Of a stretch of 64,000 bases of DNA, positions 1-64,000 are shown piece by piece (positions within the stretch are counted from its first letter, which is position 1; every line of letters starts with the position of its first letter). The notes below the pieces were generated by a model, which was not told the origin of the DNA, ran no database searches, and saw nothing but the letters and a program-made list of their open reading frames with translations. A program made the position numbers and the translations under genes. The stretch spans positions 1,798,001 through 1,862,000 of the forward strand of contig NZ_CP110395.1 of the NCBI RefSeq assembly GCF_029910215.1, read 5' to 3'. This DNA is from Paraburkholderia sp. D15 (lineage in GTDB: Bacteria; Pseudomonadota; Gammaproteobacteria; Burkholderiales; Burkholderiaceae).

Positions 1-293
1 TCGTGTCGCCGGGCGACGCGCTGTACGAAGGCATGATCATCGGTATTCATAGCCGCGACAACGACCTCGTCGTGAACCCGATCAAGGGCAAGCAGCTGAC
101 CAACGTGCGCGCGTCGGGTACCGACGAAGCGGTGCGCCTCGTGCCGCCGGTTCAGATGTCGCTGGAATACGCGGTGGAGTTCATCGACGATGACGAGCTG
201 GTCGAAGTCACGCCGCAATCCATCCGTCTGCGCAAGCGCTACCTGAAGGAGCACGAGCGCCGCAGCGCAAGCCGCAAGGGCGCGGTGGACTAA
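1..293 (+). CDS. typA: GTP-binding protein TypA/BipA, C-terminal end (partial)
   Basis: The gene begins before the window; only the last 96 or so residues are present. They match the C-terminal domain of TypA/BipA, a translational GTPase that binds the ribosome and helps 50S assembly and stress or low-temperature growth. The stretch [18 protein letters not shown], the downstream [15 protein letters not shown] and the ending with [11 protein letters not shown] are typical of the family. The GTPase domain itself lies outside the window. A strong hairpin terminator follows about 55 bases after the stop, so the gene is transcriptionally separated from sucA. Confidence 0.93.
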
Positions 294-349
294 GCGGCGC
301 AGTGCATCGGGCACGCAGATAACCGGGCGCCAAACCCGGTTCGCGGTCA

Positions 350-379
350 GGCAAAAGCCACCCTCGGGTGGCTTTTGCC
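350..379 (+). terminator. Rho-independent type terminator after typA
   Basis: A perfect 14-bp inverted repeat (ggcaaaagccaccc / gggtggcttttgcc) with a two-base centre lies 56 bases after the typA stop. The U-tract is weak (gtttc follows the stem, though the stem itself contains tttt), so it may act with help from the stem's own T run. Because the arms are self-complementary it could also work for antisense transcription. Confidence 0.75.
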
Positions 380-702
380 GTTTCTGCACCCACGCAACCG
401 ATGCCGCCTGCGGCAAGCTGGCGGCCCTGAATAACAGCCCATTGACAACCAATTGGCCCTGTTTGCCGCAGAAGACTGTTGCCCATCTTGAAAGTAGCCC
501 GAAAGCCCCGCCGGAAAAGGCTTGAGCGGCAATCCGTCTGCTATCTGGAGTATCGGTTCTGTGATATGCTCCCCGGGTGCAAAGTTTTAGGTCCTTCCAA
601 GCAAGACTTGATTCGCGCAATCCGCCAAACGGTCAGGCCGTGTCGCGGAAGGTTCTGTAACCCGCTATTTCTCGAGAAACTCGAAGAAAGGTGAGCGTAA
701 AA
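380..702 (+). other. Intergenic region upstream of sucA
   Basis: About 320 bases with no convincing gene. A perfect TTGACA lies at 442-447 but no acceptable -10 hexamer follows at 16-18 bases, so I do not call a promoter there. The sucA promoter should lie in this region because a terminator precedes it. The only translation signal seen is the AGGTGAG ribosome-binding site at 689-695 just before sucA. Confidence 0.5.
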
Positions 703-3564
703 ATGATGAAGCAATTCCAGTCGAACTCTTATCTGTTCGGCGGCAATGCTCCGTACGTTGAAGAAATGTACGAAGCGTATCTCGACAATCCGGCGTCAGT
801 GCCCGAGAACTGGCGCAGCTATTTCGATGCGTTGCAGAACGTGCCCGCATCGGATGGCAGCAATGCCAACGACGTGGCCCACGGCCCGATCGTCGAATCG
901 TTTGCGCAACGCGCGAAGGCCAACGCCTTCATCCCGCGCGCGGCGACCGGCGGCGAAGATATCGCCGCCTCGCACAAGCAGGTCTACGTGCAGTCCCTCA
1001 TCGGCGCGTATCGCTTCCTCGGCTCGCAATGGGCCAATCTCGATCCCCTGAAGCGCCGCGAACGTCCCGCCATTCCCGAACTCGAACCCGCGTTCTACGA
1101 CTTCACCGAAGCCGATCTGGACCAGGAGTTCAGCGCCACGAACCTGTATTTCGGTTTCGAGCGCGCGTCGCTGCGCGAGATCGTCAAGGCGTTGCGTGAC
1201 ACGTACTGCGGCACGATCGGTGCCGAGTACATGTACATCAGCGATCCGGAACAGAAGCGCTGGTGGAAGGAGAAGCTCGAGTCGATCCGTTCGACGCCGA
1301 ATTTCTCGAACGAAAAGAAGAAGCACATCCTGAATCGCCTGACGGCCGCCGAAGGCCTCGAGCGCTTCCTGCACACCAAGTACGTCGGCCAGAAACGCTT
1401 CTCGCTCGAAGGCGGCGAAAGCTTCATCGCGGCGATGGACGAAGTCGTGCGTCACGGCGGCGCCAACGGCGTCCAGGAAATCGTCATCGGCATGGCCCAC
1501 CGCGGCCGTCTGAACGTGCTGGTCAATACGCTCGGCAAGATGCCGGCGGACCTGTTTGCCGAATTCGAAGGCAAGCACCACGACGACCTGCCGGCCGGCG
1601 ACGTGAAGTACCACAAGGGTTTCTCGTCGGACGTCTCGACCGAAGGCGGCCCGGTTCACCTGTCGCTCGCGTTCAACCCGTCGCACCTCGAAATCGTCAA
1701 CCCGGTGGTCGAAGGTTCCGCGAAGGCGCGGATGGACCGTCGCGGCGACGACAGCGGCCTGCAGGTTCTGCCGGTGCAGATCCACGGCGACGCGGCGTTC
1801 GCCGGTCAGGGCGTCGTGATGGAAACGCTGAACCTCGCGCAAACGCGCGGTTACGGCACGCACGGCACGCTGCACATCGTCATCAACAACCAGATCGGCT
1901 TCACGACGTCGGACCCGCGCGATTCGCGCTCCACGTTGTACTGCTCGGACGTGGTCAAGATGATCGAAGCGCCGGTGCTGCACGTGAACGGCGACGATCC
2001 CGAAGCGGTCGTGCTGGCCACGCAGCTCGCGATCGACTTCCGCATGCAGTTCCACAAGGACGTGGTCGTCGACATCGTCTGCTTCCGCAAGCTGGGTCAC
2101 AACGAGCAGGACACGCCGGCGGTCACGCAGCCGCTGATGTACAAGACCATCGCCAAGCACCCGGGCACGCGCGCGCTGTACGCTGAAAAGCTGGTGCAAC
2201 AAGGCGTGATCACCGCGGAAGAAGGCGACGAATTCGTCAAGGCGTACCGTAAGGCGATGGACGAAGGTCACCACACGGTCGATCCGGTTCTGTCGAACTA
2301 CAAGAGCAAGTACGCGGTGGACTGGGTGCCGTTCCTGAACCGCAAGTGGACCGACGCGGCCGACACGGCCGTGCCGCTCGCGGAACTGAAGCGCCTCGCC
2401 GAACGCATCACCACGATTCCGGCCGAGTTCAAGGTTCACCCGCTGGTCGAGCGCGTCATCAACGACCGTCGCGCGATGGGCCGTGGCGAAGCCAAGCTCG
2501 ACTGGGGCATGGGCGAACACCTCGCATTCGCGTCGCTGGTCGCGTCGGGCTACGCAGTGCGCCTGACCGGTCAGGACTCGGGCCGCGGCACGTTCACGCA
2601 CCGTCACGCGGTGCTGCACGATCAGAACCGCGAACGCTGGAACGACGGCACCTACGTGCCGCTGCAGAACATCGCCGAAGGTCAGGCGAAGTTCTCGGTG
2701 ATCGACTCGGTGCTGTCGGAAGAAGCGGTGCTCGGTTTCGAATACGGTTACTCGACCGCCGAGCCGAATACGTTCGTCGCATGGGAAGCGCAGTTCGGCG
2801 ACTTCGTGAACGGCGCGCAGGTCGTGATCGACCAGTTCATCTCGTCGGGCGAAGTGAAGTGGGGCCGCGTGTCGGGTCTGACCATGCTGCTGCCGCACGG
2901 CTACGAAGGCCAGGGTCCGGAGCACTCGTCGGCGCGTATCGAGCGTTTCCTGCAACTGTGCGCGGATCACAACATGCAGGTCGTGCAACCGACCACGCCG
3001 GCGCAGATTTTCCACCTGCTGCGCCGTCAGATGATCCGCCTGTTCCGCAAGCCGCTGATCGTCGCCACGCCGAAGTCGCTGCTGCGTCACAAGGAAGCCG
3101 TGTCGGATCTGTCCGAACTGGCGAAGGGCGCGTTCCAGCCGATCCTCGGCGAAGTGGACGAAGCGATCGACGCGAAGAAGGTCAAGCGCGTGGTGGTGTG
3201 CTCGGGCCGCGTGTACTACGACCTGCTCGCGCATCGCCGCGAATCGAAGTCGAACGACGTCGCGATCATCCGTATCGAGCAGCTCTATCCGTTCGCGCAC
3301 AAGCAGTTCGAAGCGGAAATCAAGAAGTACGACAACGCGACCGAAGTGGTGTGGGTGCAGGACGAGCCGCAGAATCAGGGCCCGTGGTTCTACATCGAGC
3401 ATCACCTGAAGGAAGGCATGAAGGAAGGGCAGAAGCTGGCGTACAGCGGCCGCCCGGCTTCGGCCTCGCCGGCGGTCGGCTACTACGCGAAGCACTACGA
3501 GCAGCAGAAGGCGCTGGTCGAAGGCGCGTTCGGCCGTCTCAAGAGCGCGTCGATCGTCAAGTAA
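703..3564 (+). CDS. sucA: 2-oxoglutarate dehydrogenase E1 component
   Basis: Thiamine-diphosphate-dependent E1 subunit that decarboxylates 2-oxoglutarate and passes the succinyl group to the lipoyl arm of E2 in the TCA cycle. The 953-residue length fits the family. The N-terminus MMKQFQSNSYLFGGNAPYVE carries the E2-binding segment; GMAHRGRLNVLVNTLGKM, FNPSHLEIVNPVVEG and GHNEQDTP are ThDP and active-site motifs, and the transketolase-like pyrimidine domain follows with SGRGTFTHRHAVLHDQ. An in-frame GTG at 691 is possible, but it overlaps the AGGTGAG ribosome-binding site, which is spaced 7 bases from ATG 703, so I start at 703. First gene of sucA-sucB-lpdA. Confidence 0.97.
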   Translation: MMKQFQSNSYLFGGNAPYVEEMYEAYLDNPASVPENWRSYFDALQNVPASDGSNANDVAHGPIVESFAQRAKANAFIPRAATGGEDIAASHKQVYVQSLIGAYRFLGSQWANLDPLKRRERPAIPELEPAFYDFTEADLDQEFSATNLYFGFERASLREIVKALRDTYCGTIGAEYMYISDPEQKRWWKEKLESIRSTPNFSNEKKKHILNRLTAAEGLERFLHTKYVGQKRFSLEGGESFIAAMDEVVRHGGANGVQEIVIGMAHRGRLNVLVNTLGKMPADLFAEFEGKHHDDLPAGDVKYHKGFSSDVSTEGGPVHLSLAFNPSHLEIVNPVVEGSAKARMDRRGDDSGLQVLPVQIHGDAAFAGQGVVMETLNLAQTRGYGTHGTLHIVINNQIGFTTSDPRDSRSTLYCSDVVKMIEAPVLHVNGDDPEAVVLATQLAIDFRMQFHKDVVVDIVCFRKLGHNEQDTPAVTQPLMYKTIAKHPGTRALYAEKLVQQGVITAEEGDEFVKAYRKAMDEGHHTVDPVLSNYKSKYAVDWVPFLNRKWTDAADTAVPLAELKRLAERITTIPAEFKVHPLVERVINDRRAMGRGEAKLDWGMGEHLAFASLVASGYAVRLTGQDSGRGTFTHRHAVLHDQNRERWNDGTYVPLQNIAEGQAKFSVIDSVLSEEAVLGFEYGYSTAEPNTFVAWEAQFGDFVNGAQVVIDQFISSGEVKWGRVSGLTMLLPHGYEGQGPEHSSARIERFLQLCADHNMQVVQPTTPAQIFHLLRRQMIRLFRKPLIVATPKSLLRHKEAVSDLSELAKGAFQPILGEVDEAIDAKKVKRVVVCSGRVYYDLLAHRRESKSNDVAIIRIEQLYPFAHKQFEAEIKKYDNATEVVWVQDEPQNQGPWFYIEHHLKEGMKEGQKLAYSGRPASASPAVGYYAKHYEQQKALVEGAFGRLKSASIVK

Positions 3565-3577
3565 AAAACAGACGAAC

Positions 3578-3602
3578 CGGGAAAGCGCGGCGCGCTTTCC
3601 CG
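3578..3602 (+). repeat. Intergenic hairpin between sucA and sucB
   Basis: A perfect 11-bp inverted repeat (cgggaaagcgc / gcgctttcccg) with a 3-base loop starts 13 bases after the sucA stop. No T run follows, so it is unlikely to be a full terminator. It may protect the 3' end of the sucA message or adjust the E1:E2 ratio, which is inference. Confidence 0.6.
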
Positions 3603-3705
3603 TGCCGCGCCAACGCACTCACGAAGGGGCGGCGGCGCAAGGCAAGGTTCGCAGGCGGTCGTCGTACAGCGTGCCGTCACCCGATACGTATTCAGGATAT
3701 TCATA

Positions 3706-4980
3706 ATGGCTATTGTTGAAGTCAAGGTTCCCCAGCTGTCCGAGTCGGTCTCGGAAGCCACCATGCTGCAGTGGAAGAAGAAGCCCGGCGAGGCTGTCGC
3801 GCAGGACGAAATTCTCATCGAAATCGAGACCGACAAGGTCGTGCTCGAAGTGCCGGCACCCTCGGCCGGCGTGCTCGCGCAAGTCATCTCGAACGACGGC
3901 GACATCGTCGTCGCCGATCAGGTGATCGCGAAGATCGACACCGAAGGCAAGGCAGGCGCCGCCGCGGTCGAAGCCGAAGTGAAGCCGGCGCCGGTCGCCG
4001 AAGCCGCACCGGCAGCCGCACCCGCCGCGCAAGCCGCGGCCGCCACCGGCGCGAACACCGCCGCGTCGCCGGCAGCCGGCAAGCTGATGGCCGAAAAGGG
4101 CCTGGCTTCGGGCGACGTCGCCGGCACGGGCCGCGACGGCCGCATCACCAAGGGCGACGTGCTGAGCGCGAACGCCCCGGCCGCCAAGGCCGCACCGGCA
4201 CCGGCCGCCGCGCCGAAGGCCGCCAAGCCGTCGCTGCCGGAAGTCAAGGCACCGGCCTCGGCCGACCAGTGGCTGAAGGACCGTCCGGAGCAACGCGTGC
4301 CGATGTCGCGTCTGCGCGCGCGGATCGCCGAGCGTCTGCTCGAGTCGCAGCAAACCAACGCCATCCTGACCACGTTCAACGAAGTGAACATGGCGCCGGT
4401 GATGGATCTGCGCAACAAGTACAAGGACAAGTTCGAAAAGGAACACGGCGTGAAGCTCGGCTTCATGTCGTTCTTCGTGAAGGCGGCCGTTCACGCGCTG
4501 AAGAAGTTCCCGCTGGTGAACGCGTCGATCGACGGTAACGACATCGTCTATCACGGCTACTTCGACATCGGTATCGCGGTCGGTTCGCCGCGTGGTCTGG
4601 TGGTGCCGATCCTGCGCAACGCGGATCAGCTGAGCCTCGCCGAGATCGAGAAGAAGATCGCCGAATTCGGTCAGAAGGCGAAGGACGGCAAGCTGTCGAT
4701 CGACGAAATGACCGGCGGTACGTTCTCGATCTCGAACGGCGGCGTGTTCGGCTCGATGCTGTCGACGCCGATCATCAACCCGCCGCAATCCGCGATTCTG
4801 GGCGTGCACGCGACCAAGGAACGCGCGGTGGTCGAGAACGGCCAGATCGTGATCCGCCCGATGAACTACCTGGCGCTGTCGTACGACCATCGGATCATCG
4901 ACGGCCGCGAAGCGGTGCTGTCGCTGGTGGCGATGAAGGACGCGCTGGAAGATCCGGCTCGTCTGCTGCTCGACCTGTAA
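3706..4980 (+). CDS. sucB: Dihydrolipoyllysine succinyltransferase, E2 of 2-oxoglutarate dehydrogenase
   Basis: E2 core of the complex: it accepts the succinyl group on a lipoyl-lysine and transfers it to CoA. The 424-residue protein has an N-terminal lipoyl domain with the lipoylation motif ETDKVVLEV (Lys44), an Ala/Pro-rich swinging linker, a peripheral-subunit-binding domain around residues 125-155 ([14 protein letters not shown]), another Ala/Pro linker, and the acyltransferase domain with catalytic His395 and Asp399 in [12 protein letters not shown]. Start ATG 3706 has an AGGATA element 6 bases upstream. Only one lipoyl domain is present, as is usual for SucB. It sits 141 bases after sucA. 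Confidence 0.97.
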
Positions 4981-4999
4981 GCACGGGTTTCGTCGAAAG

Positions 5000-5037
5000 G
5001 GTGGGCCGGGCTTGCCGTTGCGCAAGCCGGCCCCACC
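5000..5037 (+). repeat. Intergenic hairpin between sucB and lpdA
   Basis: An imperfect inverted repeat with arms of about 16 bases (ggtgggc...gggcttgc paired with gcaagcc...ccccacc, two mismatches) and a 6-base loop lies 20 bases after the sucB stop. No T run follows. Like the hairpin after sucA, it looks more like an mRNA-stability or partial-termination element than a full terminator. Confidence 0.55.
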
Positions 5038-5127
5038 TGAGCAGTACGTCTTTCGCATTCCGCAGCACAGGAACGCCGCGCGCCTCGAAGCGTGGCCGCG
5101 CGCCGTTCCGCCATCCAAAGGATTGTC

Positions 5128-6558
5128 ATGTCCAAAGAATTTGACGTCGTCGTGATCGGCGCAGGCCCCGGCGGTTATATCGCCGCCATCCGCGCAGCGC
5201 AGCTCGGCAAGACCGTCGCGTGTATCGAAAAATGGAAGAACCCGGCCGGCGCGCTGAAGCTCGGCGGCACGTGTCTGAACGTGGGTTGCATTCCGTCGAA
5301 GGCGCTGCTCGCGTCGTCGGAAGAATTTGAAAACGCATCGCATCACCTGGCCGACCACGGCGTCTCCGTGGAGAACGTCAAGGTCGATATCGCGAAGATG
5401 CTGGCCCGCAAGGAAGGCATCGTCGAGAAGATGACCAAGGGGATCGAATTCCTGTTCCGCAAGAACAAGATCACGTGGCTCAAGGGCCATGGCAAGTTCA
5501 CCGGCAAGACGGACGCCGGCGTGCAGATCGAAGTGAGCGGCGAAGGCGAGACCGAAGTCGTCACGGCGAAGAACGTGATCATCGCCACGGGTTCGAAGGC
5601 GCGTCATCTGCCGAACATCCCGGTCGACAACAAGATCGTCGCCGACAACGAAGGCGCGCTGACGTTCGACACCGTGCCGAAGAAGCTGGCCGTGATCGGT
5701 GCCGGCGTGATCGGTCTGGAACTCGGTTCGGTGTGGCGCCGCCTGGGCGCGGACGTGACCGTGCTCGAAGCGCTGCCGGAATTCCTCGGCGCGGCTGACC
5801 AGTCGCTGTCGAAGGAAGCGGCCAAGCAGTTCAAGAAGCAGGGTCTCGACATTCACGTCGGCGTGAAGGTCGGCGAAGTGAAGGCAACGGACAAGAACGT
5901 CACGATCGCCTACACGGACAAGGACGGCAACGCGCAAACGCTGGAAGCGGACCGTCTGATCGTGTCGATCGGCCGCGTGCCGAACACGGACAACCTCGGC
6001 CTCGAAGCGATCGGCCTGAAGGCGAACGAGCGCGGCTTCATCGACGTGGACGATCACTGCGCGACCTCGGTGCCGAACGTGTACGCGATCGGCGACGTGG
6101 TGCGCGGCCCGATGCTCGCGCACAAGGCGGAAGACGAGGGCGTGCTGGTGGCCGAGATCATCGACGGTCAGAAGCCGCATATCGACTACAACTGCATTCC
6201 GTGGGTGATCTACACCGAACCGGAAATCGCGTGGGTCGGCAAGACCGAACAGCAACTGAAGGCGGAAGGCCGCGAGATCAAGACGGGCCAGTTCCCGTTC
6301 ATGGCGAACGGCCGCGCGCTCGGCATCAACAAGGCGGATGGTTTCGTCAAGATGATCGCCGATGCGAAGACCGACGAACTGCTCGGCGTGCACATCATCT
6401 CGGCGAACGCATCGGACCTGATCGCGGAAGCCGTGGTGGCGATGGAATTCAAGGCGGCGTCGGAAGACATCGGCCGCATTTGCCATCCGCACCCGTCGCT
6501 GTCGGAAGTCATGCGCGAAGCCGCACTCGCGGTCGACAAGCGCGCGCTGAACATGTAA
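5128..6558 (+). CDS. lpdA: Dihydrolipoyl dehydrogenase, E3
   Basis: FAD- and NAD-dependent E3 subunit that reoxidises the dihydrolipoyl arm of E2. The 476-residue protein opens with the FAD-binding dinucleotide fold ([17 protein letters not shown]), followed by the redox disulfide [16 protein letters not shown], a second NAD-binding Rossmann fold ([17 protein letters not shown]), the FAD motif [20 protein letters not shown] and the C-terminal dimer/active-site motif HPHPSLSE. An upstream in-frame start at 5092 exists, but ATG 5128 has AAAGGAT 5 bases upstream and gives the family N-terminus. It is the last gene of the suc operon and is followed by a terminator. Confidence 0.97.
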
Positions 6559-6597
6559 ACGCGCACGCCTGACTGAACGCACATCGGTATCACCACG

Positions 6598-6635
6598 AAG
6601 GCGGGCGGGTTCACTCCCTCCCGCCTTTCTTTTTT
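6598..6635 (+). terminator. Terminator between lpdA and zapE
   Basis: Hairpin with arms aaggcggg and cccgcctt, extended by ggg/ccc pairing after one mismatch, followed by a T-rich tract (tttctttttt). It ends only 11 bases before the zapE start codon. See the related finding about how zapE is expressed. Confidence 0.8.
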
Positions 6636-6646
6636 GCAGCAACACA

Positions 6647-7744
6647 ATGAACGTCACCGAATACTACGAAAAAGAACTGCAGACGCGGGGCTATCAATCG
6701 GACCCGGCGCAGCGCGCGGCGGTCGAGCGCCTGCAGCGGTGCTACGAGGAGTGGGTCGCGTACAAATCGCGCCGCTCTAACGCGTTCAAGAAACTGCTGA
6801 TTCACCCGGACCTGCCGCGCGGCGTGTACATGTGGGGCGGCGTGGGGCGGGGCAAAAGCTTCCTGATGGACAGCTTCTACATGATCGTGCCGGTGCAGCG
6901 TAAAACGCGGCTGCATTTCCACGAGTTCATGCGCGAGGTGCATCGCGAGCTGGAAGAACTCAAGGGCACCGCCGATCCGCTCGACGAACTCGCGCGACGG
7001 ATTTCGAAACGCTATCGCCTGATCTGTTTCGACGAATTCCACGTGTCCGACATCGCCGACGCGATGATTCTGTACCGCCTGCTCGACAAGCTGTTCGAGA
7101 ACGGCGTGCAGTTCGTGATGACGTCCAACTACGATCCGGACACGCTGTACCCGGACGGCCTGCACCGCGACCGCATGCTGCCCGCGATCGAGCTGATCAA
7201 GGCCAGGCTCGACGTGATCAACGTCGACGCCGGCATCGACTACCGGCAACGCACGCTGGCCCAGGTCGAGGTGTATCACACGCCGCTCGGCGCCGCCGCC
7301 GACAAGGCGCTGCGCGATGCGTTCGCGCGCCTCGCCGCGGTGCCCGACGAAAGTCCGATCCTGCATATCGAGAAGCGCGAGCTGAAGGCGCTGCGTCGCG
7401 CGGACGGCGTCGTCTGGTTCGACTTCGCGACGCTGTGCGGCGGTCCGCGTTCGCAGAACGACTACCTCGAACTGGCGAGCCGCTTTCACGCGGTGGTGCT
7501 GTCGAGCGTGCCGCAGATGTCGGTGCGCATGGCGTCGGAAGCGCGTCGCTTCACGTGGCTGATCGACGTGTTCTACGACCACAAGGTCAAGCTGCTGATG
7601 TCCGCGGCGGTGCCGCCCGAGGAGTTGTACCTCGACGGTCCGATGGCGAACGAGTTCACGCGCACGGTCTCGCGCATCGTCGAAATGCAGTCGAAGGAGT
7701 ATCTCGACGCGCCGCGCCGGATCGTCGATACGTCGTTGACCTGA
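6647..7744 (+). CDS. zapE: Cell division protein ZapE (AFG1/LACE1-like ATPase)
   Basis: P-loop ATPase of the AFG1 family. In E. coli ZapE interacts with FtsZ and matters for division under low oxygen or heat; the yeast homologue works in mitochondrial quality control. The 365-residue length fits. Visible motifs are Walker A GGVGRGKS (residues 64-71), Walker B LICFDEFHVSD, sensor-like VMTSNYDPDTLYPDGLHRDR and the conserved C-terminal WLIDVFYDHKVKLL. No Shine-Dalgarno sequence is seen upstream; the terminator T run ends 11 bases before ATG. Confidence 0.95.
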   Translation: MNVTEYYEKELQTRGYQSDPAQRAAVERLQRCYEEWVAYKSRRSNAFKKLLIHPDLPRGVYMWGGVGRGKSFLMDSFYMIVPVQRKTRLHFHEFMREVHRELEELKGTADPLDELARRISKRYRLICFDEFHVSDIADAMILYRLLDKLFENGVQFVMTSNYDPDTLYPDGLHRDRMLPAIELIKARLDVINVDAGIDYRQRTLAQVEVYHTPLGAAADKALRDAFARLAAVPDESPILHIEKRELKALRRADGVVWFDFATLCGGPRSQNDYLELASRFHAVVLSSVPQMSVRMASEARRFTWLIDVFYDHKVKLLMSAAVPPEELYLDGPMANEFTRTVSRIVEMQSKEYLDAPRRIVDTSLT

Positions 7745-7928
7745 GTGGCGCGGCGCTGCGGCGGCTGGGTCGTGGCCGAGTCCTGGCGGAGGCTTTTACG
7801 ATAGGGCGCTGCCCGCCGCGCGCGTCGGCTGCGCGCATCGGCGTATTTTCAGGATTCGGATTGATCTTATATTCCGGGTTCGGACGACTGGATATCTTCT
7901 CTCGTGGTTCTGACGAAGGAGAAACCCC

Positions 7929-8378
7929 ATGGATCCGTACCGTGATATCAACGATGAAGAATGGCAGCGCATAGCGCCGTTGCTGCCTGAGCTGCGGCCC
8001 CGCGCCGAACTGCGCGGACGTCCGCTGGCCAATACGCGTTCGGTGCTGAACGGCGTGTTGTGGGTCATGTACAGCGGCGCCACATGGTCGGCCATGCCGC
8101 GTAAGTATCCGTCCTATCAGACCTGCCATCGCCGCTTCAAGGTGTGGTACGCGTCGGGGGTCTTGAAGCGGGTCACGGCGTTGCTGTTCGGCGCGGCGAG
8201 CGAGGAACTCTGCACACTGATGGAAGCACGCATGCGCACCCATCCAGGTCCCGAACAGAAACGTCCCGATGCGGACAAGGCCCGGGACATCGCGCCGGCC
8301 ATCTACAAACCCACGCCCGCCACCCCGCTGCCTTCTTCTCCCTTCGCATTCGGCTCGCCCTTCAAACACGCTGCATGA
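7929..8378 (+). CDS. Stand-alone IS402-like transposase N-terminal domain protein (DUF4096)
   Basis: 149 residues. The first 110 or so match the N-terminal domain of IS5/IS402-type transposases (DUF4096): RDINDEEWQRIAPLLP, RPLANTRSVLNGVLWVMYSG, TWSAMPRKYPSYQTCHRRF. The DDE catalytic domain is absent; the protein ends in a Pro/Ser-rich tail unlike transposases. It has a good AAGGAGA ribosome-binding site 6 bases before ATG and its own terminator, and no frame disruption, terminal inverted repeats or target duplication are visible. Either a transposase remnant or a domesticated DNA-binding domain. Function unknown. Confidence 0.8.
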   Translation: MDPYRDINDEEWQRIAPLLPELRPRAELRGRPLANTRSVLNGVLWVMYSGATWSAMPRKYPSYQTCHRRFKVWYASGVLKRVTALLFGAASEELCTLMEARMRTHPGPEQKRPDADKARDIAPAIYKPTPATPLPSSPFAFGSPFKHAA

Positions 8379-8404
8379 CGACGCCGAGCTTCACGCCAAT
8401 TGAA

Positions 8405-8440
8405 AACGGCCGAACGATAAACATCGTCGGCCGTTTTTTT
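8405..8440 (+). terminator. Terminator after the DUF4096 gene
   Basis: Arms aacggccg and cggccgtt, continued inward by acgat / atcgt after one bulged A, with loop aaac, followed by a run of seven T. A textbook intrinsic terminator on the plus strand. It lies 27 bases after the DUF4096 stop and just downstream of the convergent DUF2147 gene. Confidence 0.9.
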
Positions 8441-8481
8441 ATGCGCGTTTCAGGCGCGGCGCGCAGGTCAGCGTGCAGAAG

Positions 8482-8967
8482 TTATTGCTGACGCACCCAC
8501 GTCTGCGAACGTCCCAGCAGCGACACGCCGATATAGCCGCGCACCACCAGTTTGTTGCCGCCGTCTTCCAGGTGCATCTTGCACTTGTAGACCTTGCCGT
8601 TTTCCGGGTCGAGAATCTGTCCGTGATCCCAGCCGTCGCCGTCCTTCTTCATGTCGTTGATGATCGTCATGCCGAGGATCGGCTGATCCTTGCGCGCGTC
8701 GGTGCAGGCGGTGCAGCGGCGATCCGGCTGATCGTTCGGGCCGAGCCCCTTGACCACTTTGCCGCTCAGCGAACCGCCGCTGTCCTGCGCGATCTGCACG
8801 AGCGCCTTGGGCTGGCCGGTGTGATCGTCGATGGTTTGCCACATGCCGACCGGGGTGTCGGTCTGCGCCATCGCGGTCATCGCGCTGGCGAGCAGCACGC
8901 CGGCGAGGGCGGCCTGTCTGGCGGTGCGAACCGCGACGGCGCGCGCGCGTTGAGTGAATTGAATCAT
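8482..8967 (-). CDS. DUF2147 family secreted protein
   Basis: 161-residue exported protein of the DUF2147 family; the molecular role of the family is not established. A signal peptide ends near AMTAMA-QT, predicting export to the periplasm. The mature part starts VGMWQTIDDHTGQPKALV and contains GKVVKGLG, CTACTDARKDQPILGM and a C-terminal GYIGVSLLGRSQTW, the typical DUF2147 beta-rich pattern. The start is supported by a strong AAGGAGG upstream on the minus strand (8973-8980). The gene is convergent with the DUF4096 gene. Confidence 0.85.
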   Translation of the reverse strand: MIQFTQRARAVAVRTARQAALAGVLLASAMTAMAQTDTPVGMWQTIDDHTGQPKALVQIAQDSGGSLSGKVVKGLGPNDQPDRRCTACTDARKDQPILGMTIINDMKKDGDGWDHGQILDPENGKVYKCKMHLEDGGNKLVVRGYIGVSLLGRSQTWVRQQ

Positions 8968-9285
8968 TGTCTTCCTCCTTGATTAAAGACAGCGCGATCA
9001 TGGTCGCGCGGCGTTATCGGCGTTTCATGCGGTCGGGTTGCGAGCATGTCGTTGCATGTCGTCCGCCACATCGCGCCGCATCGTGATGCCCGGTACGGCC
9101 CCTCAGGTTCACTGCGTTGCCCTGCGCATTGCTGGTGGCGACGCGCGCGGCGCGCGGTGTTAATGCGGTGGACCGCCCGCCCGACATGGTCAGCGCAGAA
9201 TACGTGAATCCGCGCGCCACGTTTGATAGTGGACCCTCTAATCAGGCGACGGCACTTTCCCTCTTCAGGCGCGATTCGAGCGTGC
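8968..9285. other. Intergenic region between DUF2147 gene and tpsB-like gene
   Basis: About 318 bases with no gene I can support. It should hold the DUF2147 promoter, read leftward, and the 3' end of the leftward tpsB-like transcript. I see no hairpin with a T run and no close match to a sigma-70 promoter. Confidence 0.4.
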
Positions 9286-11004
9286 TCAATTCAGTTGGTA
9301 CGAGAACGTCGCGTTGATGCGTGGACTGCGCGACGCGCTTTCCACCGGCGCATCGCCGATGGCTTTCGCGACCGACAGATCCAGGCTGTAGTACTTCGCA
9401 TCCGAGATGCGGAAGCCGAACGCGATCGACGACAAGCGCGACGGCGACGGCGTGCCCGCATGCAGATAAACGCGCGCCATGTCGAACGATACGTACGGCG
9501 TGAGCGTGCGCAGATAGGTGAAGCCCGGCGTGAACGGCCGGTTGATCTCGAACATCGCACCCCAGCCCGAATCGCCCGATGCCTCGCCCGGTTGATAGCC
9601 CTGCGCGAAGCGTTGCGCGCCGAACGAGATCTGTTCGGAGGTCGGCAGCGAGACGGCGCTGTATTGACCGGTCAGCGAGACGGCGGTGCCGATCTTCATC
9701 GGCCATTCGTTGCTTTGCGAGAAGCTTGCGCCGGTGCGCACGAAGGTGATCGACGCTGGATTCGTGACGGGCTGGCCGGGCACGTTCGAGTCGCCCGCTT
9801 TCGATGCGCCGAGAATGTCGAACGCCTTCGCCACGTTGACGCTCGCGCGCCGCACCTGGCCGGTCTGCACGCTGGTGTAGTCGGCCTGCAACTGCATCAC
9901 GCGGACCTGCGAGCGCAGGCCGATCTGCGCGCCGGTGTCGGTGTTGTTGTAGCGGTCCTCGTCGTGCGATGCGTACACCGACGCGGTGCCGATCACGCTC
10001 TGCGTATTGCTCAGCAGCAGCGGATAGGCGAGCGAGCCGCCCACCTTGTCGTTGATCACCGTGCGCTGGATATAGGAGGGCAGGCCGGGGTTGTCGGTCG
10101 GATTGCCGCGATAGTGGGTGGCGTCGATCTTCGCGATCAAGCCGTTGCTGCCGATCGGCACCGCGCCGTGCGCCGCGAGATACGTGACGTTGTCGCGGCC
10201 CTTGGGCAGCAATGCCGACACGCTCAGCTGTTCGCCGAGCGCGGTGAGGCCGTTTTCGGTGGCGGTCAGCAGACCCTGCACGCCCGGGTGATTGAAATCG
10301 ATGCCGGTGCTGACGTCGAACGGTTTGCGATCGACGTTCAGTTCGAGCGTGGTCGCGCCGTCGGTGTTCTGCGGCGGCGGCACGTTCGCGGCGACCTTCA
10401 CGCCCGGCAGCAGACCGAGCACATTGATGTAGCGCTCGAAGGTGGCGCGCCGCAATGGCCGGTCGGCGACGATGTGGTCGGCGATCGCGCGGATCTTGTC
10501 CTCGACCGCGCCGGCCTTGCCGGTCACCTTCACCGCGGATACGTAGCCTTCGACGACGGTCACGCGCACCACGCCGTCGTCGAAGGTCTGCGCGGGAATG
10601 AACGCGAACGACAGCGCATAGCCGCGATCCTGATAGAGCCTGGTGACGCCGTTGGCGACCTCGATCAGATTGCCGATGGTGGTGTCCTTGCCGACCAGCG
10701 GCGTGAAGCGCGCGGCGACTTCATCGAACGGAATCGATTTCACGCCCTCGACCTGCACGCGCGTGGGCGTCAGATGACGGGCGAGCAGTTCCTGGAGTTG
10801 GGGCGCCTGCGGGGCGACCTGCACGGTCACGTTCGGGCCTTTGTCGGGCGCCTTGATCTGCGGCAGCGAATCGAGCGGATTGCCGCCGACCGCCGTGCCG
10901 CCGGGACGGGCCTGCGCCTGGGCATCCACCTGCATGACACTTGCCGCGACGGCGGCGAGTACGACGGTCCAGCCGGTCCATTTGCTGCCATACCCGAGTT
11001 TCAT
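9286..11004 (-). CDS. TpsB/ShlB/FhaC-family outer-membrane transporter
   Basis: 572-residue two-partner-secretion type outer-membrane protein. A signal peptide ends near VDAQAQA, then a POTRA-type domain spans about residues 81-160 (VQVEGVKSIPFDEVAARF, LYQDRGYALSFAFIPAQ, VVRVTVVEGYVSAVKV), followed by a beta-barrel domain ending in FSYQLN. The loop equivalent to the family motif VRG(F/Y) reads RFAQGYQPGEASGDSGW. An upstream start at 11097 is possible, but MKLGYGSK at 11004 gives a clean signal peptide. No TpsA exoprotein with an N-terminal TPS domain is adjacent; the upstream neighbours on the same strand are two repeat lipoproteins. Confidence 0.88.
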   Translation of the reverse strand: MKLGYGSKWTGWTVVLAAVAASVMQVDAQAQARPGGTAVGGNPLDSLPQIKAPDKGPNVTVQVAPQAPQLQELLARHLTPTRVQVEGVKSIPFDEVAARFTPLVGKDTTIGNLIEVANGVTRLYQDRGYALSFAFIPAQTFDDGVVRVTVVEGYVSAVKVTGKAGAVEDKIRAIADHIVADRPLRRATFERYINVLGLLPGVKVAANVPPPQNTDGATTLELNVDRKPFDVSTGIDFNHPGVQGLLTATENGLTALGEQLSVSALLPKGRDNVTYLAAHGAVPIGSNGLIAKIDATHYRGNPTDNPGLPSYIQRTVINDKVGGSLAYPLLLSNTQSVIGTASVYASHDEDRYNNTDTGAQIGLRSQVRVMQLQADYTSVQTGQVRRASVNVAKAFDILGASKAGDSNVPGQPVTNPASITFVRTGASFSQSNEWPMKIGTAVSLTGQYSAVSLPTSEQISFGAQRFAQGYQPGEASGDSGWGAMFEINRPFTPGFTYLRTLTPYVSFDMARVYLHAGTPSPSRLSSIAFGFRISDAKYYSLDLSVAKAIGDAPVESASRSPRINATFSYQLN

Positions 11005-11423
11005 CGGATTGTCCTCGTATGCCGTTTTTCTGTGCGGCCGCGCCGCCTGGCCGGACGGATCGCGATCGCTTATGTGTGGCTCGACGCATACTGCCATGCC
11101 TGCATGTATTACGTCACGCGCTCCGTGTGGCTTGAGCGAGGGTATCCGCGGACGGCGGCCGCGCGAAGCACGTGATGAACCGGATTGCTTATGCGTAGTG
11201 CTTAGCTGAAGTGCTGGACAGGGTGCTGATGCAGGCGCTTGCTCAATTGCTCTTGCAACTGCCTGCTCGACTGCCCGACTGCTTGCTCAATTGCTCGCTC
11301 GGCTGTCGGTTCCGCTGTCCGTTCGACGCGACACGCACCCGTTGCGCATGTCGCGTCTCATCCGGCAACTGTCACGCATCATTTCTAACCGCTGATCGAA
11401 CCGATGCGTTTTAGTTGGACTAC
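11005..11423. other. Intergenic region upstream of tpsB-like gene, with low-complexity repeats
   Basis: About 420 bases without a gene. Positions 11220-11310 are low-complexity, built from variants of gctcaattgctc, ctgcctgctc and ctgcccgactgc, including an exact 16-base direct repeat gcttgctcaattgctc at 11237-11252 and 11281-11296. The promoter of the leftward tpsB-like gene should lie nearer 11005-11100, but I cannot identify it. Confidence 0.5.
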
Positions 11424-12908
11424 TTATTTATGCGCGACCGGCAGCAAGCCGCCGAGCAGCGTCGTCAGTCCGCCGGCCGGGTTGCTCGAGCCGCTGGTCG
11501 AACCCGCCGCCGAGCTGAGCGTACCGGTCACTTGCCCGACCAGTCCGGTGACCGGCGCGAGCGCCTGAGCGGCGCCGCCCGCGCTGCCCGCACCGCTCGC
11601 GCTGCTCGTCACGCCGGACAACACGCCGGTGAGCGTGCCGGTCAGCGTCGTCAGCGGATTCGCGCCGCTACCCGCGCCGCCGAGTGTCGAGGTCAACGAG
11701 CTCAGCGGCGTGCCGCTCAGGCCGGAGGTCAACGAACCGAGCGGTGTGCCGCCCAGTGCCGAGGTCAGCGAGCTCAACGGCGAGCCGCCTAGGCCCGAAC
11801 TCAACGAACCGAGCGGCGTGCCGCCCAGCGCCGAAGTCAGACCGGCGAGCGGCGTACCGCCGAGCAGTGTCGACAGCGAGCCGAGCGGGTTGCTGCCGAG
11901 CCCGAGGCTTGCCAGCGTGCTTTGCAGCGGTCCGAGCGGATTGCCGTTGGCCGGCGGGCCGCCCGCGACGCTCACGTTGGTGCTGCCGACCAAACTCGTG
12001 ATCAGCCCCGGAATCGGATTCGCGCCGTTCGGGCCATTCGGATTCACGAGACCGCCGGCGTTCGTCACGGTATTGCCGAGCGACGCGACCAGGTTGCCGA
12101 CATCCGCGCCGACCGGGTTGCCGGTCGCCGATCCAACCTTCGAGCCGGCCGAGCCGAGCGCGCCGCCGACTTGCGAAAGCAGGCCGCCGACCGGCGCGCC
12201 GAGTCCGGTCTGCGTGCCGACCGTCTGCGTGACGAGGCCGGCGGTCGTGACGATCGGCGTGATCGCGGTGCTGATCGGTTGCGTGATCTGTTGCACCGGT
12301 CCCGAGTTGACGACGTTGCCGAGCGTCGCGCCGCCCGCGTTCAACGCGCCGGCGGCGGTGGAGAGCGCGCCGGCCAGCGGCGTGGTGAGCGGCGACAGCG
12401 GCGCGAGATTGCCGCTGCCCAGACCGCCGACAGCCGTGCTCAGTCCTTGCACGACGCCGCTCGTCGAGCTGACGACGTTGCCGAGGCCGCCGACCGTCGT
12501 GCCGACCGGATTCGACGTCGTGCCGATCTGGCCGAGGCCGTTGCTGACCGCGTCGGCGGTTGCGTTGAGCGTGCCGCTGGTGGCCGACACCGCGCTGCCG
12601 AGTCCTTGCGTGACCTGCGGGCTGAGACCCGGAATGGTCTGCGAGCCGATCGCGTTGCCGAGGTCGCTGGTGGTTTGCGCCGCGGTGGTGGCGAGACCGC
12701 CGGTGCCGGTCGTCGCCACGACGCCGCTGCCGCTGCCGGACCCCGAGCCGCCGCCGCTACCGGTGCTTGAGGTGGTCGGCGGCGCGCTGACGGTGCTGCC
12801 GCCACACGCCGCGAGTACGCCGGCGGCCGCTACGGCGATCAGCGGTGCGCGCAACGACGACACCGTCGCGCACGCCGCATGGAGAGTAAAAAAACGTTGG
12901 GTGGACAT
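11424..12908 (-). CDS. Gly-rich repeat lipoprotein, paralogue 1
   Basis: 494 residues. An N-terminal export signal ends in lipobox LAAC (GVLAACGGSTV), so the mature protein should be a lipoprotein. The rest is very rich in Gly, Ser, Thr, Leu and Val. A middle part (NPVGTTVGGLGNVV, GPVQQITQPISTAITPI, TQTVGTQTGLGAPVGGLL) matches paralogue 2. The C-terminal third is a tandem array of about 15-residue units such as LGGTPLGSLSSGLGG. Start ATG 12908 has GAGGAGC 6 bases upstream; longer starts add an Arg-rich non-export sequence. Such proteins are sometimes labelled collagen-like, but a strict G-X-Y periodicity is not seen. Function unknown. Confidence 0.85.
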   Translation of the reverse strand: MSTQRFFTLHAACATVSSLRAPLIAVAAAGVLAACGGSTVSAPPTTSSTGSGGGSGSGSGSGVVATTGTGGLATTAAQTTSDLGNAIGSQTIPGLSPQVTQGLGSAVSATSGTLNATADAVSNGLGQIGTTSNPVGTTVGGLGNVVSSTSGVVQGLSTAVGGLGSGNLAPLSPLTTPLAGALSTAAGALNAGGATLGNVVNSGPVQQITQPISTAITPIVTTAGLVTQTVGTQTGLGAPVGGLLSQVGGALGSAGSKVGSATGNPVGADVGNLVASLGNTVTNAGGLVNPNGPNGANPIPGLITSLVGSTNVSVAGGPPANGNPLGPLQSTLASLGLGSNPLGSLSTLLGGTPLAGLTSALGGTPLGSLSSGLGGSPLSSLTSALGGTPLGSLTSGLSGTPLSSLTSTLGGAGSGANPLTTLTGTLTGVLSGVTSSASGAGSAGGAAQALAPVTGLVGQVTGTLSSAAGSTSGSSNPAGGLTTLLGGLLPVAHK

Positions 12909-13214
12909 AGGTGCTCCTCGGTGTCTTCTAGATGTAGCGTGCGGTTGGTCAAGTGCGCCGATGCAACGGGTTGCGGTTTTTCCGGGCGGCGCGGCCCGGG
13001 TTCCGGCCGAAGTCCGGCGAGCGGGCGCGGCTGGCGGGCCGCGCGCCGTTCGTTGCTGCGTGAAGGTGCTGGGTGATTCGCTACGCAATCGCCACGTCGT
13101 CTTCGGACGTGTGCTGCGCGCGGTGTGCAGCCGGCGCGCTTCGGTTGGATCGACGGTACGCGTGACGCAGGCGTTTCCGTCGACCGGCTTGACTCAGCCG
13201 AAGCGCGCCGCTGC
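12909..13214. other. Intergenic region between the two repeat lipoprotein genes
   Basis: About 306 bases. Contains the GAGGAGC ribosome-binding site of the downstream lipoprotein gene and no other gene I can support. No clear terminator of paralogue 2 or promoter for paralogue 1 is visible, so the pair may be co-transcribed leftward. Confidence 0.4.
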
Positions 13215-14753
13215 TTACTTCTTGCCCAGTCCGCCGAGCAGGCCGCCGACCAGCGAGGTCACCGGTGCGAGCGGATTGCTGCCCGTGCCCTTGCCGGCGC
13301 TGCTCGTCAGCGACAGGCCGGTGCCCGAGCCGGAGGTGGCGCTCGTGGCGGTGGTGGTCGCCGACGTCGCCGCGGTGGTGGCCGTGGTGGCGACACCGCC
13401 GAGTGCGCCCGTGACGCCCGACAACAGACCGGTGACCGGTGCCAGCGGGCTGCTGCTGCCGCCCGTCGCGCTGGACAGGCCGCTCGTCACGCTGGTCAGC
13501 AGACCGGTGACGGGAGCGAGCGGATTGCCGCTGCCGGTGGCGCCGCCGAGCGCGCCGGTCAGGCCGGCGAGGGGACCGCTGCCGGTGCCGCCGGTCAAGC
13601 CACCGAGCAGGCCGGTGACCGGCGCGAGCGGGCCGCTGCCGGTGCCGCCGCTCAGACCGCCGAGCACGCTGGTGATCGGCGCGAGCGGATTGCCGCTGGT
13701 GCCGCCGCCGAGACCGCCAAGCACGTTGGTCAACGGCGCGAGCGGGTTGCCGCCGCTGCCGCCGGTCAGCAGACCGCCGACCGAGGTGACCGTCGCGCCG
13801 GTATCGCTGACCGTGTGGCCGAGCGCGGCGGTGACCGCGTTGCCGCCGGTCGAGGTCAGCAGGGCGCCGGCCGTGCCGAGTCCGCCGCCGACCGTCGAGA
13901 GCAGCGAGTTCAGCGGAGCGCCGAGACCCGTCGTGTTGCCGACCGTTTGCGTGGTCGCCGCGACCATCGACGTGATCGGCGTGATCGCGGTGCTGAGGGT
14001 TTGCGTGACTTGCTGGACCGGGCCGGTGGACAGGGCGTTGCCGAGCGTGGTGCCGCCTGCCGCGACGGCGCCGCCGAGCGTGCCGACCGCGCCGCCGAGC
14101 GGCGAGGTGAGGGCCGACAACGGGGCGAGCGGGCCGCTGCCGAGGCTCGTCACGAGGTTGCCGGTTTGCGTGACCGCGCCGCCGACGTTGCTCACCACGC
14201 CGCCGAGGCTCGACACCGTGGTGCCGACCGGGTTGCCGCCCGCGCCGAGCTGGCCGAGACCTTGCGACACGCCGCCGCCGAGCGTCGATACCGCCGCGCC
14301 GACCTGCTGCACGATGCCGCCGGCTGCCTGGGTGGTTTGCGGGCTGACGCCCGGCAGGGTTTGCGAGGCAATCGTGCTGCCGACGCTCGACACCGTCGAA
14401 CCGACATCGCTGACGATTCCGCCGCCGTTGTTCACCACCGTGCCCAGTGCGTTCGACACCGGCGTGGTGCCGCTCGTGCCGGACGTGCCGCTGGTGCCGG
14501 AGCTGCCCGACGTCCCGCTCGTGCCGGAGCTGCCGACGGTGGTGCCGGACGTGCCCGAGGTACCGGAGCCGCCCGAGCCCATCGAGCCGCTGCCGCTGGT
14601 GGACAGCGCGCCGCCGGCGGAGCCCGCGCCGTCGCTGCCGGTGCCCGAGCTGAGCGTGCCGGAGCCGCCGCAGGCGCCAAGAGAAAGCATGGCGGCAATC
14701 CCGGCCGCAATCAGGGTTGCCCGTACCGTGGTGGTGGTCGTTTGAATGTTCAT
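13215..14753 (-). CDS. Gly-rich repeat lipoprotein, paralogue 2
   Basis: 512 residues. Signal sequence MNIQTTTTTVRATLIAAG ends in lipobox LGAC (LSLGACGGSG). A Ser/Gly/Thr run (GTSGTSGSSGTSG-type) follows, then a middle part paralogous to the downstream lipoprotein (NPVGTTVSSLGGVV, GPVQQVTQTLSTAITPI, TQTVGNTTGLGAPLNSLL), then a C-terminal array of units of the form GNPLAPVTGLLGGLTGG-TGSGPLAPVT. The start at 14753 is chosen because it gives a compact signal peptide; an in-frame start 6 codons upstream is possible. Likely surface- or periplasm-exposed and flexible; function unknown. It lies divergent from the Tad locus. Confidence 0.85.
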   Translation of the reverse strand: MNIQTTTTTVRATLIAAGIAAMLSLGACGGSGTLSSGTGSDGAGSAGGALSTSGSGSMGSGGSGTSGTSGTTVGSSGTSGTSGSSGTSGTSGTSGTTPVSNALGTVVNNGGGIVSDVGSTVSSVGSTIASQTLPGVSPQTTQAAGGIVQQVGAAVSTLGGGVSQGLGQLGAGGNPVGTTVSSLGGVVSNVGGAVTQTGNLVTSLGSGPLAPLSALTSPLGGAVGTLGGAVAAGGTTLGNALSTGPVQQVTQTLSTAITPITSMVAATTQTVGNTTGLGAPLNSLLSTVGGGLGTAGALLTSTGGNAVTAALGHTVSDTGATVTSVGGLLTGGSGGNPLAPLTNVLGGLGGGTSGNPLAPITSVLGGLSGGTGSGPLAPVTGLLGGLTGGTGSGPLAGLTGALGGATGSGNPLAPVTGLLTSVTSGLSSATGGSSSPLAPVTGLLSGVTGALGGVATTATTAATSATTTATSATSGSGTGLSLTSSAGKGTGSNPLAPVTSLVGGLLGGLGKK

Positions 14754-15409
14754 GTCGCCCTCGCATCGCATGTGTTGTTGGGTGCTGCTGCGTGCCTATC
14801 TCTGCACGACCCATGCCATTTCGAATGAGCAATCCGAACGATTTTTTCGCGGCATGCCGCTCGCCCATATCCGATATGGCTTTGCGACGAATTGATGGAG
14901 TGGACGCTAAACCGGAAACGCGTCGCGAACGACCTTGTGTGCGTTCCGAATGTGGTCTGCGTAACGTAACGAGCCGGGCGCGCCGTTACGATCCGTGGCG
15001 TAACGCACAGGCGAACAAACGCTCCGCATGCTTGAAACGTTCTGTTCAAACAAATAATTAGTGCAGCGAATCTAACTTATGGTTAGTACTATGTGCTGCA
15101 ACGCACGAACTGCCGTTAACCTGAGTAAGACGTTAAAACGCATACGGAAAGTGAGTCAGGGCAGCGGACAATTGCTTAAATAAGATTGTTCGGCTATAAA
15201 ACCCGAAAGCAGGGCGAAGTCACGAGGGAGGTGCGTTATCGAACAGACCACTGACACATACGCGTTTTATTGAAGCCGGCTGCAAGGCGAGTGTTACCGC
15301 AGCGCAACAGAAAAGACCACGCATGAGAGAGCAAGGGTCGTCGCGCTAAAGAATCCGCCGTTCGGAGCAGCAGGTAAACAAACGACATAAATGAAGTCCG
15401 AGGGTAGAA
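14754..15409. promoter_or_regulatory. 656-bp divergent regulatory region between lipoprotein genes and flp
   Basis: No gene is supported here. The stretch is less GC-rich than its surroundings and holds four copies of cgtaacg (14960-14966, 14965-14971, 14999-15005 direct; 14984-14990 as its complement), a perfect inverted repeat ctaac-ttatg-gttag (15072-15086), and a candidate sigma-70 promoter at 15172-15200. It must serve both the leftward lipoprotein genes and the rightward Tad locus. Confidence 0.5.
15172..15200 (+). promoter_or_regulatory. Candidate sigma-70 promoter for flp
   Basis: TTGCTT (15172-15177) and TATAAA (15195-15200) are separated by 17 bases. The -10 box is close to consensus and the -35 box is weak (3 of 6). 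A start here would give a leader of about 200 bases before flp. The match is moderate, and other promoters in the region are possible. Confidence 0.4.
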
Positions 15410-15586
15410 ATGAAAAAGTTCACACAACGCTTCCTGAGAGATAACAAAGGCGTGACGGCCATCGAATATGGGCTGATCGCGGGGTTAATCGTTCTCGTCA
15501 TTGCCGTTGCGGTGACCAATCTTGGCACTGGCATCAATGGCGTGTTCACCCGTATCGCCGCGGCGATTCCGGCGGCGGCAGCGTAA
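15410..15586 (+). CDS. flp: Flp-type type IVb prepilin
   Basis: 58-residue major pilin subunit of the Tad pilus. The short basic leader MKKFTQRFLRDNKG is followed by the prepilin-peptidase site G-VTAIEYGLIAGL, with the conserved Glu at position 5 and Tyr at position 6 of the mature pilin, then a long hydrophobic helix (LIVLVIAVAV). The mature pilin is about 44 residues, typical of Flp. GAGGGT precedes the ATG. It is the first gene of the Tad locus and is followed 138 bases later by its peptidase gene. Only one flp copy is seen. Confidence 0.93.
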   Translation: MKKFTQRFLRDNKGVTAIEYGLIAGLIVLVIAVAVTNLGTGINGVFTRIAAAIPAAAA

Positions 15587-15724
15587 AAAGCAGCGTTAAA
15601 AGTATCGCGAAGCAGCCGGCTATTCAGCGCTCGCTCGCTTCGCATTCTTTTATGCCATTGGCATTAAGTCCAATGCGGATTGGTTAGCAATCCGCATGGC
15701 GTTGCTTCGCCTGTCGGGTCCGAA

Positions 15725-16234
15725 ATGAAAGCATTGGCCGGTTTTGCGCTATTTATCGTGTGGTCCGCCGTTGTCGCGTGGTGCGATTGCCGGCGGCGCC
15801 GTATTTCCAATTCAATTGTCGTCGCCGGTTTGGCGGCGGCATTTTTCTGTGCGCTCGTTCAATGCGGGCCATTTGGCGTTTCCATTCCGAATGCGGCGAT
15901 GGGTGCGCTGATTGGACTTTTCGCGCTGCTGCCGTTTTTCGCGCTCGGCGCGATGGGCGCCGCCGACGTCAAGGTATTCGCGGTACTGGGCGCGTGGTGC
16001 GGTGTGCATGCGTTGCTGGGCTTGTGGATGGCCGCCACGCTGATGGCCGGTGTTCATGCGCTGTGGCTCATGATCGTCACGCGTACCCGCCTCGCGGGAT
16101 TGGGCCGTCACGGTGGCGCGACGTTCGAACTGGGCGGCAAGGCGTCGAGTCCCTACGCGGCTTTTCTGACGCTCGCCGCCAGCGCCTGGCTGATGCTGCC
16201 CGCGCTGCAAAGGCTGCCCGGAGTCGCACCATGA
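15725..16234 (+). CDS. tadV: Prepilin peptidase of the Tad system (TadV/CpaA, A24 family)
   Basis: 169-residue integral membrane aspartic peptidase that cleaves and matures Flp and the TadE/F pseudopilins. The two A24 catalytic aspartates are Asp21 in WCDCRRRRISN and Asp81 in GAMGAADVK. Several transmembrane helices are evident, and no N-methylation domain is present, as usual for TadV. Start ATG 15725 (MKALAGFALF) gives the normal N-terminus; a longer start at 15680 adds a non-membrane leader. Its stop overlaps the tadE start (ATGA), suggesting translational coupling. Confidence 0.9.
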   Translation: MKALAGFALFIVWSAVVAWCDCRRRRISNSIVVAGLAAAFFCALVQCGPFGVSIPNAAMGALIGLFALLPFFALGAMGAADVKVFAVLGAWCGVHALLGLWMAATLMAGVHALWLMIVTRTRLAGLGRHGGATFELGGKASSPYAAFLTLAASAWLMLPALQRLPGVAP

Positions 16235-16743
16235 ACGCACCGCGCGCCGCCTATTCACGTAGTTGCTCGTGCCCATCGCGCCAGCGGCGCGGCACGCCTG
16301 CCCGCCGTACGCAACGCGGCTCCGCCGCCGTCGAATTCGCGATCGTCTTCCCCGTGCTGTTCATGATCATGTACGGGATCGTTTCCTTCGGGCTGGTCAT
16401 GGTCGCGCAGCAGAACCTCACGCTAGCCGCCGAGGAAGGCGCGCGCGCCGCGCTGAACTGGCAGAGCAGCACGTCGTTGCAGAACGCGCTGTATGTCCGC
16501 GGGCAGAACGCGTGCACGACGGCCAACCAGATGGCGGCGACGCTCGTGCAACCGTACATGACCTGTACGCAGACGTCAGCGCCGTGCGGCAACGGCAACA
16601 CGATGCAATGCATCAGCGTCACGCTGACCTACGACTACCTGAACCATCCGATCGTGCCGAACATCCCGCTGCTCGGCGTGACGATCCCGAACACGCTGTA
16701 CAGCATGGCCACCGTGCAACTCAACCCGGAGAACGTTCAGTGA
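16231..16743 (+). CDS. tadE: TadE-like pseudopilin / pilus assembly protein
   Basis: 170 residues. An Arg/Ser-rich cytoplasmic leader of about 32 residues precedes the TadE-family segment RGSAAVEFAIVFPVLFMIMYG, a class III-like prepilin hydrophobic helix with the conserved Glu. The periplasmic part contains four cysteines (ACTTAN, MTCTQ, SAPCGNG, MQCIS) that could form disulfides. Its start codon overlaps the tadV stop. TadE proteins are pseudopilins needed for Flp pilus assembly and are processed by TadV. No TadF homologue is recognised next to it. Confidence 0.88.
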   Translation: MNAPRAAYSRSCSCPSRQRRGTPARRTQRGSAAVEFAIVFPVLFMIMYGIVSFGLVMVAQQNLTLAAEEGARAALNWQSSTSLQNALYVRGQNACTTANQMAATLVQPYMTCTQTSAPCGNGNTMQCISVTLTYDYLNHPIVPNIPLLGVTIPNTLYSMATVQLNPENVQ

Positions 16744-16855
16744 TGTCTGCGCCGGTTCTTCGATCCGCTGTTCGCTGCGCCACGCGACCTTGCGTGGCGT
16801 GCGCCCCGCGCCGCGCGACGCCTGTCGCCTCGCTCAACCCACGCTGCGAGCCGTC

Positions 16856-17818
16856 ATGCCGAATCTGACCAAAATTCTCGCCGGCGTGCTGATCGTGCTC
16901 GCGCTGCTGCTCGGCCTGTTCGCGTGGAGTCTGTCGCGCCGGCCGGTGCCCACGGCGACGCCGGTCGCGGCGCAGAGCAGCTTCCCGGTGGTGGTCGCCG
17001 CGCATGCGCTGCCGGCCGGCAAGGCGATCACGCCCGATCAACTGCGCGTGCAGATGTTGCCGATCAACCCGAACGGCGCGTTCACCGACCCGACGCAACT
17101 GGCCGGCCGGGTGCCGGGCGTCGAGATCGGCGCGGATTCGCCGGTGCTCGAAAACCAGCTGACCTCGGGACTCGCGGAACGCATCGATCCGGGCGAGCGC
17201 GCGCTCGCCGTGAAGGTGGACGAGAGCAACGCGGTGGGCAACCGGCTGCGTCCGGGCAACTACGTCGACGTGTTCTTCACGCTCAAGCGCGACGGCGGCA
17301 TGGGTGGGATGGGCGGCAACAGCGGCGAGATCGACCGTACCCAGGCGCGGCTGCTGATGTCGAAGGTGCGCGTGCTCGCGTTCGGCAATGCGACGCCCGG
17401 CGGCGATACGGCCGGCGATCCGAACGGCATGGTGCGCACCGCCGTGCTGGCGGTGCCGGTCGGCGAGGTCGACCGTCTGACGCTCGCCGAGAGCGCCGGC
17501 CGCCTGATCTTCGCGCTGCGGAGTCCGAAAGACACCGAGGTTGCCGATCAGAGTGCGCTGCCGGTTTATCCGGGCGTGCTGAAGACGGCCGCGCATCCGG
17601 GCTCGGCCGAGCCCCTGCTCGATTCGACGCGCGCCGCGGCCGGCGTGGCGCTCGACACCTTGTCGGGCAGCAACGGTTCGGCGGCAGCCGGCCCGCGCTT
17701 GCCGCCGTTGCCGCCGCATCTGGCGATGCCGGCCACGCGGGTCGCCGAGAGCGTGAACAGTACAAAAGGCGGTATCGAAGTGATACGGGGTGGGCGAGCC
17801 GAGACGGTCGCCTGGTAA
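16856..17818 (+). CDS. rcpC: Flp pilus assembly protein CpaB/RcpC
   Basis: 320 residues. One N-terminal membrane anchor (ILAGVLIVLALLLGLFAWSL) leads to a SAF-type domain (VVVAAHALPAGKAITPDQL, VLENQLTSGLAERIDPGERA) and the CpaB/RcpC domain (GNRLRPGNYVDVFFTLKR). RcpC is a periplasmic or envelope component that works with the RcpA secretin. A Met-Gly-Gly insert (GGMGGMGGNSG) sits in the middle of the CpaB domain. Start ATG 16856 places the anchor immediately at the N-terminus; earlier in-frame starts add an Arg-rich stretch. Confidence 0.9.
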   Translation: MPNLTKILAGVLIVLALLLGLFAWSLSRRPVPTATPVAAQSSFPVVVAAHALPAGKAITPDQLRVQMLPINPNGAFTDPTQLAGRVPGVEIGADSPVLENQLTSGLAERIDPGERALAVKVDESNAVGNRLRPGNYVDVFFTLKRDGGMGGMGGNSGEIDRTQARLLMSKVRVLAFGNATPGGDTAGDPNGMVRTAVLAVPVGEVDRLTLAESAGRLIFALRSPKDTEVADQSALPVYPGVLKTAAHPGSAEPLLDSTRAAAGVALDTLSGSNGSAAAGPRLPPLPPHLAMPATRVAESVNSTKGGIEVIRGGRAETVAW

Positions 17819-17859
17819 AGCGGTTTCAGGAAGCAACGGCCTGCTTCGGGCATGACTAC

Positions 17860-19305
17860 ATGACAAAACGCATTGCTGTTTCAGGTGGAGCGGTATGGCT
17901 CGGGCTCGCGCTGCTGGCGGCATGCCCAGCGGCGAGCGACGCGGCCGGCCCAGTGGTGGTGCAGCGGGGGCAGAACGGGGCGGGTGGGCCAGGTGGGCAG
18001 ATGCTGCCCATCGCGGGCGCGCCTGCGCAAAGCATCGAGCTGACGGTCGGCGCGCAACGCTCGCTGGCCGGCGGCCGCACGTTGCAGCGGGTGGCGATCG
18101 GCGATCCCGCCGTGGCCGACGTCTTGATCATCAAGGGTGACAGGCGCGGCGGCGTGCTGCTGGTCGGCAAGTCGGCGGGCACCACGAGCCTGATGGTCTG
18201 GGAGGGCGGGCGCGACGTACCGCAAACCTACACGGTCAACGTGATCACGCCGGCCGCCGCCTCGCTGCTCGGTCCGGACACGCCGAGCCTGAAGGTGCTC
18301 GGCGGCACGGCGGTGCTGGCCGGCACGGCGGCGACGATGGAGTCGCATCAGCGCGCGGCGGTCGCGGCGGACGGCTCGATCGGCAAGGACGGCGCGGTGT
18401 TCGATACATCGACGGTGGCGAGCCGCGCGGTGGTGCAGGTCGAGGTGCGGGTGGTCGAGTTCAGCCGCTCGGTGCTGAAGGAAGTCGGCTTCAACTTCTT
18501 CAGCCAGCGCAACGGTTTCGCGTTCGGTTCGGTGGGACCGAATGGGGCGGCGTCGGTGACGGTGCCACAGAAAGCCTTTGTGCCGACGAACAGCGCGACG
18601 GTGGGACCGGCTCTCGCGACGCCGTTTTCGTCCGCCTTCAACCTCGTGTTCGGGTCGGCGACCAAGGGTCTCTTTTCGGACCTGAGCCTGCTGGAGAGCA
18701 ACAACCTCGCGCGCGTGCTGGCCGAGCCGACGCTGGTGGCGCTGTCCGGGCAGAGCGCGAGCTTCCTCGCGGGCGGCGAGATTCCGATTCCGGTGCCGCA
18801 AGCGTTGGGCACCACGTCGATCGAATACAAGCCGTACGGGGTTGGCCTGACGCTGACGCCGACCGTGCTGAGTCCGCAGCGCATCGCGCTGAAGGTCGCA
18901 CCGGAGGCGAGCCAGCTCGACTTCTCGAACGCGGTGACGATCAGCGGCGTGTCGGTGCCGGCGATCACCACGCGGCGCGCCGACACCACGGTCGAACTTG
19001 GCGACGGCGAGAGCTTCGTGATTGGCGGCCTGATCGATCGCGAGACGGCGTCGAACGTCTCGAAGGTGCCCCTGCTCGGCGATCTGCCGGTGATCGGCAC
19101 GTTCTTCAAGCAGCTGAGTTACCAGCAGAACGAGAAGGAGCTGGTGATCATCGTGACGCCGCATCTGGTGTCGCCGCTCGCGAAGGGCGCGGCGTTGCCA
19201 TCGACGCCGGGCGAGCAGTCGGAGCAGCGCGACGGCCCGGTATGGCGCTCGTTGCTCGGCGGCATGGCGGCGCCGCGCGACGCCGTGCCGGGGTTTTCGA
19301 AGTGA
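17860..19305 (+). CDS. rcpA: Tad secretin, RcpA/CpaC
   Basis: 481-residue outer-membrane secretin through which the Flp pilus exits. An export signal is followed by the secretin pilus N-terminal domain (RSLAGGRTLQRVAIGDPAVADVLIIKG... region) and the secretin C-domain with VEVRVVEFSRSVLKEVGFNF, LAEPTLVALSGQSASFLAGG, EIPIPVP, and VPLLGDLPVIGTFF near the end. The signal region contains LLAAC at residues 18-22, which could be a lipobox, so lipidation is possible. Follows rcpC by 41 bases. Confidence 0.93.
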   Translation: MTKRIAVSGGAVWLGLALLAACPAASDAAGPVVVQRGQNGAGGPGGQMLPIAGAPAQSIELTVGAQRSLAGGRTLQRVAIGDPAVADVLIIKGDRRGGVLLVGKSAGTTSLMVWEGGRDVPQTYTVNVITPAAASLLGPDTPSLKVLGGTAVLAGTAATMESHQRAAVAADGSIGKDGAVFDTSTVASRAVVQVEVRVVEFSRSVLKEVGFNFFSQRNGFAFGSVGPNGAASVTVPQKAFVPTNSATVGPALATPFSSAFNLVFGSATKGLFSDLSLLESNNLARVLAEPTLVALSGQSASFLAGGEIPIPVPQALGTTSIEYKPYGVGLTLTPTVLSPQRIALKVAPEASQLDFSNAVTISGVSVPAITTRRADTTVELGDGESFVIGGLIDRETASNVSKVPLLGDLPVIGTFFKQLSYQQNEKELVIIVTPHLVSPLAKGAALPSTPGEQSEQRDGPVWRSLLGGMAAPRDAVPGFSK

Positions 19306-19446
19306 GGCCGGTGCGTGCCGCGAGCGGGCGCCGGTCGATGAAGGCAGTGAGCAGCACGAGCGGCAGGGCATGCGATCAGCGCGCGCCCGCCGCCAGGCAG
19401 GACGACGCGGCGGCCTCACGGCCAATGCCGCATGAGGATGTTCCAC

Positions 19447-20688
19447 ATGAACGCGAGAACGCATTCATTGACTGAACGGGCGGTCACCGACTATTTCGTG
19501 TTCGCGTCGCTTGCCGACGCGCACGTGCATTGGCTTGCCGATACGCTGAGCGGCGCGGGCGTGGTCGAGTCCGCCACGCTCGATCCGGCGATGTTGATGC
19601 AGCGGATCGCGACGCTCAACGCCTCGCTGGTGTTCATCGACTTTTCGGCGGGCCGCGCGGCCGCGGCGAGCGCCGCCGCGAGCGCGGTGCGCGGCGCGTA
19701 TCCGGGCATGCAGATCGTCGCGCTCGGCACGCTGGCCGAACCGGAAAGCGCGCTGGCCGCCTTGCGTGCCGGCGTGCGCGATTTCATCGACATGTCCGCG
19801 CCGGCCGAGGACGCGCTGCGCATCACGCGCCAGGTGCTCGACAACCTGGTCGAGCCGGTCAGCCGCCACGGCCACGTGACCGCGCTGCTCGGCGCGCGGA
19901 TCGGCATGGGCGTCAGCACGCTGGCCGCGAACCTCGCCGTGATGCTGCAACGGCGCGATGTCGCGCAGGGCCGCCAGGCCGCCTTGCTCGATCTCGGTCT
20001 GCCGGCCGGCGACGGCTCGCTGCTCCTGAACACGCGCAGCGAATTCAACTTCGTCGAGGCCGTGCGCAATCTGCGCCGCTTCGACCAGACCTTCGTCTCG
20101 ACCGCGCTGTCGCATCACACGAGCGGTCTCGCGCTGACCACCTTGCCGCCTAATCTGGCCGACATGCGCGAGGTGTCGTACTCGTCGTCGATCGGCTTGC
20201 TGAACCGCTTGCGGGCGTTCTTCGACCAGCAGATCGTCGACCTCGGCGGTTTCGCCAACAGCGAGTTCATCGCGCACGTCGTGCAGGCCGCCGACGAAAC
20301 CTGGCTGCTGTGCGACCAGGGCGTGGCGTCGATCGTGTCGGCGGTGAGCGTGCTCGACGCGCTGCGCGAAGAGGGCGTGGATACCGCCAACGTGCGGCTG
20401 ATCGTCAACAAGTTCGACGCCGATCTCGGGCTCGCCGCCGCGCAGATCGCGCAGCGCCTGGATATCCCGCTGCTGGGCACGCTGCCGGAGCGGCGCGTGG
20501 CGCTGGGGCAGGCGGTCAACCAGGGCCATCTGCTGGTCGACGTCGCTGCGCGCGACCCGTACGCGCGCGCGCTCGAACCGCTGATCGAGCGGCTCGGCGG
20601 CGCGCAGCGCGCGGCCGCCGCCGCGCATGGCAAGTCGGCGCTCGGCGCGCTCAAGCGCTTCATTCCCACCACCCACAAGCGGTCATAG
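19447..20688 (+). CDS. tadZ: Tad localisation ATPase-like protein TadZ/CpaE
   Basis: 413 residues. An N-terminal receiver-like domain (about 1-125, FIDFSAGRAA, ALGTLAEPESALAALRAGVRDFIDMS) is joined to a ParA/MinD-like domain. The expected deviant Walker A reads LLGARIGMGVSTLAANLAV, so the usual lysines are missing and ATP hydrolysis is doubtful; atypical TadZ proteins are known. VNKFDADLGL and LPERRVALGQAVNQGHLL are typical of CpaE. TadZ places the Tad machine at the pole. Three in-frame ATGs exist (19432, 19438, 19447); TGAGG precedes the last, which I use. Confidence 0.88.
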   Translation: MNARTHSLTERAVTDYFVFASLADAHVHWLADTLSGAGVVESATLDPAMLMQRIATLNASLVFIDFSAGRAAAASAAASAVRGAYPGMQIVALGTLAEPESALAALRAGVRDFIDMSAPAEDALRITRQVLDNLVEPVSRHGHVTALLGARIGMGVSTLAANLAVMLQRRDVAQGRQAALLDLGLPAGDGSLLLNTRSEFNFVEAVRNLRRFDQTFVSTALSHHTSGLALTTLPPNLADMREVSYSSSIGLLNRLRAFFDQQIVDLGGFANSEFIAHVVQAADETWLLCDQGVASIVSAVSVLDALREEGVDTANVRLIVNKFDADLGLAAAQIAQRLDIPLLGTLPERRVALGQAVNQGHLLVDVAARDPYARALEPLIERLGGAQRAAAAAHGKSALGALKRFIPTTHKRS

Positions 20689-20691
20689 ACG

Positions 20692-22116
20692 ATGGCAAAA
20701 GAAATCGAATTTGCCGACGACGCGCCGTCGTTCGAGCACGGCCAGCAGTTCCAGGACATCAAGAACGCCGCGCACGAACATCTGCTGACGCGCATCGAGG
20801 AACTCGGCTCCGAGTTCGGCCGCTGGTCGCGTAACGCGATCAACCAGTTCGTCGATCTGGAAATGGACAGCTTCGTGCGGCTGCGCCGGATTCCGATCAA
20901 CGAGAGCGAGGTGCGGCTGATCGCCGAGGCGCTGACCAAGGAACTGGCGGGCTTCGGTCCGATCGAGGACCTGCTCGCCGATCCGGCCGTCGAGGACATT
21001 CTGATCAACGGCTACAACGACGTGTACGTGTCGCGCCACGGCATTCTCACGCGCATCCAGGTGCGCTTCGCCGACAACGCGCATCTGCTGCGGATCGTGC
21101 GCCGGATTCTCGCGCCGATCGGCCGGCGTCTCGACGAATCGAATCCGATGGTCGATGCGCGTCTGCCGAACGGCGGACGGGTCAACGTGGTGATCGAGCC
21201 GCTCTCGATCGACGGGCCGATCGTCTCGATCCGCAAGTTCCGCAAGGACCCGATGCGGCCGGACGATCTGCTCGGCAACGGCACCTACAACCCGGAGATC
21301 GGCACGCTGCTCGAAGCGGCGGTGGCCGCGCGCTGCAACGTGCTGGTGTCGGGCGGCACGAGTTCGGGCAAGACCTCGCTGCTCAACGCGCTGGCGTTTC
21401 ACATTCCCGAGCCGGAACGGGTCGTGACGATCGAGGACACGGCCGAACTGTCGCTGAACCATCCGCACGTGGTGCGGCTCGAAAGCCGCCCCGGCGGTTT
21501 CGACGGCGCGGGCGTGGTGACGATTCGCGACCTGTTGCGCAATACGCTGCGGATGCGGCCGGACCGCATCATCGTCGGCGAAGTGCGTGGCGGCGAAGTG
21601 CTCGAAATGCTTCAGGCGATGAACACCGGCCACGACGGGTCGATGGGCACCGTGCATGCGAGTTCGCCGCGCGAATGCCTGTACCGGCTCGAAATGCTGG
21701 CCGGTTTCGCGGGTTTTCAGGGCACTGAGTCGAGCCTGCGCCGCCAGATCGCCAACGCGATCGACTTCATCGTGCAGATCGGCCGGCTCTCGAACGGGCG
21801 GCGGCGCATTCTGTCGGTCACCGAAGTCACCGGCCTGTCCGACAACATCATCGCGACGCAGGAGCTGTATCGCTACGAGCCGGTGCTGAACGCCGACGGC
21901 GACGAACTGGACAACTGGGCGTCGCTGGGCATTCATCCGCATTCGCCGAAACTCGCGCGGTTCCGGCATGCGCTGGGCGGCGCCCAGGCGGCGGGCGGCG
22001 GCTTCGGTAATGCGGGCTTCGGCGGTAGTGGCGGCGGCTTCGGCGGCGGCAGCGGCGGTGGCGGTGGATTTGGCGGTGGCTCGCAAGGCGGCTTTGGTGG
22101 AGGCTTCAATGGCTAG
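20692..22116 (+). CDS. tadA: Tad pilus ATPase TadA/CpaF
   Basis: 474-residue secretion ATPase of the type II/IV family that powers Flp pilus assembly. Walker [14 protein letters not shown] lies near residues 219-231, then the Asp box [12 protein letters not shown], Walker B-region [19 protein letters not shown] and the His box [18 protein letters not shown]. After residue 430 the protein ends in a Gly/Phe-rich tail ([22 protein letters not shown]), which is unusual for CpaF. Start ATG 20692 lies 3 bases after the tadZ stop. Its last 8 bases overlap tadB. Confidence 0.95.
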
Positions 22117-23143
22117 CGCGGCGCTCGTCTGCGTCGCGCTCGCGCTGGTCTGCGCGGCGTTGGCGCTGCTGGTCTGGCAACGCGGCGCGCAACGCAAGGG
22201 GCAGGTGAGCACGCAACGCTTTATCGACAGTCGCATGGCGGCGGCGATGCCGGGCGCGGCCGGCGCCGGCGCGCCGGTCAATACGCCGCGCGCGGCCGCG
22301 TCCGCCGCCACGGCCGCGCGCAACGCGGCGCCGGCCGCGATCATGCCGCAGGCGCCGCCGGCCGGCTCGAGCTGGCTCGCGTATGCGCGCTATCTGCAGG
22401 CGCGTGCCGTGTTCAAGGTGCGTCATATGACGGCGCGCGCGGGCATCAACGGCCGCTCGCGCGGTCCCGCCATCGTGGTCAGCGCGATCACGCTGCTGGT
22501 CAGCCTGTGGGCCGCGTCGCTCGGCGGCTGGCTGGCCGCGCTCGCGGCGCTCGCAACCTGCGCGATGCTCGTGTACTTCGTGCTGACGCTGCGTGCGAAC
22601 AAACGCCGCGAGCAGATCGTGCGGCAACTGCCGCTCTTTCTCGATGGCATCGTGCGGCTGATCACCCTCGGCAACAGCGTGCCCGCCGCCTTCCAGGCCG
22701 CGTTGCAGAATACCGACGCGCCGCTGCGCGACTGTCTCGATTCCGTCTCGCGGATGCTGCGCAGCGGCGTCGATATCGATCGCGCGCTGTTTCAGGTGTC
22801 GCTGGTCTATGGCGTGCGCGAGTTCGAACTGGTGGGCGCGGTGCTGCGTCTGTCGGTGAAGTACGGCGGCCGCGCCGACGTGATGCTCGACCGCATGTCG
22901 TCGTTCATGCGCGATCTCGAACAGGCCGAACGCGAACTGGTCGCGATGTCGGCGGAAACGCGGCTGTCGTCGTGGGTGCTGGCGGCGTTGCCGATCGGCA
23001 TCGGCGGCTTCCTGATTCTGTCCAATCCGAAGTACTTCGGATCGATGTGGTTCGACCCGACCGGGCGGCAACTCGTGTATCTGGCGTTCGCGCTGCAGAT
23101 CGTCGGCGCGTGGCTGTTGCACCGGATGACCAACCTGAGGTGA
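22109..23143 (+). CDS. tadB: Tad inner-membrane platform protein TadB
   Basis: 344 residues, type II secretion F-domain family. An N-terminal helix (ALVCVALALVCAALALLVW) and a second pair of helices in the middle are followed by the GspF-like domain (RQLPLFLDGIVRLITLGNSVPAAF, LRLSVKYGGRADVMLDRMSS) and C-terminal helices. TadB and TadC form the inner-membrane platform for TadA. ATG 22109 overlaps the end of tadA by 8 bases, with GGTGGAGG just upstream, indicating translational coupling. Confidence 0.92.
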   Translation: MASAALVCVALALVCAALALLVWQRGAQRKGQVSTQRFIDSRMAAAMPGAAGAGAPVNTPRAAASAATAARNAAPAAIMPQAPPAGSSWLAYARYLQARAVFKVRHMTARAGINGRSRGPAIVVSAITLLVSLWAASLGGWLAALAALATCAMLVYFVLTLRANKRREQIVRQLPLFLDGIVRLITLGNSVPAAFQAALQNTDAPLRDCLDSVSRMLRSGVDIDRALFQVSLVYGVREFELVGAVLRLSVKYGGRADVMLDRMSSFMRDLEQAERELVAMSAETRLSSWVLAALPIGIGGFLILSNPKYFGSMWFDPTGRQLVYLAFALQIVGAWLLHRMTNLR

Positions 23144-23148
23144 CGACG

Positions 23149-24174
23149 ATGGAAACCCGCCACCTCGTCGCCCTCGCATTCGCGCTCGCCGCGCTCGCCT
23201 TGCTGTTGCTCGCGGGGCTCGTGCTGGCGCGCGTCGCCGCGCAGCGGCGTACCGAACGCACGCTCGGCCATGCGCTCGACGAGCGCGCGTTGCAGAGCGC
23301 GGCGGCCGCCGCGTCCGCCGCTGCCGCGCGCGCCGGCCAGAATGCGGCGGGCGGCATGGCGAACAACGCGGCGCGCACCGCGCCGCAGGCTGCGCCGAAA
23401 GGCTTCAAAGGTCTGTTCGAGCGCTTCGCGCATGCCGGCATCCGCTGGCTCGATACGCCGTTCGGCCGCCTCGTCGTTGCGGAGGAGGACCGGCGGCTTC
23501 TCGAACAGTGCGGCTTCGTCGACACGCGCACGCGCGGGTTGTTCCTGATCGCGCGGCTGCTGGGCGCGCTGTTGCTGCCAATGCTGGCCGGCGCGCTCGC
23601 GCGCGGCCACGTGGAAGGCGCGCGCTACGTGATGCTGTTGATCGTCGCGATGGTGGCGGGCTTCCTCGTACCCAAGTTCGTGCTGGGACGGCGCGCCAGC
23701 CGGCGCCGCCGCCAGGTGGTCGACGAATTGCCGTTGATGGTCGATCTGCTGCGCCTGCTGCAAGGCGTCGGCCTGTCGCTCGATCAGAGCCTGCAGGTGA
23801 TGGTCAACGAGTTCAAAAGCATGCTGCCGGTGCTGTCGGGCGAACTCGAAATCGCGCAGCGCCAGTTCACCACCGGCCGCACGCGCGAGCAGTCGTTCAG
23901 CCGGCTGTCGGCCAGTTTCAATAACGAGGATCTGCGCGCGGTCATGCGTCTGCTGGTGCAGGTCGACCGTCATGGCGGCGCGGTGCAGGAACCGCTCAAG
24001 CAGTTCGGCGACCGCTTGCGCGAGACGCGCCGCGCGGTGCTGCGCGAACGCATCGGCAAGCTCGCCGTGAAGATGACCGGCGTGATGATCGTCACGCTGT
24101 TGCCCGCCTTGATGATCGTGACGGCCGGCCCGGGCGTGCTGGCCGTCATGCGTTCGCTCCACTCGCTGCAATAG
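23149..24174 (+). CDS. tadC: Tad inner-membrane platform protein TadC
   Basis: 341 residues, paralogue of TadB. N-terminal helix (LVALAFALAALALLLLAGLV), an Ala-rich segment, two central helices (ARLLGALLLPMLAGALA; YVMLLIVAMVAGFLV), then the F-domain with DELPLMVDLLRLLQGVGLSL and LLVQVDRHGGAVQEPLKQFGDR, and a C-terminal helix. Begins 5 bases after tadB with GAGGTG as ribosome-binding site. With TadB it forms the membrane platform for pilus assembly. Confidence 0.92.
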   Translation: METRHLVALAFALAALALLLLAGLVLARVAAQRRTERTLGHALDERALQSAAAAASAAAARAGQNAAGGMANNAARTAPQAAPKGFKGLFERFAHAGIRWLDTPFGRLVVAEEDRRLLEQCGFVDTRTRGLFLIARLLGALLLPMLAGALARGHVEGARYVMLLIVAMVAGFLVPKFVLGRRASRRRRQVVDELPLMVDLLRLLQGVGLSLDQSLQVMVNEFKSMLPVLSGELEIAQRQFTTGRTREQSFSRLSASFNNEDLRAVMRLLVQVDRHGGAVQEPLKQFGDRLRETRRAVLRERIGKLAVKMTGVMIVTLLPALMIVTAGPGVLAVMRSLHSLQ

Positions 24175-24186
24175 CAGGAATCCGTC

Positions 24187-25071
24187 ATGACTGACCGTGC
24201 TTCGTTTCTCTTTCTTCCGCGCGCCGGGCGTTGCGGTGTGCTGCTGCTCGCGTGCGCGTTGTGCGGTTTGCTCGGCGCGTGCGCGAAGGATATGGGCTAC
24301 GGCGTCGGTGCGCAGGCCGAGCGCGCCGCGATGGCGCAACAGGCCAATCGCGATCCCGCGCCGGATACGCCCGGCATGTACCTCGGCCTGATCGACCAGA
24401 TGCAATCGCAAGGCTTGTACTTCGCGTCGCTCGCGCATATCGACGCGTTCGAGAAACAGTACGGCGCGACGCCCGATACGCATCTGCTGCGTGCGGACGC
24501 ATTGCGTATGACCGGCCAGCCGGCCGCCGCCGCCGATGCGTACGGGCTGCTGCTGAAGACGCCGCTCGCCGCGCGCGGCTATCGCGGCCTCGGGCTCGTC
24601 GCGGGCGCGGCGGGCGATTTCGCGCGCGCCGCGCAGCAACTGGAGCAGGCCGCGCAACTCGCGCCGACCGATGCGGTGACGCTGTCCGATCTCGGCTATG
24701 CGCGCTTGCGTAACGGCGACGTCAACGGCGCGCGCGTGCCGTTGATGAAGGCGGCGGAACTCGACCGCCGCAATCCGAAGATCGTCAGCAACGTAGTGCT
24801 GTATCTGCTGGCCAGCGGCGATCAGGCGCAGGCGCTGGCGGTGATGAACGAGCAGAAATTCGCGCCGGACGTGCGCATCGCGATTCGCGGCGATGCGGCG
24901 AAGGTCGCGGTGGCGGAACGCGCGCGCTCGCGCGGCACGGCCCCGGTGGCTGGGGGCGAGCAGGTGACGACGGGTGGCGCGCAGGCGGTTTCGGGCGCTG
25001 GTGCCGGGACGGTTGCGAGCGTGCAGGGGATCGAACCCGCGCCGCGTGTGTTGCAGCGGTTTGCGCAGTGA
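24187..25071 (+). CDS. tadD: TPR lipoprotein TadD
   Basis: 294 residues. Signal peptide with lipobox LLGAC (CGLLGACAKDMGYG) predicts an outer-membrane-directed lipoprotein, followed by TPR repeats across about residues 70-220 (YFASLAHIDAFEKQYG, LLRADALRMTGQPAAAADAY, RGLGLVAGAAGDFARAAQQL, LSDLGYARLRNGDVNGARVP). TadD is a pilotin-like factor needed for stability or multimerisation of the RcpA secretin in Tad systems. It starts 12 bases after tadC. Confidence 0.9.
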   Translation: MTDRASFLFLPRAGRCGVLLLACALCGLLGACAKDMGYGVGAQAERAAMAQQANRDPAPDTPGMYLGLIDQMQSQGLYFASLAHIDAFEKQYGATPDTHLLRADALRMTGQPAAAADAYGLLLKTPLAARGYRGLGLVAGAAGDFARAAQQLEQAAQLAPTDAVTLSDLGYARLRNGDVNGARVPLMKAAELDRRNPKIVSNVVLYLLASGDQAQALAVMNEQKFAPDVRIAIRGDAAKVAVAERARSRGTAPVAGGEQVTTGGAQAVSGAGAGTVASVQGIEPAPRVLQRFAQ

Positions 25072-25284
25072 GGAAGGTCGACGTGTGCACGCCGGCGGTT
25101 TGGGCGCGGCTGGATGCGGATCGAAAGCGACGTGGGAACGGGTTAGGCGTTGCGTGGGAACGGGTTGCGTAGGCGGCGCGAATCAATTGGCGGGGCTTGG
25201 CGCATGAATCAGGCGCACGGGTTCGCGAGGCGTGACCGGCGACAGGCGACGGACGAATCAGGCGCGATCCATCAGGGGGCAAGG

Positions 25285-25728
25285 ATGAAAAGAAACAGGA
25301 CGTTGTGGGCCGGGCGGATGCCGATGCTGGGCATCGGCGCGGTGCTGGCCGTGGCGATGGTGATGGTCATGTCTGCTCCGGTCGTTGCGCAGACCGCGCC
25401 GCTGACGAGCGGGCAACCGGATGCGCAACCGGGCGCGCAGGTGGCTGCGCAACCCGAAGCGCAATCCGACGCGCGACCCGACGCGCCGCGTGTGCGGGTC
25501 AGCGAAGTCGGCCACTCGACCCGAGCATGGCTCGACCTGCAAAGCAGCAATGTGGAAGCCGCGCCCGCGCAACCGATGCTCGGCGCCGAGGCCGGTCTCG
25601 CTTATCGCCGCTACATGGCGTCGTTCTCCAGCAAGATTCCGGCGCTGTACGGATCGGCACTCGGCAGCGGCTCGGGCAGCTCGGGCAGTAGCGGGATGTC
25701 GGGCGGCACCGGTAGCGGGTCGAACTGA
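25285..25728 (+). CDS. DUF3613 family exported protein in the Tad locus
   Basis: 147 residues with an N-terminal signal peptide (IGAVLAVAMVMVMSAPVVAQT), a Gln/Ala/Pro-rich low-complexity segment (QPGAQVAAQPEAQSDARPDA), then the conserved DUF3613 core (STRAWLDLQSSN, AGLAYRRYMASFSSKIPALY) and a Ser/Gly tail. Start ATG 25285 is favoured by AGGGGGC 5 bases upstream; longer starts at 25204 or 25150 lack export character. DUF3613 proteins are found in Burkholderia-type tad clusters; their job is unknown. The stop is one base from the tadG ATG. Confidence 0.82.
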   Translation: MKRNRTLWAGRMPMLGIGAVLAVAMVMVMSAPVVAQTAPLTSGQPDAQPGAQVAAQPEAQSDARPDAPRVRVSEVGHSTRAWLDLQSSNVEAAPAQPMLGAEAGLAYRRYMASFSSKIPALYGSALGSGSGSSGSSGMSGGTGSGSN

Positions 25729-25729
25729 G

Positions 25730-27598
25730 ATGTTTTCGCGCCGCCCGTTCGCCGCCCGGATCGCTCGCGCAATGCACGCGCGAGCGGTGGGTTGCGTGCG
25801 CGCGGAAGGCAGCGCCGGGCTATGTGCGGATGGCGGCGGCAGTCGCGATGGTCGGGGCAGTCGCGGGGCATGCGGCAGTCGCGGGGTTCGCGGGATTCGC
25901 GGCACACATCGCCAGCACGGCAGCATCGCGCTCATCGCCGTGATCTGGCTGAGCGTGGCGGTCGCCGCGCTGGGTGCGCTCGACATCGGCAATCTGTACT
26001 TTGCGCGGCGGCAGTTGCAGCGCACGGCCGACCTCGCGGCGCTGGCGGCGGCGCAAGTGATCGGTTCAGCGGGCGGCTGCGCGGCGGCGGGCACGGCCGC
26101 GCAACTGAACGCCACCAGCAACGGCCTGCCCGCGAACGGCACGCTGACCACCACCTGCGGCCGCTGGGACACTAGCACCAGCACGTATTTCGGCGCCACC
26201 GGCAATCCGCTGAACGCGGTGCAGGTGCAGGCGACGCAAGCCGTGCCGATGTTCTTCATCGGCCCGACGCGCAACGCGACGGCCACCGCGACCGCGCAGG
26301 CCACCAACATCGACGCGTTTTCGCTCAGCACCGGCATCGCCACCATCAACACCCAACAATCGGCGCTGCTCAACGCGATTCTCGGCGGCTTGCTGAAAAC
26401 GAGCGTGGGCTTGACCGTCGGCAACTTCCAGAGTCTCGCGTCCGCGCAGATCAAGCTGGAGAATCTGATGGTGGCGCTCGGCGCGTCGTCGATGCAGGGG
26501 CTGCTTTCCACCACGGTCAGCTATCAGACGCTGATGGTCGCGATGGTCCAGGCGTTGCAGGCGGGCGGCGATACCGTCGATGCCGCGATCCTGCAGACGC
26601 TCGCCGTCACCGTGCCGGGCGCGCAGAACATCACCATCGGCGACAACGGCACGGGCGCGCCCGGCCTGCTTGCGCTGGGGCTCTCCAATCCGAATTCCGC
26701 CGCGACGGCGACCGTCAATGCACTCGACGCGCTGATGGTCGCCGCGCAGATCGCGCAGCGCAGTCCGGACGGCACGGCGGGCAATGCGCCGGTGATCAAC
26801 GTAACGACCGGGCTGGCGGGTATTGCGGGGCTGTCGCTGCAGATCATCAATCCGCCGGTGCTGGCGGTGGGCGAGGGCGGCACGACCATGGTCAACGGTG
26901 TGAGCACGCCAAGAACGATGGCGCGCACGGCATCCGTCAACGCGAGCGTGACGCTGACCAATCCGCTGCCGACGCTGTCTCTCGGCGTTGCCACGATCTC
27001 CGCGCTCAGCTCGCCGATCGTGCTGAATCTTGCCGTCGCACCCGGCAAGGCGGTGCTGACGAACGTCGACTGCGAAAGTACCAAGGCGGCCACCAATGCA
27101 ACGATCCAGGTGACGCCGAGCGTCGCATCGCTTTGCGTCGGCACGAACGCGAGTTGCGGTGGCCCGATCACGCTGGCCAACATCTCCGTGCTGCTGATCG
27201 GCAACGTGGCGAGCGTCCAGTTGAACGCCCTCGGACCGTTTTCTCTGACGCCCGGTAGCACGCCAATCGTGTTCAACGGTGCGTCGGGAAGCTTCAATCT
27301 CACGCAGAGCGCCAATTCGAATCCGGTGGGCAGCGATGCCGCGGCATTGACCACGCCTTTGCTGGCGGCATTGCCGAGCGCGCTGCATATCCAGGTACTC
27401 GGCAATTACGATCTGTCGGCACTACTCGCGCCGCTGCTCAGCCTGGTCACGACGACACTGACGCCGTTGCTGCAGAGCGTTTTCACCCTGCTCGACAGCA
27501 TTGTCGTCCCGACGCTCTCGCTGCTCGGTATTCAGATCGGCACCGCCACCGTCCACAACATGTCGCTGACATGCGGCGTTCCGCAACTGGTCAACTAG
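25730..27598 (+). CDS. tadG: TadG-like pilus assembly protein
   Basis: 622 residues. The TadG/TadE-type segment is GSIALIAVIWLSVAVAALGALDIGNLYFARRQLQ split by its single membrane helix, followed by RTADLAALAAAQVIG and a large extracytoplasmic region rich in Ala, Thr, Leu and Asn. No von Willebrand A domain (MIDAS DxSxS) is visible. The 60 or so residues before the helix are Gly/Arg-rich (GRGSRGACGSRGVRGIRG), encoded by imperfect DNA repeats at about 25845-25905. The start 25730 sits right after the DUF3613 stop. Last structural gene of the locus. Confidence 0.82.
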   Translation: MFSRRPFAARIARAMHARAVGCVRAEGSAGLCADGGGSRDGRGSRGACGSRGVRGIRGTHRQHGSIALIAVIWLSVAVAALGALDIGNLYFARRQLQRTADLAALAAAQVIGSAGGCAAAGTAAQLNATSNGLPANGTLTTTCGRWDTSTSTYFGATGNPLNAVQVQATQAVPMFFIGPTRNATATATAQATNIDAFSLSTGIATINTQQSALLNAILGGLLKTSVGLTVGNFQSLASAQIKLENLMVALGASSMQGLLSTTVSYQTLMVAMVQALQAGGDTVDAAILQTLAVTVPGAQNITIGDNGTGAPGLLALGLSNPNSAATATVNALDALMVAAQIAQRSPDGTAGNAPVINVTTGLAGIAGLSLQIINPPVLAVGEGGTTMVNGVSTPRTMARTASVNASVTLTNPLPTLSLGVATISALSSPIVLNLAVAPGKAVLTNVDCESTKAATNATIQVTPSVASLCVGTNASCGGPITLANISVLLIGNVASVQLNALGPFSLTPGSTPIVFNGASGSFNLTQSANSNPVGSDAAALTTPLLAALPSALHIQVLGNYDLSALLAPLLSLVTTTLTPLLQSVFTLLDSIVVPTLSLLGIQIGTATVHNMSLTCGVPQLVN

Positions 27599-27607
27599 CT
27601 ATCCACG

Positions 27608-28999
27608 ATGAGAACCACCGCCAAAATCGAGGAACTCGATATCTACGTCTGGGAGGGCAAGGCCGACATCGTCGACCGGGTCGCGCGCTGCATGGCGAGC
27701 TTCGACGTCGAAGTGATCCGCGCCGACGACATCGCGATCTCGCCGGAACGCACCGCGCTGCGGCCCTCGCTGGCGATCATCAGCGTGTCGGTGATCGACA
27801 GCGGCGCGCTGATCCTGCGCGACTGGCAGGCCGCCCACGGCATTCCGGTGGTGTGGGTCGGCGCCGCGCCGCGCGATCACGATCCGGCCAGCTACCCGTC
27901 CGAGTACTCGCACATCCTGCCGCTCGATTTCACCTGCGCCGAACTGCGCGGCATGGTGATGAAGCTGGTGGCGCAGATTCGCGCGCACAGTGCCAAGACG
28001 CATGAATCCGACACGATGATCGCCAACTCGGAATGCATGCAGGCGCTGCTGCACGAGGTCGATACCTTCGCCGACTGCGATACGAGCGTGCTGGTGCATG
28101 GCGAGACCGGCGTCGGCAAGGAGCGCATCGCGCAACTGCTGCACGAAAAACATTCGCGCTACGGGCAGGGGCCGTTCGTCGCGGTCAACTGCGGGGCGAT
28201 CCCGGATGGCCTGTTCGAGTCGCTGTTCTTCGGTCACTCGAAGGGCTCGTTCACCGGCGCCGTGGTCGCCCACAAGGGCTACTTCGAACAGGCCGACGGC
28301 GGCACGCTGTTCCTCGACGAAATCGGCGATCTGCCCCTCTACCAGCAGGTCAAGCTGCTGCGTGTGCTCGAAGACAGCGCGGTCACGCGGATCGGCTCGG
28401 CCACGCCGGTCAAACTCGATTTCCGGCTGGTGGCGGCGACCAACAAGGTGCTGCCGCAACTGGTGAAGGACGGCACCTTCCGCGCGGATCTCTACTACCG
28501 GCTCGCGGTGATCGAACTGAAAATTCCGTCGCTGGAAGAGCGCGGCGCTGTCGACAAGATCGCGATCTTCAAGGCCTTCATTGCCCAGGTGGTGGGCGGC
28601 GATCGTTTATCGACGTTGCCGGACCTGCCGTACTGGCTCGCCGACGCCGTCGCCGATACCTACTTCCCCGGCAACGTGCGCGAGTTGCGCAACCTCGCCG
28701 AACGCATCGGCGTGACGGTCCGGCAGATCGGCGCGTGGGATGCGGCGCGTTTGCAACGCCTGCTGGCGCTCGCGCGCACCAGTCAGCCGGTGCCGGCGGA
28801 GAGCGCCGCCGAGGTGCTGGTGGATCGCAGTAAATGGGACATGGCGGAGCGCAACCGCGTGCTCGCGGCGCTCGACGCAAACGGTTGGCGTCGCCAGGAT
28901 ACCGCGCTGCATCTCGGCATCAGCCGCAAGGTTTTGTGGGAGAAGATGCGCAAGTACCAAATTTTCGACGAAGAGCCCGAAACACGCGAAAGTGAGTAA
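27608..28999 (+). CDS. Sigma-54-type transcriptional activator with degenerate receiver domain
   Basis: 463 residues. The N-terminal 125 residues look like a receiver fold, but the phospho-acceptor strand reads [13 protein letters not shown] with no obvious Asp. The AAA+ domain has Walker A GETGVGKE (about 165-172), a loop-1 motif GSFTGA in place of GAFTGA (about 213-218), Walker [11 protein letters not shown] and the R-finger region [12 protein letters not shown] Fis-type helix-turn-helix ends the protein ([19 protein letters not shown]). It starts 9 bases after tadG, so it is probably co-transcribed and may regulate the pilus genes. Confidence 0.9.
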
Positions 29000-29046
29000 T
29001 AATGAGACGGTTGTACTAAAACAAAAACTGTTTAAGCAGGAATTAC

Positions 29047-29763
29047 ATGGACCACAAGTCGAAACTACGACAGATTGCCCTGGCCGCTTGCATCGCGTTG
29101 GGGGCTGTGCAAGGCGTGTATGCGCAGGCTCTGCCGGACAGCAGCGCGAGCGCTGGCGTCGTTTCCCAGCCGGGCACGACGACCACGTTGCCGGTCACCA
29201 CGCCTCCCCCGGCGGCCCAGACCACCGCGCTGACGCCGGACGAAGCGAAGCAGTCCGCCGCGGGCAATGTCGCGGAATTGCAGCAGATGATCCACGGTTC
29301 GGATCTCGCGGAATTACGCACCACATATAACGGCAGTTACGGCGCGAGCCTGCTGTTCTACGGCAAGGAAATGACGTACTACGTGGCGTTGTTCCAGCAG
29401 AAGAATTTCTGGCGCGTCATCAAGACGCAGGACGCCACGCGGGCCGATCTGATCTATAAGGATTTCGTGCGCCAGACGCTGCAACTGTCGGACGTCGAGA
29501 TCCGCCGCACGCAGCTCGAAGCGCAGAAGGCCTTCACGGAACGCATGATCGCGTTGCAGCAGGATCGCGCGAACCGTCTGCAGGCCGACCTCGATGTCGC
29601 GCGTCAGCAGCAGACCATCGTCGCGAGCCAGCAGCAGCAGTCGCGTGCGGAAGCGTCGGCGCTGGCTCAGCAGAAGGCCGCCGCGCAGGACCAGTTGCGC
29701 GCGACCCAACGCCAGGTGCGCGATCTTCAGCGTCAGCTGGAAAGCGGTCTGCCGGCGCATTGA
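29047..29763 (+). CDS. DUF2968 family exported coiled-coil protein
   Basis: 238 residues with a signal peptide ending near GVYA-QA. A Thr/Pro-rich linker leads to the DUF2968 core (ELRTTYNGSYGASLLFYGKE, YYVALFQQKNFWRVIKTQD) and a long Gln/Ala/Arg-rich coiled coil to the end (RLQADLDVARQQQTI, AQDQLRATQRQVRDLQRQL). The family is typical of Burkholderia and of unknown function. It lies 47 bases after the sigma-54 activator and precedes a terminator, closing the Tad-region transcription unit. A periplasmic or envelope structural role is only an inference. Confidence 0.85.
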   Translation: MDHKSKLRQIALAACIALGAVQGVYAQALPDSSASAGVVSQPGTTTTLPVTTPPPAAQTTALTPDEAKQSAAGNVAELQQMIHGSDLAELRTTYNGSYGASLLFYGKEMTYYVALFQQKNFWRVIKTQDATRADLIYKDFVRQTLQLSDVEIRRTQLEAQKAFTERMIALQQDRANRLQADLDVARQQQTIVASQQQQSRAEASALAQQKAAAQDQLRATQRQVRDLQRQLESGLPAH

Positions 29764-29830
29764 GCTACGCGGTGAACGGACTGTCGCGCCGCGCGTGATG
29801 GTCTGAGGTCCGCCGCTATCGAATCCGGAA

Positions 29831-29867
29831 AACGTCGCACTGCTTCGGCAGTGGCGGCGTTTTTTTT
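29831..29867 (+). terminator. Terminator closing the Tad-region unit
   Basis: cactgc-TTCG-gcagtg hairpin with a stable UUCG tetraloop, extended by aacg / cgtt pairing across a small internal loop, followed by eight T. Strong intrinsic terminator on the plus strand, 67 bases after the DUF2968 stop. Confidence 0.9.
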
Positions 29868-29954
29868 CGCCTGCGGTTTTGCGCTTCGTTTGTGCGTTGG
29901 TTTGTTCGCTTCGACGTGTTGTGCGTTGCCGCTTCGCAGCCGTTGCGCGGTTCG

Positions 29955-30158
29955 CTAGTGCCGCTTCTTTTCATGCGGCTTCGGGTCGGCCTCCGGCGGC
30001 GAGCGGCGTGGTTCGGTGGTGTCGACGGCGATCGGGTCGCTGGCGGGGAAGCTCTCGTCGAGCGCTTCGTCGAGACGGCTGTCGTCGGATTCGAGCGGCT
30101 TATGCTCGTGCTTGCGCTCGCGAGCGGGATCGTGGGCGGGCTGCTTTCTGCTGGTCAT
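29955..30158 (-). CDS. Small conserved hydrophilic protein with ESFPASDP motif
   Basis: 67-residue, highly charged protein with the motif LDEALDESFPASDPIAVD in the middle. The DE-ESFPASDP pattern is shared by many small proteobacterial proteins of unknown function. No signal peptide or membrane helix. A GGAGC ribosome-binding site precedes the ATG on the minus strand. Rich in Pro, Glu, Lys and His, so probably unstructured. Monocistronic. Confidence 0.72.
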   Translation of the reverse strand: MTSRKQPAHDPARERKHEHKPLESDDSRLDEALDESFPASDPIAVDTTEPRRSPPEADPKPHEKKRH

Positions 30159-30470
30159 GGCGTGCTCCGTTCTATCGAGGGCGGTGATTCAGCATAGTGC
30201 ATCGACGGGGGCGGCGAACATCGGCCGAACGGCCTAAGACGCTGATTCACGACGCGAAGCCATGACGTCCGCCCGCGACGCCGCTTCAAATCATCTGGCA
30301 TGAACTCGTTCTGTGTGTGTCGCCGGCCGGTGCAAACCGGCATTCTCTCTCAACCGGCGCGAGCATCGTCCGCGCAGCGTAAGCGCTGAGCATGACGCAA
30401 CCGGCACACGCGTGCGCTCGCGACGCTACACGACCTCATCATGCAGCGAACTCATCAGACAGCGAACGAC
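30159..30470. other. Divergent intergenic region
   Basis: About 312 bases between two small divergent genes. No additional gene, repeat or convincing promoter is visible. The in-frame ATG at 30441 could be an alternative, longer start for the next gene. Confidence 0.35.
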
Positions 30471-30698
30471 ATGAACCGGAACAAACCCGCGGGCGCGCAA
30501 CGCTTCAACGCGTTACACGTCGTCGAGGCGGAACTGGAACATCTGGATTGGGCGACCCGGCAGCCGGCGCTCAGCATGCTCGACGCCGGATACTGGCGGC
30601 GTCGCGTGATGGCGGTGAAGTGCGGGTTCGAATTGACCGAGCAGCAGCTGCTGCGTCTGGAGAAGATCTTGTTGCGGCTCGGCTATCCGACGGAATAG
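30471..30698 (+). CDS. Small conserved-looking hypothetical protein
   Basis: 75 residues (85 if ATG 30441 is used). It has a compact, globular look: NALHVVEAELEHLDWATRQPALSML, DAGYWRRRVMAVK and a C-terminal helix LTEQQLLRLEKILLRLGYP. No signal or membrane segment. Upstream Shine-Dalgarno signals are weak for both starts. I do not recognise the family. The amphipathic sequence and absence of a better frame support a real gene. Confidence 0.6.
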   Translation: MNRNKPAGAQRFNALHVVEAELEHLDWATRQPALSMLDAGYWRRRVMAVKCGFELTEQQLLRLEKILLRLGYPTE

Positions 30699-30727
30699 CC
30701 GAGCGTTGAAGCGGAAGGCAGAACGGC

Positions 30728-31219
30728 TTATTCGCTGCTGCCGTGGCCGCCGTTATTGCCACCATGATTGCCGCCGCCGTGGTTGCCACCGTCGCCGCCG
30801 CCCGTGCCGAACAGCCGGCGGCGGCGCGTGACCACGACCGGACCGTCGGACGAACTGCCGCGCTCGGACGGCGGGCGGTCCGACGACGGCGCGCCATACG
30901 ACTCGCGCGGCTCACGCGGTTCACGATGATCGCGCGGCTCACGCGAGCCATGCGGACCGCGCGTGGTGTGTTCGCCATGCGAAGGCCGCCCGGCGCGCGG
31001 CGCGGGACGCGTGCCCGTATCGAGCTGGATGGTCGAGATCGCGCGCTTGTAGATGCCTTGCAGGCCGACAGGCGTGCGCAGCATCACCAGGTACTGATCG
31101 AACGACTCGATGCACCCGGTCAGGCGAATGCCGTTGACGAGGTAAATTTCGACGCGCTTACGCTCTTTGCGCGCAGCGTTCATGAAGTCGTTTTGCGGAT
31201 GCGATTCTGCGGAAGCCAT
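30728..31219 (-). CDS. hfq2: Second Hfq-type RNA chaperone with long Gly-rich tail (Hfq2)
   Basis: 163 residues. The first 70 or so form an Sm/Hfq domain: [39 protein letters not shown] and YKRAISTIQ, the last matching the Hfq signature YKHAIST with His replaced by Arg. A long disordered tail follows, with Arg/Glu/Pro repeats ([15 protein letters not shown]) and a Gly/Asn/His-rich end ([13 protein letters not shown]). Burkholderia species are known to carry a canonical Hfq and a longer Hfq2. ATG 31219 is preferred to the TTG two codons earlier. Likely role: small-RNA binding and post-transcriptional control. Confidence 0.9.
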
Positions 31220-31588
31220 GGACAAGTCAGGTTAGAAAGACGATTGTTCGCCGCGATTCTACCCTGTGTGGGGGCGGAACGCGTCGGCGGGCGAACTCTC
31301 CGACCACTATAACGGCTTGTGCGCACATAAGCATCTGATAACTATTGGCTGTAACGTTGCGTTACGAATCTGCTGACTAATGGCGCATTGTTCCAGCCGG
31401 GCTCGCATTTCGGGCAACGATCCACGCATCGGTGGCGGAAAAAGATAGCGTGTCGCGCGTTGCCGGGCGGAATAAAACGCCGCTGGTCCACGTTATGACA
31501 GACATGGCGACGCCGCATCCCGCGCGCGGCCAGTCGACTCCGGGCACGCAACTGCCGCGGAGCGCTCATCAGGATCAGGAGACGCATC
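31220..31588. promoter_or_regulatory. Divergent regulatory region between hfq2 and the ECF unit
   Basis: About 370 bases, no gene supported. It holds a perfect inverted repeat gtaacg-ttg-cgttac (31351-31365) and a TATAGT-like -10 for the minus strand (31306-31311) that could serve hfq2, though the -35 is unconvincing. The inverted repeat resembles the cgtaacg elements upstream of flp. Confidence 0.4.
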
Positions 31589-31741
31589 ATGAAACCGTTC
31601 CGCCTCGTTTCCGCATGCTTCGTCGTGCTGGCGCTCGCGCTGGGTACGCTCGCGACGAGCGGCTGCACCTCGGCGACCGACGCCGGCGCTTCGAGTAGCA
31701 GCGGCACCAGCGGCAGCAGCGGCAGCAGCGGCGGCTACTGA
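31589..31741 (+). CDS. Small lipoprotein preceding the ECF sigma factor
   Basis: 50 residues. A classic lipoprotein signal (MKPFRLVSACFVVLALALG) ends in ATSGC, and the mature part is a 24-residue Ser/Gly/Thr-rich tail. AGGAGA lies 7 bases upstream of ATG. It ends 38 bases before the ATG of the ECF sigma gene, so the three genes probably form one unit. It may be a sensor or target of the sigma system, but that is inference. Too short for standard gene callers with a 60-residue cut-off. Confidence 0.72.
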   Translation: MKPFRLVSACFVVLALALGTLATSGCTSATDAGASSSSGTSGSSGSSGGY

Positions 31742-31779
31742 ATGATCGCGTGCAGCGTCACGAGGGTGTCGCGCATCGG

Positions 31780-32310
31780 ATGACGTTCGAAGCCGAAGTG
31801 ATCTCCTGGCTCCCGCAACTGCGCCGCTACGCGCGCGCACTGACGGGCGACCGCGCATGGGCCGACGACCTCGTACAGGACACGGCGGAGCGTGCGCTCG
31901 CCCGTTGGTCGGCGTTCCGGCCGAACAGCAATCTGCGCGCATGGCTGCTGACGATCCTGCGGCATCTGTATATCGATCAACTACGCAGCCGCCGCGAGAT
32001 CGCCGTCGATGAAGACAGCGCGCCGTGGCGCAATCTCGAAGCGCCGCGCGGCGAGGTGGACGGTCTGGTGCTGCGCGACGTGCAGCGCGCGCTGTATTGT
32101 CTGCCGCTGGAGCAACGCGAGGTGTTGCTGCTGATCGGCGTGGAGGAACTGTCGTATCAGGAAGCGTCGCGCGCGCTCGGCGTGCCGGTCGGCACGGTGA
32201 TGTCGCGGCTCTCGCGGGCGCGCGAACATCTGCGTGCGTTGTTGACGGAAGGGCCGGCGCTCGAGCCGGCGCGCAAGACTCCGCCGTTGAAAGTGGTGAG
32301 AAACCCGTGA
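31780..32310 (+). CDS. ECF-family RNA polymerase sigma factor
   Basis: 176 residues with the two conserved ECF domains: sigma-2 (LRRYARALTGDRAWADDLVQDTAERAL, NSNLRAWLLTILRHLYID) and sigma-4 (YCLPLEQREVLLLIGVEELS, YQEASRALGVPVGTVMSRLSRAREHL). No N-terminal 1.1 region. ATG 31780 is used; a GTG at 31750 would add 10 residues. Its stop codon overlaps the start of the anti-sigma gene (GTGATGA), a typical arrangement for coupled sigma/anti-sigma pairs. It should direct transcription of an envelope-stress-type regulon. Confidence 0.93.
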   Translation: MTFEAEVISWLPQLRRYARALTGDRAWADDLVQDTAERALARWSAFRPNSNLRAWLLTILRHLYIDQLRSRREIAVDEDSAPWRNLEAPRGEVDGLVLRDVQRALYCLPLEQREVLLLIGVEELSYQEASRALGVPVGTVMSRLSRAREHLRALLTEGPALEPARKTPPLKVVRNP

Positions 32311-33155
32311 TGAATAACGACGACCACGATACCGGCCAGCCCGACGGGCTCGATCCGCGAACGCTGTCGGCGTATGTCGACGACGAATTGCCGGGCGACG
32401 AACGCGCGGCGCTCGAAGCGCGGCTCGAACGCGATCCGCGCGCGGCCGCGCGGGTGGCGGCGTGGCGCGCGCAGAACGCGGCGCTGCGGGCCTTGTGCGG
32501 GGTGCCGCGCGGCGGCCTGCGCGACACCCCCGGCGCGCGCGCCGCTGTCGATGGGGACGCCGCTTTCGTCGTCGTGCGGCGGGCGGCGCCGTGGTGGCAG
32601 CGCGCCGGCATCGCCGCGTGCTGGCTCGCGGCCGGCGCCGGTCTCGCGCTCGCCCTGGGGCCGCTCGCGCCGCGACTGACGAACGGCGCGTGGGACGGTC
32701 TCGGCGGCCGCACGCCGGGTTTCGCGCAGCGCGCCGACATCGCGTATGCGGTGTACACGCCGGAGCGCCGGCATCCGGTGGAAGTCGCGGCGAGCGACGA
32801 GGAACATCTGATCAGCTGGCTCTCCAAACGCCTGAACCGGAATCTGTCCGTGCCGTCGTTGCAGGAGTACGGTTACTCGCTGGTGGGCGGCCGTCTGTTG
32901 CCGGGCGAAGCGGGGCCCGCCGCGCAGTTCATGTACGAGAACGCGCACGGCGCGCGTCTGACGTTGTACGTGACCGGCACCGCGCGCGATGAAACCAAGT
33001 TCCGGCTGTTTCGCGAAGGCAATCGCCGGACCTTCTACTGGATCAGCGACGGCATGGGCTACGCGCTATCCGGGCCGATCGCGGAGGGCAAGCTGCGGTC
33101 GATCGCCGTCGATGTATGCAGCGCGCTGGGCGGCAAACCGGAGGCGTGGCAGTGA
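32310..33155 (+). CDS. Membrane-anchored anti-sigma factor
   Basis: 281 residues. The N-terminal cytoplasmic domain is an anti-sigma type (LSAYVDDELPGDERAALEARLERD), then a single transmembrane helix (AGIAACWLAAGAGLALALG, about residues 96-114) and a periplasmic domain ending in LRSIAVDVCSALGG. It lacks the zinc-binding HxxxCxxC motif of ZAS factors. The gene overlaps the ECF sigma stop, indicating coupled synthesis. It is expected to bind and inhibit the ECF sigma until an envelope signal releases it. Confidence 0.88.
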   Translation: MNNDDHDTGQPDGLDPRTLSAYVDDELPGDERAALEARLERDPRAAARVAAWRAQNAALRALCGVPRGGLRDTPGARAAVDGDAAFVVVRRAAPWWQRAGIAACWLAAGAGLALALGPLAPRLTNGAWDGLGGRTPGFAQRADIAYAVYTPERRHPVEVAASDEEHLISWLSKRLNRNLSVPSLQEYGYSLVGGRLLPGEAGPAAQFMYENAHGARLTLYVTGTARDETKFRLFREGNRRTFYWISDGMGYALSGPIAEGKLRSIAVDVCSALGGKPEAWQ

Positions 33156-33434
33156 CGCGCGGCGCGCGCATGAAAACGCGCGCAAACTGTAGTTTCGTTG
33201 TCGGGCCACGAGCGCGGCAACCATCATCGCAACAAGCGGTAACGAAACAACCGCGCCCGGTTTCGCGCCAACCGGAATAGCGCCGCGCGACGATTCGTTT
33301 ACTGCTTGCTGGAACACGTCACGACCTGCCCGCGCAGGCCGCGGCGACGGTTCGAGCAAGGCAAACCGGCGGGGTCTTTACGGCGTCGGCGCCCGCTAGG
33401 CGCCGCGACGCCGATGCGTCGAGGTAGCGACATC

Positions 33435-33917
33435 ATGCTCACATTTCATCGATCCGGCACACGGCTCGGCGGCACGCTCACGGTCCTGTGTCTCAGCGCG
33501 TCATGCGCCGCGACGGCGGCCGCGCAATCCGACGACAATCCAACCGCGACCGACACGACGACGTGCCGCTTCGTCGTCGGGCAGGCGGAAATCGACGGCG
33601 TCATGCAACAGGTCAGCGGCCGCGCGTGCCTGCAATCCGACGGCAGCTGGCGGATCGTCGCGGACGATCCCGGCGCGCTCGCGTTCAGCGGCGACCCGGT
33701 CTACTACTACGATCCCTGGTACTGGGGACCGCCGGTGATAGTGGGCGCGGGCGTGTCGTTCGTGTTTATCGACCGCCTTCATCATGTTCATCATCTGGAC
33801 CACGTGCGTTACGTGCGCGGGCCGTATGGCGCCGGTGTGCGCGGCGTGTGGCGCGGTGGCGCGCCGGCGCACGTGTGGAACGGCGCGTCGCGAGGCGGGG
33901 GAGGAATGCGCCGGTGA
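33435..33917 (+). CDS. Exported His/Tyr/Gly-rich protein of unknown function
   Basis: 160 residues with a signal peptide ending near AATAAAQ-SD. The mature part has a conserved-looking start (TCRFVVGQAEIDGVMQQVSG, ACLQSDGSWRIVADDP), a Tyr/Trp-rich stretch (PVYYYDPWYWGPPVIVG), then a His-rich segment (HHVHHLDHVRYVRG) and a Gly/Arg tail. The His cluster could bind metals, which is speculation. Its last 4 bases overlap the start of the flavoenzyme gene, implying translational coupling. I do not recognise a family. Confidence 0.72.
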   Translation: MLTFHRSGTRLGGTLTVLCLSASCAATAAAQSDDNPTATDTTTCRFVVGQAEIDGVMQQVSGRACLQSDGSWRIVADDPGALAFSGDPVYYYDPWYWGPPVIVGAGVSFVFIDRLHHVHHLDHVRYVRGPYGAGVRGVWRGGAPAHVWNGASRGGGGMRR

Positions 33918-35515
33918 ATCAACCGATCACGCCACCGATTACGCCAGCCCCGGTCACCGCCGCGCAATTCGACCGCGCGCTCGCCGGCTGGCGCGCGATC
34001 GTCGGCGAGCCGCACGTGCTGACCTCGGCCGCCGATCTCGCCGCGTACCGCGATCCGTTCGCGTTCGGCGGAACGGACGAGCACGACACGTTCGCGGCCA
34101 GCGCGGCGCTGCGGCCCGCATCCGTCGACGAGATTCGCGCCGTGCTACGGATTGCCAATCAATTCCGCATTCCGCTGTGGACGGTATCGACCGGCCGTAA
34201 TTTCGCGTACGGCGGCGCGGCGCCGCGCCTGTCCGGCTCGGTCGTGCTCGACCTGCAGCGGATGAACCGCATCGTCGAAGTGAACGAGACGCTGGCCTAT
34301 GCGCTGGTCGAGCCTGGCGTGAGCTACTTCGATCTGCATGCGCATCTGCGCGCCAACGGCATCAGGCTCTGGGTCGATCCACCCGCGTCCGGCTGGGGCA
34401 GCGTGGTCGGCAATACGCTCGAACGCGGCTTCGGCTACACCGACTATGGCGATCACGCGGCGACGCAGTGCGGGATGGAAGTCGTGCTCGCCAACGGCGA
34501 CGTGGTGCGCACCGGCATGGGCGCGATCGATACCGGCACCGCGTGGCAGGTGTACCGGCCGGGTTACGGGCCGTCGTTCGACGCGATGTTCATGCAGTCG
34601 AACTTCGGCATCGTCACCAGACTGGGCGTCTGGCTGATGCCCGCGCCGCCCGCGTATCTGCTCGGCGAGATCCAGTTTCAGCACGAGACGGATCTCGACG
34701 CGATCGTCGACACGTTGCGGCCGCTGCGGCTCGACGACACGATCCGCAACCACGCGGTGATCGAAGGCGGTCTGCGGCGCGCGGCGGGATTGTCGGCGCG
34801 TTCCAGGTGGTACGACGGCCCGGGTGCGATGCCGGAAAGCGCGGTGACGGCGATGCTGCGCGAACTGAACGTCGGCCGCTGGAATCTGCATTTCGCGCTA
34901 TATGGCACGCCGGAACTGATCGACGCGCGTTACGCGCTGGTGCGCCGCGCGTTCGCCCGCATTCCCGGCGCGCGCTTTCTCGCGACGCGTTATGCGGGCG
35001 ATGCGCAACCCGTCGATGGCGGCGACCGCAACCTCGCGGGCATTCCGGCGATGAGCGCGTTTCGCATGCTCGACTGGCGCGGCGGCGCGGGCGCGCATGT
35101 GGACTTCGCGCCGGTGTGCCCGGCGAGCGGTCGCGACGCGCTGCGTCAGTACACGATGGTCAAGACGCGCGCGGCGGAATACGGCTTCGATTACTACGGC
35201 GGGTTCACGGCGGGCACGCGGCATCTGCATCACATTTTCGCGGCGATCTTCGATCGCGACGACGCGCAGCAGACGGAACAGGCGGGCGCGCTGCTGCGCT
35301 CGTTGATGAGCGATGCGCGCGCGGCCGGGTACGGGCAATATCGTGCGCATCTCGCGTACATGGATTTCGCGGCGGCGCAGTACGGATTCAACGACGGCGC
35401 GTTGCTGCGTTTGTCGGAAACGATCAAGGACGCGCTCGATCCGAACGGAATCCTCGCGCCCGGCAAGCAGGGGATCTGGCCGGCGGCGTGGCGGGATCGG
35501 CGGGGGTATACGTAA
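33914..35515 (+). CDS. FAD-dependent oxidase/dehydrogenase of the VAO/p-cresol methylhydroxylase family
   Basis: 533 residues. The PCMH-type FAD-binding domain occupies the N-terminal half (RIPLWTVSTGRNFAYGGAAP, VVLDLQRMNRIVEV, GSVVGNTLERGFGYTDYG), and the C-terminal substrate-cap domain ends with ALDPNGILAPGKQGIWP, a VAO/PCMH hallmark. It should oxidise a phenolic or similar alcohol or amine substrate, not identified here. I start at GTG 33914 because GGGGAGGAA sits 8 bases upstream and no ATG fits. No cytochrome c partner gene is adjacent, so an oxidase acting with oxygen is more likely than a PchF-type dehydrogenase. No signal peptide. Confidence 0.87.
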   Translation: MNQPITPPITPAPVTAAQFDRALAGWRAIVGEPHVLTSAADLAAYRDPFAFGGTDEHDTFAASAALRPASVDEIRAVLRIANQFRIPLWTVSTGRNFAYGGAAPRLSGSVVLDLQRMNRIVEVNETLAYALVEPGVSYFDLHAHLRANGIRLWVDPPASGWGSVVGNTLERGFGYTDYGDHAATQCGMEVVLANGDVVRTGMGAIDTGTAWQVYRPGYGPSFDAMFMQSNFGIVTRLGVWLMPAPPAYLLGEIQFQHETDLDAIVDTLRPLRLDDTIRNHAVIEGGLRRAAGLSARSRWYDGPGAMPESAVTAMLRELNVGRWNLHFALYGTPELIDARYALVRRAFARIPGARFLATRYAGDAQPVDGGDRNLAGIPAMSAFRMLDWRGGAGAHVDFAPVCPASGRDALRQYTMVKTRAAEYGFDYYGGFTAGTRHLHHIFAAIFDRDDAQQTEQAGALLRSLMSDARAAGYGQYRAHLAYMDFAAAQYGFNDGALLRLSETIKDALDPNGILAPGKQGIWPAAWRDRRGYT

Positions 35516-35587
35516 GCGCGTAAGCGCGTCAGAGCGTGAGCGGCGTGCACGAACTTCGCGAATGGATCGCGGCAAGGAAATCAGGCG

Positions 35588-36058
35588 ATGAAGCGGCGCA
35601 CTTTCATGATGAGCAGCGTGTGGTTCCCGGTCGTGCCGGAGCGCAACGCGTGGCCGTGGCGCAGGCCTGCGAGCCGGGGTGCGCTGGCGATCGCCGACAT
35701 GACATTGCCGCAAGGCCGCGCGTTTGCCCGCTCCATGCGACGACTCGGCGTGCCGGTTCTCGACCTGAGCGGCGACATCGGCGCGCTGTGGTATTCGACA
35801 CTCGCGCCGCTTTTGCACGAAACGGAAACCGCATCCGCATCCGCAATTTCAGCACCGGACATGCGCCCCATTCTGCTCGGCTGCACGCGAGACTCGGACC
35901 ACTTCGTCCTCGCGCACCTCGCGGCACGCGCGGGCTATCGCGTCGTGAGCAACGATAACGCCGGTACGACGCCCGCAGGCGCCGGCCACACCGCGATCAG
36001 AACTTATACGCCTTGTTCTTCGGATCGAAGGTCGAATCGTCGAAGGTCTTCGGCGTAA
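35588..36058 (+). CDS. Hypothetical protein, convergent and overlapping with the DUF1571 gene
   Basis: 156 residues starting MKRRTFMMSSVWFPVVPERN; not recognised. The central part looks globular (MTLPQGRAFARSMRRLGVPVLDLSGDIGALWY, split here for display; PILLGCTRDSDHFVLAHLAARAG), while the last 20 or so residues are Arg/Ser-rich and antisense to the 3' end of the DUF1571 gene, which it overlaps by 62 bases. The true product may therefore have lost its original stop codon. Moderate confidence. Confidence 0.5.
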   Translation: MKRRTFMMSSVWFPVVPERNAWPWRRPASRGALAIADMTLPQGRAFARSMRRLGVPVLDLSGDIGALWYSTLAPLLHETETASASAISAPDMRPILLGCTRDSDHFVLAHLAARAGYRVVSNDNAGTTPAGAGHTAIRTYTPCSSDRRSNRRRSSA

Positions 36059-36920
36059 TGCTTTCGAACACGATCTTCTCGAAGATCTTGCCGTCGTTGC
36101 CATACGATTCGACGGTGCGGAAATACGGATGCCGCAGGTCGAGCCCGAGCACTTCCTTCTTCGCGTAGAACTGCGGCTGGCCGGTCGGCGTTTCGAACGT
36201 GAAGGTGACCACGCGCACGCCGTCGATGGTTTTGACTTCCACCTGGGTCGAACGCGGCAGGCCGGCCTCGACGTACTTCTTGCCCTCCACCAGGTATTGA
36301 TCGGCAATGTACTCGGTGCCCAGATCGCGCACCTGGTGATTCGACTGCGCGCGGGCGAGCGCGCCGTTGATCGAGGTCCACAGCGGCATCACGTTCATGA
36401 TGCCGCCGAGGTGCCCGTACATTTCGTCGGTCCGTTTGGACTCGTCGTAGATGATTTCCTGGCCCGCATGCGCGCCGTCGGGCAGCCACTTCGCGTAGAT
36501 CCGCAACGGGTCGTGCGCGATCCGCACCAGCATGTGATCGGGCTTGTCGGGCCACTGTCCATGAATGCGTTCCGAGCGCGACATCGTGAACTCGTACGAC
36601 GGGTAGCCGTTCGGCCCTTCCTTGATGTAGCGCGGCAAGGTCAGCGGATCGAGCGACTGGAACAGCGCGACGAGTTGCGCGTCGTCGAGCTTTTCCAGCG
36701 CGCCGCTCTGCTGCGCGGCGCGCAGCCACTTGACCTGCTGGTCGAGCGTGAGCTTGCCGACCTGCGCGGGCGGCGTGGACGGCGCCTTGACCGCGCTCGC
36801 GGTGTCGAGCGGCGGCGGGGTATCGTCGTTCTGCGCGAACGCGCACGGCGCGGCGACCCCGACGCTCAGCGCCGTGAACGCCATCAGCGCCACGCGCAAA
36901 CCGGACAGGCGGTGCTTCAT
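35997..36920 (-). CDS. DUF1571 family exported protein
   Basis: 307 residues with a signal peptide ending near PCAFA-QN. The DUF1571 core is recognisable: SYEFTMSRSERIHGQWPD, MLVRIAHDPLRIYAKWLPDG, QEIIYDESKRTDEMYGHLGG. The family is exported, of unknown function. ATG 36920 is used because GGAGAG lies 6 bases upstream; the alternative at 36950 adds 10 residues before the signal peptide. It is the last gene of the leftward fad cluster, 42 bases after fadD. Confidence 0.85.
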   Translation of the reverse strand: MKHRLSGLRVALMAFTALSVGVAAPCAFAQNDDTPPPLDTASAVKAPSTPPAQVGKLTLDQQVKWLRAAQQSGALEKLDDAQLVALFQSLDPLTLPRYIKEGPNGYPSYEFTMSRSERIHGQWPDKPDHMLVRIAHDPLRIYAKWLPDGAHAGQEIIYDESKRTDEMYGHLGGIMNVMPLWTSINGALARAQSNHQVRDLGTEYIADQYLVEGKKYVEAGLPRSTQVEVKTIDGVRVVTFTFETPTGQPQFYAKKEVLGLDLRHPYFRTVESYGNDGKIFEKIVFESITPKTFDDSTFDPKNKAYKF

Positions 36921-36962
36921 GAATCTCTCCGAAAGGTGTGACGGCGCCACGCGCCTTGCCTG

Positions 36963-38798
<1,836 letters not shown>

Positions 38799-38855
38799 CG
38801 GTCGTCTCCTGAAGCCGTGGCTTCATCTGTTTATATGCTGGCCTCGCGGCCAGTC

Positions 38856-40157
38856 TTAGCGCTCCAGAATCGCGACCACCCCCTGGCCGCCCGCCGCGCA
38901 GATCGAGATCAGCCCGCGCGCGGTGCCCGCGGGTTTGTCGAGTTGCGCAAGCATCTTCGCGAGGCCGGCGACGATGCGTCCGCCGGTTGCCGCGAACGGG
39001 TGCCCGGTCGCGAGCGAACTCCCATTCACGTTCAGTTTCGTGCGATCGATCGCGCCGAGCGGAGCGGGCAAGCCGAGTTGCGTGCGGCAGTATTCGTCAT
39101 CCTGCCACGCGGTGAGCGTGCACAACACCTGCGCGGCGAAGGCCTCGTGAATCTCGTACAGATCGAAGTCCTGCAGCGTGAGGCCGGCGCGTGCCAGCAT
39201 GCGCGGCACCGCGTAGGCGGGCGCCATCAGCAGCCCTTCCTTCTTGTCGAAAAAGTCGACGGCAGCGGTTTCGGACCACGTCAGGTATGCGAGCACCGGC
39301 AGACCGTGGCGGGCCGCCCAGTCCTCGCTGGCCAGCAACACGGCGGATGCGCCGTCGGTGAGCGGCGTCGAATTGCCGGCGGTCAGCGTGCCGGCGTCGC
39401 GGTCGAAAACCGGTTTGAGGCCGGAAAGCTTTTCGAGCGTCAGGTCGGCGCGTAGATTGTTGTCGCGCGCGAGGCCGCGATACGGCGTCATCAGATCGTT
39501 GACGAAGCCGCGCGCGTACGCGTCGGCGAGCTTGCGGTGGCTGTCGTACGCGAGCACGTCCTGCGCCTCGCGCGAAATGTTCCAGCGCTTGGCCATCAGT
39601 TCGCAATGCTCGCCCATCGAGAGCCCCGTGCGCGGCTCGCCGTTACGCGGCAACAGCGGCTTGAAGAACATGCCCGGGCGCAGTTTGGTCAATGCGCCGA
39701 CGCGCTGGCCGGTGCTGCGGCCGCGATTCGCTTCGAGCAGAATCTGGCGCATCTTCTCGTTCACGCCGATCGGCGCATCGGAGGTCGTATCCACGCCGCC
39801 CGCGATGCCCACTTCGATCTGCCCGAGCGCGATCTTGTTGGCGACGAGGATCGCCGCTTCGAGGCCGGTGCCGCATGCCTGCTGCACGTCGTACGCGGGC
39901 GTTTCCTTCGCCAGCGTGGTGGACAGCACCGATTCGCGCGTCAGATTGAAGTCGCGCGAATGCTTGATGACGGCGCCCGCCGCGACTTCGCCCAGCCGTT
40001 CGCCATGCAGGTTGTAGCGGTCGATCAAACCCTGCAGCGTGAAGGTCAGCATGTCCTGATTCGACGCGGTCGCGTATGCGGTGTTCGAGCGGGCAAACGG
40101 AATCCGGTTGCCCCCGACGATGGCGACGCGGCGCACGGCTGGCAGCGGGTGGGTCAT
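38856..40157 (-). CDS. Acetyl-CoA acyltransferase (thiolase)
   Basis: 433-residue thiolase that cleaves 3-ketoacyl-CoA with CoA, the final step of a beta-oxidation round. The nucleophilic Cys is in YDVQQACGTGLEAAI; the other signatures are NVNGSSLATGHPFAATGGR (His) and CAAGGQGVV (second Cys). The length is longer than the classic 390-residue FadA and is closer to FadI/FadA2-type enzymes. ATG 40157 has AAGGAGCC 6 bases upstream; the open frame continues far upstream without any ribosome-binding site. It lies 41 bases after the MaoC gene. Confidence 0.93.
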   Translation of the reverse strand: MTHPLPAVRRVAIVGGNRIPFARSNTAYATASNQDMLTFTLQGLIDRYNLHGERLGEVAAGAVIKHSRDFNLTRESVLSTTLAKETPAYDVQQACGTGLEAAILVANKIALGQIEVGIAGGVDTTSDAPIGVNEKMRQILLEANRGRSTGQRVGALTKLRPGMFFKPLLPRNGEPRTGLSMGEHCELMAKRWNISREAQDVLAYDSHRKLADAYARGFVNDLMTPYRGLARDNNLRADLTLEKLSGLKPVFDRDAGTLTAGNSTPLTDGASAVLLASEDWAARHGLPVLAYLTWSETAAVDFFDKKEGLLMAPAYAVPRMLARAGLTLQDFDLYEIHEAFAAQVLCTLTAWQDDEYCRTQLGLPAPLGAIDRTKLNVNGSSLATGHPFAATGGRIVAGLAKMLAQLDKPAGTARGLISICAAGGQGVVAILER

Positions 40158-40198
40158 GCTCGGCTCCTTCGAGTGATGTTGTTCTGGTGGGTTGAGCG

Positions 40199-41134
40199 TC
40201 ACAGCAGTTTCCATTGCATGCGTCCGCGCAGATGGGGTTTTTCTCCGCTCATGTCGCGCACTTCGATGTCGCGTTCGATCAGCGAGGCCGACGCGCTCCA
40301 CAGCGATGCTTCGCCCGGCAGCAGCATCGGCAATTTGAATTCGCCGCTGAGCGTGGCCTCGGCGAGCGGCTTGGGCGGCTGCAGCGCGGCGGCGGCGCGT
40401 GCGAGCGTCCACATGCCATGCGCGATCGCGCGCGGAAAACCGAAGGCCCTGGCCGACAGCGCGCTCAGATGGATCGGGTTGTAGTCGCCGGACGCCTTCG
40501 CGTAATCGCGGCCCAGTTGCGACGGCAATTGCCAGCGCGCGATACGCAGCAGCTCGGCGGGCCCGAGTTCGAGCGGCGCGAGCGAGCTGCCGCTCGCCGT
40601 CACGCCGCGCTTCAGATAGACGCTATCGCCGTCCCACACCGCTTCGCCGCGCCGGTACATGCGGGTGTGCAGCACGAACGCCTGGCCCTTGTCGTGGCGC
40701 AACAGCGCGCCGAATTCGACCTCGACGCGCAATAGATCCTTGAATGCGAGCGGACGCCGCAGCCGCACGTGATTGGCCAGATGCACGAGGCCGAGCGCGG
40801 GCCATGGAAACGCCGGATCGGTCAGCATCAGCAGATGCAGCGGAAACGCCAGCAGGTGCGGATAGGTGAGCGGCACGCCGTGCTCGGGGATGAAGCCGCA
40901 CACGCGCGCGTAGCGCCATACCGCGCCGGGGTCCAGCGCGACGGCGGGGCGCACGAGGCGCAGCGCCGGCAACTGCGTGGGCCGTCCGCGTTTGACGATG
41001 CCGGACACCGCGCGCGCATAGAGCTTGTGGGGCGCGGGCAGCGGGTCGATCACCACGGTCTTCGGCCGCACCGCATCGCCGCGCGGGAAACCGGAGCTGG
41101 AGTCGCCGCCGAACGGATCACCGGGTTCGGCCAT
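40199..41134 (-). CDS. MaoC-family (R)-specific enoyl-CoA hydratase
   Basis: 311 residues. The C-terminal half carries the hydratase-2/MaoC hot-dog domain with the catalytic Asp/His motif YAKASGDYNPIHLS and GFPRAIAHGMWTLARA. The N-terminal half is a degenerate second hot-dog domain, giving the double-hot-dog size. It should interconvert trans-2-enoyl-CoA and (R)-3-hydroxyacyl-CoA. Start ATG 41134 has GGAGCG 6 bases upstream. Only 2 bases separate it from the fabG-like stop, so the two are translationally linked. Confidence 0.9.
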   Translation of the reverse strand: MAEPGDPFGGDSSSGFPRGDAVRPKTVVIDPLPAPHKLYARAVSGIVKRGRPTQLPALRLVRPAVALDPGAVWRYARVCGFIPEHGVPLTYPHLLAFPLHLLMLTDPAFPWPALGLVHLANHVRLRRPLAFKDLLRVEVEFGALLRHDKGQAFVLHTRMYRRGEAVWDGDSVYLKRGVTASGSSLAPLELGPAELLRIARWQLPSQLGRDYAKASGDYNPIHLSALSARAFGFPRAIAHGMWTLARAAAALQPPKPLAEATLSGEFKLPMLLPGEASLWSASASLIERDIEVRDMSGEKPHLRGRMQWKLL

Positions 41135-41136
41135 GC

Positions 41137-42636
41137 TCACGCTCCAATCAGGCTCTGTCCGCACACGCGCACGACCTGGCCGCTCACGCCGGCCGAGCCC
41201 GGATGCGCGAGCCACGCGATGGTCTGCGCGACATCGACCGGCTGGCCGCCCTGGCTCATCGAGTTCATGCGCCGGCCGGCCTCGCGGATGGCGAGCGGAA
41301 TCTTCGCGGTCATCTGCGTTTCGATGAAACCCGGCGCGACCGCGTTGATCGTGATGCCGCGCGCGCGCAGTCGCGGCGCCATGCTCTGCACGCGGCCGAT
41401 CACGCCGGCTTTCGACGCCGCGTAGTTGGTCTGGCCGAGATTGCCGGCAATGCCGCTGATCGACGACACCGCGACGATGCGTCCGCCGTCGCGCAGAATG
41501 CCGGCGGCGAGCAGGGCGTCGTCGATCCGCTCCTGCGCGCCGAGGTTGATGTCGATCACGTTTTGCCATGCCGCATCGCTCATCTTCGCGATGGTTTTGT
41601 CCTTCGTGATGCCGGCGTTGTGCACGACGATGTCCACGCCCTGTTCGTCGAGCGCGGCGGCGATCTGCGCGGGTGCTTCCGGCGCGGCGATGTCGAAGGC
41701 GAGGGCAGTGCCGTTCAACTGACGCATGGTGGCGTCGAGCGCGTCGCGTGCCGATGGAATGTCGATGCCGATCACGTGGGCGCCCTCGGCCGCGAGCACG
41801 CTCGCGATCGCCGCGCCGATGCCGCGCGCGGCGCCGGTCACGACCGCGCGCCGTCCGGCGAGCGGCTGTTGCCAGTCGAAGGCGGGAGCGGCTTGCGGCT
41901 GCGTGGGCGTGGGCGTTGATGTTTGCGGCTGCGTGGGCGTTGACGTTAGCGTCGCCGCCTGCACTGCCGGAGAAGCGACGCCGATCCGCACCACCTGTCC
42001 GGACACATAAGCCGAGCGCGGCGAGAGAAAGAAGCGCAAGGTCGCCTCGATGCCGCTCTCCGCGCCGCGTTCCACGTACACGAGGTTCGACGTGATGCCG
42101 CGCCGCGCTTCCTTGCCGAGCGAGCGCGTGAGGCCTTCGAGCGCGCGCTGCGCGGTCCATTGGCGCGGGTTCTCGCACGACTCCGGCGGCCGCCCCAGCA
42201 CGACGATGCGTCCGCACTTGCCGAGCGAGCGCAAGGTATCGTGGAAGAACGCATGCAGCGGCGCGAGCTGGCTGCTGTCCTCGATGCCGCTCGCGTCGAA
42301 CAGCAGCGCGGCGAGCTTGCCGTGAGATGTGGGTTGGGTATGCGACCCGCTCTCGGCCGCTTCGAAGCGGCCCGTCATCAGGCCGCGGCGATTCGCGAGC
42401 GGCACCCACAGCCCGGCGCTTTCATGCGCGACGCTGGTCACGCCGATGCTCGCCACGAGGCTCGCGAGCGCGTCGAGCAACTGAGGCTCGCGGCCCGCGC
42501 CGAGCGCGACCATGCCGTCGAATTCCGGCCGGTCCGCCTGATGGCGGCGCAGCACCTCGGGCTTCGGCAGACCGAGCGAGCGTGCGAGCCGCGCGCCGAA
42601 CGGCGAGTTGACGAAGTTCAGATATGAGTCGTTCAT
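41137..42636 (-). CDS. FabG4-like 3-oxoacyl reductase (high-molecular-weight FabG)
   Basis: 499 residues, about twice the size of normal FabG, matching HMwFabG/FabG4. An N-terminal flavodoxin-like or degenerate Rossmann domain (residues 1-230) is joined by a Thr/Pro/Gln linker (TSTPTQPQTSTPTPTQPQ) to a complete SDR domain with VTGAARGIGAAIASV, VVHNAGITKDKT, AVSSISGIAGNLGQ and the catalytic YAASKAGV. It likely interconverts 3-oxoacyl-CoA and (R)-3-hydroxyacyl-CoA. The ribosome-binding site before ATG 42636 is weak. Adjacent to MaoC and thiolase genes. Confidence 0.9.
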   Translation of the reverse strand: MNDSYLNFVNSPFGARLARSLGLPKPEVLRRHQADRPEFDGMVALGAGREPQLLDALASLVASIGVTSVAHESAGLWVPLANRRGLMTGRFEAAESGSHTQPTSHGKLAALLFDASGIEDSSQLAPLHAFFHDTLRSLGKCGRIVVLGRPPESCENPRQWTAQRALEGLTRSLGKEARRGITSNLVYVERGAESGIEATLRFFLSPRSAYVSGQVVRIGVASPAVQAATLTSTPTQPQTSTPTPTQPQAAPAFDWQQPLAGRRAVVTGAARGIGAAIASVLAAEGAHVIGIDIPSARDALDATMRQLNGTALAFDIAAPEAPAQIAAALDEQGVDIVVHNAGITKDKTIAKMSDAAWQNVIDINLGAQERIDDALLAAGILRDGGRIVAVSSISGIAGNLGQTNYAASKAGVIGRVQSMAPRLRARGITINAVAPGFIETQMTAKIPLAIREAGRRMNSMSQGGQPVDVAQTIAWLAHPGSAGVSGQVVRVCGQSLIGA

Positions 42637-42663
42637 AAAATAGCTTTGCTCCGCTGGACCTGG

Positions 42664-42698
42664 CCCGTGGGAAGTCTGCCGGGCAGACGGTCCACGGG
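42664..42698. repeat. Nested inverted repeat between fadE and fabG-like gene
   Basis: Outer arms cccgtgg (42664-42670) and ccacggg (42692-42698) enclose inner arms gtctgcc (42674-42680) and ggcagac (42682-42688). The result would be a long hairpin in the 151-base fadE-fabG gap. No T run follows in either direction, so it is not a standard terminator. A second shorter inverted repeat (gtgcaccg / cggtgcac) lies at about 42735-42763. Confidence 0.55.
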
Positions 42699-42787
42699 AA
42701 GCCCCCCATGGGGCGGCGAACGTGTGTCAGTGTGCACCGAGTCCGGCGCGTCCGGTGCACCTTTTCATCGCGCGCGGGCGGCCGCTT

Positions 42788-45286
42788 TCAGGCCGCCAGT
42801 TCCAGCGCCTTGTCGAGCGACTCCTTGCGTTTCTGCAGGCTCGCGAACATGTCGAAATCGGCCGGGAAATCGTCGACCTTCACGACCTGCGCGCCGTAGC
42901 GGGCGTAGTCGTCCAGCACGCGGCGATCGTCCGCGTCGATCAGCCCCTTGCGCTGCGCCGCGTCGGTCCATGCGGCCAGTTGCGGCAGACTTTGCGGCAT
43001 CGGGTCGAGCTGGCCTTGTTTGACCGCGTCGCGCAGCTTCTGGTCGATCTGCGTGAAGCGCGGATTCAGCTGGAACACCAGTTCGCCGTAACCGAGCGCA
43101 TCGACGTCCGGGTGCGGGACGTACGAGTCGGACACCAGACGATCGCGGGCCGCGCCGGGCGTCTGCATCAACTCGGCGATCTCGCCGCCGAGGCGGTCGG
43201 ACGGCTCGCGGTACGGCAAGCCGAACGGGAACGCGAGCATGCGCACGAGCGCGGCGGCGAAGCGGTTCGGGTAGTTCGCGAGCACGCCGTCGAGCGCCTG
43301 CTGCGCCTTGTACAGCGAGTCCTCGACGCCCCAGCGCACCAGCGGCAGATCGTCCTCCTGACGGCCTTCGTCCTCGAAACGCTTGAGCGTCGCCGAGATC
43401 AGGTAGAGCTGCGACAGCACGTCACCGAGCCGTCCGGAGAGGCGCTCGCGGCGCTTCAGGTCGCCGCCGAGCACGAACATCGAGACGTCGGCGAGCAGCG
43501 CGAAGGCGGTCGAAACCCGGGTGGCCGCGCGGTAGTACCCATGCAACGGCGCGTGCGCGGCGCGCGGCGCGGCGATCGTCACGCCGCCGGTGACGCCGTA
43601 CACGAAACTGCGCACCACGTTCGACAGCGTGAAGCTCACGTGTCCGAAGAACGCGTCGTCGAAATCGCGCAGCGCCTTCGCGCGATCGGTTTCGCGAGTC
43701 GCGGCCATTTCCTTCAGCACGTACGGATGGCAGCGAATCGCGCCCTGGCCGAAGATGATCAGGCAGCGCGTGAGAATGTTCGCGCCTTCCACGGTGATCG
43801 CGATCGGCACCTGCTGGTAGGCACGCGCGAGGAAGTTCGACGGCCCCATGCAGATGCCCTTGCCGGCGGCGATATCCATGCCGTCGTTGATGACCATGCG
43901 GGCGCGTTCGGTGATGTGATATTTGGCGATCGCCGAAATCACCGACGGTTTTTCGCCGAGGTCCACCGCATGCGCGGACAGGCGGCGCGCGGCGTCCATC
44001 ACGTAGAGGTTGCCGCCCATGCGGCCGAGCGCTTCCTGCACGCCTTCGAACTTGCCGACGGCGGTGCGGAACTGGCGGCGGATCGCCGCGTACGCACCGG
44101 TGCCGCGCACCGCGATCTTCGCCATCCCGACGTTCGACGACGGCAGCGAAATCGCCCGTCCGGCCGCGAGACATTCCATCAGCATGCGCCAGCCGTTGCC
44201 GACCTGCGCGCGGCCGCCGATCACCCAGTCGAGCGGAATGAAGACGTCCTTGCCCGAGTTCGGCCCGTTCTGGAACACGGCATTCAGCGGCCAGTGACGG
44301 CGGCCGATATTCACGCCCGGATGGTCGGTCGGAATCAGCGCGCAGGTGATGCCGGGTTCGTCGTTCTGCCCGAGCAGATGGTCGGGGTCGAGCGCGCGGA
44401 ACGCGAGGCCGAGTACGGTCGCGATCGGACCGAGCGTGATGTAGCGCTTGTCCCACGTGACGCGAAAGCCGAGCGTCTCGCGTCCTTCGAACGTGCCCTT
44501 GCAGACGATGCCGACGTCCGGAATCGCCGCCGCGTCCGATCCCGCGTACGGGCTCGTCAGTGCGAAGCAGGGGATTTCGTCGCCGCGCGCGAGGCGCGGC
44601 AGATAGTGATTTTTCTGTTCTTCGGTGCCGTAGTGCATCAGCAGTTCGGCGGGGCCGAGCGAGTTCGGCACCATCACCGAGACGGCGGCGGCCGAGCAGC
44701 GCGTCGCGAGCTTCATGATGACCTGCGAATGCGCGTACGCGGAGAACTGCTTGCCGCCGTACTGCTTCGGAATGATCATGCCGAGGAAGCCGCGTTCCTT
44801 GATGTATTGCCAGGTTTGCGGCGAGAGGTCCTGCCAGACCATCGTCGTTTCCCAGTCGTTCGCGAGGTCGCATAGCTGCTCGCATTCGACGTCGAGGAAA
44901 GACTGTTCTTCCGCGGTGAGCGTGGCGGGGCCGTAGCCGAGCAACGTGTCCCAGTGCGGGCGGCCGGAGAACAGCTCGGCGTCCCACCAGACCGTGCCGG
45001 CTTCGATCGCGTCGCGCTCGGTCGGCGACATCTCCGGCAGGATCTTGCGGAACACGTCGAGGACCGGCTTCGTCAGCCATGCGCGGCGCAGCGGCTTGAC
45101 CGCGAGCACGAGAGCAGGGACGACGAACACGATCGCGAGAAGCGTGGTCAGGACCGGACCGGCCGCGCCGGCGACATGCGCGGCCGCGACCCAGACGACC
45201 AGCAAGGCCAGCCACCAGAGCGCGCGCGCCTGAACGAAGACGAGCGCGAAGGCGGCGATGACGAGTAGCAGGATGAACCACGGCAT
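42788..45286 (-). CDS. fadE: Acyl-CoA dehydrogenase FadE
   Basis: 832 residues, inner-membrane acyl-CoA dehydrogenase that begins beta-oxidation by making trans-2-enoyl-CoA, FAD-dependent. Two to three N-terminal membrane helices (WFILLLVIAAFALVFV, ALLVVWVAAAHVAG, TLLAIVFVVPALVLAV) precede the dehydrogenase domains (GMIIPKQYGGKQFS, CFALTSPYAGSDAAAIPD, WDKRYITLGPIATVLGLAF) and a long C-terminal domain characteristic of FadE (E. coli FadE is 814 residues). ATG 45286 has GAGGAGGAAA upstream. First enzyme gene after the tetR gene. Confidence 0.95.
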   Translation of the reverse strand: MPWFILLLVIAAFALVFVQARALWWLALLVVWVAAAHVAGAAGPVLTTLLAIVFVVPALVLAVKPLRRAWLTKPVLDVFRKILPEMSPTERDAIEAGTVWWDAELFSGRPHWDTLLGYGPATLTAEEQSFLDVECEQLCDLANDWETTMVWQDLSPQTWQYIKERGFLGMIIPKQYGGKQFSAYAHSQVIMKLATRCSAAAVSVMVPNSLGPAELLMHYGTEEQKNHYLPRLARGDEIPCFALTSPYAGSDAAAIPDVGIVCKGTFEGRETLGFRVTWDKRYITLGPIATVLGLAFRALDPDHLLGQNDEPGITCALIPTDHPGVNIGRRHWPLNAVFQNGPNSGKDVFIPLDWVIGGRAQVGNGWRMLMECLAAGRAISLPSSNVGMAKIAVRGTGAYAAIRRQFRTAVGKFEGVQEALGRMGGNLYVMDAARRLSAHAVDLGEKPSVISAIAKYHITERARMVINDGMDIAAGKGICMGPSNFLARAYQQVPIAITVEGANILTRCLIIFGQGAIRCHPYVLKEMAATRETDRAKALRDFDDAFFGHVSFTLSNVVRSFVYGVTGGVTIAAPRAAHAPLHGYYRAATRVSTAFALLADVSMFVLGGDLKRRERLSGRLGDVLSQLYLISATLKRFEDEGRQEDDLPLVRWGVEDSLYKAQQALDGVLANYPNRFAAALVRMLAFPFGLPYREPSDRLGGEIAELMQTPGAARDRLVSDSYVPHPDVDALGYGELVFQLNPRFTQIDQKLRDAVKQGQLDPMPQSLPQLAAWTDAAQRKGLIDADDRRVLDDYARYGAQVVKVDDFPADFDMFASLQKRKESLDKALELAA

Positions 45287-45604
45287 GACGTTTCCTCCTC
45301 TTTCGATAGTGCGTGCGAACGCCTCCACGTGACGCGGACGGCTCGCGTTATGTTGATGTCGTTGATCGTCCGGCGGTGCCGTCGTTCGGGTCGCTTCCCG
45401 TTTCCGGTTTTCCGGTTTTCCGGTTCGACACGGCGGCTTCGCCTGAGTGCGGCGATTAGACGGGCCGCTCGGGTATGACGCTTCGATGGAGCACGTTTCG
45501 TTCCCCGTTATGGGCGGACGGCTTCGCGGGAGGCCGTCCGCCCTGTCTTGCCCGGCATGCCGCGTTGCTGCGTGCGCGGCGTTGCATGCGGGTGCGCTGG
45601 ATGC
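45287..45604. other. Intergenic region between tetR and fadE with repeats
   Basis: About 318 bases without a gene. It contains three perfect tandem copies of ttccggtt (45402-45425) and an 11-bp inverted repeat gggcggacggc / gccgtccgccc (45512-45543) that could end the tetR transcript, though no T run follows. The fadE promoter should lie here; I cannot identify it and see no copy of the tetR palindrome. Confidence 0.5.
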
Positions 45605-46594
45605 TCAGGCCGCGCCGTGCAGCGCGTGATGATAGGCGCCTTGTGCGACGTTGCTGGAGCGAGGGTTGTCGTCGGCGGCATCGGATGGATCGGATGATGC
45701 CGTTGCTTTCGATGCGGGTTGCGGCGCTGGGTTGTGTGTCGAGCTTTGCGTCGGGTTTTGCGTCGGGTTTGGCGTTGACGTTTGCATCGATGCTTGCGTC
45801 GGCGAGCCCGTGGCCGAGGCGCCTGCCGCGCCCGCGCCCGCCGCGTCGGCGGTGTTCGCCGCGTTCTGCAACGGACACTCCGCGCCGCCCTCGGTCGCAT
45901 CGCCCAGCACCGCGGCGAACGCGGCCAGTTGCGTGCCATCCGGCAACGGCGCCTTGAGCGCGGCCACCATCAGCGACGCGAGACGCGCGATCAACTGCAG
46001 GTCGTTCATCGACTTGCCCTGCGAGAACTCGGAAATCAGGCTGTCGGTGTCGGTGCCGGCCAGCACGCCCGACAGCGCGCCGATCGCGAAGTGCAGGCGC
46101 CAGCCGAGTTCCTCGCGCGGCAGATGCGGCAACGCGCGCTGGAACGCATCGAAAAAACGCACCGCGACGGACTCGTAATGCGCATTCAGAAAGTCGCGGA
46201 TGAACGCCGACGGATCGGTATAGGCGCGCCCCAGCAACCGCAGAAACGCCTTGCCGCCGACGCGCGGATCGCGCGACAGACGCAGCGCCGGAATGAACAT
46301 CGCGCCGAGCACGTGCTCGCAGGTGAGGCGCGCGCCGAGCATGTCGTCGAAGCGGTCGAGCAGCTTCAGGCGCTCCTGGTTCAGCTTGTCGAGGCGGCGC
46401 GACAGCATCGAGTGAATCAGCGATTCCTTGCTGCCGAAGTGATAGTTGACCGCCGCGAGATTGACTTCGGCGCGCGACGTGATCTGGCGCAGCGACATCG
46501 CTTCGTAACCGCATTCGATGAACAGCGTTTCGGCGGCATCGAGGATGCGGGACTTCGTATCGCCGGCGTGCCGGCCTGTTGTGCGAACTGCCAT
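45605..46594 (-). CDS. TetR-family transcriptional regulator of the fad cluster
   Basis: 329 residues. The TetR N-terminal helix-turn-helix is clear (RILDAAETLFIECGYEAMSL, RQITSRAEVNLAAVNYHFGS), followed by a ligand-binding helical domain to about residue 225. The final 100 residues are low-complexity, rich in Ala, Thr, Pro, Gln and Ser (TPNPTQNPTQSSTHNP), unusual for the family and encoded by degenerate DNA repeats. ATG 46594 has GGGAGA upstream. Position at the head of a fatty-acid degradation cluster suggests a PsrA/FadR-like acyl-CoA sensor. A palindrome 45 bases upstream is its probable operator. Confidence 0.9.
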   Translation of the reverse strand: MAVRTTGRHAGDTKSRILDAAETLFIECGYEAMSLRQITSRAEVNLAAVNYHFGSKESLIHSMLSRRLDKLNQERLKLLDRFDDMLGARLTCEHVLGAMFIPALRLSRDPRVGGKAFLRLLGRAYTDPSAFIRDFLNAHYESVAVRFFDAFQRALPHLPREELGWRLHFAIGALSGVLAGTDTDSLISEFSQGKSMNDLQLIARLASLMVAALKAPLPDGTQLAAFAAVLGDATEGGAECPLQNAANTADAAGAGAAGASATGSPTQASMQTSTPNPTQNPTQSSTHNPAPQPASKATASSDPSDAADDNPRSSNVAQGAYHHALHGAA

Positions 46595-46638
46595 GTTGCG
46601 TCTCCCAGTTGCCGGGCGTCCGGCCCGCAAACAAGCGA

Positions 46639-46656
46639 TTCAAATAGTTATTTGAA
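46639..46656. promoter_or_regulatory. 18-bp palindrome, probable TetR operator
   Basis: ttcaaata-gt-tatttgaa: perfect 8-bp arms around a 2-base centre, 45 bases upstream of the tetR-type start codon. Size and symmetry fit a TetR-family dimer site and suggest autoregulation. I found no second exact copy within the window. Confidence 0.65.
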
Positions 46657-46787
46657 ACAGCCGTTTTTTTCAGGATAAGAAGGATCAGGACTGCGATCAA
46701 GTGTCCGCTGTGGACTAACTCCTCTAGAAGACCTGACGAAGGCCGGGCTTTCCCTGGTGTGCGCGGGGCGTCGAATCGCGCGGAAAT

Positions 46788-46822
46788 AAAAAAGGCCGTT
46801 CCGATCGAAATCGGAACGGCCT
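46788..46822 (-). terminator. Terminator after the MFS transporter gene (minus strand)
   Basis: Perfect 13-bp arms (aggccgttccgat / atcggaacggcct) around cgaa, followed on the minus strand by six T. Intrinsic terminator for the leftward MFS gene whose stop is at 47009, about 190 bases upstream of it. Confidence 0.88.
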
Positions 46823-47008
46823 CGTATGGCGATACTACTTGTTTGGCCCTGCTATCTATCTGTTCTTGCTTTGCCTATGCGTTGCTCATGCGTGCTGATG
46901 TGTCCTGCATCATGCGCTTCGTGGCATGGCGGTTCGAACCGCCTTTGTGCGTATTGTGCCTGCTGCCGCCGCGAGTCGGCAAGCAAAATGGCTGTTTAGT
47001 TCGAACGC

Positions 47009-48229
47009 TTAAAGCTGTGCGGCCACCTGCCTGGCCGACTGCGTCATGTCGATGCCGCGACGCTCGCGACTGAACGGAATCAGCGCCGCGATCACCACCG
47101 CGACGATACCGATCACGATCGCCATGATGAGCGCGTAGTTGTTGCCGTGCGCTTCCGCGGCGCTCGCCTGCAACGGGCCGTTGACCGACGCGATCAGATT
47201 GCCGAGCTGATACACGAGACCGGGGAAGGTCGCGCGGATTTCATCGGGCGAGATTTCGTTCAGGTGCACCGGGATCACACCCCATGCGCCTTGCACCGAG
47301 ATCTGCATCAGGAAGGCGCCGAGCGCGAGCAGCACCGGCGTGCTCGAGAATGCCCACAGCGGCAGCACCGGCAGCGCGATCAAGGCCGCGATGAAGATCG
47401 CGCGCTTGCGGCCGATCCGCTCCGACATGTAGCCGAAGAACAAACCGCCGCAAATCGCGCCGATGTTCAGCGTGATCGTGATCCACGACACCGTGTGCGC
47501 GTCGAACTGATGCTGCACGCGCAGGAAGGTCGGATAGAGATCCTGCGAACCGTGCGAGAAGAAGTTGAACGCGGTCATCAGAATGATCGCGTACAGCGAC
47601 AGGCCGACGTTCTGTTTGAGCGTGGCGACCAGGCCCGGACGCGCTTTCTTTTCGAGCGTCTTGAAGGCGGGCGATTCGGGCACGTGCGCACGCACGTACA
47701 GCACGAGCAGCGCCGGCAGCACGCCGACGAAGAACATGCCGCGCCAGCCGATGTACTGGTAGAACACGCCGAACACCACCGAGGCGAGCAGATAGCCGCT
47801 CGGGTAGCCCGCCTGCAGCAGACCGGAGACGATGCCGCGTGATTTCGGCGGCACGGTTTCCATGGTCAGTGCGCCGCCGACGCCCCATTCGCCGCCCATC
47901 GCGATGCCGAACAGCGCGCGCAGCACGAGCAGGGTGGTCAGGTTCGGCGAGAAGCCGGACAGCAATTCCAGCAACGAGAAGCACGCGATGTTGACCATCA
48001 GCGTCGGACGGCGGCCGTATTTGTCGGCGAGCCAGCCGAAAATCAGCGCGCCGACTGGACGCATCATCAACGTCAGCATGATGCCGAAAGCGACCGCCGG
48101 AATTTTCGTATTGAATTCGGCGGCGATATCTTTCAATACGAACACCATTAGAAAGAAATCGAATGCGTCGAGTGTCCAGCCTAGATAGGCGGCGATCGTG
48201 ACGTTTCTCTGTTCCCGTGACCAGCTCAT
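47009..48229 (-). CDS. MFS transporter, SHS (lactate/sialate:H+ symporter)-like
   Basis: 406 residues, about 12 transmembrane helices. The N-terminal signature LGWTLDAFDFFLMVFVLKDI, the loop 2-3 motif GWLADKYGRRPTLMVN and GGEWGVGGALTMETVP match the SHS/NanT-JEN branch of the major facilitator superfamily, carriers for lactate, pyruvate or sialate with protons. The second half has the mirrored loop GYMSERIGRKRAIF. Start 48229 has AGGAGA 8 bases upstream; earlier in-frame starts are less likely. A terminator lies about 190 bases downstream. The substrate cannot be read from the sequence. Confidence 0.9.
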   Translation of the reverse strand: MSWSREQRNVTIAAYLGWTLDAFDFFLMVFVLKDIAAEFNTKIPAVAFGIMLTLMMRPVGALIFGWLADKYGRRPTLMVNIACFSLLELLSGFSPNLTTLLVLRALFGIAMGGEWGVGGALTMETVPPKSRGIVSGLLQAGYPSGYLLASVVFGVFYQYIGWRGMFFVGVLPALLVLYVRAHVPESPAFKTLEKKARPGLVATLKQNVGLSLYAIILMTAFNFFSHGSQDLYPTFLRVQHQFDAHTVSWITITLNIGAICGGLFFGYMSERIGRKRAIFIAALIALPVLPLWAFSSTPVLLALGAFLMQISVQGAWGVIPVHLNEISPDEIRATFPGLVYQLGNLIASVNGPLQASAAEAHGNNYALIMAIVIGIVAVVIAALIPFSRERRGIDMTQSARQVAAQL

Positions 48230-48734
48230 TGATTGTTCTCCTGAGTCTCGAATAACCCGCGTTTCACGCCCGGCTGCGCGATTTCCCCGTACGCCCCGTG
48301 GCATGGGCTTCGAGCGAGTGTACGCCGACCGTTAAGCGCTTGCATGAATGAACGCGCGTTTATCCGTATTAATCCCTGGAGCGAATTTCATGTTGCGCTG
48401 CGATGCAGGCGTTATGTTTGTTTATTGTAATTATTGTAGTAATTCTGTTTGAATTTTCGTCGGCTGATCGTAATGAGTTTGAGTGGATGTCATTAAGTAA
48501 TGGCGAGGCTGAATTTAATACCGGTGGGTCGCGTGCAGGCGGTCGATTCGACCGCTGACTCGCGCGGCGGTAGAGGCTTCGCTCGCGGGATTCCGGTTGG
48601 CCGCCTGTTCGGTGACAGGTATAAAAGCGGCTCGCGGCGTACGCGCCGCGTCACGTCGCGTCTGTCACAGCAATCATCTAACGGAGCCGGAGGAGCGCTG
48701 AAGCGTTCATTCCGCTCGACGGGGACACCGAACC
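48230..48734. other. Divergent intergenic region, AT-rich centre
   Basis: About 505 bases. The stretch 48400-48500 is distinctly AT-rich and includes an inverted aatta-N6-taatt (48429-48444), so it may contain the MFS promoter. On the right, a plausible sigma-70 promoter for the MAPEG gene is at 48597-48625. No gene is supported. Confidence 0.45.
48597..48625 (+). promoter_or_regulatory. Candidate promoter of the MAPEG gene
   Basis: TTGGCC (48597-48602) and TATAAA (48620-48625) separated by 17 bases. This is a reasonable sigma-70 match and would give a leader of about 100 bases before the MAPEG start at 48735. Confidence 0.5.
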
Positions 48735-49109
48735 ATGACGATTCCGCATATCTGCCTGCTCATCGTTGCCTTGCTGCCATTTCCCTGGACCATGCTGGCC
48801 AAGGGCAACAAGCGCTACAACAATCACGCGCCGCGTGCCTATCTCGCTGGACTCGAAGGCTGGCGGGCGCGCGCCCACGCCGCGCATCAGAACGCGTGGG
48901 AAGCGCTGGCGATGTTCACCGCGGCGATCGTCGTCGCGGGGCAGTCGGGCGGATCGAACCCGACGGTCAATGCGCTAGCGATGACCTTCGTCGTCACGCG
49001 CGTGTTGCATGGCGTGCTGTATGTCGCCAATCTGGCGGCGCTGCGCTCGCTGGTGTGGTTTGTGGGTGTCGCGTGCGTGGTGGCGATTTTTTTCGTGTCG
49101 GCGCATTGA
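48735..49109 (+). CDS. MAPEG family membrane protein
   Basis: 124 residues with about four transmembrane helices. Family features: the central AHHNAWEA-like segment here RAHAAHQNAWEALAMFTAA and the C-terminal VLHGVLYVANLAALRSLVW. MAPEG proteins include glutathione S-transferases and peroxidases of membrane lipids in eukaryotes; bacterial members often have undefined roles. Start ATG 48735 with a candidate promoter upstream. No obvious partner gene. An adjacent role with the following ClC channel is not implied. Confidence 0.85.
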   Translation: MTIPHICLLIVALLPFPWTMLAKGNKRYNNHAPRAYLAGLEGWRARAHAAHQNAWEALAMFTAAIVVAGQSGGSNPTVNALAMTFVVTRVLHGVLYVANLAALRSLVWFVGVACVVAIFFVSAH

Positions 49110-49289
49110 GCGGCTGAAGGCGTGTGCCGAGCGTCAGGGAAACGGCGCTCGGCAAGCTAACGTCGGCACGAACCCTCAACCTATGCGCTCAATGCATCAG
49201 TGGAGATTAAAAATCAATTGGACTCATGTTGCGACGCGAAATAACATGGCGAAATTCTCTTAACGCCCGTTCGCTCCAGCTCGCACGCC

Positions 49290-50624
49290 ATGTCCGTCCA
49301 CACTTTGACTTCCCCGCCGGTACGCCGCGAACGCGGTTCGCTCCCGGCGCTCGCCATCGTCACCTTATTGACCGGTCTCGGCGCCGGACTCGGCGGCATG
49401 TTGCTCGCGCTGCTGCTGCACGGCATTCAGCATCTCGCGTACGGCTATAGCGTCGCCCATCTCATCAGTGGCGAGAGTTTTCTGCATGGCGTGAGCAGCG
49501 CCGCGCCGGAGCGGCGTCTGGCCGTGCTGACGCTGTGCGGCCTCGTGGCGGGGCTTGGCTGGTGGGCCCTGTACCGTTTCGGCCGTCCGCTCGTGAGCAT
49601 CCGGCAGGCAGTCAAATCCGACGATCCGCACATGCCGCTCCTCAGCACGACCGTGCACGCGTTGCTGCAGATCGTCACGGTTGCGCTCGGTTCGCCGCTC
49701 GGCCGCGAAGTCGCGCCGCGCGAGATCGGTTCGATGCTGGCGGCCTGGTTGTCGCGCCGCGCGGGGTTGTCGGTGGCGCAAAGCCGGATCATGGTGGCCT
49801 GCGGCGCGGGCGCGGGTCTCGCGGCGGTTTACAACGTGCCGCTCGGCGGCGCGGTGTTCGTGCTCGAGGTGCTGCTCGGCACATTCGGCTGGACCGCGCT
49901 GGTGCCGGCCGTCGTCACCTCGGCGGTAGCCGCGCTGGTCGCGCAGATCGGACTCGGCAACGAACATCAATACCTGGTGCCGGCGTTGACGGTGAATGCT
50001 TCGCTGTTGGCGTGGTCGGTGGTGTGCGGGCCGGTTTTCGGCGTGGCCGCGTGGGGCTTCGCCGAGGTCACCAGGCGCTCGCGCGCGGCGGCGCCGAAGG
50101 ACTGGCGGTTGCCCGTGCTGTCGCTGCTGAATTTCGCGATCGTCGGCGTGCTGGCGATGCATTTCCCGCAACTGCTCGGCAACGGCAAGGGTCCGGCGAG
50201 CCTCGCGTTCGACGGCAATCTGACGATCGGTCTCGCCGCGATGCTGCTGGTGCTGAAGGTGGTGATCACCGTGAGCAGTTTGCGCGCGGGCGCGGAAGGC
50301 GGGCTGCTGACGCCGGGCCTCGCGAACGGCGCGTTGCTCGCGATCGTGCTCGGCGGCGTGTGGAGCATGGTCTGGCCGGGCGCGTCGCTGGGCGGCTTCG
50401 CGGTCATCGGCGCGACGGCGTTTCTGGCGGCGTCGATGCAGATGCCGATTACCGCCGTCGTGCTCATGTTCGAGTTCACCCGCGTGAGTCACGACTTTCT
50501 GATCCCGGTATTGTTCGCGGTCGGCGGCTCGTATCTGGGTTTTCAGGCGTGCGTGAAATGGGCGCCGTCGATGCAGGCAAGCTCCGGTTTCATCACTTGG
50601 GGCGGGGCGGGTAAGGCTCGCTGA
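49290..50624 (+). CDS. ClC-family chloride channel/antiporter
   Basis: 444 residues, inner-membrane ClC protein. Conserved motifs are present in modified form: GSPLGREVAPRE (normally GxxGREGP, containing the gating Glu), GAGAGLAAVYNVPLGGAVFVLE, and AEGGLLTPGLANGALLA (normally GGIFxPxLxxGA). About ten or more hydrophobic helices span the whole length and no CBS domain follows. The Glu of GRE is kept, so an H+/Cl- antiporter or slow channel is possible. ClcB-like proteins of Burkholderia look similar. No clear ribosome-binding site was identified before ATG 49290. Confidence 0.88.
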   Translation: MSVHTLTSPPVRRERGSLPALAIVTLLTGLGAGLGGMLLALLLHGIQHLAYGYSVAHLISGESFLHGVSSAAPERRLAVLTLCGLVAGLGWWALYRFGRPLVSIRQAVKSDDPHMPLLSTTVHALLQIVTVALGSPLGREVAPREIGSMLAAWLSRRAGLSVAQSRIMVACGAGAGLAAVYNVPLGGAVFVLEVLLGTFGWTALVPAVVTSAVAALVAQIGLGNEHQYLVPALTVNASLLAWSVVCGPVFGVAAWGFAEVTRRSRAAAPKDWRLPVLSLLNFAIVGVLAMHFPQLLGNGKGPASLAFDGNLTIGLAAMLLVLKVVITVSSLRAGAEGGLLTPGLANGALLAIVLGGVWSMVWPGASLGGFAVIGATAFLAASMQMPITAVVLMFEFTRVSHDFLIPVLFAVGGSYLGFQACVKWAPSMQASSGFITWGGAGKAR

Positions 50625-50783
50625 GCCTTTGCCGGCATCGCTTGTGGTCAGGCGAAATTCGCCATGCGTCCCGTTGAAAATGGCAATCCTAAGTAAAAGG
50701 CATCGCTTCGTTGCGTGACACCATTTCGTCATGCAAGTCTGCGTAAATTTGCCCCCGTGGTTCATCACGACACGGGGGACGCA

Positions 50784-52523
50784 ATGAGCAAGATTTTCAG
50801 TGCGACGGCGACGTCGCAAGGATTGACCGTCAAGGCCTATTCCGGAGACCGTTGCGCGATGCTGGCCTTCGATCTCGCCGACCATCTGACCGACAAACTC
50901 GCGGGCTTCGCGATCCGCCGCGCGCCGAACGGCACGGACAAGTGGCAATGGCTCGGCAACCGCCTCTCGTTCGACGGCGCTTACACGAAAAGCGCCGATC
51001 AGACCGGTTCGAAGTTCTACGACTCCAACGTCGCACCGTTCCAGAAATTCTGGTGGCTCGATTTTCCGCCCGATGGCGTAGCGGGCACGTTCCGCTACGA
51101 AGTGACCGCGATGCGCTTCACCGCGGACAAGTCGCCGCAACTGACCGAGGGGGAACAAGTCGAGGTCGTGATCGATGTGGGGCCGTTTACCGAGGGCAAT
51201 ATCGAAGTCGCGTTCACGCGTGGATATCTGTCGTCGCAGGCTTACGCGGATGAATTCCACAATCAGCCGTATCAACCCAGCCCGCAAGGGAAGGACGGCT
51301 GGAAATTCGACTGGACGCCGTATCTGCCGAAATGGACGTGGCTCGGCGGCCATGCGCGGCAAACCATCGTCGATTTTTTCAACGAGATTCACGCGGAAGA
51401 AGGCGCGACGCTCGATGCCTTCGTCTACGACCTCAACGAGCCGGAAATCATCACCGCGTTCATCGACCTCGCAGCCAAGGGCAAGCTGAGGTTGCTGGCC
51501 GATAACGCGACGTTGCACGCGCCGTCGACGGATGCCGGCAAGGCCTTCGTGGATATCCAGAATGCGGCGAGCGCCGGCACGAAGAACGACTTCCAGCGCG
51601 GGAAATTCGGCCGCTTCCAGCACAACAAGGTGTTGATCAAGCGCGTGGGCGGCGTCGCGACGAAGGTGCTGATGGGTTCGACGAATTTCTCGATCACGGG
51701 CCTGTACGTCAACGCGAATCACGTGCTGGTGTTCAACGACGCGCAAGTCGCGGCGAAGTACGCAACGGCCTTCGACGCCGCCTTCAAGGACGAGTTGTCC
51801 TTGCGCGCGTTCCACGACGACGAAATCTCGATGAAGGAATACCCGATCAACGAAGCGGGGATGCCGGCGCTCGTCGTGACCTTCGCGCCGCACGAGAATC
51901 CGCAGATTTCGCTCAAGCGCGTGCTCGACGCGATCGACGGCGCGGACAGCTCGGTGATTTTCGCGGTGATGGATCTGAACGGCCAGGGCGAGGTGCTGAA
52001 GGCGCTGTCGCAATTGCATGGCGACGAGAAGGTGTTCTCGTACGGCATCTCCGATTCCGTGAATGCCGACGACGACACCATCAACGGTACGACGGTGTTC
52101 ACGCCGTCTTCGAAGGGCGGCGAGCTGGTGTATTCGAAAGCGAATCCGGAAAAGTTTCCGCCGCCGTTTTCGTCCGAGATGGAGGTGCATGGGCCGGCCG
52201 CGCACATCGTGCATCACAAGTTCGTGGTGGTGGATTTCAACGGCACGAATCCGGTGGTGTTCGTCGGCTCGTCGAATCTCGCCGAGGGCGGCGAAAAGCT
52301 GAACGGCGACAACCTGATGGCCGTGTACGACCGCGCGATCGCGACGGCGTTTGCGATCGAAGGGATTCGCCTCGTCGATCACTACGCGTTCGCCGAGGCG
52401 CTGAAGAAGGCGGGGTCGAACGCGCAACCGCTGCGGCTCAAGTTCGACGGTGAGAAATGGTGGTCGCGTTATTACACGGCGAACGATATTCGGGAGAAGG
52501 AGCGGAAGTTGTTTAGCCGGTGA
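50784..52523 (+). CDS. Phospholipase D-like protein with an N-terminal accessory domain
   Basis: 579 residues. Residues 1-160 form a domain not recognised (ATATSQGLTVKAYSGDRCAM, FAIRRAPNGTDKWQWLGNRL). The rest contains two PLD-type halves: QHNKVLIKR with MGSTNFS (His280, Lys282) and VHHKFVVVDF with VGSSNLAEGG (His477, Lys479, Asp484). Only the second half has the full HxKx4D; in the first the Asp position is Arg. No signal peptide. GGGGGAC lies before ATG 50784; an upstream start at 50715 is possible. Possible phospholipase, nuclease or phosphotransferase; no immunity or secretion partner is nearby. Confidence 0.83.
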   Translation: MSKIFSATATSQGLTVKAYSGDRCAMLAFDLADHLTDKLAGFAIRRAPNGTDKWQWLGNRLSFDGAYTKSADQTGSKFYDSNVAPFQKFWWLDFPPDGVAGTFRYEVTAMRFTADKSPQLTEGEQVEVVIDVGPFTEGNIEVAFTRGYLSSQAYADEFHNQPYQPSPQGKDGWKFDWTPYLPKWTWLGGHARQTIVDFFNEIHAEEGATLDAFVYDLNEPEIITAFIDLAAKGKLRLLADNATLHAPSTDAGKAFVDIQNAASAGTKNDFQRGKFGRFQHNKVLIKRVGGVATKVLMGSTNFSITGLYVNANHVLVFNDAQVAAKYATAFDAAFKDELSLRAFHDDEISMKEYPINEAGMPALVVTFAPHENPQISLKRVLDAIDGADSSVIFAVMDLNGQGEVLKALSQLHGDEKVFSYGISDSVNADDDTINGTTVFTPSSKGGELVYSKANPEKFPPPFSSEMEVHGPAAHIVHHKFVVVDFNGTNPVVFVGSSNLAEGGEKLNGDNLMAVYDRAIATAFAIEGIRLVDHYAFAEALKKAGSNAQPLRLKFDGEKWWSRYYTANDIREKERKLFSR

Positions 52524-53217
52524 GACGTAGGGTGCAGGTTCGAAAGATGGTGACAGGGAGTGAGGCCGTCCGCCGGGTCAGGGAGCCGCCGTGCCACGGA
52601 CCGGCGTCGGCCGGAAACAGGTCGCGCGATACCGAACGAGCGACTTAAAAAATTACAAGTGATCTCATAACAATATTGCGCTGTATGTTTCCTTCATTGT
52701 GCTTTGCCTACGCGAGCCAATTGTCTAAAAATGCCGGTCGCCAGGGGCCGGTAAATATTCGGGTCGGCTGCAACAGAAATCCACCTAAATAGAGACATTT
52801 GCATGCCCCGGATGTATGCGGATCACCCTAGAATCCGTCAACGAATCACTTCATAACGCACCCGGGTTCGAAGACTATCGCTTTCCGGCATACCGGTAGC
52901 GGGCTCAAGGCGGCATAAGCCTGGACTCACGATGCTATTCGGTATATCCGGGCGTGCCGTCTTATCCGTGGATCAGCAGCCATGCTGCTGCGCGTCGGCA
53001 TGGACGCGTCGGTTGATTCACATCGAGATCGATCCGCGAGGTCTAGCTGTAAATCGGATTTGAGTGAATCAGCCCGTAGGGGGAGGCTGCGCTGTTACGC
53101 CCGTTTTATCGGCGCAAGGACGTGACTTTTATTCTGAGGACATGCATGAAACCTGTCGCGGCGGTTGCGGCGGTTGCCTTTGCACATCGGCATTGTTAAA
53201 CACGGGGAAGACGCGTC
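52524..53217. other. AT-richer intergenic region
   Basis: About 694 bases with no supported gene. Base composition shifts towards AT at 52640-52760. A frame at 53064-53342 exists but overlaps the following lipoprotein gene in another frame and is not convincing. No transposase, integrase, long repeat or attachment site is visible. Confidence 0.45.
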
Positions 53218-53697
53218 ATGTTTTATATCAACTGGAAGCCATCGCGGGTTTGCGCGGTCTGTGCCGCCGCCATCCTGATTGCGGGATGCAGTACCTACCA
53301 GCAGCACCTTGCCAACGTATTCATCGGCAAGAATGTCAATGATGTCTACGCCCGGATCGGCCGCCCAGCGTCTGTCACGCAAGACAGTAGCGACCCCACG
53401 CACCCGTTGAAAGTCCAGTACTGGACAAACTTTCATTCGAACACGCAACAGGACTTCGTTCAGACCGGCAGTGCTTATGCCGGGCAGGTGCAGGTCGGGC
53501 AGACGGCAGGAGGCAATGGCGTGGCTGGAATGCCGATTCTCCAGGATCAGTATGCGCCGACGGGCTATTACCAGACGAACACCTATCGATGTTCGCTGAC
53601 GCTGAAAACGGACAGATCCAATACGGTCGTCAGTGCATCCACCGAGGGTCCCGGTTGCGTTGACCATTTATGGTGGGCGGAAGCGCGGAACTGGTGA
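53218..53697 (+). CDS. Putative lipoprotein, unrecognised
   Basis: 159 residues. Signal peptide with lipobox LIAGC (AAILIAGCSTYQQH). Mature segments include VFIGKNVNDVYARIGRPASV, resembling an outer-membrane-lipoprotein-type motif (small SmpA/OmlA-like fold of the kind IGKTxxDVxxxxGxP), but I cannot assign a family. Two later cysteines (RCSLTL, GCVDHL) could pair. GGGGAAG is the best ribosome-binding site. Codon use is noticeably less GC-biased at third positions than in the core genes, consistent with recent acquisition. Confidence 0.72.
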   Translation: MFYINWKPSRVCAVCAAAILIAGCSTYQQHLANVFIGKNVNDVYARIGRPASVTQDSSDPTHPLKVQYWTNFHSNTQQDFVQTGSAYAGQVQVGQTAGGNGVAGMPILQDQYAPTGYYQTNTYRCSLTLKTDRSNTVVSASTEGPGCVDHLWWAEARNW

Positions 53698-53808
53698 GAT
53701 GGCGTTGCAGGATTCAGCGGTACTCTGGACGCGGACCATCCCGGCACGCGGATATTCACGCAGCACCATCAGGCGATTTTGCGCAATGGCAAGTCGAGGG
53801 GGCCACGA

Positions 53809-54510
53809 ATGGGCAGCTTGACCCGGATTTTAGGCGCATCGCTTGCCATGTCAGTGTGGGTGTCGGGCGCGATTGCGCGTGAGCAATCTGCGCTCGACCA
53901 ATATCTGGCGATGAAGCGCGTCTATGAACAGGAGTTGGCAGCCTACAAGACCAGCGAGGAAGCTGGGTTTCGGGGAGAGACATCCGACAGGATTCTGCGC
54001 GATTATCAGGCCGTGTTATTTGATTATGGTAAAGCAGCATCATATTGGGCGCGTGCGCAGATGGAGAAGGCGCCGGCTTCCAATCCTCCCGCGATTGGGC
54101 TCGTATCAACCCCGCCCGAAACCCCCACGATCGCAAGTCTCGATCAATTTTATGAAAGCGCGTTGCGGATCAACGCGGCGATGTGGCGATCGTCAGCGGC
54201 AGGTTTTCCCAATTCGGTTTTAATACCCAATGATCCGCCTTTGCCACCGTTGCAGAATGAACGTGATCCGCAGTTCGTAAAACTGGTGACGCTGCGTGCG
54301 CAGGTGAACAAGCAAATCCAGGCTGTCTTGGCGACCGCTCAGAGGGCCAGCCAGGCGGCGACCGAAGCTGCCGCCAGAATGGGGCCGCCCAATCAATGTA
54401 TCGATGAGATGGGCCGGAATACCTGCCAACAGCCGGCGCCACCATCACAGGGTGCTCGTTGTATCGCCGTGGAGGGGCAAGGCTGGTCAGGCTGCGCGCC
54501 TATTAATTGA
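53809..54510 (+). CDS. Exported hypothetical protein, unrecognised
   Basis: 233 residues with a signal peptide ending near SGAIA-REQ. The mature part is helical (LDQYLAMKRVYEQELAAYKT, SLDQFYESALRINAAMWRS, LRAQVNKQIQAVLATAQRA) and ends in a short Cys-containing tail (MGPPNQCIDEMGRNTCQQ, ARCIAVEG). ATG 53809 has a GAGGGGG element 6 bases upstream and is preferred to the TTG at 53779. It shares the low GC and codon character of the preceding lipoprotein gene, 111 bases upstream, and may form an accessory pair with it. No family recognised. Confidence 0.7.
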   Translation: MGSLTRILGASLAMSVWVSGAIAREQSALDQYLAMKRVYEQELAAYKTSEEAGFRGETSDRILRDYQAVLFDYGKAASYWARAQMEKAPASNPPAIGLVSTPPETPTIASLDQFYESALRINAAMWRSSAAGFPNSVLIPNDPPLPPLQNERDPQFVKLVTLRAQVNKQIQAVLATAQRASQAATEAAARMGPPNQCIDEMGRNTCQQPAPPSQGARCIAVEGQGWSGCAPIN

Positions 54511-54683
54511 GACGTTCGGGAGACTGACTAGCGCCTTCCGGGTGCGCCGAGCCGATCGCTGTTTTCCGAACAGATCCCGCAGTTGTCCCATGAGCTGCAT
54601 GGGTTCGCCCGCGAGTCTGGTATGCGCAACAGGATCCGCAAAAATCGTCGATGTCAGAGGAGCGCAAGGGATCCGCAGAAAGC

Positions 54684-54719
54684 AAAAAACCCCGTAAGAC
54701 CAGAAATCTTACGGGGTTT
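54684..54719 (-). terminator. Terminator of the first tRNA-Leu gene (minus strand)
   Basis: Perfect 13-bp arms (aaaccccgtaaga / tcttacggggttt) with a 7-base loop; on the minus strand the stem is followed by a run of six T. Lies about 50 bases after the tRNA 3' end. Confidence 0.85.
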
Positions 54720-54766
54720 CTCGAACAGCTTTTGTACTACTGCCGGCTTTCGCCGATACAACTTAA

Positions 54767-54853
54767 TGGTGCCCAGGAGAGGACTCGAACCTCCACGGTG
54801 TTGCCACCGCTAGGACCTGAACCTAGTGCGTCTACCAATTCCGCCACCTGGGC
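54767..54853 (-). tRNA. tRNA-Leu(CAG)
   Basis: 87 bases on the minus strand including an encoded CCA. Acceptor arms gcccagg / cctgggc, D-arm ggcggaattggtagacgc, anticodon stem-loop ctagg-ttCAGgt-cctag, a long class II variable arm, T-loop ggttcgagtcc. Anticodon CAG reads CUG, the main leucine codon in GC-rich genomes. Own promoter upstream and terminator downstream. Confidence 0.95.
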
Positions 54854-54874
54854 ACGTCTTCAAACTAGACCGCT

Positions 54875-54902
54875 ATTTTAGCGTGAAGATTCAGCGTGTC
54901 AA
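54875..54902 (-). promoter_or_regulatory. Promoter of the first tRNA-Leu gene
   Basis: On the minus strand TTGACA (54897-54902) and TAAAAT (54875-54880) with a 16-base spacer, 21 bases before the tRNA 5' end. Perfect -35 and a good -10. The same arrangement precedes the second copy. Confidence 0.8.
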
Positions 54903-55065
54903 CCCTGCCGACAAACAAACTTCGCTGCTTCAACGCCTACTTCTAACGCCCGGTTAAATCGTTCGACGAAGCGAAAACTTCACGACCGACCACCGTCCTG
55001 CCAACTACCTGAAACCCGCCGATTCGTTCCAAACAACTGGAGCCGGATCAACGTGGCCTCACACT

Positions 55066-55099
55066 AAAAGTAAAGCCGCCCGGAGGCGGCTTTACTTTT
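55066..55099 (-). terminator. Terminator of the second tRNA-Leu gene (minus strand)
   Basis: Perfect 15-bp arms (aaaagtaaagccgcc / ggcggctttactttt) around a 4-base loop. The stem itself ends in four T on the minus strand. Lies 6 bases after the tRNA 3' end. Confidence 0.85.
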
Positions 55100-55104
55100 G
55101 AATC

Positions 55105-55191
55105 TGGTGCCCAAGAGAGGACTCGAACCTCCACAGTGTTGCCACCGCTAGGACCTGAACCTAGTGCGTCTACCAATTTCGCCACCTGGGC
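55105..55191 (-). tRNA. tRNA-Leu(CAG), second copy
   Basis: 87 bases on the minus strand with encoded CCA. Identical anticodon arm to the first copy (ctagg-ttCAGgt-cctag). It differs at a few positions, including a G-U pair in the acceptor stem (gcccagg / cttgggc) and a variable-arm change. Same promoter-tRNA-terminator layout as the first copy; the two are 251 bases apart. Confidence 0.95.
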
Positions 55192-55540
55192 AGGTGATGA
55201 ACAGCAAAGACCACCATTATAGCGACAGATTCGGACCTGTCAAGCGTTTCTCAAAACTTGCTTAAACATTCCGGCGCGCTCTTCCCGGGTGTCGCGCGAC
55301 GCGCGCCCGGCGACCGCTCAGCGACTATTGACGGGCCGCTTGGCGCGCGAGACGGGTGTTAGAATGCCTCGCAGTAGTTCGTTGGCACGGTGCACACGCC
55401 CGTCGGACTCAGCCTTGAACGAGCCGGACTTGAAAGAGTCTTTTTTGTGCAATCGCAAGAGCAACTCAGGTGCAAGTCAGGTGCGACTTTAGCGCCAAGC
55501 AAACGCTTCTTAAGCCGAGCCACATCGCCGACCGACGTCC
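55192..55540. other. Intergenic region between tRNA-Leu and rnr
   Basis: About 349 bases. The left part holds the tRNA promoter (55216-55243, minus strand). For rnr I see only a TAGAAT at 55360-55365 as a possible -10, with no good -35 at the right distance. No gene supported. Confidence 0.45.
55216..55243 (-). promoter_or_regulatory. Consensus promoter of the second tRNA-Leu gene
   Basis: On the minus strand TTGACA (55238-55243), 16-base spacer, TATAAT (55216-55221): both hexamers perfect. About 24 bases before the tRNA 5' end. Confidence 0.88.
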
Positions 55541-58057
55541 ATGCAACGAGAAAAAATCATCGACAAGCCCTTGAGCAAATTTCCGTACCCGATTCCAAGC
55601 CGCGAAGAAATTCTCGGCGTTCTGCGCACGAGTGAAGCGCCGCTCGCCGCGAACGACATCGCCGAAGCGCTGTCGATCAAGCGCCAGGAGCGCGAAGGAT
55701 TCTTCAAGCGCTTAGGCGCGATGGAGCGCGACGGCCAGATCCGGCTCGATCAGCGCAATCTCTATCAACTGACGCATCCGTCGAACTTCGTCGCGGGCCG
55801 TGTGCAAGGTCATCGCGACGGCTTCGGCTTCCTGATCCGCGACGACGGTCAGGACGATCTGTTCCTGCCGAACGGCGAAATGCAGAAGGTCATGCATAAC
55901 GACCGCGTGCTCGCGCGCATCGTCGGTTATGACCGGCGTGGCCGTCCGGAAGGGCATGTGGTCGAGGTCACGGATCGCGCCAACAAGCGCGTGATCGGCC
56001 GGTTGCTCAGCGAGAACGGCGCGCTGATCGTCGCGCCTGAAGACAAGCGCATCGGTCATGACATCCTGATCCAGCAGAACACCCGCAAGGCCAAGGTCGG
56101 CCAGGTGGTGGTGGTCGAGCTGACCGATTTCCCGAGCCGTCATTCGCAGCCGCTCGGCCGCGTGGTCGAAGTGCTCGGCGATATCGACGACCCCGGCATG
56201 GAAATCGAAATCGCGGTGCGCAAATACGGTGTGCCGCACGAGTTCAGCGAGGCCGCGCTCAACGAAGCCGCCAAGCTTCCCGACGAAGTCCGTCCGGCCG
56301 ACGCGCGGCATCGCATCGACCTGCGCGACGTGCCGCTCGTCACGATCGACGGCGAAGACGCCCGCGACTTCGACGACGCCGTGTATTGCGAGCCGGTGCA
56401 GGTGGGTCGTGGCGAGGGCTTCCGCCTGATCGTCGCGATCGCGGACGTGTCGCACTACGTGCATCCGCAGAGCGGTCTGGATACCGATGCGATCGAGCGC
56501 AGCACCTCGGTGTACTTCCCGCGTCGCGTGATTCCGATGCTGCCGGAAAAGCTGTCGAACGGTCTGTGCTCGCTGAATCCGCACGTCGACCGTTGCGTGC
56601 TGGTGTGCGACATGATCGTCACCGCGCGCGGCGAAGTGAAGGCGTATCAGTTCTATCCCGGCGTGATGCATTCGGCCGCGCGGCTCACCTATACGGAAGT
56701 CGCCGCGGTGCTGAAAAACACCAAGGGTCCGGAAGCCACGCGCCGCGCCGCGTTGCTGCCGCAACTGCAGAATCTCTACGGCGTGTACAAGTCGCTGTTC
56801 GCGGCGCGTCAGAAGCGCGGCGCGATCGACTTCGACACGACCGAGACGTACATCGTCTGCAATGCGCAGGGCAAGATCGAACAGATCGTGCCGCGCACCC
56901 GCAACGACGCGCACAAGCTGATCGAGGAATGCATGCTGGCCGCGAACGTCTGCGCGGCCGACTTCCTCAAGCGCAACAAGCATCCGGGACTGTTCCGCGT
57001 GCACGCGGGTCCGACTGCCGAGAAGCTCGAAAATCTGCGTACCTTCCTGCGCGGCATGGGCCTGACGCTGGCCGGCGGCGACAAGCCGCACGCGAGCGAC
57101 TACGCCGCGTTGATGGCGCAGATCCGCGAGCGTCCGGACGCGCCGATGCTGCAAACCATGCTGCTGCGCTCGATGCAGCAGGCCGTCTACAGCCCGGACA
57201 ACATCGGCCACTTCGGCCTCGCATACGAGGCGTACGCGCACTTCACGAGCCCGATCCGCCGCTACCCCGACCTGCTCACGCACCGCGCGATCTACGCGAT
57301 CCTGCAAGGCCGCAAGTATCAGCCGGAGCCGCCGCACGGCGTCGAGTTGAATACCGCGCTGTCGCCGCGCGCCCGCGCCATGCAGCAGGCGGACGAGGAA
57401 AAACGCGGCCGTCAACGCGCGAACAACATCGCGATCTGGGAAGAGCTCGGCCTGCATTGCTCGGCCAACGAGCGTCGCGCGGACGAGGCGTCGCGCGACG
57501 TCGAAGCGTGGCTGAAGTGCTACTTCATGCGCGACAAGCTCGGCGAAGAGTACGGCGGCATGGTGAGCGGCGTGACGTCGTTCGGCATTTTCGTGCAGCT
57601 CGATTCGCTCTTTATCGAAGGCCTCGTGCACGTCACCGAACTCGGCTCCGACTACTTCCAGTACGACGAGATCAAGAACGAGTTGCGCGGCGAGCGTACC
57701 GGCATTCGCTATCGTCTGTCGGATCGCGTGCGCGTGCAGGTGAGCCGCGTCGATCTGGATGCGCGCAAGATCGATTTCCGCCTCGTGCGCGATACGCCGA
57801 TCAAGCCGCCGGTTCCGCGTGCGTCGCTGGCCGACAAATCGTCGGGCGAAAACGGTGGCGCACGGGTGCGCTCGTTGCCGCCGGTTGATGGCGGCGCGGG
57901 TGCGGGGCCGGCGGGCGTGCCGGGTGCGCGGCGCAAGAAGGCGGCGCCGGCGCAAACCGCGGCGGTCAAGGAAGCGCGCGCGGCGCGCGGCGCGGCGAAG
58001 AAGCATGGCGCCGTCGCCAAACCGGCAGCGAAATCGCAGGCTCGCAAGAAGCGCTGA
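55541..58057 (+). CDS. rnr: Ribonuclease R
   Basis: 838 residues, 3'-5' exoribonuclease of the RNB family that degrades structured RNA and helps trans-translation quality control. An N-terminal winged-helix region ([20 protein letters not shown]) is followed by cold-shock domains ([20 protein letters not shown]), the RNB catalytic domain with the metal-binding motif [13 protein letters not shown] (about residues 270-282), and an S1 domain ([20 protein letters not shown], from about 667). A Lys/Arg/Ala-rich tail closes the protein, as is common in RNase R. Start ATG 55541 is a guess among several; no strong ribosome-binding site is visible. rlmB follows, as in E. coli. Confidence 0.95.
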
Positions 58058-58075
58058 AGCAGCTTCGCGCAGAGA

Positions 58076-58119
58076 ACCGCGCGCATCGGGTACGCCGCAA
58101 CGTACCGGCTGCGCGCGGT
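58076..58119 (+). repeat. Long hairpin between rnr and rlmB
   Basis: Arms accgcgcgca (58076-58085) and tgcgcgcggt (58110-58119) with an inner ggtacg / cgtacc stem. A short pyrimidine tract (cttcgtttctt) follows. It could be a weak terminator or attenuator between rnr and rlmB. Confidence 0.5.
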
Positions 58120-58199
58120 CTTCGTTTCTTGAATCAGTTCGTATTCTTCATCACAGCAGCGCGCGGCGAACGCGCGCTCAATCAAAGGTTGTATCAGTC

Positions 58200-58943
58200 A
58201 TGGCACGTCACAAGGTTCTTTACGGTTTCCACGCAGTGACCGCGCGTATCCGGCACGACGCATCGACGGTCGAGGACGTCTATTACGACGCGACCCGCAA
58301 GGACCGTCGCATGACGGAGTTCCTGCACACGGCGAAGGAAGCCGGCGTGCGTCTGATCGCCGCCGACGAAACGCGCCTGTGGGGCCTTGCGCATACCGAG
58401 CGTCACCAGGGCGTGGTCGCGCGCGCGGGCGATCTGCCGCTCGCGCAGAACCTCGCGGAACTGCTCGACGGCATCAACGGTTCGCCGCTCATTCTGGTGC
58501 TGGACGGCGTGACCGATCCGCACAACCTGGGCGCCTGCCTGCGCGTTGCGGATGCCGTCGGCGCGCACGCGGTGATCGCGCCGCGCGATCGCGCGGTCGG
58601 CTTGAACGCGACGGCGGCGAAGGTCGCAAGCGGCGCGGCCGACACGGTGCCGTACATCACGGTGACGAACCTGGCGCGTGCGCTGCGCGAGTTGAAGGAC
58701 GCGGGCGTGTGGGTCGTGGGTACGGCGGGCGAGGCGACCAAGAGCCTTTACGAAACGGAGCTCGACGGTCCGGTCGCGCTGGTGATGGGCGCGGAAGGCG
58801 AGGGCATGCGCCGCCTGACGCGCGAGACCTGCGACGTGGTCATGCAGATTCCGATGGCGGGGACGGTGGAAAGCCTGAACGTTTCCGTGGCGAGCGGCGT
58901 GTGCCTGTTCGAAGCGGTGCGGCAGCGGGCGGTGAAGAAGTAA
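58200..58943 (+). CDS. rlmB: 23S rRNA (guanosine-2'-O-)-methyltransferase RlmB
   Basis: 247 residues of the SpoU/TrmD-type knotted methyltransferase family. It methylates Gm2251 of 23S rRNA with S-adenosylmethionine. N-terminal substrate-binding domain starts [17 protein letters not shown]; the three SpoU motifs are [32 protein letters not shown] and [17 protein letters not shown]. Start ATG 58200 has AAAGG about 10 bases upstream. Follows rnr by 142 bases, the standard pairing in proteobacteria. Confidence 0.95.
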
Positions 58944-58954
58944 ATCTGCGACGG

Positions 58955-58985
58955 CGGCTGGCCCGCAAACCGGCGGGCCGCCTTG
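58955..58985. terminator. Possible bidirectional terminator between rlmB and M24 gene
   Basis: ggcccgc / gcgggcc stem extended by ggc / gcc after a bulged T, with a 6-base loop, between two convergent genes. Only a short, broken T tract (ttgctt) follows, so strength is uncertain. Confidence 0.5.
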
Positions 58986-58997
58986 CTTCAAACTTTC

Positions 58998-59684
58998 CTA
59001 CAGCTGGAAATACGAATCGTCGAGCAACATATCTTCGAAGAACGCGCCGAATCGACGGTCTTTGTCGCGGATATGAATCTCGAGAACCCAGAGCTGCTGC
59101 GACGGGTGAAAGTCGATGCCCGACAAGGGCACGTTGACGATCGCCTTGTGAGGGAAATCGGCGATGCGATGTCCCGGCAGATCGAAATTCAGTTCCCAAC
59201 CCCGTTGCTCGGCACTGGCTTGCGCAAAGTCGTAAAGCTCCTTGCCCGACGCGCCCGTGCTCAGCCAATGGCGGCGCACTTCGTGGAAAATCGTCTTGAC
59301 GTCCGCGGCACAGCGGGCCATATCCGCATTCGATCCGGTGACGAAGGTGTCGCCGCCGTCGCCTTCCCACTGATTCCAGCAAGGCCCGATGTCGACCAGG
59401 AAGATATCGTCTTCGCCTAGCGTCAGGTTGGGGTCGATCGGCGTGCCGGCAATCTGCACGGTATTTTTGCCGAAGCGGACGTAGACGTCGTGCCAGCCTC
59501 TGAGCAAGCCCATCTCGGCCAGAATATCCTTCGCGGTTTCGATCGCGTCGGCCTCGACCATGCCCGGTTCGATCGCGGCGGCGATCGCGTTGACGGCGAG
59601 GCGAGTGTGCTCGCGCGCGACGAGCATCTGGGCGGCGTCGTAATGGGCTCCAACGGCCTCGAGCGGATGATTTGTTTCGTTCAT
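58998..59684 (-). CDS. M24-family metallohydrolase (methionine aminopeptidase/creatinase fold)
   Basis: 228 residues, single pita-bread domain. All five expected metal ligands are visible: Asp in LVDIGPCW, Asp in GDGGDTF, His in LPGHRIAD, Glu in WVLEIHIRD and Glu in GAFFEDML. It is shorter than creatinase or prolidase and lacks their N-terminal domain, so it is either a short aminopeptidase-like enzyme or a hydrolase of a small amide. Third gene of a leftward operon after a substrate-binding protein and a redox enzyme. No clear ribosome-binding site at ATG 59684; it is 29 bases after the reductase stop. Confidence 0.85.
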   Translation of the reverse strand: MNETNHPLEAVGAHYDAAQMLVAREHTRLAVNAIAAAIEPGMVEADAIETAKDILAEMGLLRGWHDVYVRFGKNTVQIAGTPIDPNLTLGEDDIFLVDIGPCWNQWEGDGGDTFVTGSNADMARCAADVKTIFHEVRRHWLSTGASGKELYDFAQASAEQRGWELNFDLPGHRIADFPHKAIVNVPLSGIDFHPSQQLWVLEIHIRDKDRRFGAFFEDMLLDDSYFQL

Positions 59685-59713
59685 GAGCGGTTCGGTTCAG
59701 ATTGACGATGCGA

Positions 59714-60772
59714 TCAAAAATCCCGCGTGGGGATGGTTATATGCAAGCCCTCGTGTTCGGCCTGCATGTCCAGCTGACACGACAGTCGATCTAGCGGACC
59801 ACTGGCCGACAGCGCGCCGAGTAGACGTTTCTCGGCTCTCGACATCGCGGCTAGCTTCGGCAGATGCGCGCTGTCGATCGTCACGCGGCAGGTTCCGCAC
59901 GACTGGTTGCCGCCGCAAATCGCCTGGACCAGGTTCTCGGCGGCGAGCGCGCGCATCAGCGATTCCCCGACCCGGCAACGCAACGATCGGGCGGAGCCAT
60001 CCGGCAGCGAAATCGAAACGGAAACCTCGTCGCTCGCATCCGGTTGCGCGGTGGCGGTGAGATCGCTTGCCGACGGCTCGAAAGCGTCGAAAAAAAAGCG
60101 CTCGCTGGACAGGCCGCAATCCGACACCAGCCGCTCGCGCGCCATGCGCACCATCGCGGGCGAACCGCAGGCGAACACATAAGCGTCGCTGAGATCCGGA
60201 TGCGCGGCGGCCGCGACGTCCTGCACGAAACCTTCCGCCGATGGCCAGTCCGGCGTGCCGGTCCGCATGACCGGGACGAAATGAAAATGTGCGCACTCCC
60301 GTTCGAGTGCATGCAGCGCTTGCGCCATGTACAGATCGTCGGGACGATCGCCGCCCCAGTACAGCCAGATCTCGTTTTGGGTCGCGGTCCTGACGTATCG
60401 GTCGATCATCGCCTTGAGCGGGGCGATGCCGGTTCCCGTGGCGAGCAGGATCACCTTGGCGTGCGCGTCCGGCGGGACTTGCCAGACACAGTCTCCGTAG
60501 GGCCCTGACATCGTCAACGAACTGCCGGGCTCGATCTGCTCGCGCAGCATGCGCGAGAACAAACCCTGCGCGTGCAAACGGATGTGCAGTTCGATCGTGC
60601 CATCGGGATGGCAGGGCGAAGCCATCGAATACGAGCGGTGCTCGTTCGTCCCCGGCACGGAGAGACTCAGATACTGCCCTTCCTGATAGGTGAAGGACGT
60701 ATCCGTCGGGGACAAGCGGAGAATCACGACGGATCCCCCGCGATGTTCGAGGCTTTGTACGAGTGCCTGCAT
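59714..60772 (-). CDS. FNR-type flavin reductase fused to a C-terminal [2Fe-2S] ferredoxin
   Basis: 352 residues. The ferredoxin-reductase part includes the FAD motif EHRSYSMAS, NAD(P)-binding LLATGTGIAPLKAMIDRY and the C-terminal FACGSPAMVRMARERL. The ferredoxin domain has Cys in ICGGNQSCGTCRV and LSCQLD, spaced C-x5-C-x2-C...C. That spacing matches adrenodoxin/putidaredoxin-type clusters rather than C-x4-C plant-type. Such fusions are the NAD(P)H reductase components of oxygenases, including Rieske and glycine-betaine demethylase types, but no oxygenase gene is adjacent. GGAGGC lies before the ATG. Confidence 0.9.
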   Translation of the reverse strand: MQALVQSLEHRGGSVVILRLSPTDTSFTYQEGQYLSLSVPGTNEHRSYSMASPCHPDGTIELHIRLHAQGLFSRMLREQIEPGSSLTMSGPYGDCVWQVPPDAHAKVILLATGTGIAPLKAMIDRYVRTATQNEIWLYWGGDRPDDLYMAQALHALERECAHFHFVPVMRTGTPDWPSAEGFVQDVAAAAHPDLSDAYVFACGSPAMVRMARERLVSDCGLSSERFFFDAFEPSASDLTATAQPDASDEVSVSISLPDGSARSLRCRVGESLMRALAAENLVQAICGGNQSCGTCRVTIDSAHLPKLAAMSRAEKRLLGALSASGPLDRLSCQLDMQAEHEGLHITIPTRDF

Positions 60773-60858
60773 GGCGCCTCCGTTATGGATAGTCAGGGTG
60801 CGGCCCGACTGGCTGTCGCGAAGCCCGCGCAGCGGCTCCGCTCACTGAATGTACGAAC

Positions 60859-62037
60859 TCACAAGCCGACTTCCTCGATGAGCGTCTTGCGCGAATTGCG
60901 GAACGAGTACACGGAGACCGTTCCGTCGCGCACGTTGCCGTGCGCGTCGAAGGCCAGCACGCCGAGCAGGCCCGAGTAGTTCGTCGCGGGCAAGACCGCC
61001 AGAATCTTGTCGGGCTGCGTCGAGTTCGCACGCTTCATCGCATCGGCGAGGACATACACCGCTTCGTACGAAAACGGTGCGAACACTTGCGGCGCGTCGC
61101 CGTATCTTTGCTTGAAGGACGCGTTGAATGTCGCGCCGCCGTTCATCTTTTCGATGGCGCGGCCGCCTTCGGTGCAGTAGACGTCGCCGGCCGCATCGCC
61201 CGCGAGTTGCGCCATGCGCGTGCTGCACAGACCGTCGCCGCCGACGATCTTCGACGCGATGCCGAGCTGTCGCGCCTGGCGCGCCAACGGGCCGCCTGTC
61301 GCGTCGACGCCGCCGTAGACGATCGCATCGGGCTTCTCTGCCTTGATCTTCGTGAGGATGGCGCGGAAGTCGACTGCCTTGGTGTTGGTCTCGTCGTGCG
61401 AGAGTACGTTGATGCCGAGCTCTTTGGCCCGCTTCTCGAATTCGGTGGCCAGACCCTGGCCGTAGGCGGTGGCGTCGTCGACGATCGCGACAGTCTTCAC
61501 CTTCAGCGTCTTCCTGGCGAAGTCGGCAATGGCCGGGGCTTGCTGCGCGTCGCTGGCGATCAGACGGAAAGTCGTCTTGAAGCCCTGCGCGGTATAGGCC
61601 GGGTTGGAGGAGGCCGGCGACAATTCCGGAATCCCCGCGTCGTTGTAGATCTTCGATGCCGGAATCGAACAGCCCGAGTTGACGTGGCCGATTACCGCGC
61701 TCACGTGGCCGTCGACCAGCCGTTGCGCCACCTGGGTCGCGGTTCTCGGATCGGCCGCGTCGTCTTCGGATTGCAGCTTGAGCGTGATCTTCTTGCCGTC
61801 GATCGACAAACCGCTGTGATTCAGTTCGTCGACCGCGAGTCGCGCGCCGGCCTCGCTGTCCTTGCCGAGGTTCGCGCTTTCACCCGTCAACGGACCGGCA
61901 ACGCCGATCACGACCACCTGCGCATCTTCCGCATGTGCACACGGCGCCATCGCCGCGAGCGCGACACTCGCGACACTCGCGACGCTTGCAACCTTCGCAA
62001 CACCAAACAGAACGGGTCTACTGGACAATCGCAGCAT
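60859..62037 (-). CDS. Branched-chain amino-acid type ABC transporter substrate-binding protein
   Basis: 392 residues with a signal peptide (VASVASVASVALAAMAPC-type, ending PCAHA-ED) and a periplasmic type I binding fold: IGVAGPLTGESANLGKDS, AVIGHVNSGCSIPASKIY, ASDAQQAPAIADFA, KTVAIVDDATAYGQG. It should deliver an amino acid or related solute to an ABC importer of the Liv type, but the permease and ATPase genes are not in the window. Start ATG 62037 is preferred over an upstream frame start. Heads an operon with the FNR/Fd reductase and M24 genes and is divergent from the MocR gene. Confidence 0.9.
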   Translation of the reverse strand: MLRLSSRPVLFGVAKVASVASVASVALAAMAPCAHAEDAQVVVIGVAGPLTGESANLGKDSEAGARLAVDELNHSGLSIDGKKITLKLQSEDDAADPRTATQVAQRLVDGHVSAVIGHVNSGCSIPASKIYNDAGIPELSPASSNPAYTAQGFKTTFRLIASDAQQAPAIADFARKTLKVKTVAIVDDATAYGQGLATEFEKRAKELGINVLSHDETNTKAVDFRAILTKIKAEKPDAIVYGGVDATGGPLARQARQLGIASKIVGGDGLCSTRMAQLAGDAAGDVYCTEGGRAIEKMNGGATFNASFKQRYGDAPQVFAPFSYEAVYVLADAMKRANSTQPDKILAVLPATNYSGLLGVLAFDAHGNVRDGTVSVYSFRNSRKTLIEEVGL

Positions 62038-62171
62038 GGGGGCCTCGCGTGGGCGGAAGAATGATTGGAGATAGGGTCTGCAACGCTTTGCCGGCCGAAG
62101 CAGTGGGGCGACTATACAAATCGTTCGGTATAAACTGAAGGACCACATAATCAGACTGGCGTTAGACCACT
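62038..62171. promoter_or_regulatory. Divergent promoter region between the SBP operon and the MocR gene
   Basis: 134 bases. On the minus strand TTCAGT (62134-62139), a 17-base spacer and TATAGT (62111-62116) form a plausible promoter for the SBP gene. An inverted repeat tatac-N10-gtata (62113-62117 and 62128-62132) overlaps it. A CATAAT at 62146-62151 could be the -10 of the MocR gene, giving a leader of only about 14 bases. The overlap suits mutual or auto-regulation by the MocR protein. Confidence 0.5.
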
Positions 62172-63686
62172 ATGCCTCGGGGAAAGACCGCTTCTTCACT
62201 CGACCTCCCTTTACCGGCCACTTTCCCCCTCGCAGGAAATCGCTCCAAGCGCGACTGCATCGTCGATGCGATTCGCCACGCTATTTCGACAGGCCTTCTT
62301 CCGGCACAGGGCGATCTACCGTCGTCACGCACCTTGGCCGAGCGCTGGCAGGTGTCGCGCGGCACCGTGGAGGCGGCGTTCGATCAGTTGCATTCGGAAG
62401 GCTATGTGACGCGCACGCATGGTTCGGGCACCCGCGTGAGCGCCATCGTGCCGGACAGTTTTCTGCCGCCGCCGTCGTCGGCAGGCGGGGGGCGAGGACC
62501 GGCCGAAAAGACCGCGGACGCGGTGCAGGACGCACGATTGCCGGCCGCGTCGCCGGACTCGCCCGTGCGGGCCGGCGTTCCGTTCGTGGCCCGGCTGGCG
62601 GCACCCGAGCTTCTGCAGCAGTCGCCCTGGCAAAAGCATTCGACCGAGGCGGCCAAAGGCGAATCGGCGGCCGATGCAGGTTCAACGCCGCTGAGAGGTC
62701 TCGAGTCTCTGCGCCAGCAGATCGTCGCTTACCTGGGCGCATTCCGCGGACTGTCGTGCCGCCCGGAAGACATCTTCATCACCTCGGGCATCCGCTATGC
62801 GATCGATGCCGTCGCGCGCGTGGTGCTGACGCCCGGCAGCAAGGCGGCGATCGAGGACCCGGGTTATCCGGGCGCGAGGCGCATCGTCGAGCTGGCTGGT
62901 GCAAGCACGATCGACGTGCCGGTCGACGAACACGGCATGCGCGTCGCCGAGCTGGAACAGCACCCCGACGTGTCGCTCGTCTACATCACGCCGGCGCATC
63001 AGTCGCCGCTTGGCGTCAGCCTGTCGATCGATCGTCGCGAGACGCTGCTCGACTGGGCGCATGCGCATCGAGCGTGGATCATCGAGGACGATTACGACGG
63101 CGAATTCAGCTTCCAGTCGGCGCCGCTGCCCGCGCTCAAATCGCAGGACCGGCATCAGCGGGTGATCTACTGCAGTTCATTCAACAAGACGGTGCACGCG
63201 GGGCTGCGCGTCGGCTTCATGGTGATACCCGCGGCGCTTCAGCCCCGCGTGCTGGCGTTGTGGCAGACGATCGGTTCGCCCGTCAGCGCGACAGTGCAGC
63301 GCGCGTTGGCCAGCTTCATGGCGAGCGGAGATTTCGCCAGTCATCTGCGGCGCAGCCGGCAGGCTTATCAACAGCGTCGTGATGTCGTGCTTCGCGAGCT
63401 GGATCGCCACGCGCGCGAGCACATCACGGTAACCGGCAGTCATGCGGGATTTCACTTCGTGCTCTGGCTTAACTGGCTTAAGGACGGCATGGACGAGCAG
63501 GCGATCGTCACGCAGGCGGCCGCCGCCGGGATCGAATTGCAGCCGCTCGCATCGCTGTGCCGCAACGTGTCGTTCGGACCGGCGTTCATCGTCGGCTACT
63601 CTGCGTTGAGTCTTGCGCAGGCGAGGTTTTTCGGCCGCGAACTGGGTTCGATATTGCGCGCGCATGCCGATCTTGCCGCGTGCTGA
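62172..63686 (+). CDS. MocR/PdxR-type regulator (GntR helix-turn-helix fused to an aminotransferase-like domain)
   Basis: 504 residues. An N-terminal GntR winged helix (IRHAISTGLLPAQGDLPSSR, TLAERWQVSRGTVEAAFD) is joined to a fold type I aminotransferase domain with ITSGIRYAIDAVARVVL, IIEDDYDGEFSFQ and the PLP lysine in CSSFNKTVHAGLRVG. MocR proteins bind PLP or PLP adducts and control nitrogen-compound genes. It is divergent from the SBP-reductase-M24 operon, the most likely target. Confidence 0.92.
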   Translation: MPRGKTASSLDLPLPATFPLAGNRSKRDCIVDAIRHAISTGLLPAQGDLPSSRTLAERWQVSRGTVEAAFDQLHSEGYVTRTHGSGTRVSAIVPDSFLPPPSSAGGGRGPAEKTADAVQDARLPAASPDSPVRAGVPFVARLAAPELLQQSPWQKHSTEAAKGESAADAGSTPLRGLESLRQQIVAYLGAFRGLSCRPEDIFITSGIRYAIDAVARVVLTPGSKAAIEDPGYPGARRIVELAGASTIDVPVDEHGMRVAELEQHPDVSLVYITPAHQSPLGVSLSIDRRETLLDWAHAHRAWIIEDDYDGEFSFQSAPLPALKSQDRHQRVIYCSSFNKTVHAGLRVGFMVIPAALQPRVLALWQTIGSPVSATVQRALASFMASGDFASHLRRSRQAYQQRRDVVLRELDRHAREHITVTGSHAGFHFVLWLNWLKDGMDEQAIVTQAAAAGIELQPLASLCRNVSFGPAFIVGYSALSLAQARFFGRELGSILRAHADLAAC

Positions 63687-63793
63687 AGCGCCCGGCTGCG
63701 CACACGCATGGGCCGTAACGGTCCGCAGCCGGACACGCGGGCGCGCGGCATCGGCCGGTCGGAATGCAATCGTCCGGTTTTCCCGCGCCACTC

Positions 63794-63816
63794 CGGTAAA
63801 CTAGCGGTTTTTACCG
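63794..63816. repeat. Small inverted repeat upstream of rpiA
   Basis: cggtaaa / tttaccg arms of 7 bases around a 9-base loop, ending 16 bases before the rpiA start codon. No T run. It may influence rpiA translation or act as a binding site; low confidence in function. Confidence 0.35.
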
Positions 63817-63832
63817 CACCTCAGCCTCTCCC

Positions 63833-64000
63833 ATGACTCAAGACGAACTCAAGCAACTGGTCGGCCAGGCCGCCGCCGACTACGTGAACGCCAACGTGCC
63901 CGAGGGCTCGGTGATCGGCGTCGGCACCGGCTCCACCGCGAACTGTTTCATCGATGCGCTGGCCGCCAGCAAATCGCGTTATCGCGGCGCGGTGTCGAGC
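63833..64000 (+). CDS. rpiA: Ribose-5-phosphate isomerase A (partial)
   Basis: Only the first 56 codons are in the window. They begin [18 protein letters not shown] and contain the RpiA signature [15 protein letters not shown], part of the substrate-binding loop. The enzyme interconverts ribose-5-phosphate and ribulose-5-phosphate in the pentose phosphate pathway. ATG 63833 is the only sensible start; upstream is cacctcagcctctccc with no clear Shine-Dalgarno. The gene continues beyond 64000. Confidence 0.93.

Follow-up and report, generated by a model that had tools for sequence, protein, structure and literature searches.

What does a two-partner secretion transporter carry when no protein with a TPS domain is encoded beside it? 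According to the part of a review available to us, the TPS domain is regarded as the signal by which two-partner secretion recognises its substrates (PMC5422565). The question is raised by a locus of Paraburkholderia sp. D15 in the 64,000-nucleotide stretch analysed here (the window), where a preliminary description had placed a TpsB-type transporter upstream of which lie two lipoprotein genes.

A TpsB-type transporter next to two Collagen_mid lipoproteins

The region contains the following features:

8482..8967, minus strand: DUF2147 protein, accessory, 3' of tpsB (PF09917, E 5e-35); BCAL1520 position
9286..11004, minus strand: tpsB, 572 aa, outer-membrane transporter of FhaC/CdiB-like type; positional counterpart of BCAL1522
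9409..9984, minus strand: ShlB barrel match, tpsB residues 341-532 (Pfam PF03865, E 1.6e-12)
10546..10770, minus strand: POTRA_2 match, tpsB residues 79-153 (Pfam PF08479, E 7.5e-20)
11424..12908, minus strand: lipA, lipoprotein, 494 aa; lipobox LAACGG and Collagen_mid (E 1.6e-58); BCAL1523 counterpart by position
12042..12635, minus strand: Collagen_mid domain (PF15984) of lipA, residues 92-289
12804..12806, minus strand: Cys35 of lipA, predicted lipidation site (LAAC lipobox, Gly at +2)
13215..14753, minus strand: lipB, lipoprotein, 512 aa; lipobox LGACGG and Collagen_mid (E 8.6e-64); BCAL1524 counterpart by position
13218..13709, minus strand: lipB residues 349-512, low-complexity C-terminal region carrying LAPVT-type repeats (motif count, AF2)
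13761..14357, minus strand: Collagen_mid domain (PF15984), lipB residues 133-331; long helices in the AF2 model
14670..14672, minus strand: Cys28 of lipB, predicted lipidation site (LGAC lipobox, Gly at +2)

The coordinates first given for the three genes were correct. POTRA_2 and ShlB were the transporter's sole Pfam matches at E<=1, with no match to the Slam barrel family, and Omp85 barrels, among them FhaC and CdiB, are nearest to its modelled fold. Both lipoprotein genes lie on the same strand upstream of it, as had been described, and their signal peptides were recognised by the lipobox pattern. The earlier wording, Gly-rich repeat lipoproteins, is accurate but incomplete: both proteins belong to a named family, Collagen_mid, and both matches exceed the Pfam cut-off. 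Neither protein is collagen-like in the strict sense of a long triple-helix Gly-X-Y run: lipB has at most 8 consecutive triplets and lipA at most 3 (loci L012, L013). LxPVT-like motifs occur six times in lipB, against a shuffle mean of 0.04. The AF2 model of lipB has a mean pLDDT of 61; helices are placed between residues 102 and 329 (pLDDT 72-88 per ten-residue block), confidence is low outside them, and the C-terminal repeat region is mostly below 50. The intergenic gaps at this locus are 306-419 bp, long for a tight operon.

The set faces a Tad locus, in agreement with the preliminary description: a Flp pilin frame begins at 15410 on the plus strand and is followed by Tad genes. The DUF2147 gene lies outside the invariant core, because a homologue was found at 73 of the 80 named loci only.

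Also borne out was the absence of a TPS-domain partner beside the transporter. Among Pfam matches at E<=1, lipA and lipB have no TPS domain. The genome of this strain holds four TPS-domain (PF05860) matches, none near the window tpsB; three adjoin TpsBs at C1:74101 and C1:1456967, and the fourth, at C1:2639540, lies about 27 kb from a TpsB match at C1:2612137. Two further PF15984 members exceed the cut-off, at C1:217607 and C2:2036785; another match, the fifth in this genome, falls below it.

The transporter and the lipoproteins occur and decay together

Conserved co-occurrence had been proposed as a check on this grouping. In a family sample of 150 genomes, with this TpsB scored at E<=1e-60, PF15984 was found in 79 genomes and TpsB in 80, and all 79 PF15984 genomes carry both; lipoproteins in a genome lacking the transporter, which would have spoken against the pairing, occur in none of the 150. 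The presence of the two is discordant in a single genome, G670, whose tpsB is interrupted by an in-frame TAA and in which PF15984 is absent, including from the 15 kb around tpsB. At L094, tpsB and the lipoprotein are both broken. Among the 150 genomes, no independent loss was found in which just one of the two genes had gone and the other was still intact.

At 77 of the 80 named loci a PF15984 frame lies upstream of tpsB on the same strand, and 66 of these 77 have at least two such frames; at one of the 77, L085, tpsB adjoins only a lipoprotein remnant. Not all members are linked: 19 of the 56 family members listed (20 genomes) sit more than 10 kb from tpsB. Unlinked members occur, within the family sample, in TpsB genomes only.

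In many species the transporter gene adjoins these lipoprotein genes in place of the gene for its usual large partner. Because it almost always comes and goes with them in the genomes covered, we suggest that the transporter carries the lipoproteins to the cell surface. The proposal that it may export or display them is supported by co-occurrence, and we infer the export itself. In our judgement TpsB (9286-11004) is probably a dedicated outer-membrane exporter of Collagen_mid and LAPVT-repeat lipoproteins.

The pair extends beyond the family

In an order sample of 200 genomes, all six genomes over the PF15984 cut-off have a TpsB at E<=1e-100, adjacent to the lipoprotein gene or one gene away. 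The four other genomes of this sample whose TpsB reaches E<=1e-70 encode lipoproteins with LxPVT repeats, upstream of tpsB in G024, G071 and G177, and on the opposite strand 2.4 kb from it in G155. The pair was also found in further families and, in the two genomes G341 and G511, even beyond the order; there Collagen_mid (E 7.1e-44 and 8.8e-16) adjoins tpsB. The genes neighbouring the pair differ in these more distant occurrences.

The lipoprotein-linked TpsBs form a single clade in a quick tree (SH-aLRT 99), in which the label 'other' was given to L135, whose tpsB has a repeat lipoprotein gene 2.4 kb away, and the lipoprotein-linked label to L085, which retains only a remnant. No partner feature is universal, since L159 and L160 lack the LxPVT motif and f25 and f41 have no PF15984 match over the cut-off. 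At class level, 7 of 14 TpsBs were left without an assigned partner. In L132 and L133 the lipobox is followed by Asp at Cys+2, an inner-membrane signal in E. coli.

Counterparts in Burkholderia cenocepacia

The preliminary description knew of no described system of this composition. That statement could apply to no more than the transporter-substrate pairing, because the lipoproteins and their likely operon have already been described in B. cenocepacia, where BCAL1523 and BCAL1524 are candidate adhesins (PMC10224339). In the available part of that paper, BCAL1522, which occupies the TpsB position, is labelled 'putative exported heme-utilization-related' in Table 1 and is given no export role, and the terms TpsB, FhaC and POTRA do not occur. 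PSORT assigns BCAL1523 to the cytoplasmic membrane (PMC10224339). Deletion of BCAL1524 reduces autoaggregation, and complementation restores it (PMC10303873). The link between an exporter and the collagen-like proteins of the B. cepacia complex is newly proposed here.

Alternatives to export

The lipoproteins may instead not be cargo but assist TpsB or the adjacent Tad system as accessory subunits in the periplasm, with TpsB assembling or exporting something else, such as a Tad or DUF2147 component. We regard this as unlikely, although several observations fit it. Most named relatives have the locus facing Tad, a CpaB homologue having been found at 68 of 80 named loci, and the Tad marker RcpC is present in all 79 family genomes that carry the pair. 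In mirror-tree partial correlations over 61 loci, with AFG1 as species proxy, TpsB distances are best tracked by TadZ (0.69) and CpaB (0.66), ahead of lipB (0.56), DUF2147 (0.38) and lipA (0.31). By distance, TpsB is tied more tightly to the Tad genes than to the lipoproteins, which counts against the exporter reading. In addition, BCAL1520, BCAL1523 and BCAL1524 are induced along with the flp genes (PMC7970998). However, RcpC occurs without TpsB and without PF15984 in 26 of the 150 family genomes, and in three cases the pair is flanked by other genes: RcpC is present but unlinked in f25, and G341 and G155 gave no RcpC match. A DUF2147 homologue was not found at 7 of the 80 loci, and outer-membrane vesicles contain BCAL1524 (PMC10303873), by itself no proof of surface exposure.

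It is very improbable that the genes are merely co-inherited as an old neutral cluster, functionally uncoupled. One ancestral locus is probably common to most family-sample genomes, which makes their counts interdependent. Several findings speak against mere co-inheritance: the flanking genes differ in f25, G341 and G155, the lipoproteins lie downstream of tpsB in the altered gene order of G192, decay is paired in G670 and L094, and the unlinked members keep to TpsB genomes.

Least probable of all is that TpsB has as its substrate a TPS-domain exoprotein from another locus, with the lipoproteins as bystanders. In favour of this, the strain's own genome, where a TPS partner in trans is conceivable, has four TPS-domain matches, one of them as far as about 27 kb from the nearest TpsB, and relaxed specificity is reported for BcpB transporters of the B. 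cepacia complex in the available part of PMC10449530. Against it, lipoprotein and TpsB presence disagree in 1 of 150 family genomes; no linked TPS-domain protein, named earlier as a potential refutation, was seen in the family and order samples; and 13 TpsB genomes (9 of 80 in the family, 4 of 10 from farther afield) lack any TPS-domain match, unless a diverged domain was missed.

Several points also count against the exporter reading itself: the 306-419 bp gaps, the 19 of 56 unlinked members and the absence of BCAL1522 from the contact-induction account, which in its available part names BCAL1520, BCAL1523 and BCAL1524 (PMC7970998); the Asp at +2 in L132 and L133, the PSORT assignment of BCAL1523 (PMC10224339) and the remnant in L085; and the lack of a universal partner feature, with half of the class-level TpsBs unassigned.

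A model for surface display

The best explanation is that type Vb secretion has a branch displaying outer-membrane lipoproteins at the surface and recognising something different from a TPS domain. The analysis establishes the domain content, the genetic pairing, the paired decay and the clade structure; transport, topology, the recognition element and adhesion by lipA and lipB are what we infer in this model. Both proteins would be exported by Sec and lipidated, and Lol sorting would take them to the outer membrane. The POTRA domains would capture an extended segment, either Collagen_mid or the repeats, and the chain would be threaded through the TpsB barrel; the low-complexity linker that follows the lipidated Cys would span the membrane, or the anchor would flip. 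The lipoprotein would then fold into helices outside the cell. Unlinked family members would probably be served by the same single transporter, and the surface product may act in cell-cell adhesion.

A broader proposition, on which we are evenly balanced, is that this is a separate old type Vb branch in which one TpsB exports linked and unlinked Collagen_mid/LAPVT lipoproteins, the lipid anchor is retained, and a helical or repeat element replaces the TPS domain; it would span more than one order of the class and lie beside Tad in part only.

If the exporter reading is true, two-partner secretion is able to change its cargo and to transport a protein that is lipid-anchored and probably not beta-helical. 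That reading would also supply the missing exporter of the collagen-like adhesin candidates of Burkholderia, of which one has been linked to B. cenocepacia autoaggregation (PMC10303873).

Relation to known systems

With the type Vb systems FhaC/FhaB, CdiB/CdiA and BcpB/BcpA, the window locus shares a ShlB-type POTRA, a ShlB barrel and an adjoining partner gene. In contrast, the partners here are lipid-anchored, about 500 aa long and devoid of a TPS domain (PF05860), no such domain being linked, and lipB is modelled as helices and disorder (AF2) instead of a long beta helix. The defining domain of lipA and lipB is common to the Bcc collagen-like proteins (PF15984: BCAL1523, BCAL1524, BCAL2397, BCAM0695 and BCAM1598), and the window's flp operon, transposase, and BCAL1520 and BCAL1522 neighbours agree with the available Table 1 of PMC10224339.

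Two further systems offer mechanistic parallels. Slam proteins are surface-lipoprotein exporters, dedicated outer-membrane barrels encoded beside surface lipoproteins. The window transporter would act alike, but belongs to a different protein family (Pfam). RcsF is a stress sensor that is assembled by the general BAM machine. The BamA-RcsF complex (PDB 6t1w) is likewise an Omp85-type barrel with a lipoprotein, whereas the window barrel is of the TpsB type and is encoded together with its presumed cargo.

Co-occurrence of the transporter and the lipoproteins

Three genes of the window are considered here:
9286-11004, minus strand, tpsB, an FhaC/CdiB-like TpsB of 572 aa
11424-12908, minus strand, lipA, a Collagen_mid (PF15984) lipoprotein
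13215-14753, minus strand, lipB, a second PF15984 lipoprotein

The preliminary description proposed that this TpsB, which lacks a TpsA, may export or surface-display the two adjoining lipoproteins. Among 150 family genomes, each at least 95% complete, PF15984 was found in 79 and this TpsB (E<=1e-60) in 80, with both in 79. None carried PF15984 without this TpsB, the arrangement that the preliminary description had named as evidence against its proposal. As these genomes are kin, the 79 co-occurrences are not 79 independent events. In G670, the sole TpsB genome without PF15984, tpsB is interrupted by an in-frame TAA, and neither PF15984 nor a repeat frame was found in a 15 kb stretch around the gene. 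The Tad marker RcpC occurred in 106 of the 150 genomes, including all 79 with the pair; 26 of these 106 lacked such a TpsB.

Six of the 200 genomes in the order sample lay above the PF15984 cut-off. All six carried TpsB (E<=1e-100), with the two genes adjoining or one gene apart. A seventh PF15984 match, below the cut-off, was in G057, where no TpsB match was found at 1e-20. Four further genomes had TpsB (E<=1e-70) and PF15984 not above the cut-off: in G024, G071 and G177 a Gly-rich LxPVT-repeat lipoprotein lies upstream (5') of tpsB, and in G155 such a gene is on the opposite strand at a distance of about 2.4 kb, with two predicted genes intervening. Around one of nine weaker TpsB matches (E 1e-29 to 1e-21), that of G015, no such lipoprotein gene was seen. 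The class sample (370 genomes, E<=1e-40) yielded 15 TpsB genomes, our own included. A partner was assigned in 7 of the other 14, namely Collagen_mid adjoining tpsB in two (G341, G511) and a TPS-domain neighbour in five; the neighbours of the remaining seven were viewed by reading frame. With the transporter present in every PF15984 genome of the family sample and every order-sample genome above the cut-off, the proposal stands and is strengthened; transport itself we infer.

Of 104 named loci found, 80 were kept. A same-strand PF15984 frame lies upstream (5') of tpsB in 77, with at least two frames in 66 of these, and a median of 248 bp (range 112-511) separates its stop from the point where the TpsB match starts. 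TpsB and the lipoproteins are coupled in presence and in decay: in L094, a symbiont MAG, the lipoprotein is broken and tpsB has two stops. Two loci (L066, L090) end at a contig edge. No Tad homologue was found in the fetched flanks of L053, L069 and L085, whose genomes do contain RcpC matches.

A short DUF4096 (IS4/5-type) transposase gene at 7929-8378 has a homologue downstream (3') of tpsB in 72 of the 80 loci and thus looks like a long-kept remnant, not a recent insertion. Signal-peptide repeat proteins adjoin the lipoprotein and tpsB genes at L140:8648-9508, L134:7302-8099 and L159:7442-8419; no lipobox was seen in them (by pattern check for L140 alone), and they are possibly released companions of the pair. 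At L139:12529-13722 (G149), a second Collagen_mid lipoprotein lies on the Tad side, divergent from the first.

The lipoprotein-linked transporters

A quick maximum-likelihood tree was built from 44 selected TpsBs (37 rows of the A3 alignment, three from our own genome and four from the order sample), with a midpoint root, no bootstrap and seven long end branches flagged. In it, a branch with SH-aLRT 99 sets the 24 rows labelled lipoprotein-linked, together with L135, apart from all others, and a single change lies between the lipoprotein-linked and the TPS-linked rows. In the VRGY/F-type motif of the L6 loop, the arginine is retained in 6 of 25 clade rows versus 9 of 12 other class-level A3 rows. 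The model gives TpsB a standard TpsB fold. A GNPxDxLP-type motif (10831-10911, TpsB residues 32-58), in the low-confidence N-terminus, is conserved in aligned Burkholderiales members but not in L135, L159 and L160; in letters it resembles the partner's NPLAPVT repeats. At L169:7513-7989, a small Gly-rich lipoprotein is convergent to a TpsB without an assigned partner.

A TPS-domain (PF05860) partner encoded elsewhere was also considered. No PF05860 match was found in 9 of the 80 TpsB-carrying family genomes, nor in four of ten more distant genomes (G177, G192, G118, G341). Since the other 71 and 6 have at least one, it is only in the genomes lacking PF05860 that a partner in trans is excluded. 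Our own genome is outside these 13; it also holds a ShlB-like fragment in a 155-codon open frame (L005, G000:C1:1003358).

Several observations count against export. Distance-matrix partial correlations across 61 loci favour TpsB with TadZ (0.69) and CpaB (0.66) over lipB (0.56) and lipA (0.31), DUF2147 being at 0.38. Also awkward are the Asp at Cys+2 in the L132 and L133 lipoproteins, the intergenic gaps of 306-419 bp, and L085, one of the 77 loci, where only a 157-codon PF15984 remnant remains beside tpsB. The flp cluster of B. cenocepacia is described as containing two putative operons, BCAL1524-1520 and BCAL1525-1537 (PMC7970998). One passage there has contact with host-membrane vesicles inducing BCAL1520, BCAL1523 and BCAL1524, and leaves BCAL1522, the positional counterpart of tpsB, unnamed, a further awkward point.

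The lipoproteins and a model for their proposed display

The Bcc-CLP proteins, a group of candidate adhesins, have PF15984 as their signature; two of the five members in B. cenocepacia J2315, BCAL1523 and BCAL1524, sit at the position of lipA and lipB (PMC10224339). For BCAL1522, Table 1 of that paper has the entry of a putative exported heme-utilization-related protein; the terms TpsB, FhaC and POTRA are absent from the text. BCAL1524 was detected in outer-membrane vesicles; its deletion reduced autoaggregation and symptoms in wax-moth larvae, both regained on complementation (PMC10303873). The TpsB-lipoprotein pairing did not turn up in the literature listings searched, which left most subscription journals outside. 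Type Vb secretion itself is known; a type Vb transporter with non-TPS lipoprotein partners would be new.

By their sequences, the partners of TpsB are predicted lipoproteins. They would be sorted to the outer membrane, recognised by the POTRA region, threaded through the TpsB barrel and displayed at the surface. The predicted lipidated Cys is 56 residues from the Pfam domain in LipA and 73 from the first modelled helix in LipB; by our estimate, these stretches could cross the barrel with the anchor kept in the inner leaflet. Alternatively, the lipid anchor would be flipped. Despite its name, the Collagen_mid domain of LipB takes the form of long helices in the model (22 rows), within residues 102-329 and with block pLDDT of 72-88, the rest being mostly low-confidence. 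Gly-X-Y triplets follow one another at most 8 times in LipB and 3 times in LipA, and LxPVT-type repeats number 6 in LipB (0.04 in shuffles) and 2 in LipA (0.02).

In 20 of the 80 TpsB family genomes, picked for few contigs and listed places, a PF15984 member lies within 10 kb of tpsB (linked) in all 20, with at least 37 linked and at least 19 unlinked members among the matches listed. This points to a single transporter serving several substrates. Our own genome has an unlinked Collagen_mid protein (L011, G000:C2:2036785) with 86 consecutive Gly-first triplets, many of them GTS.
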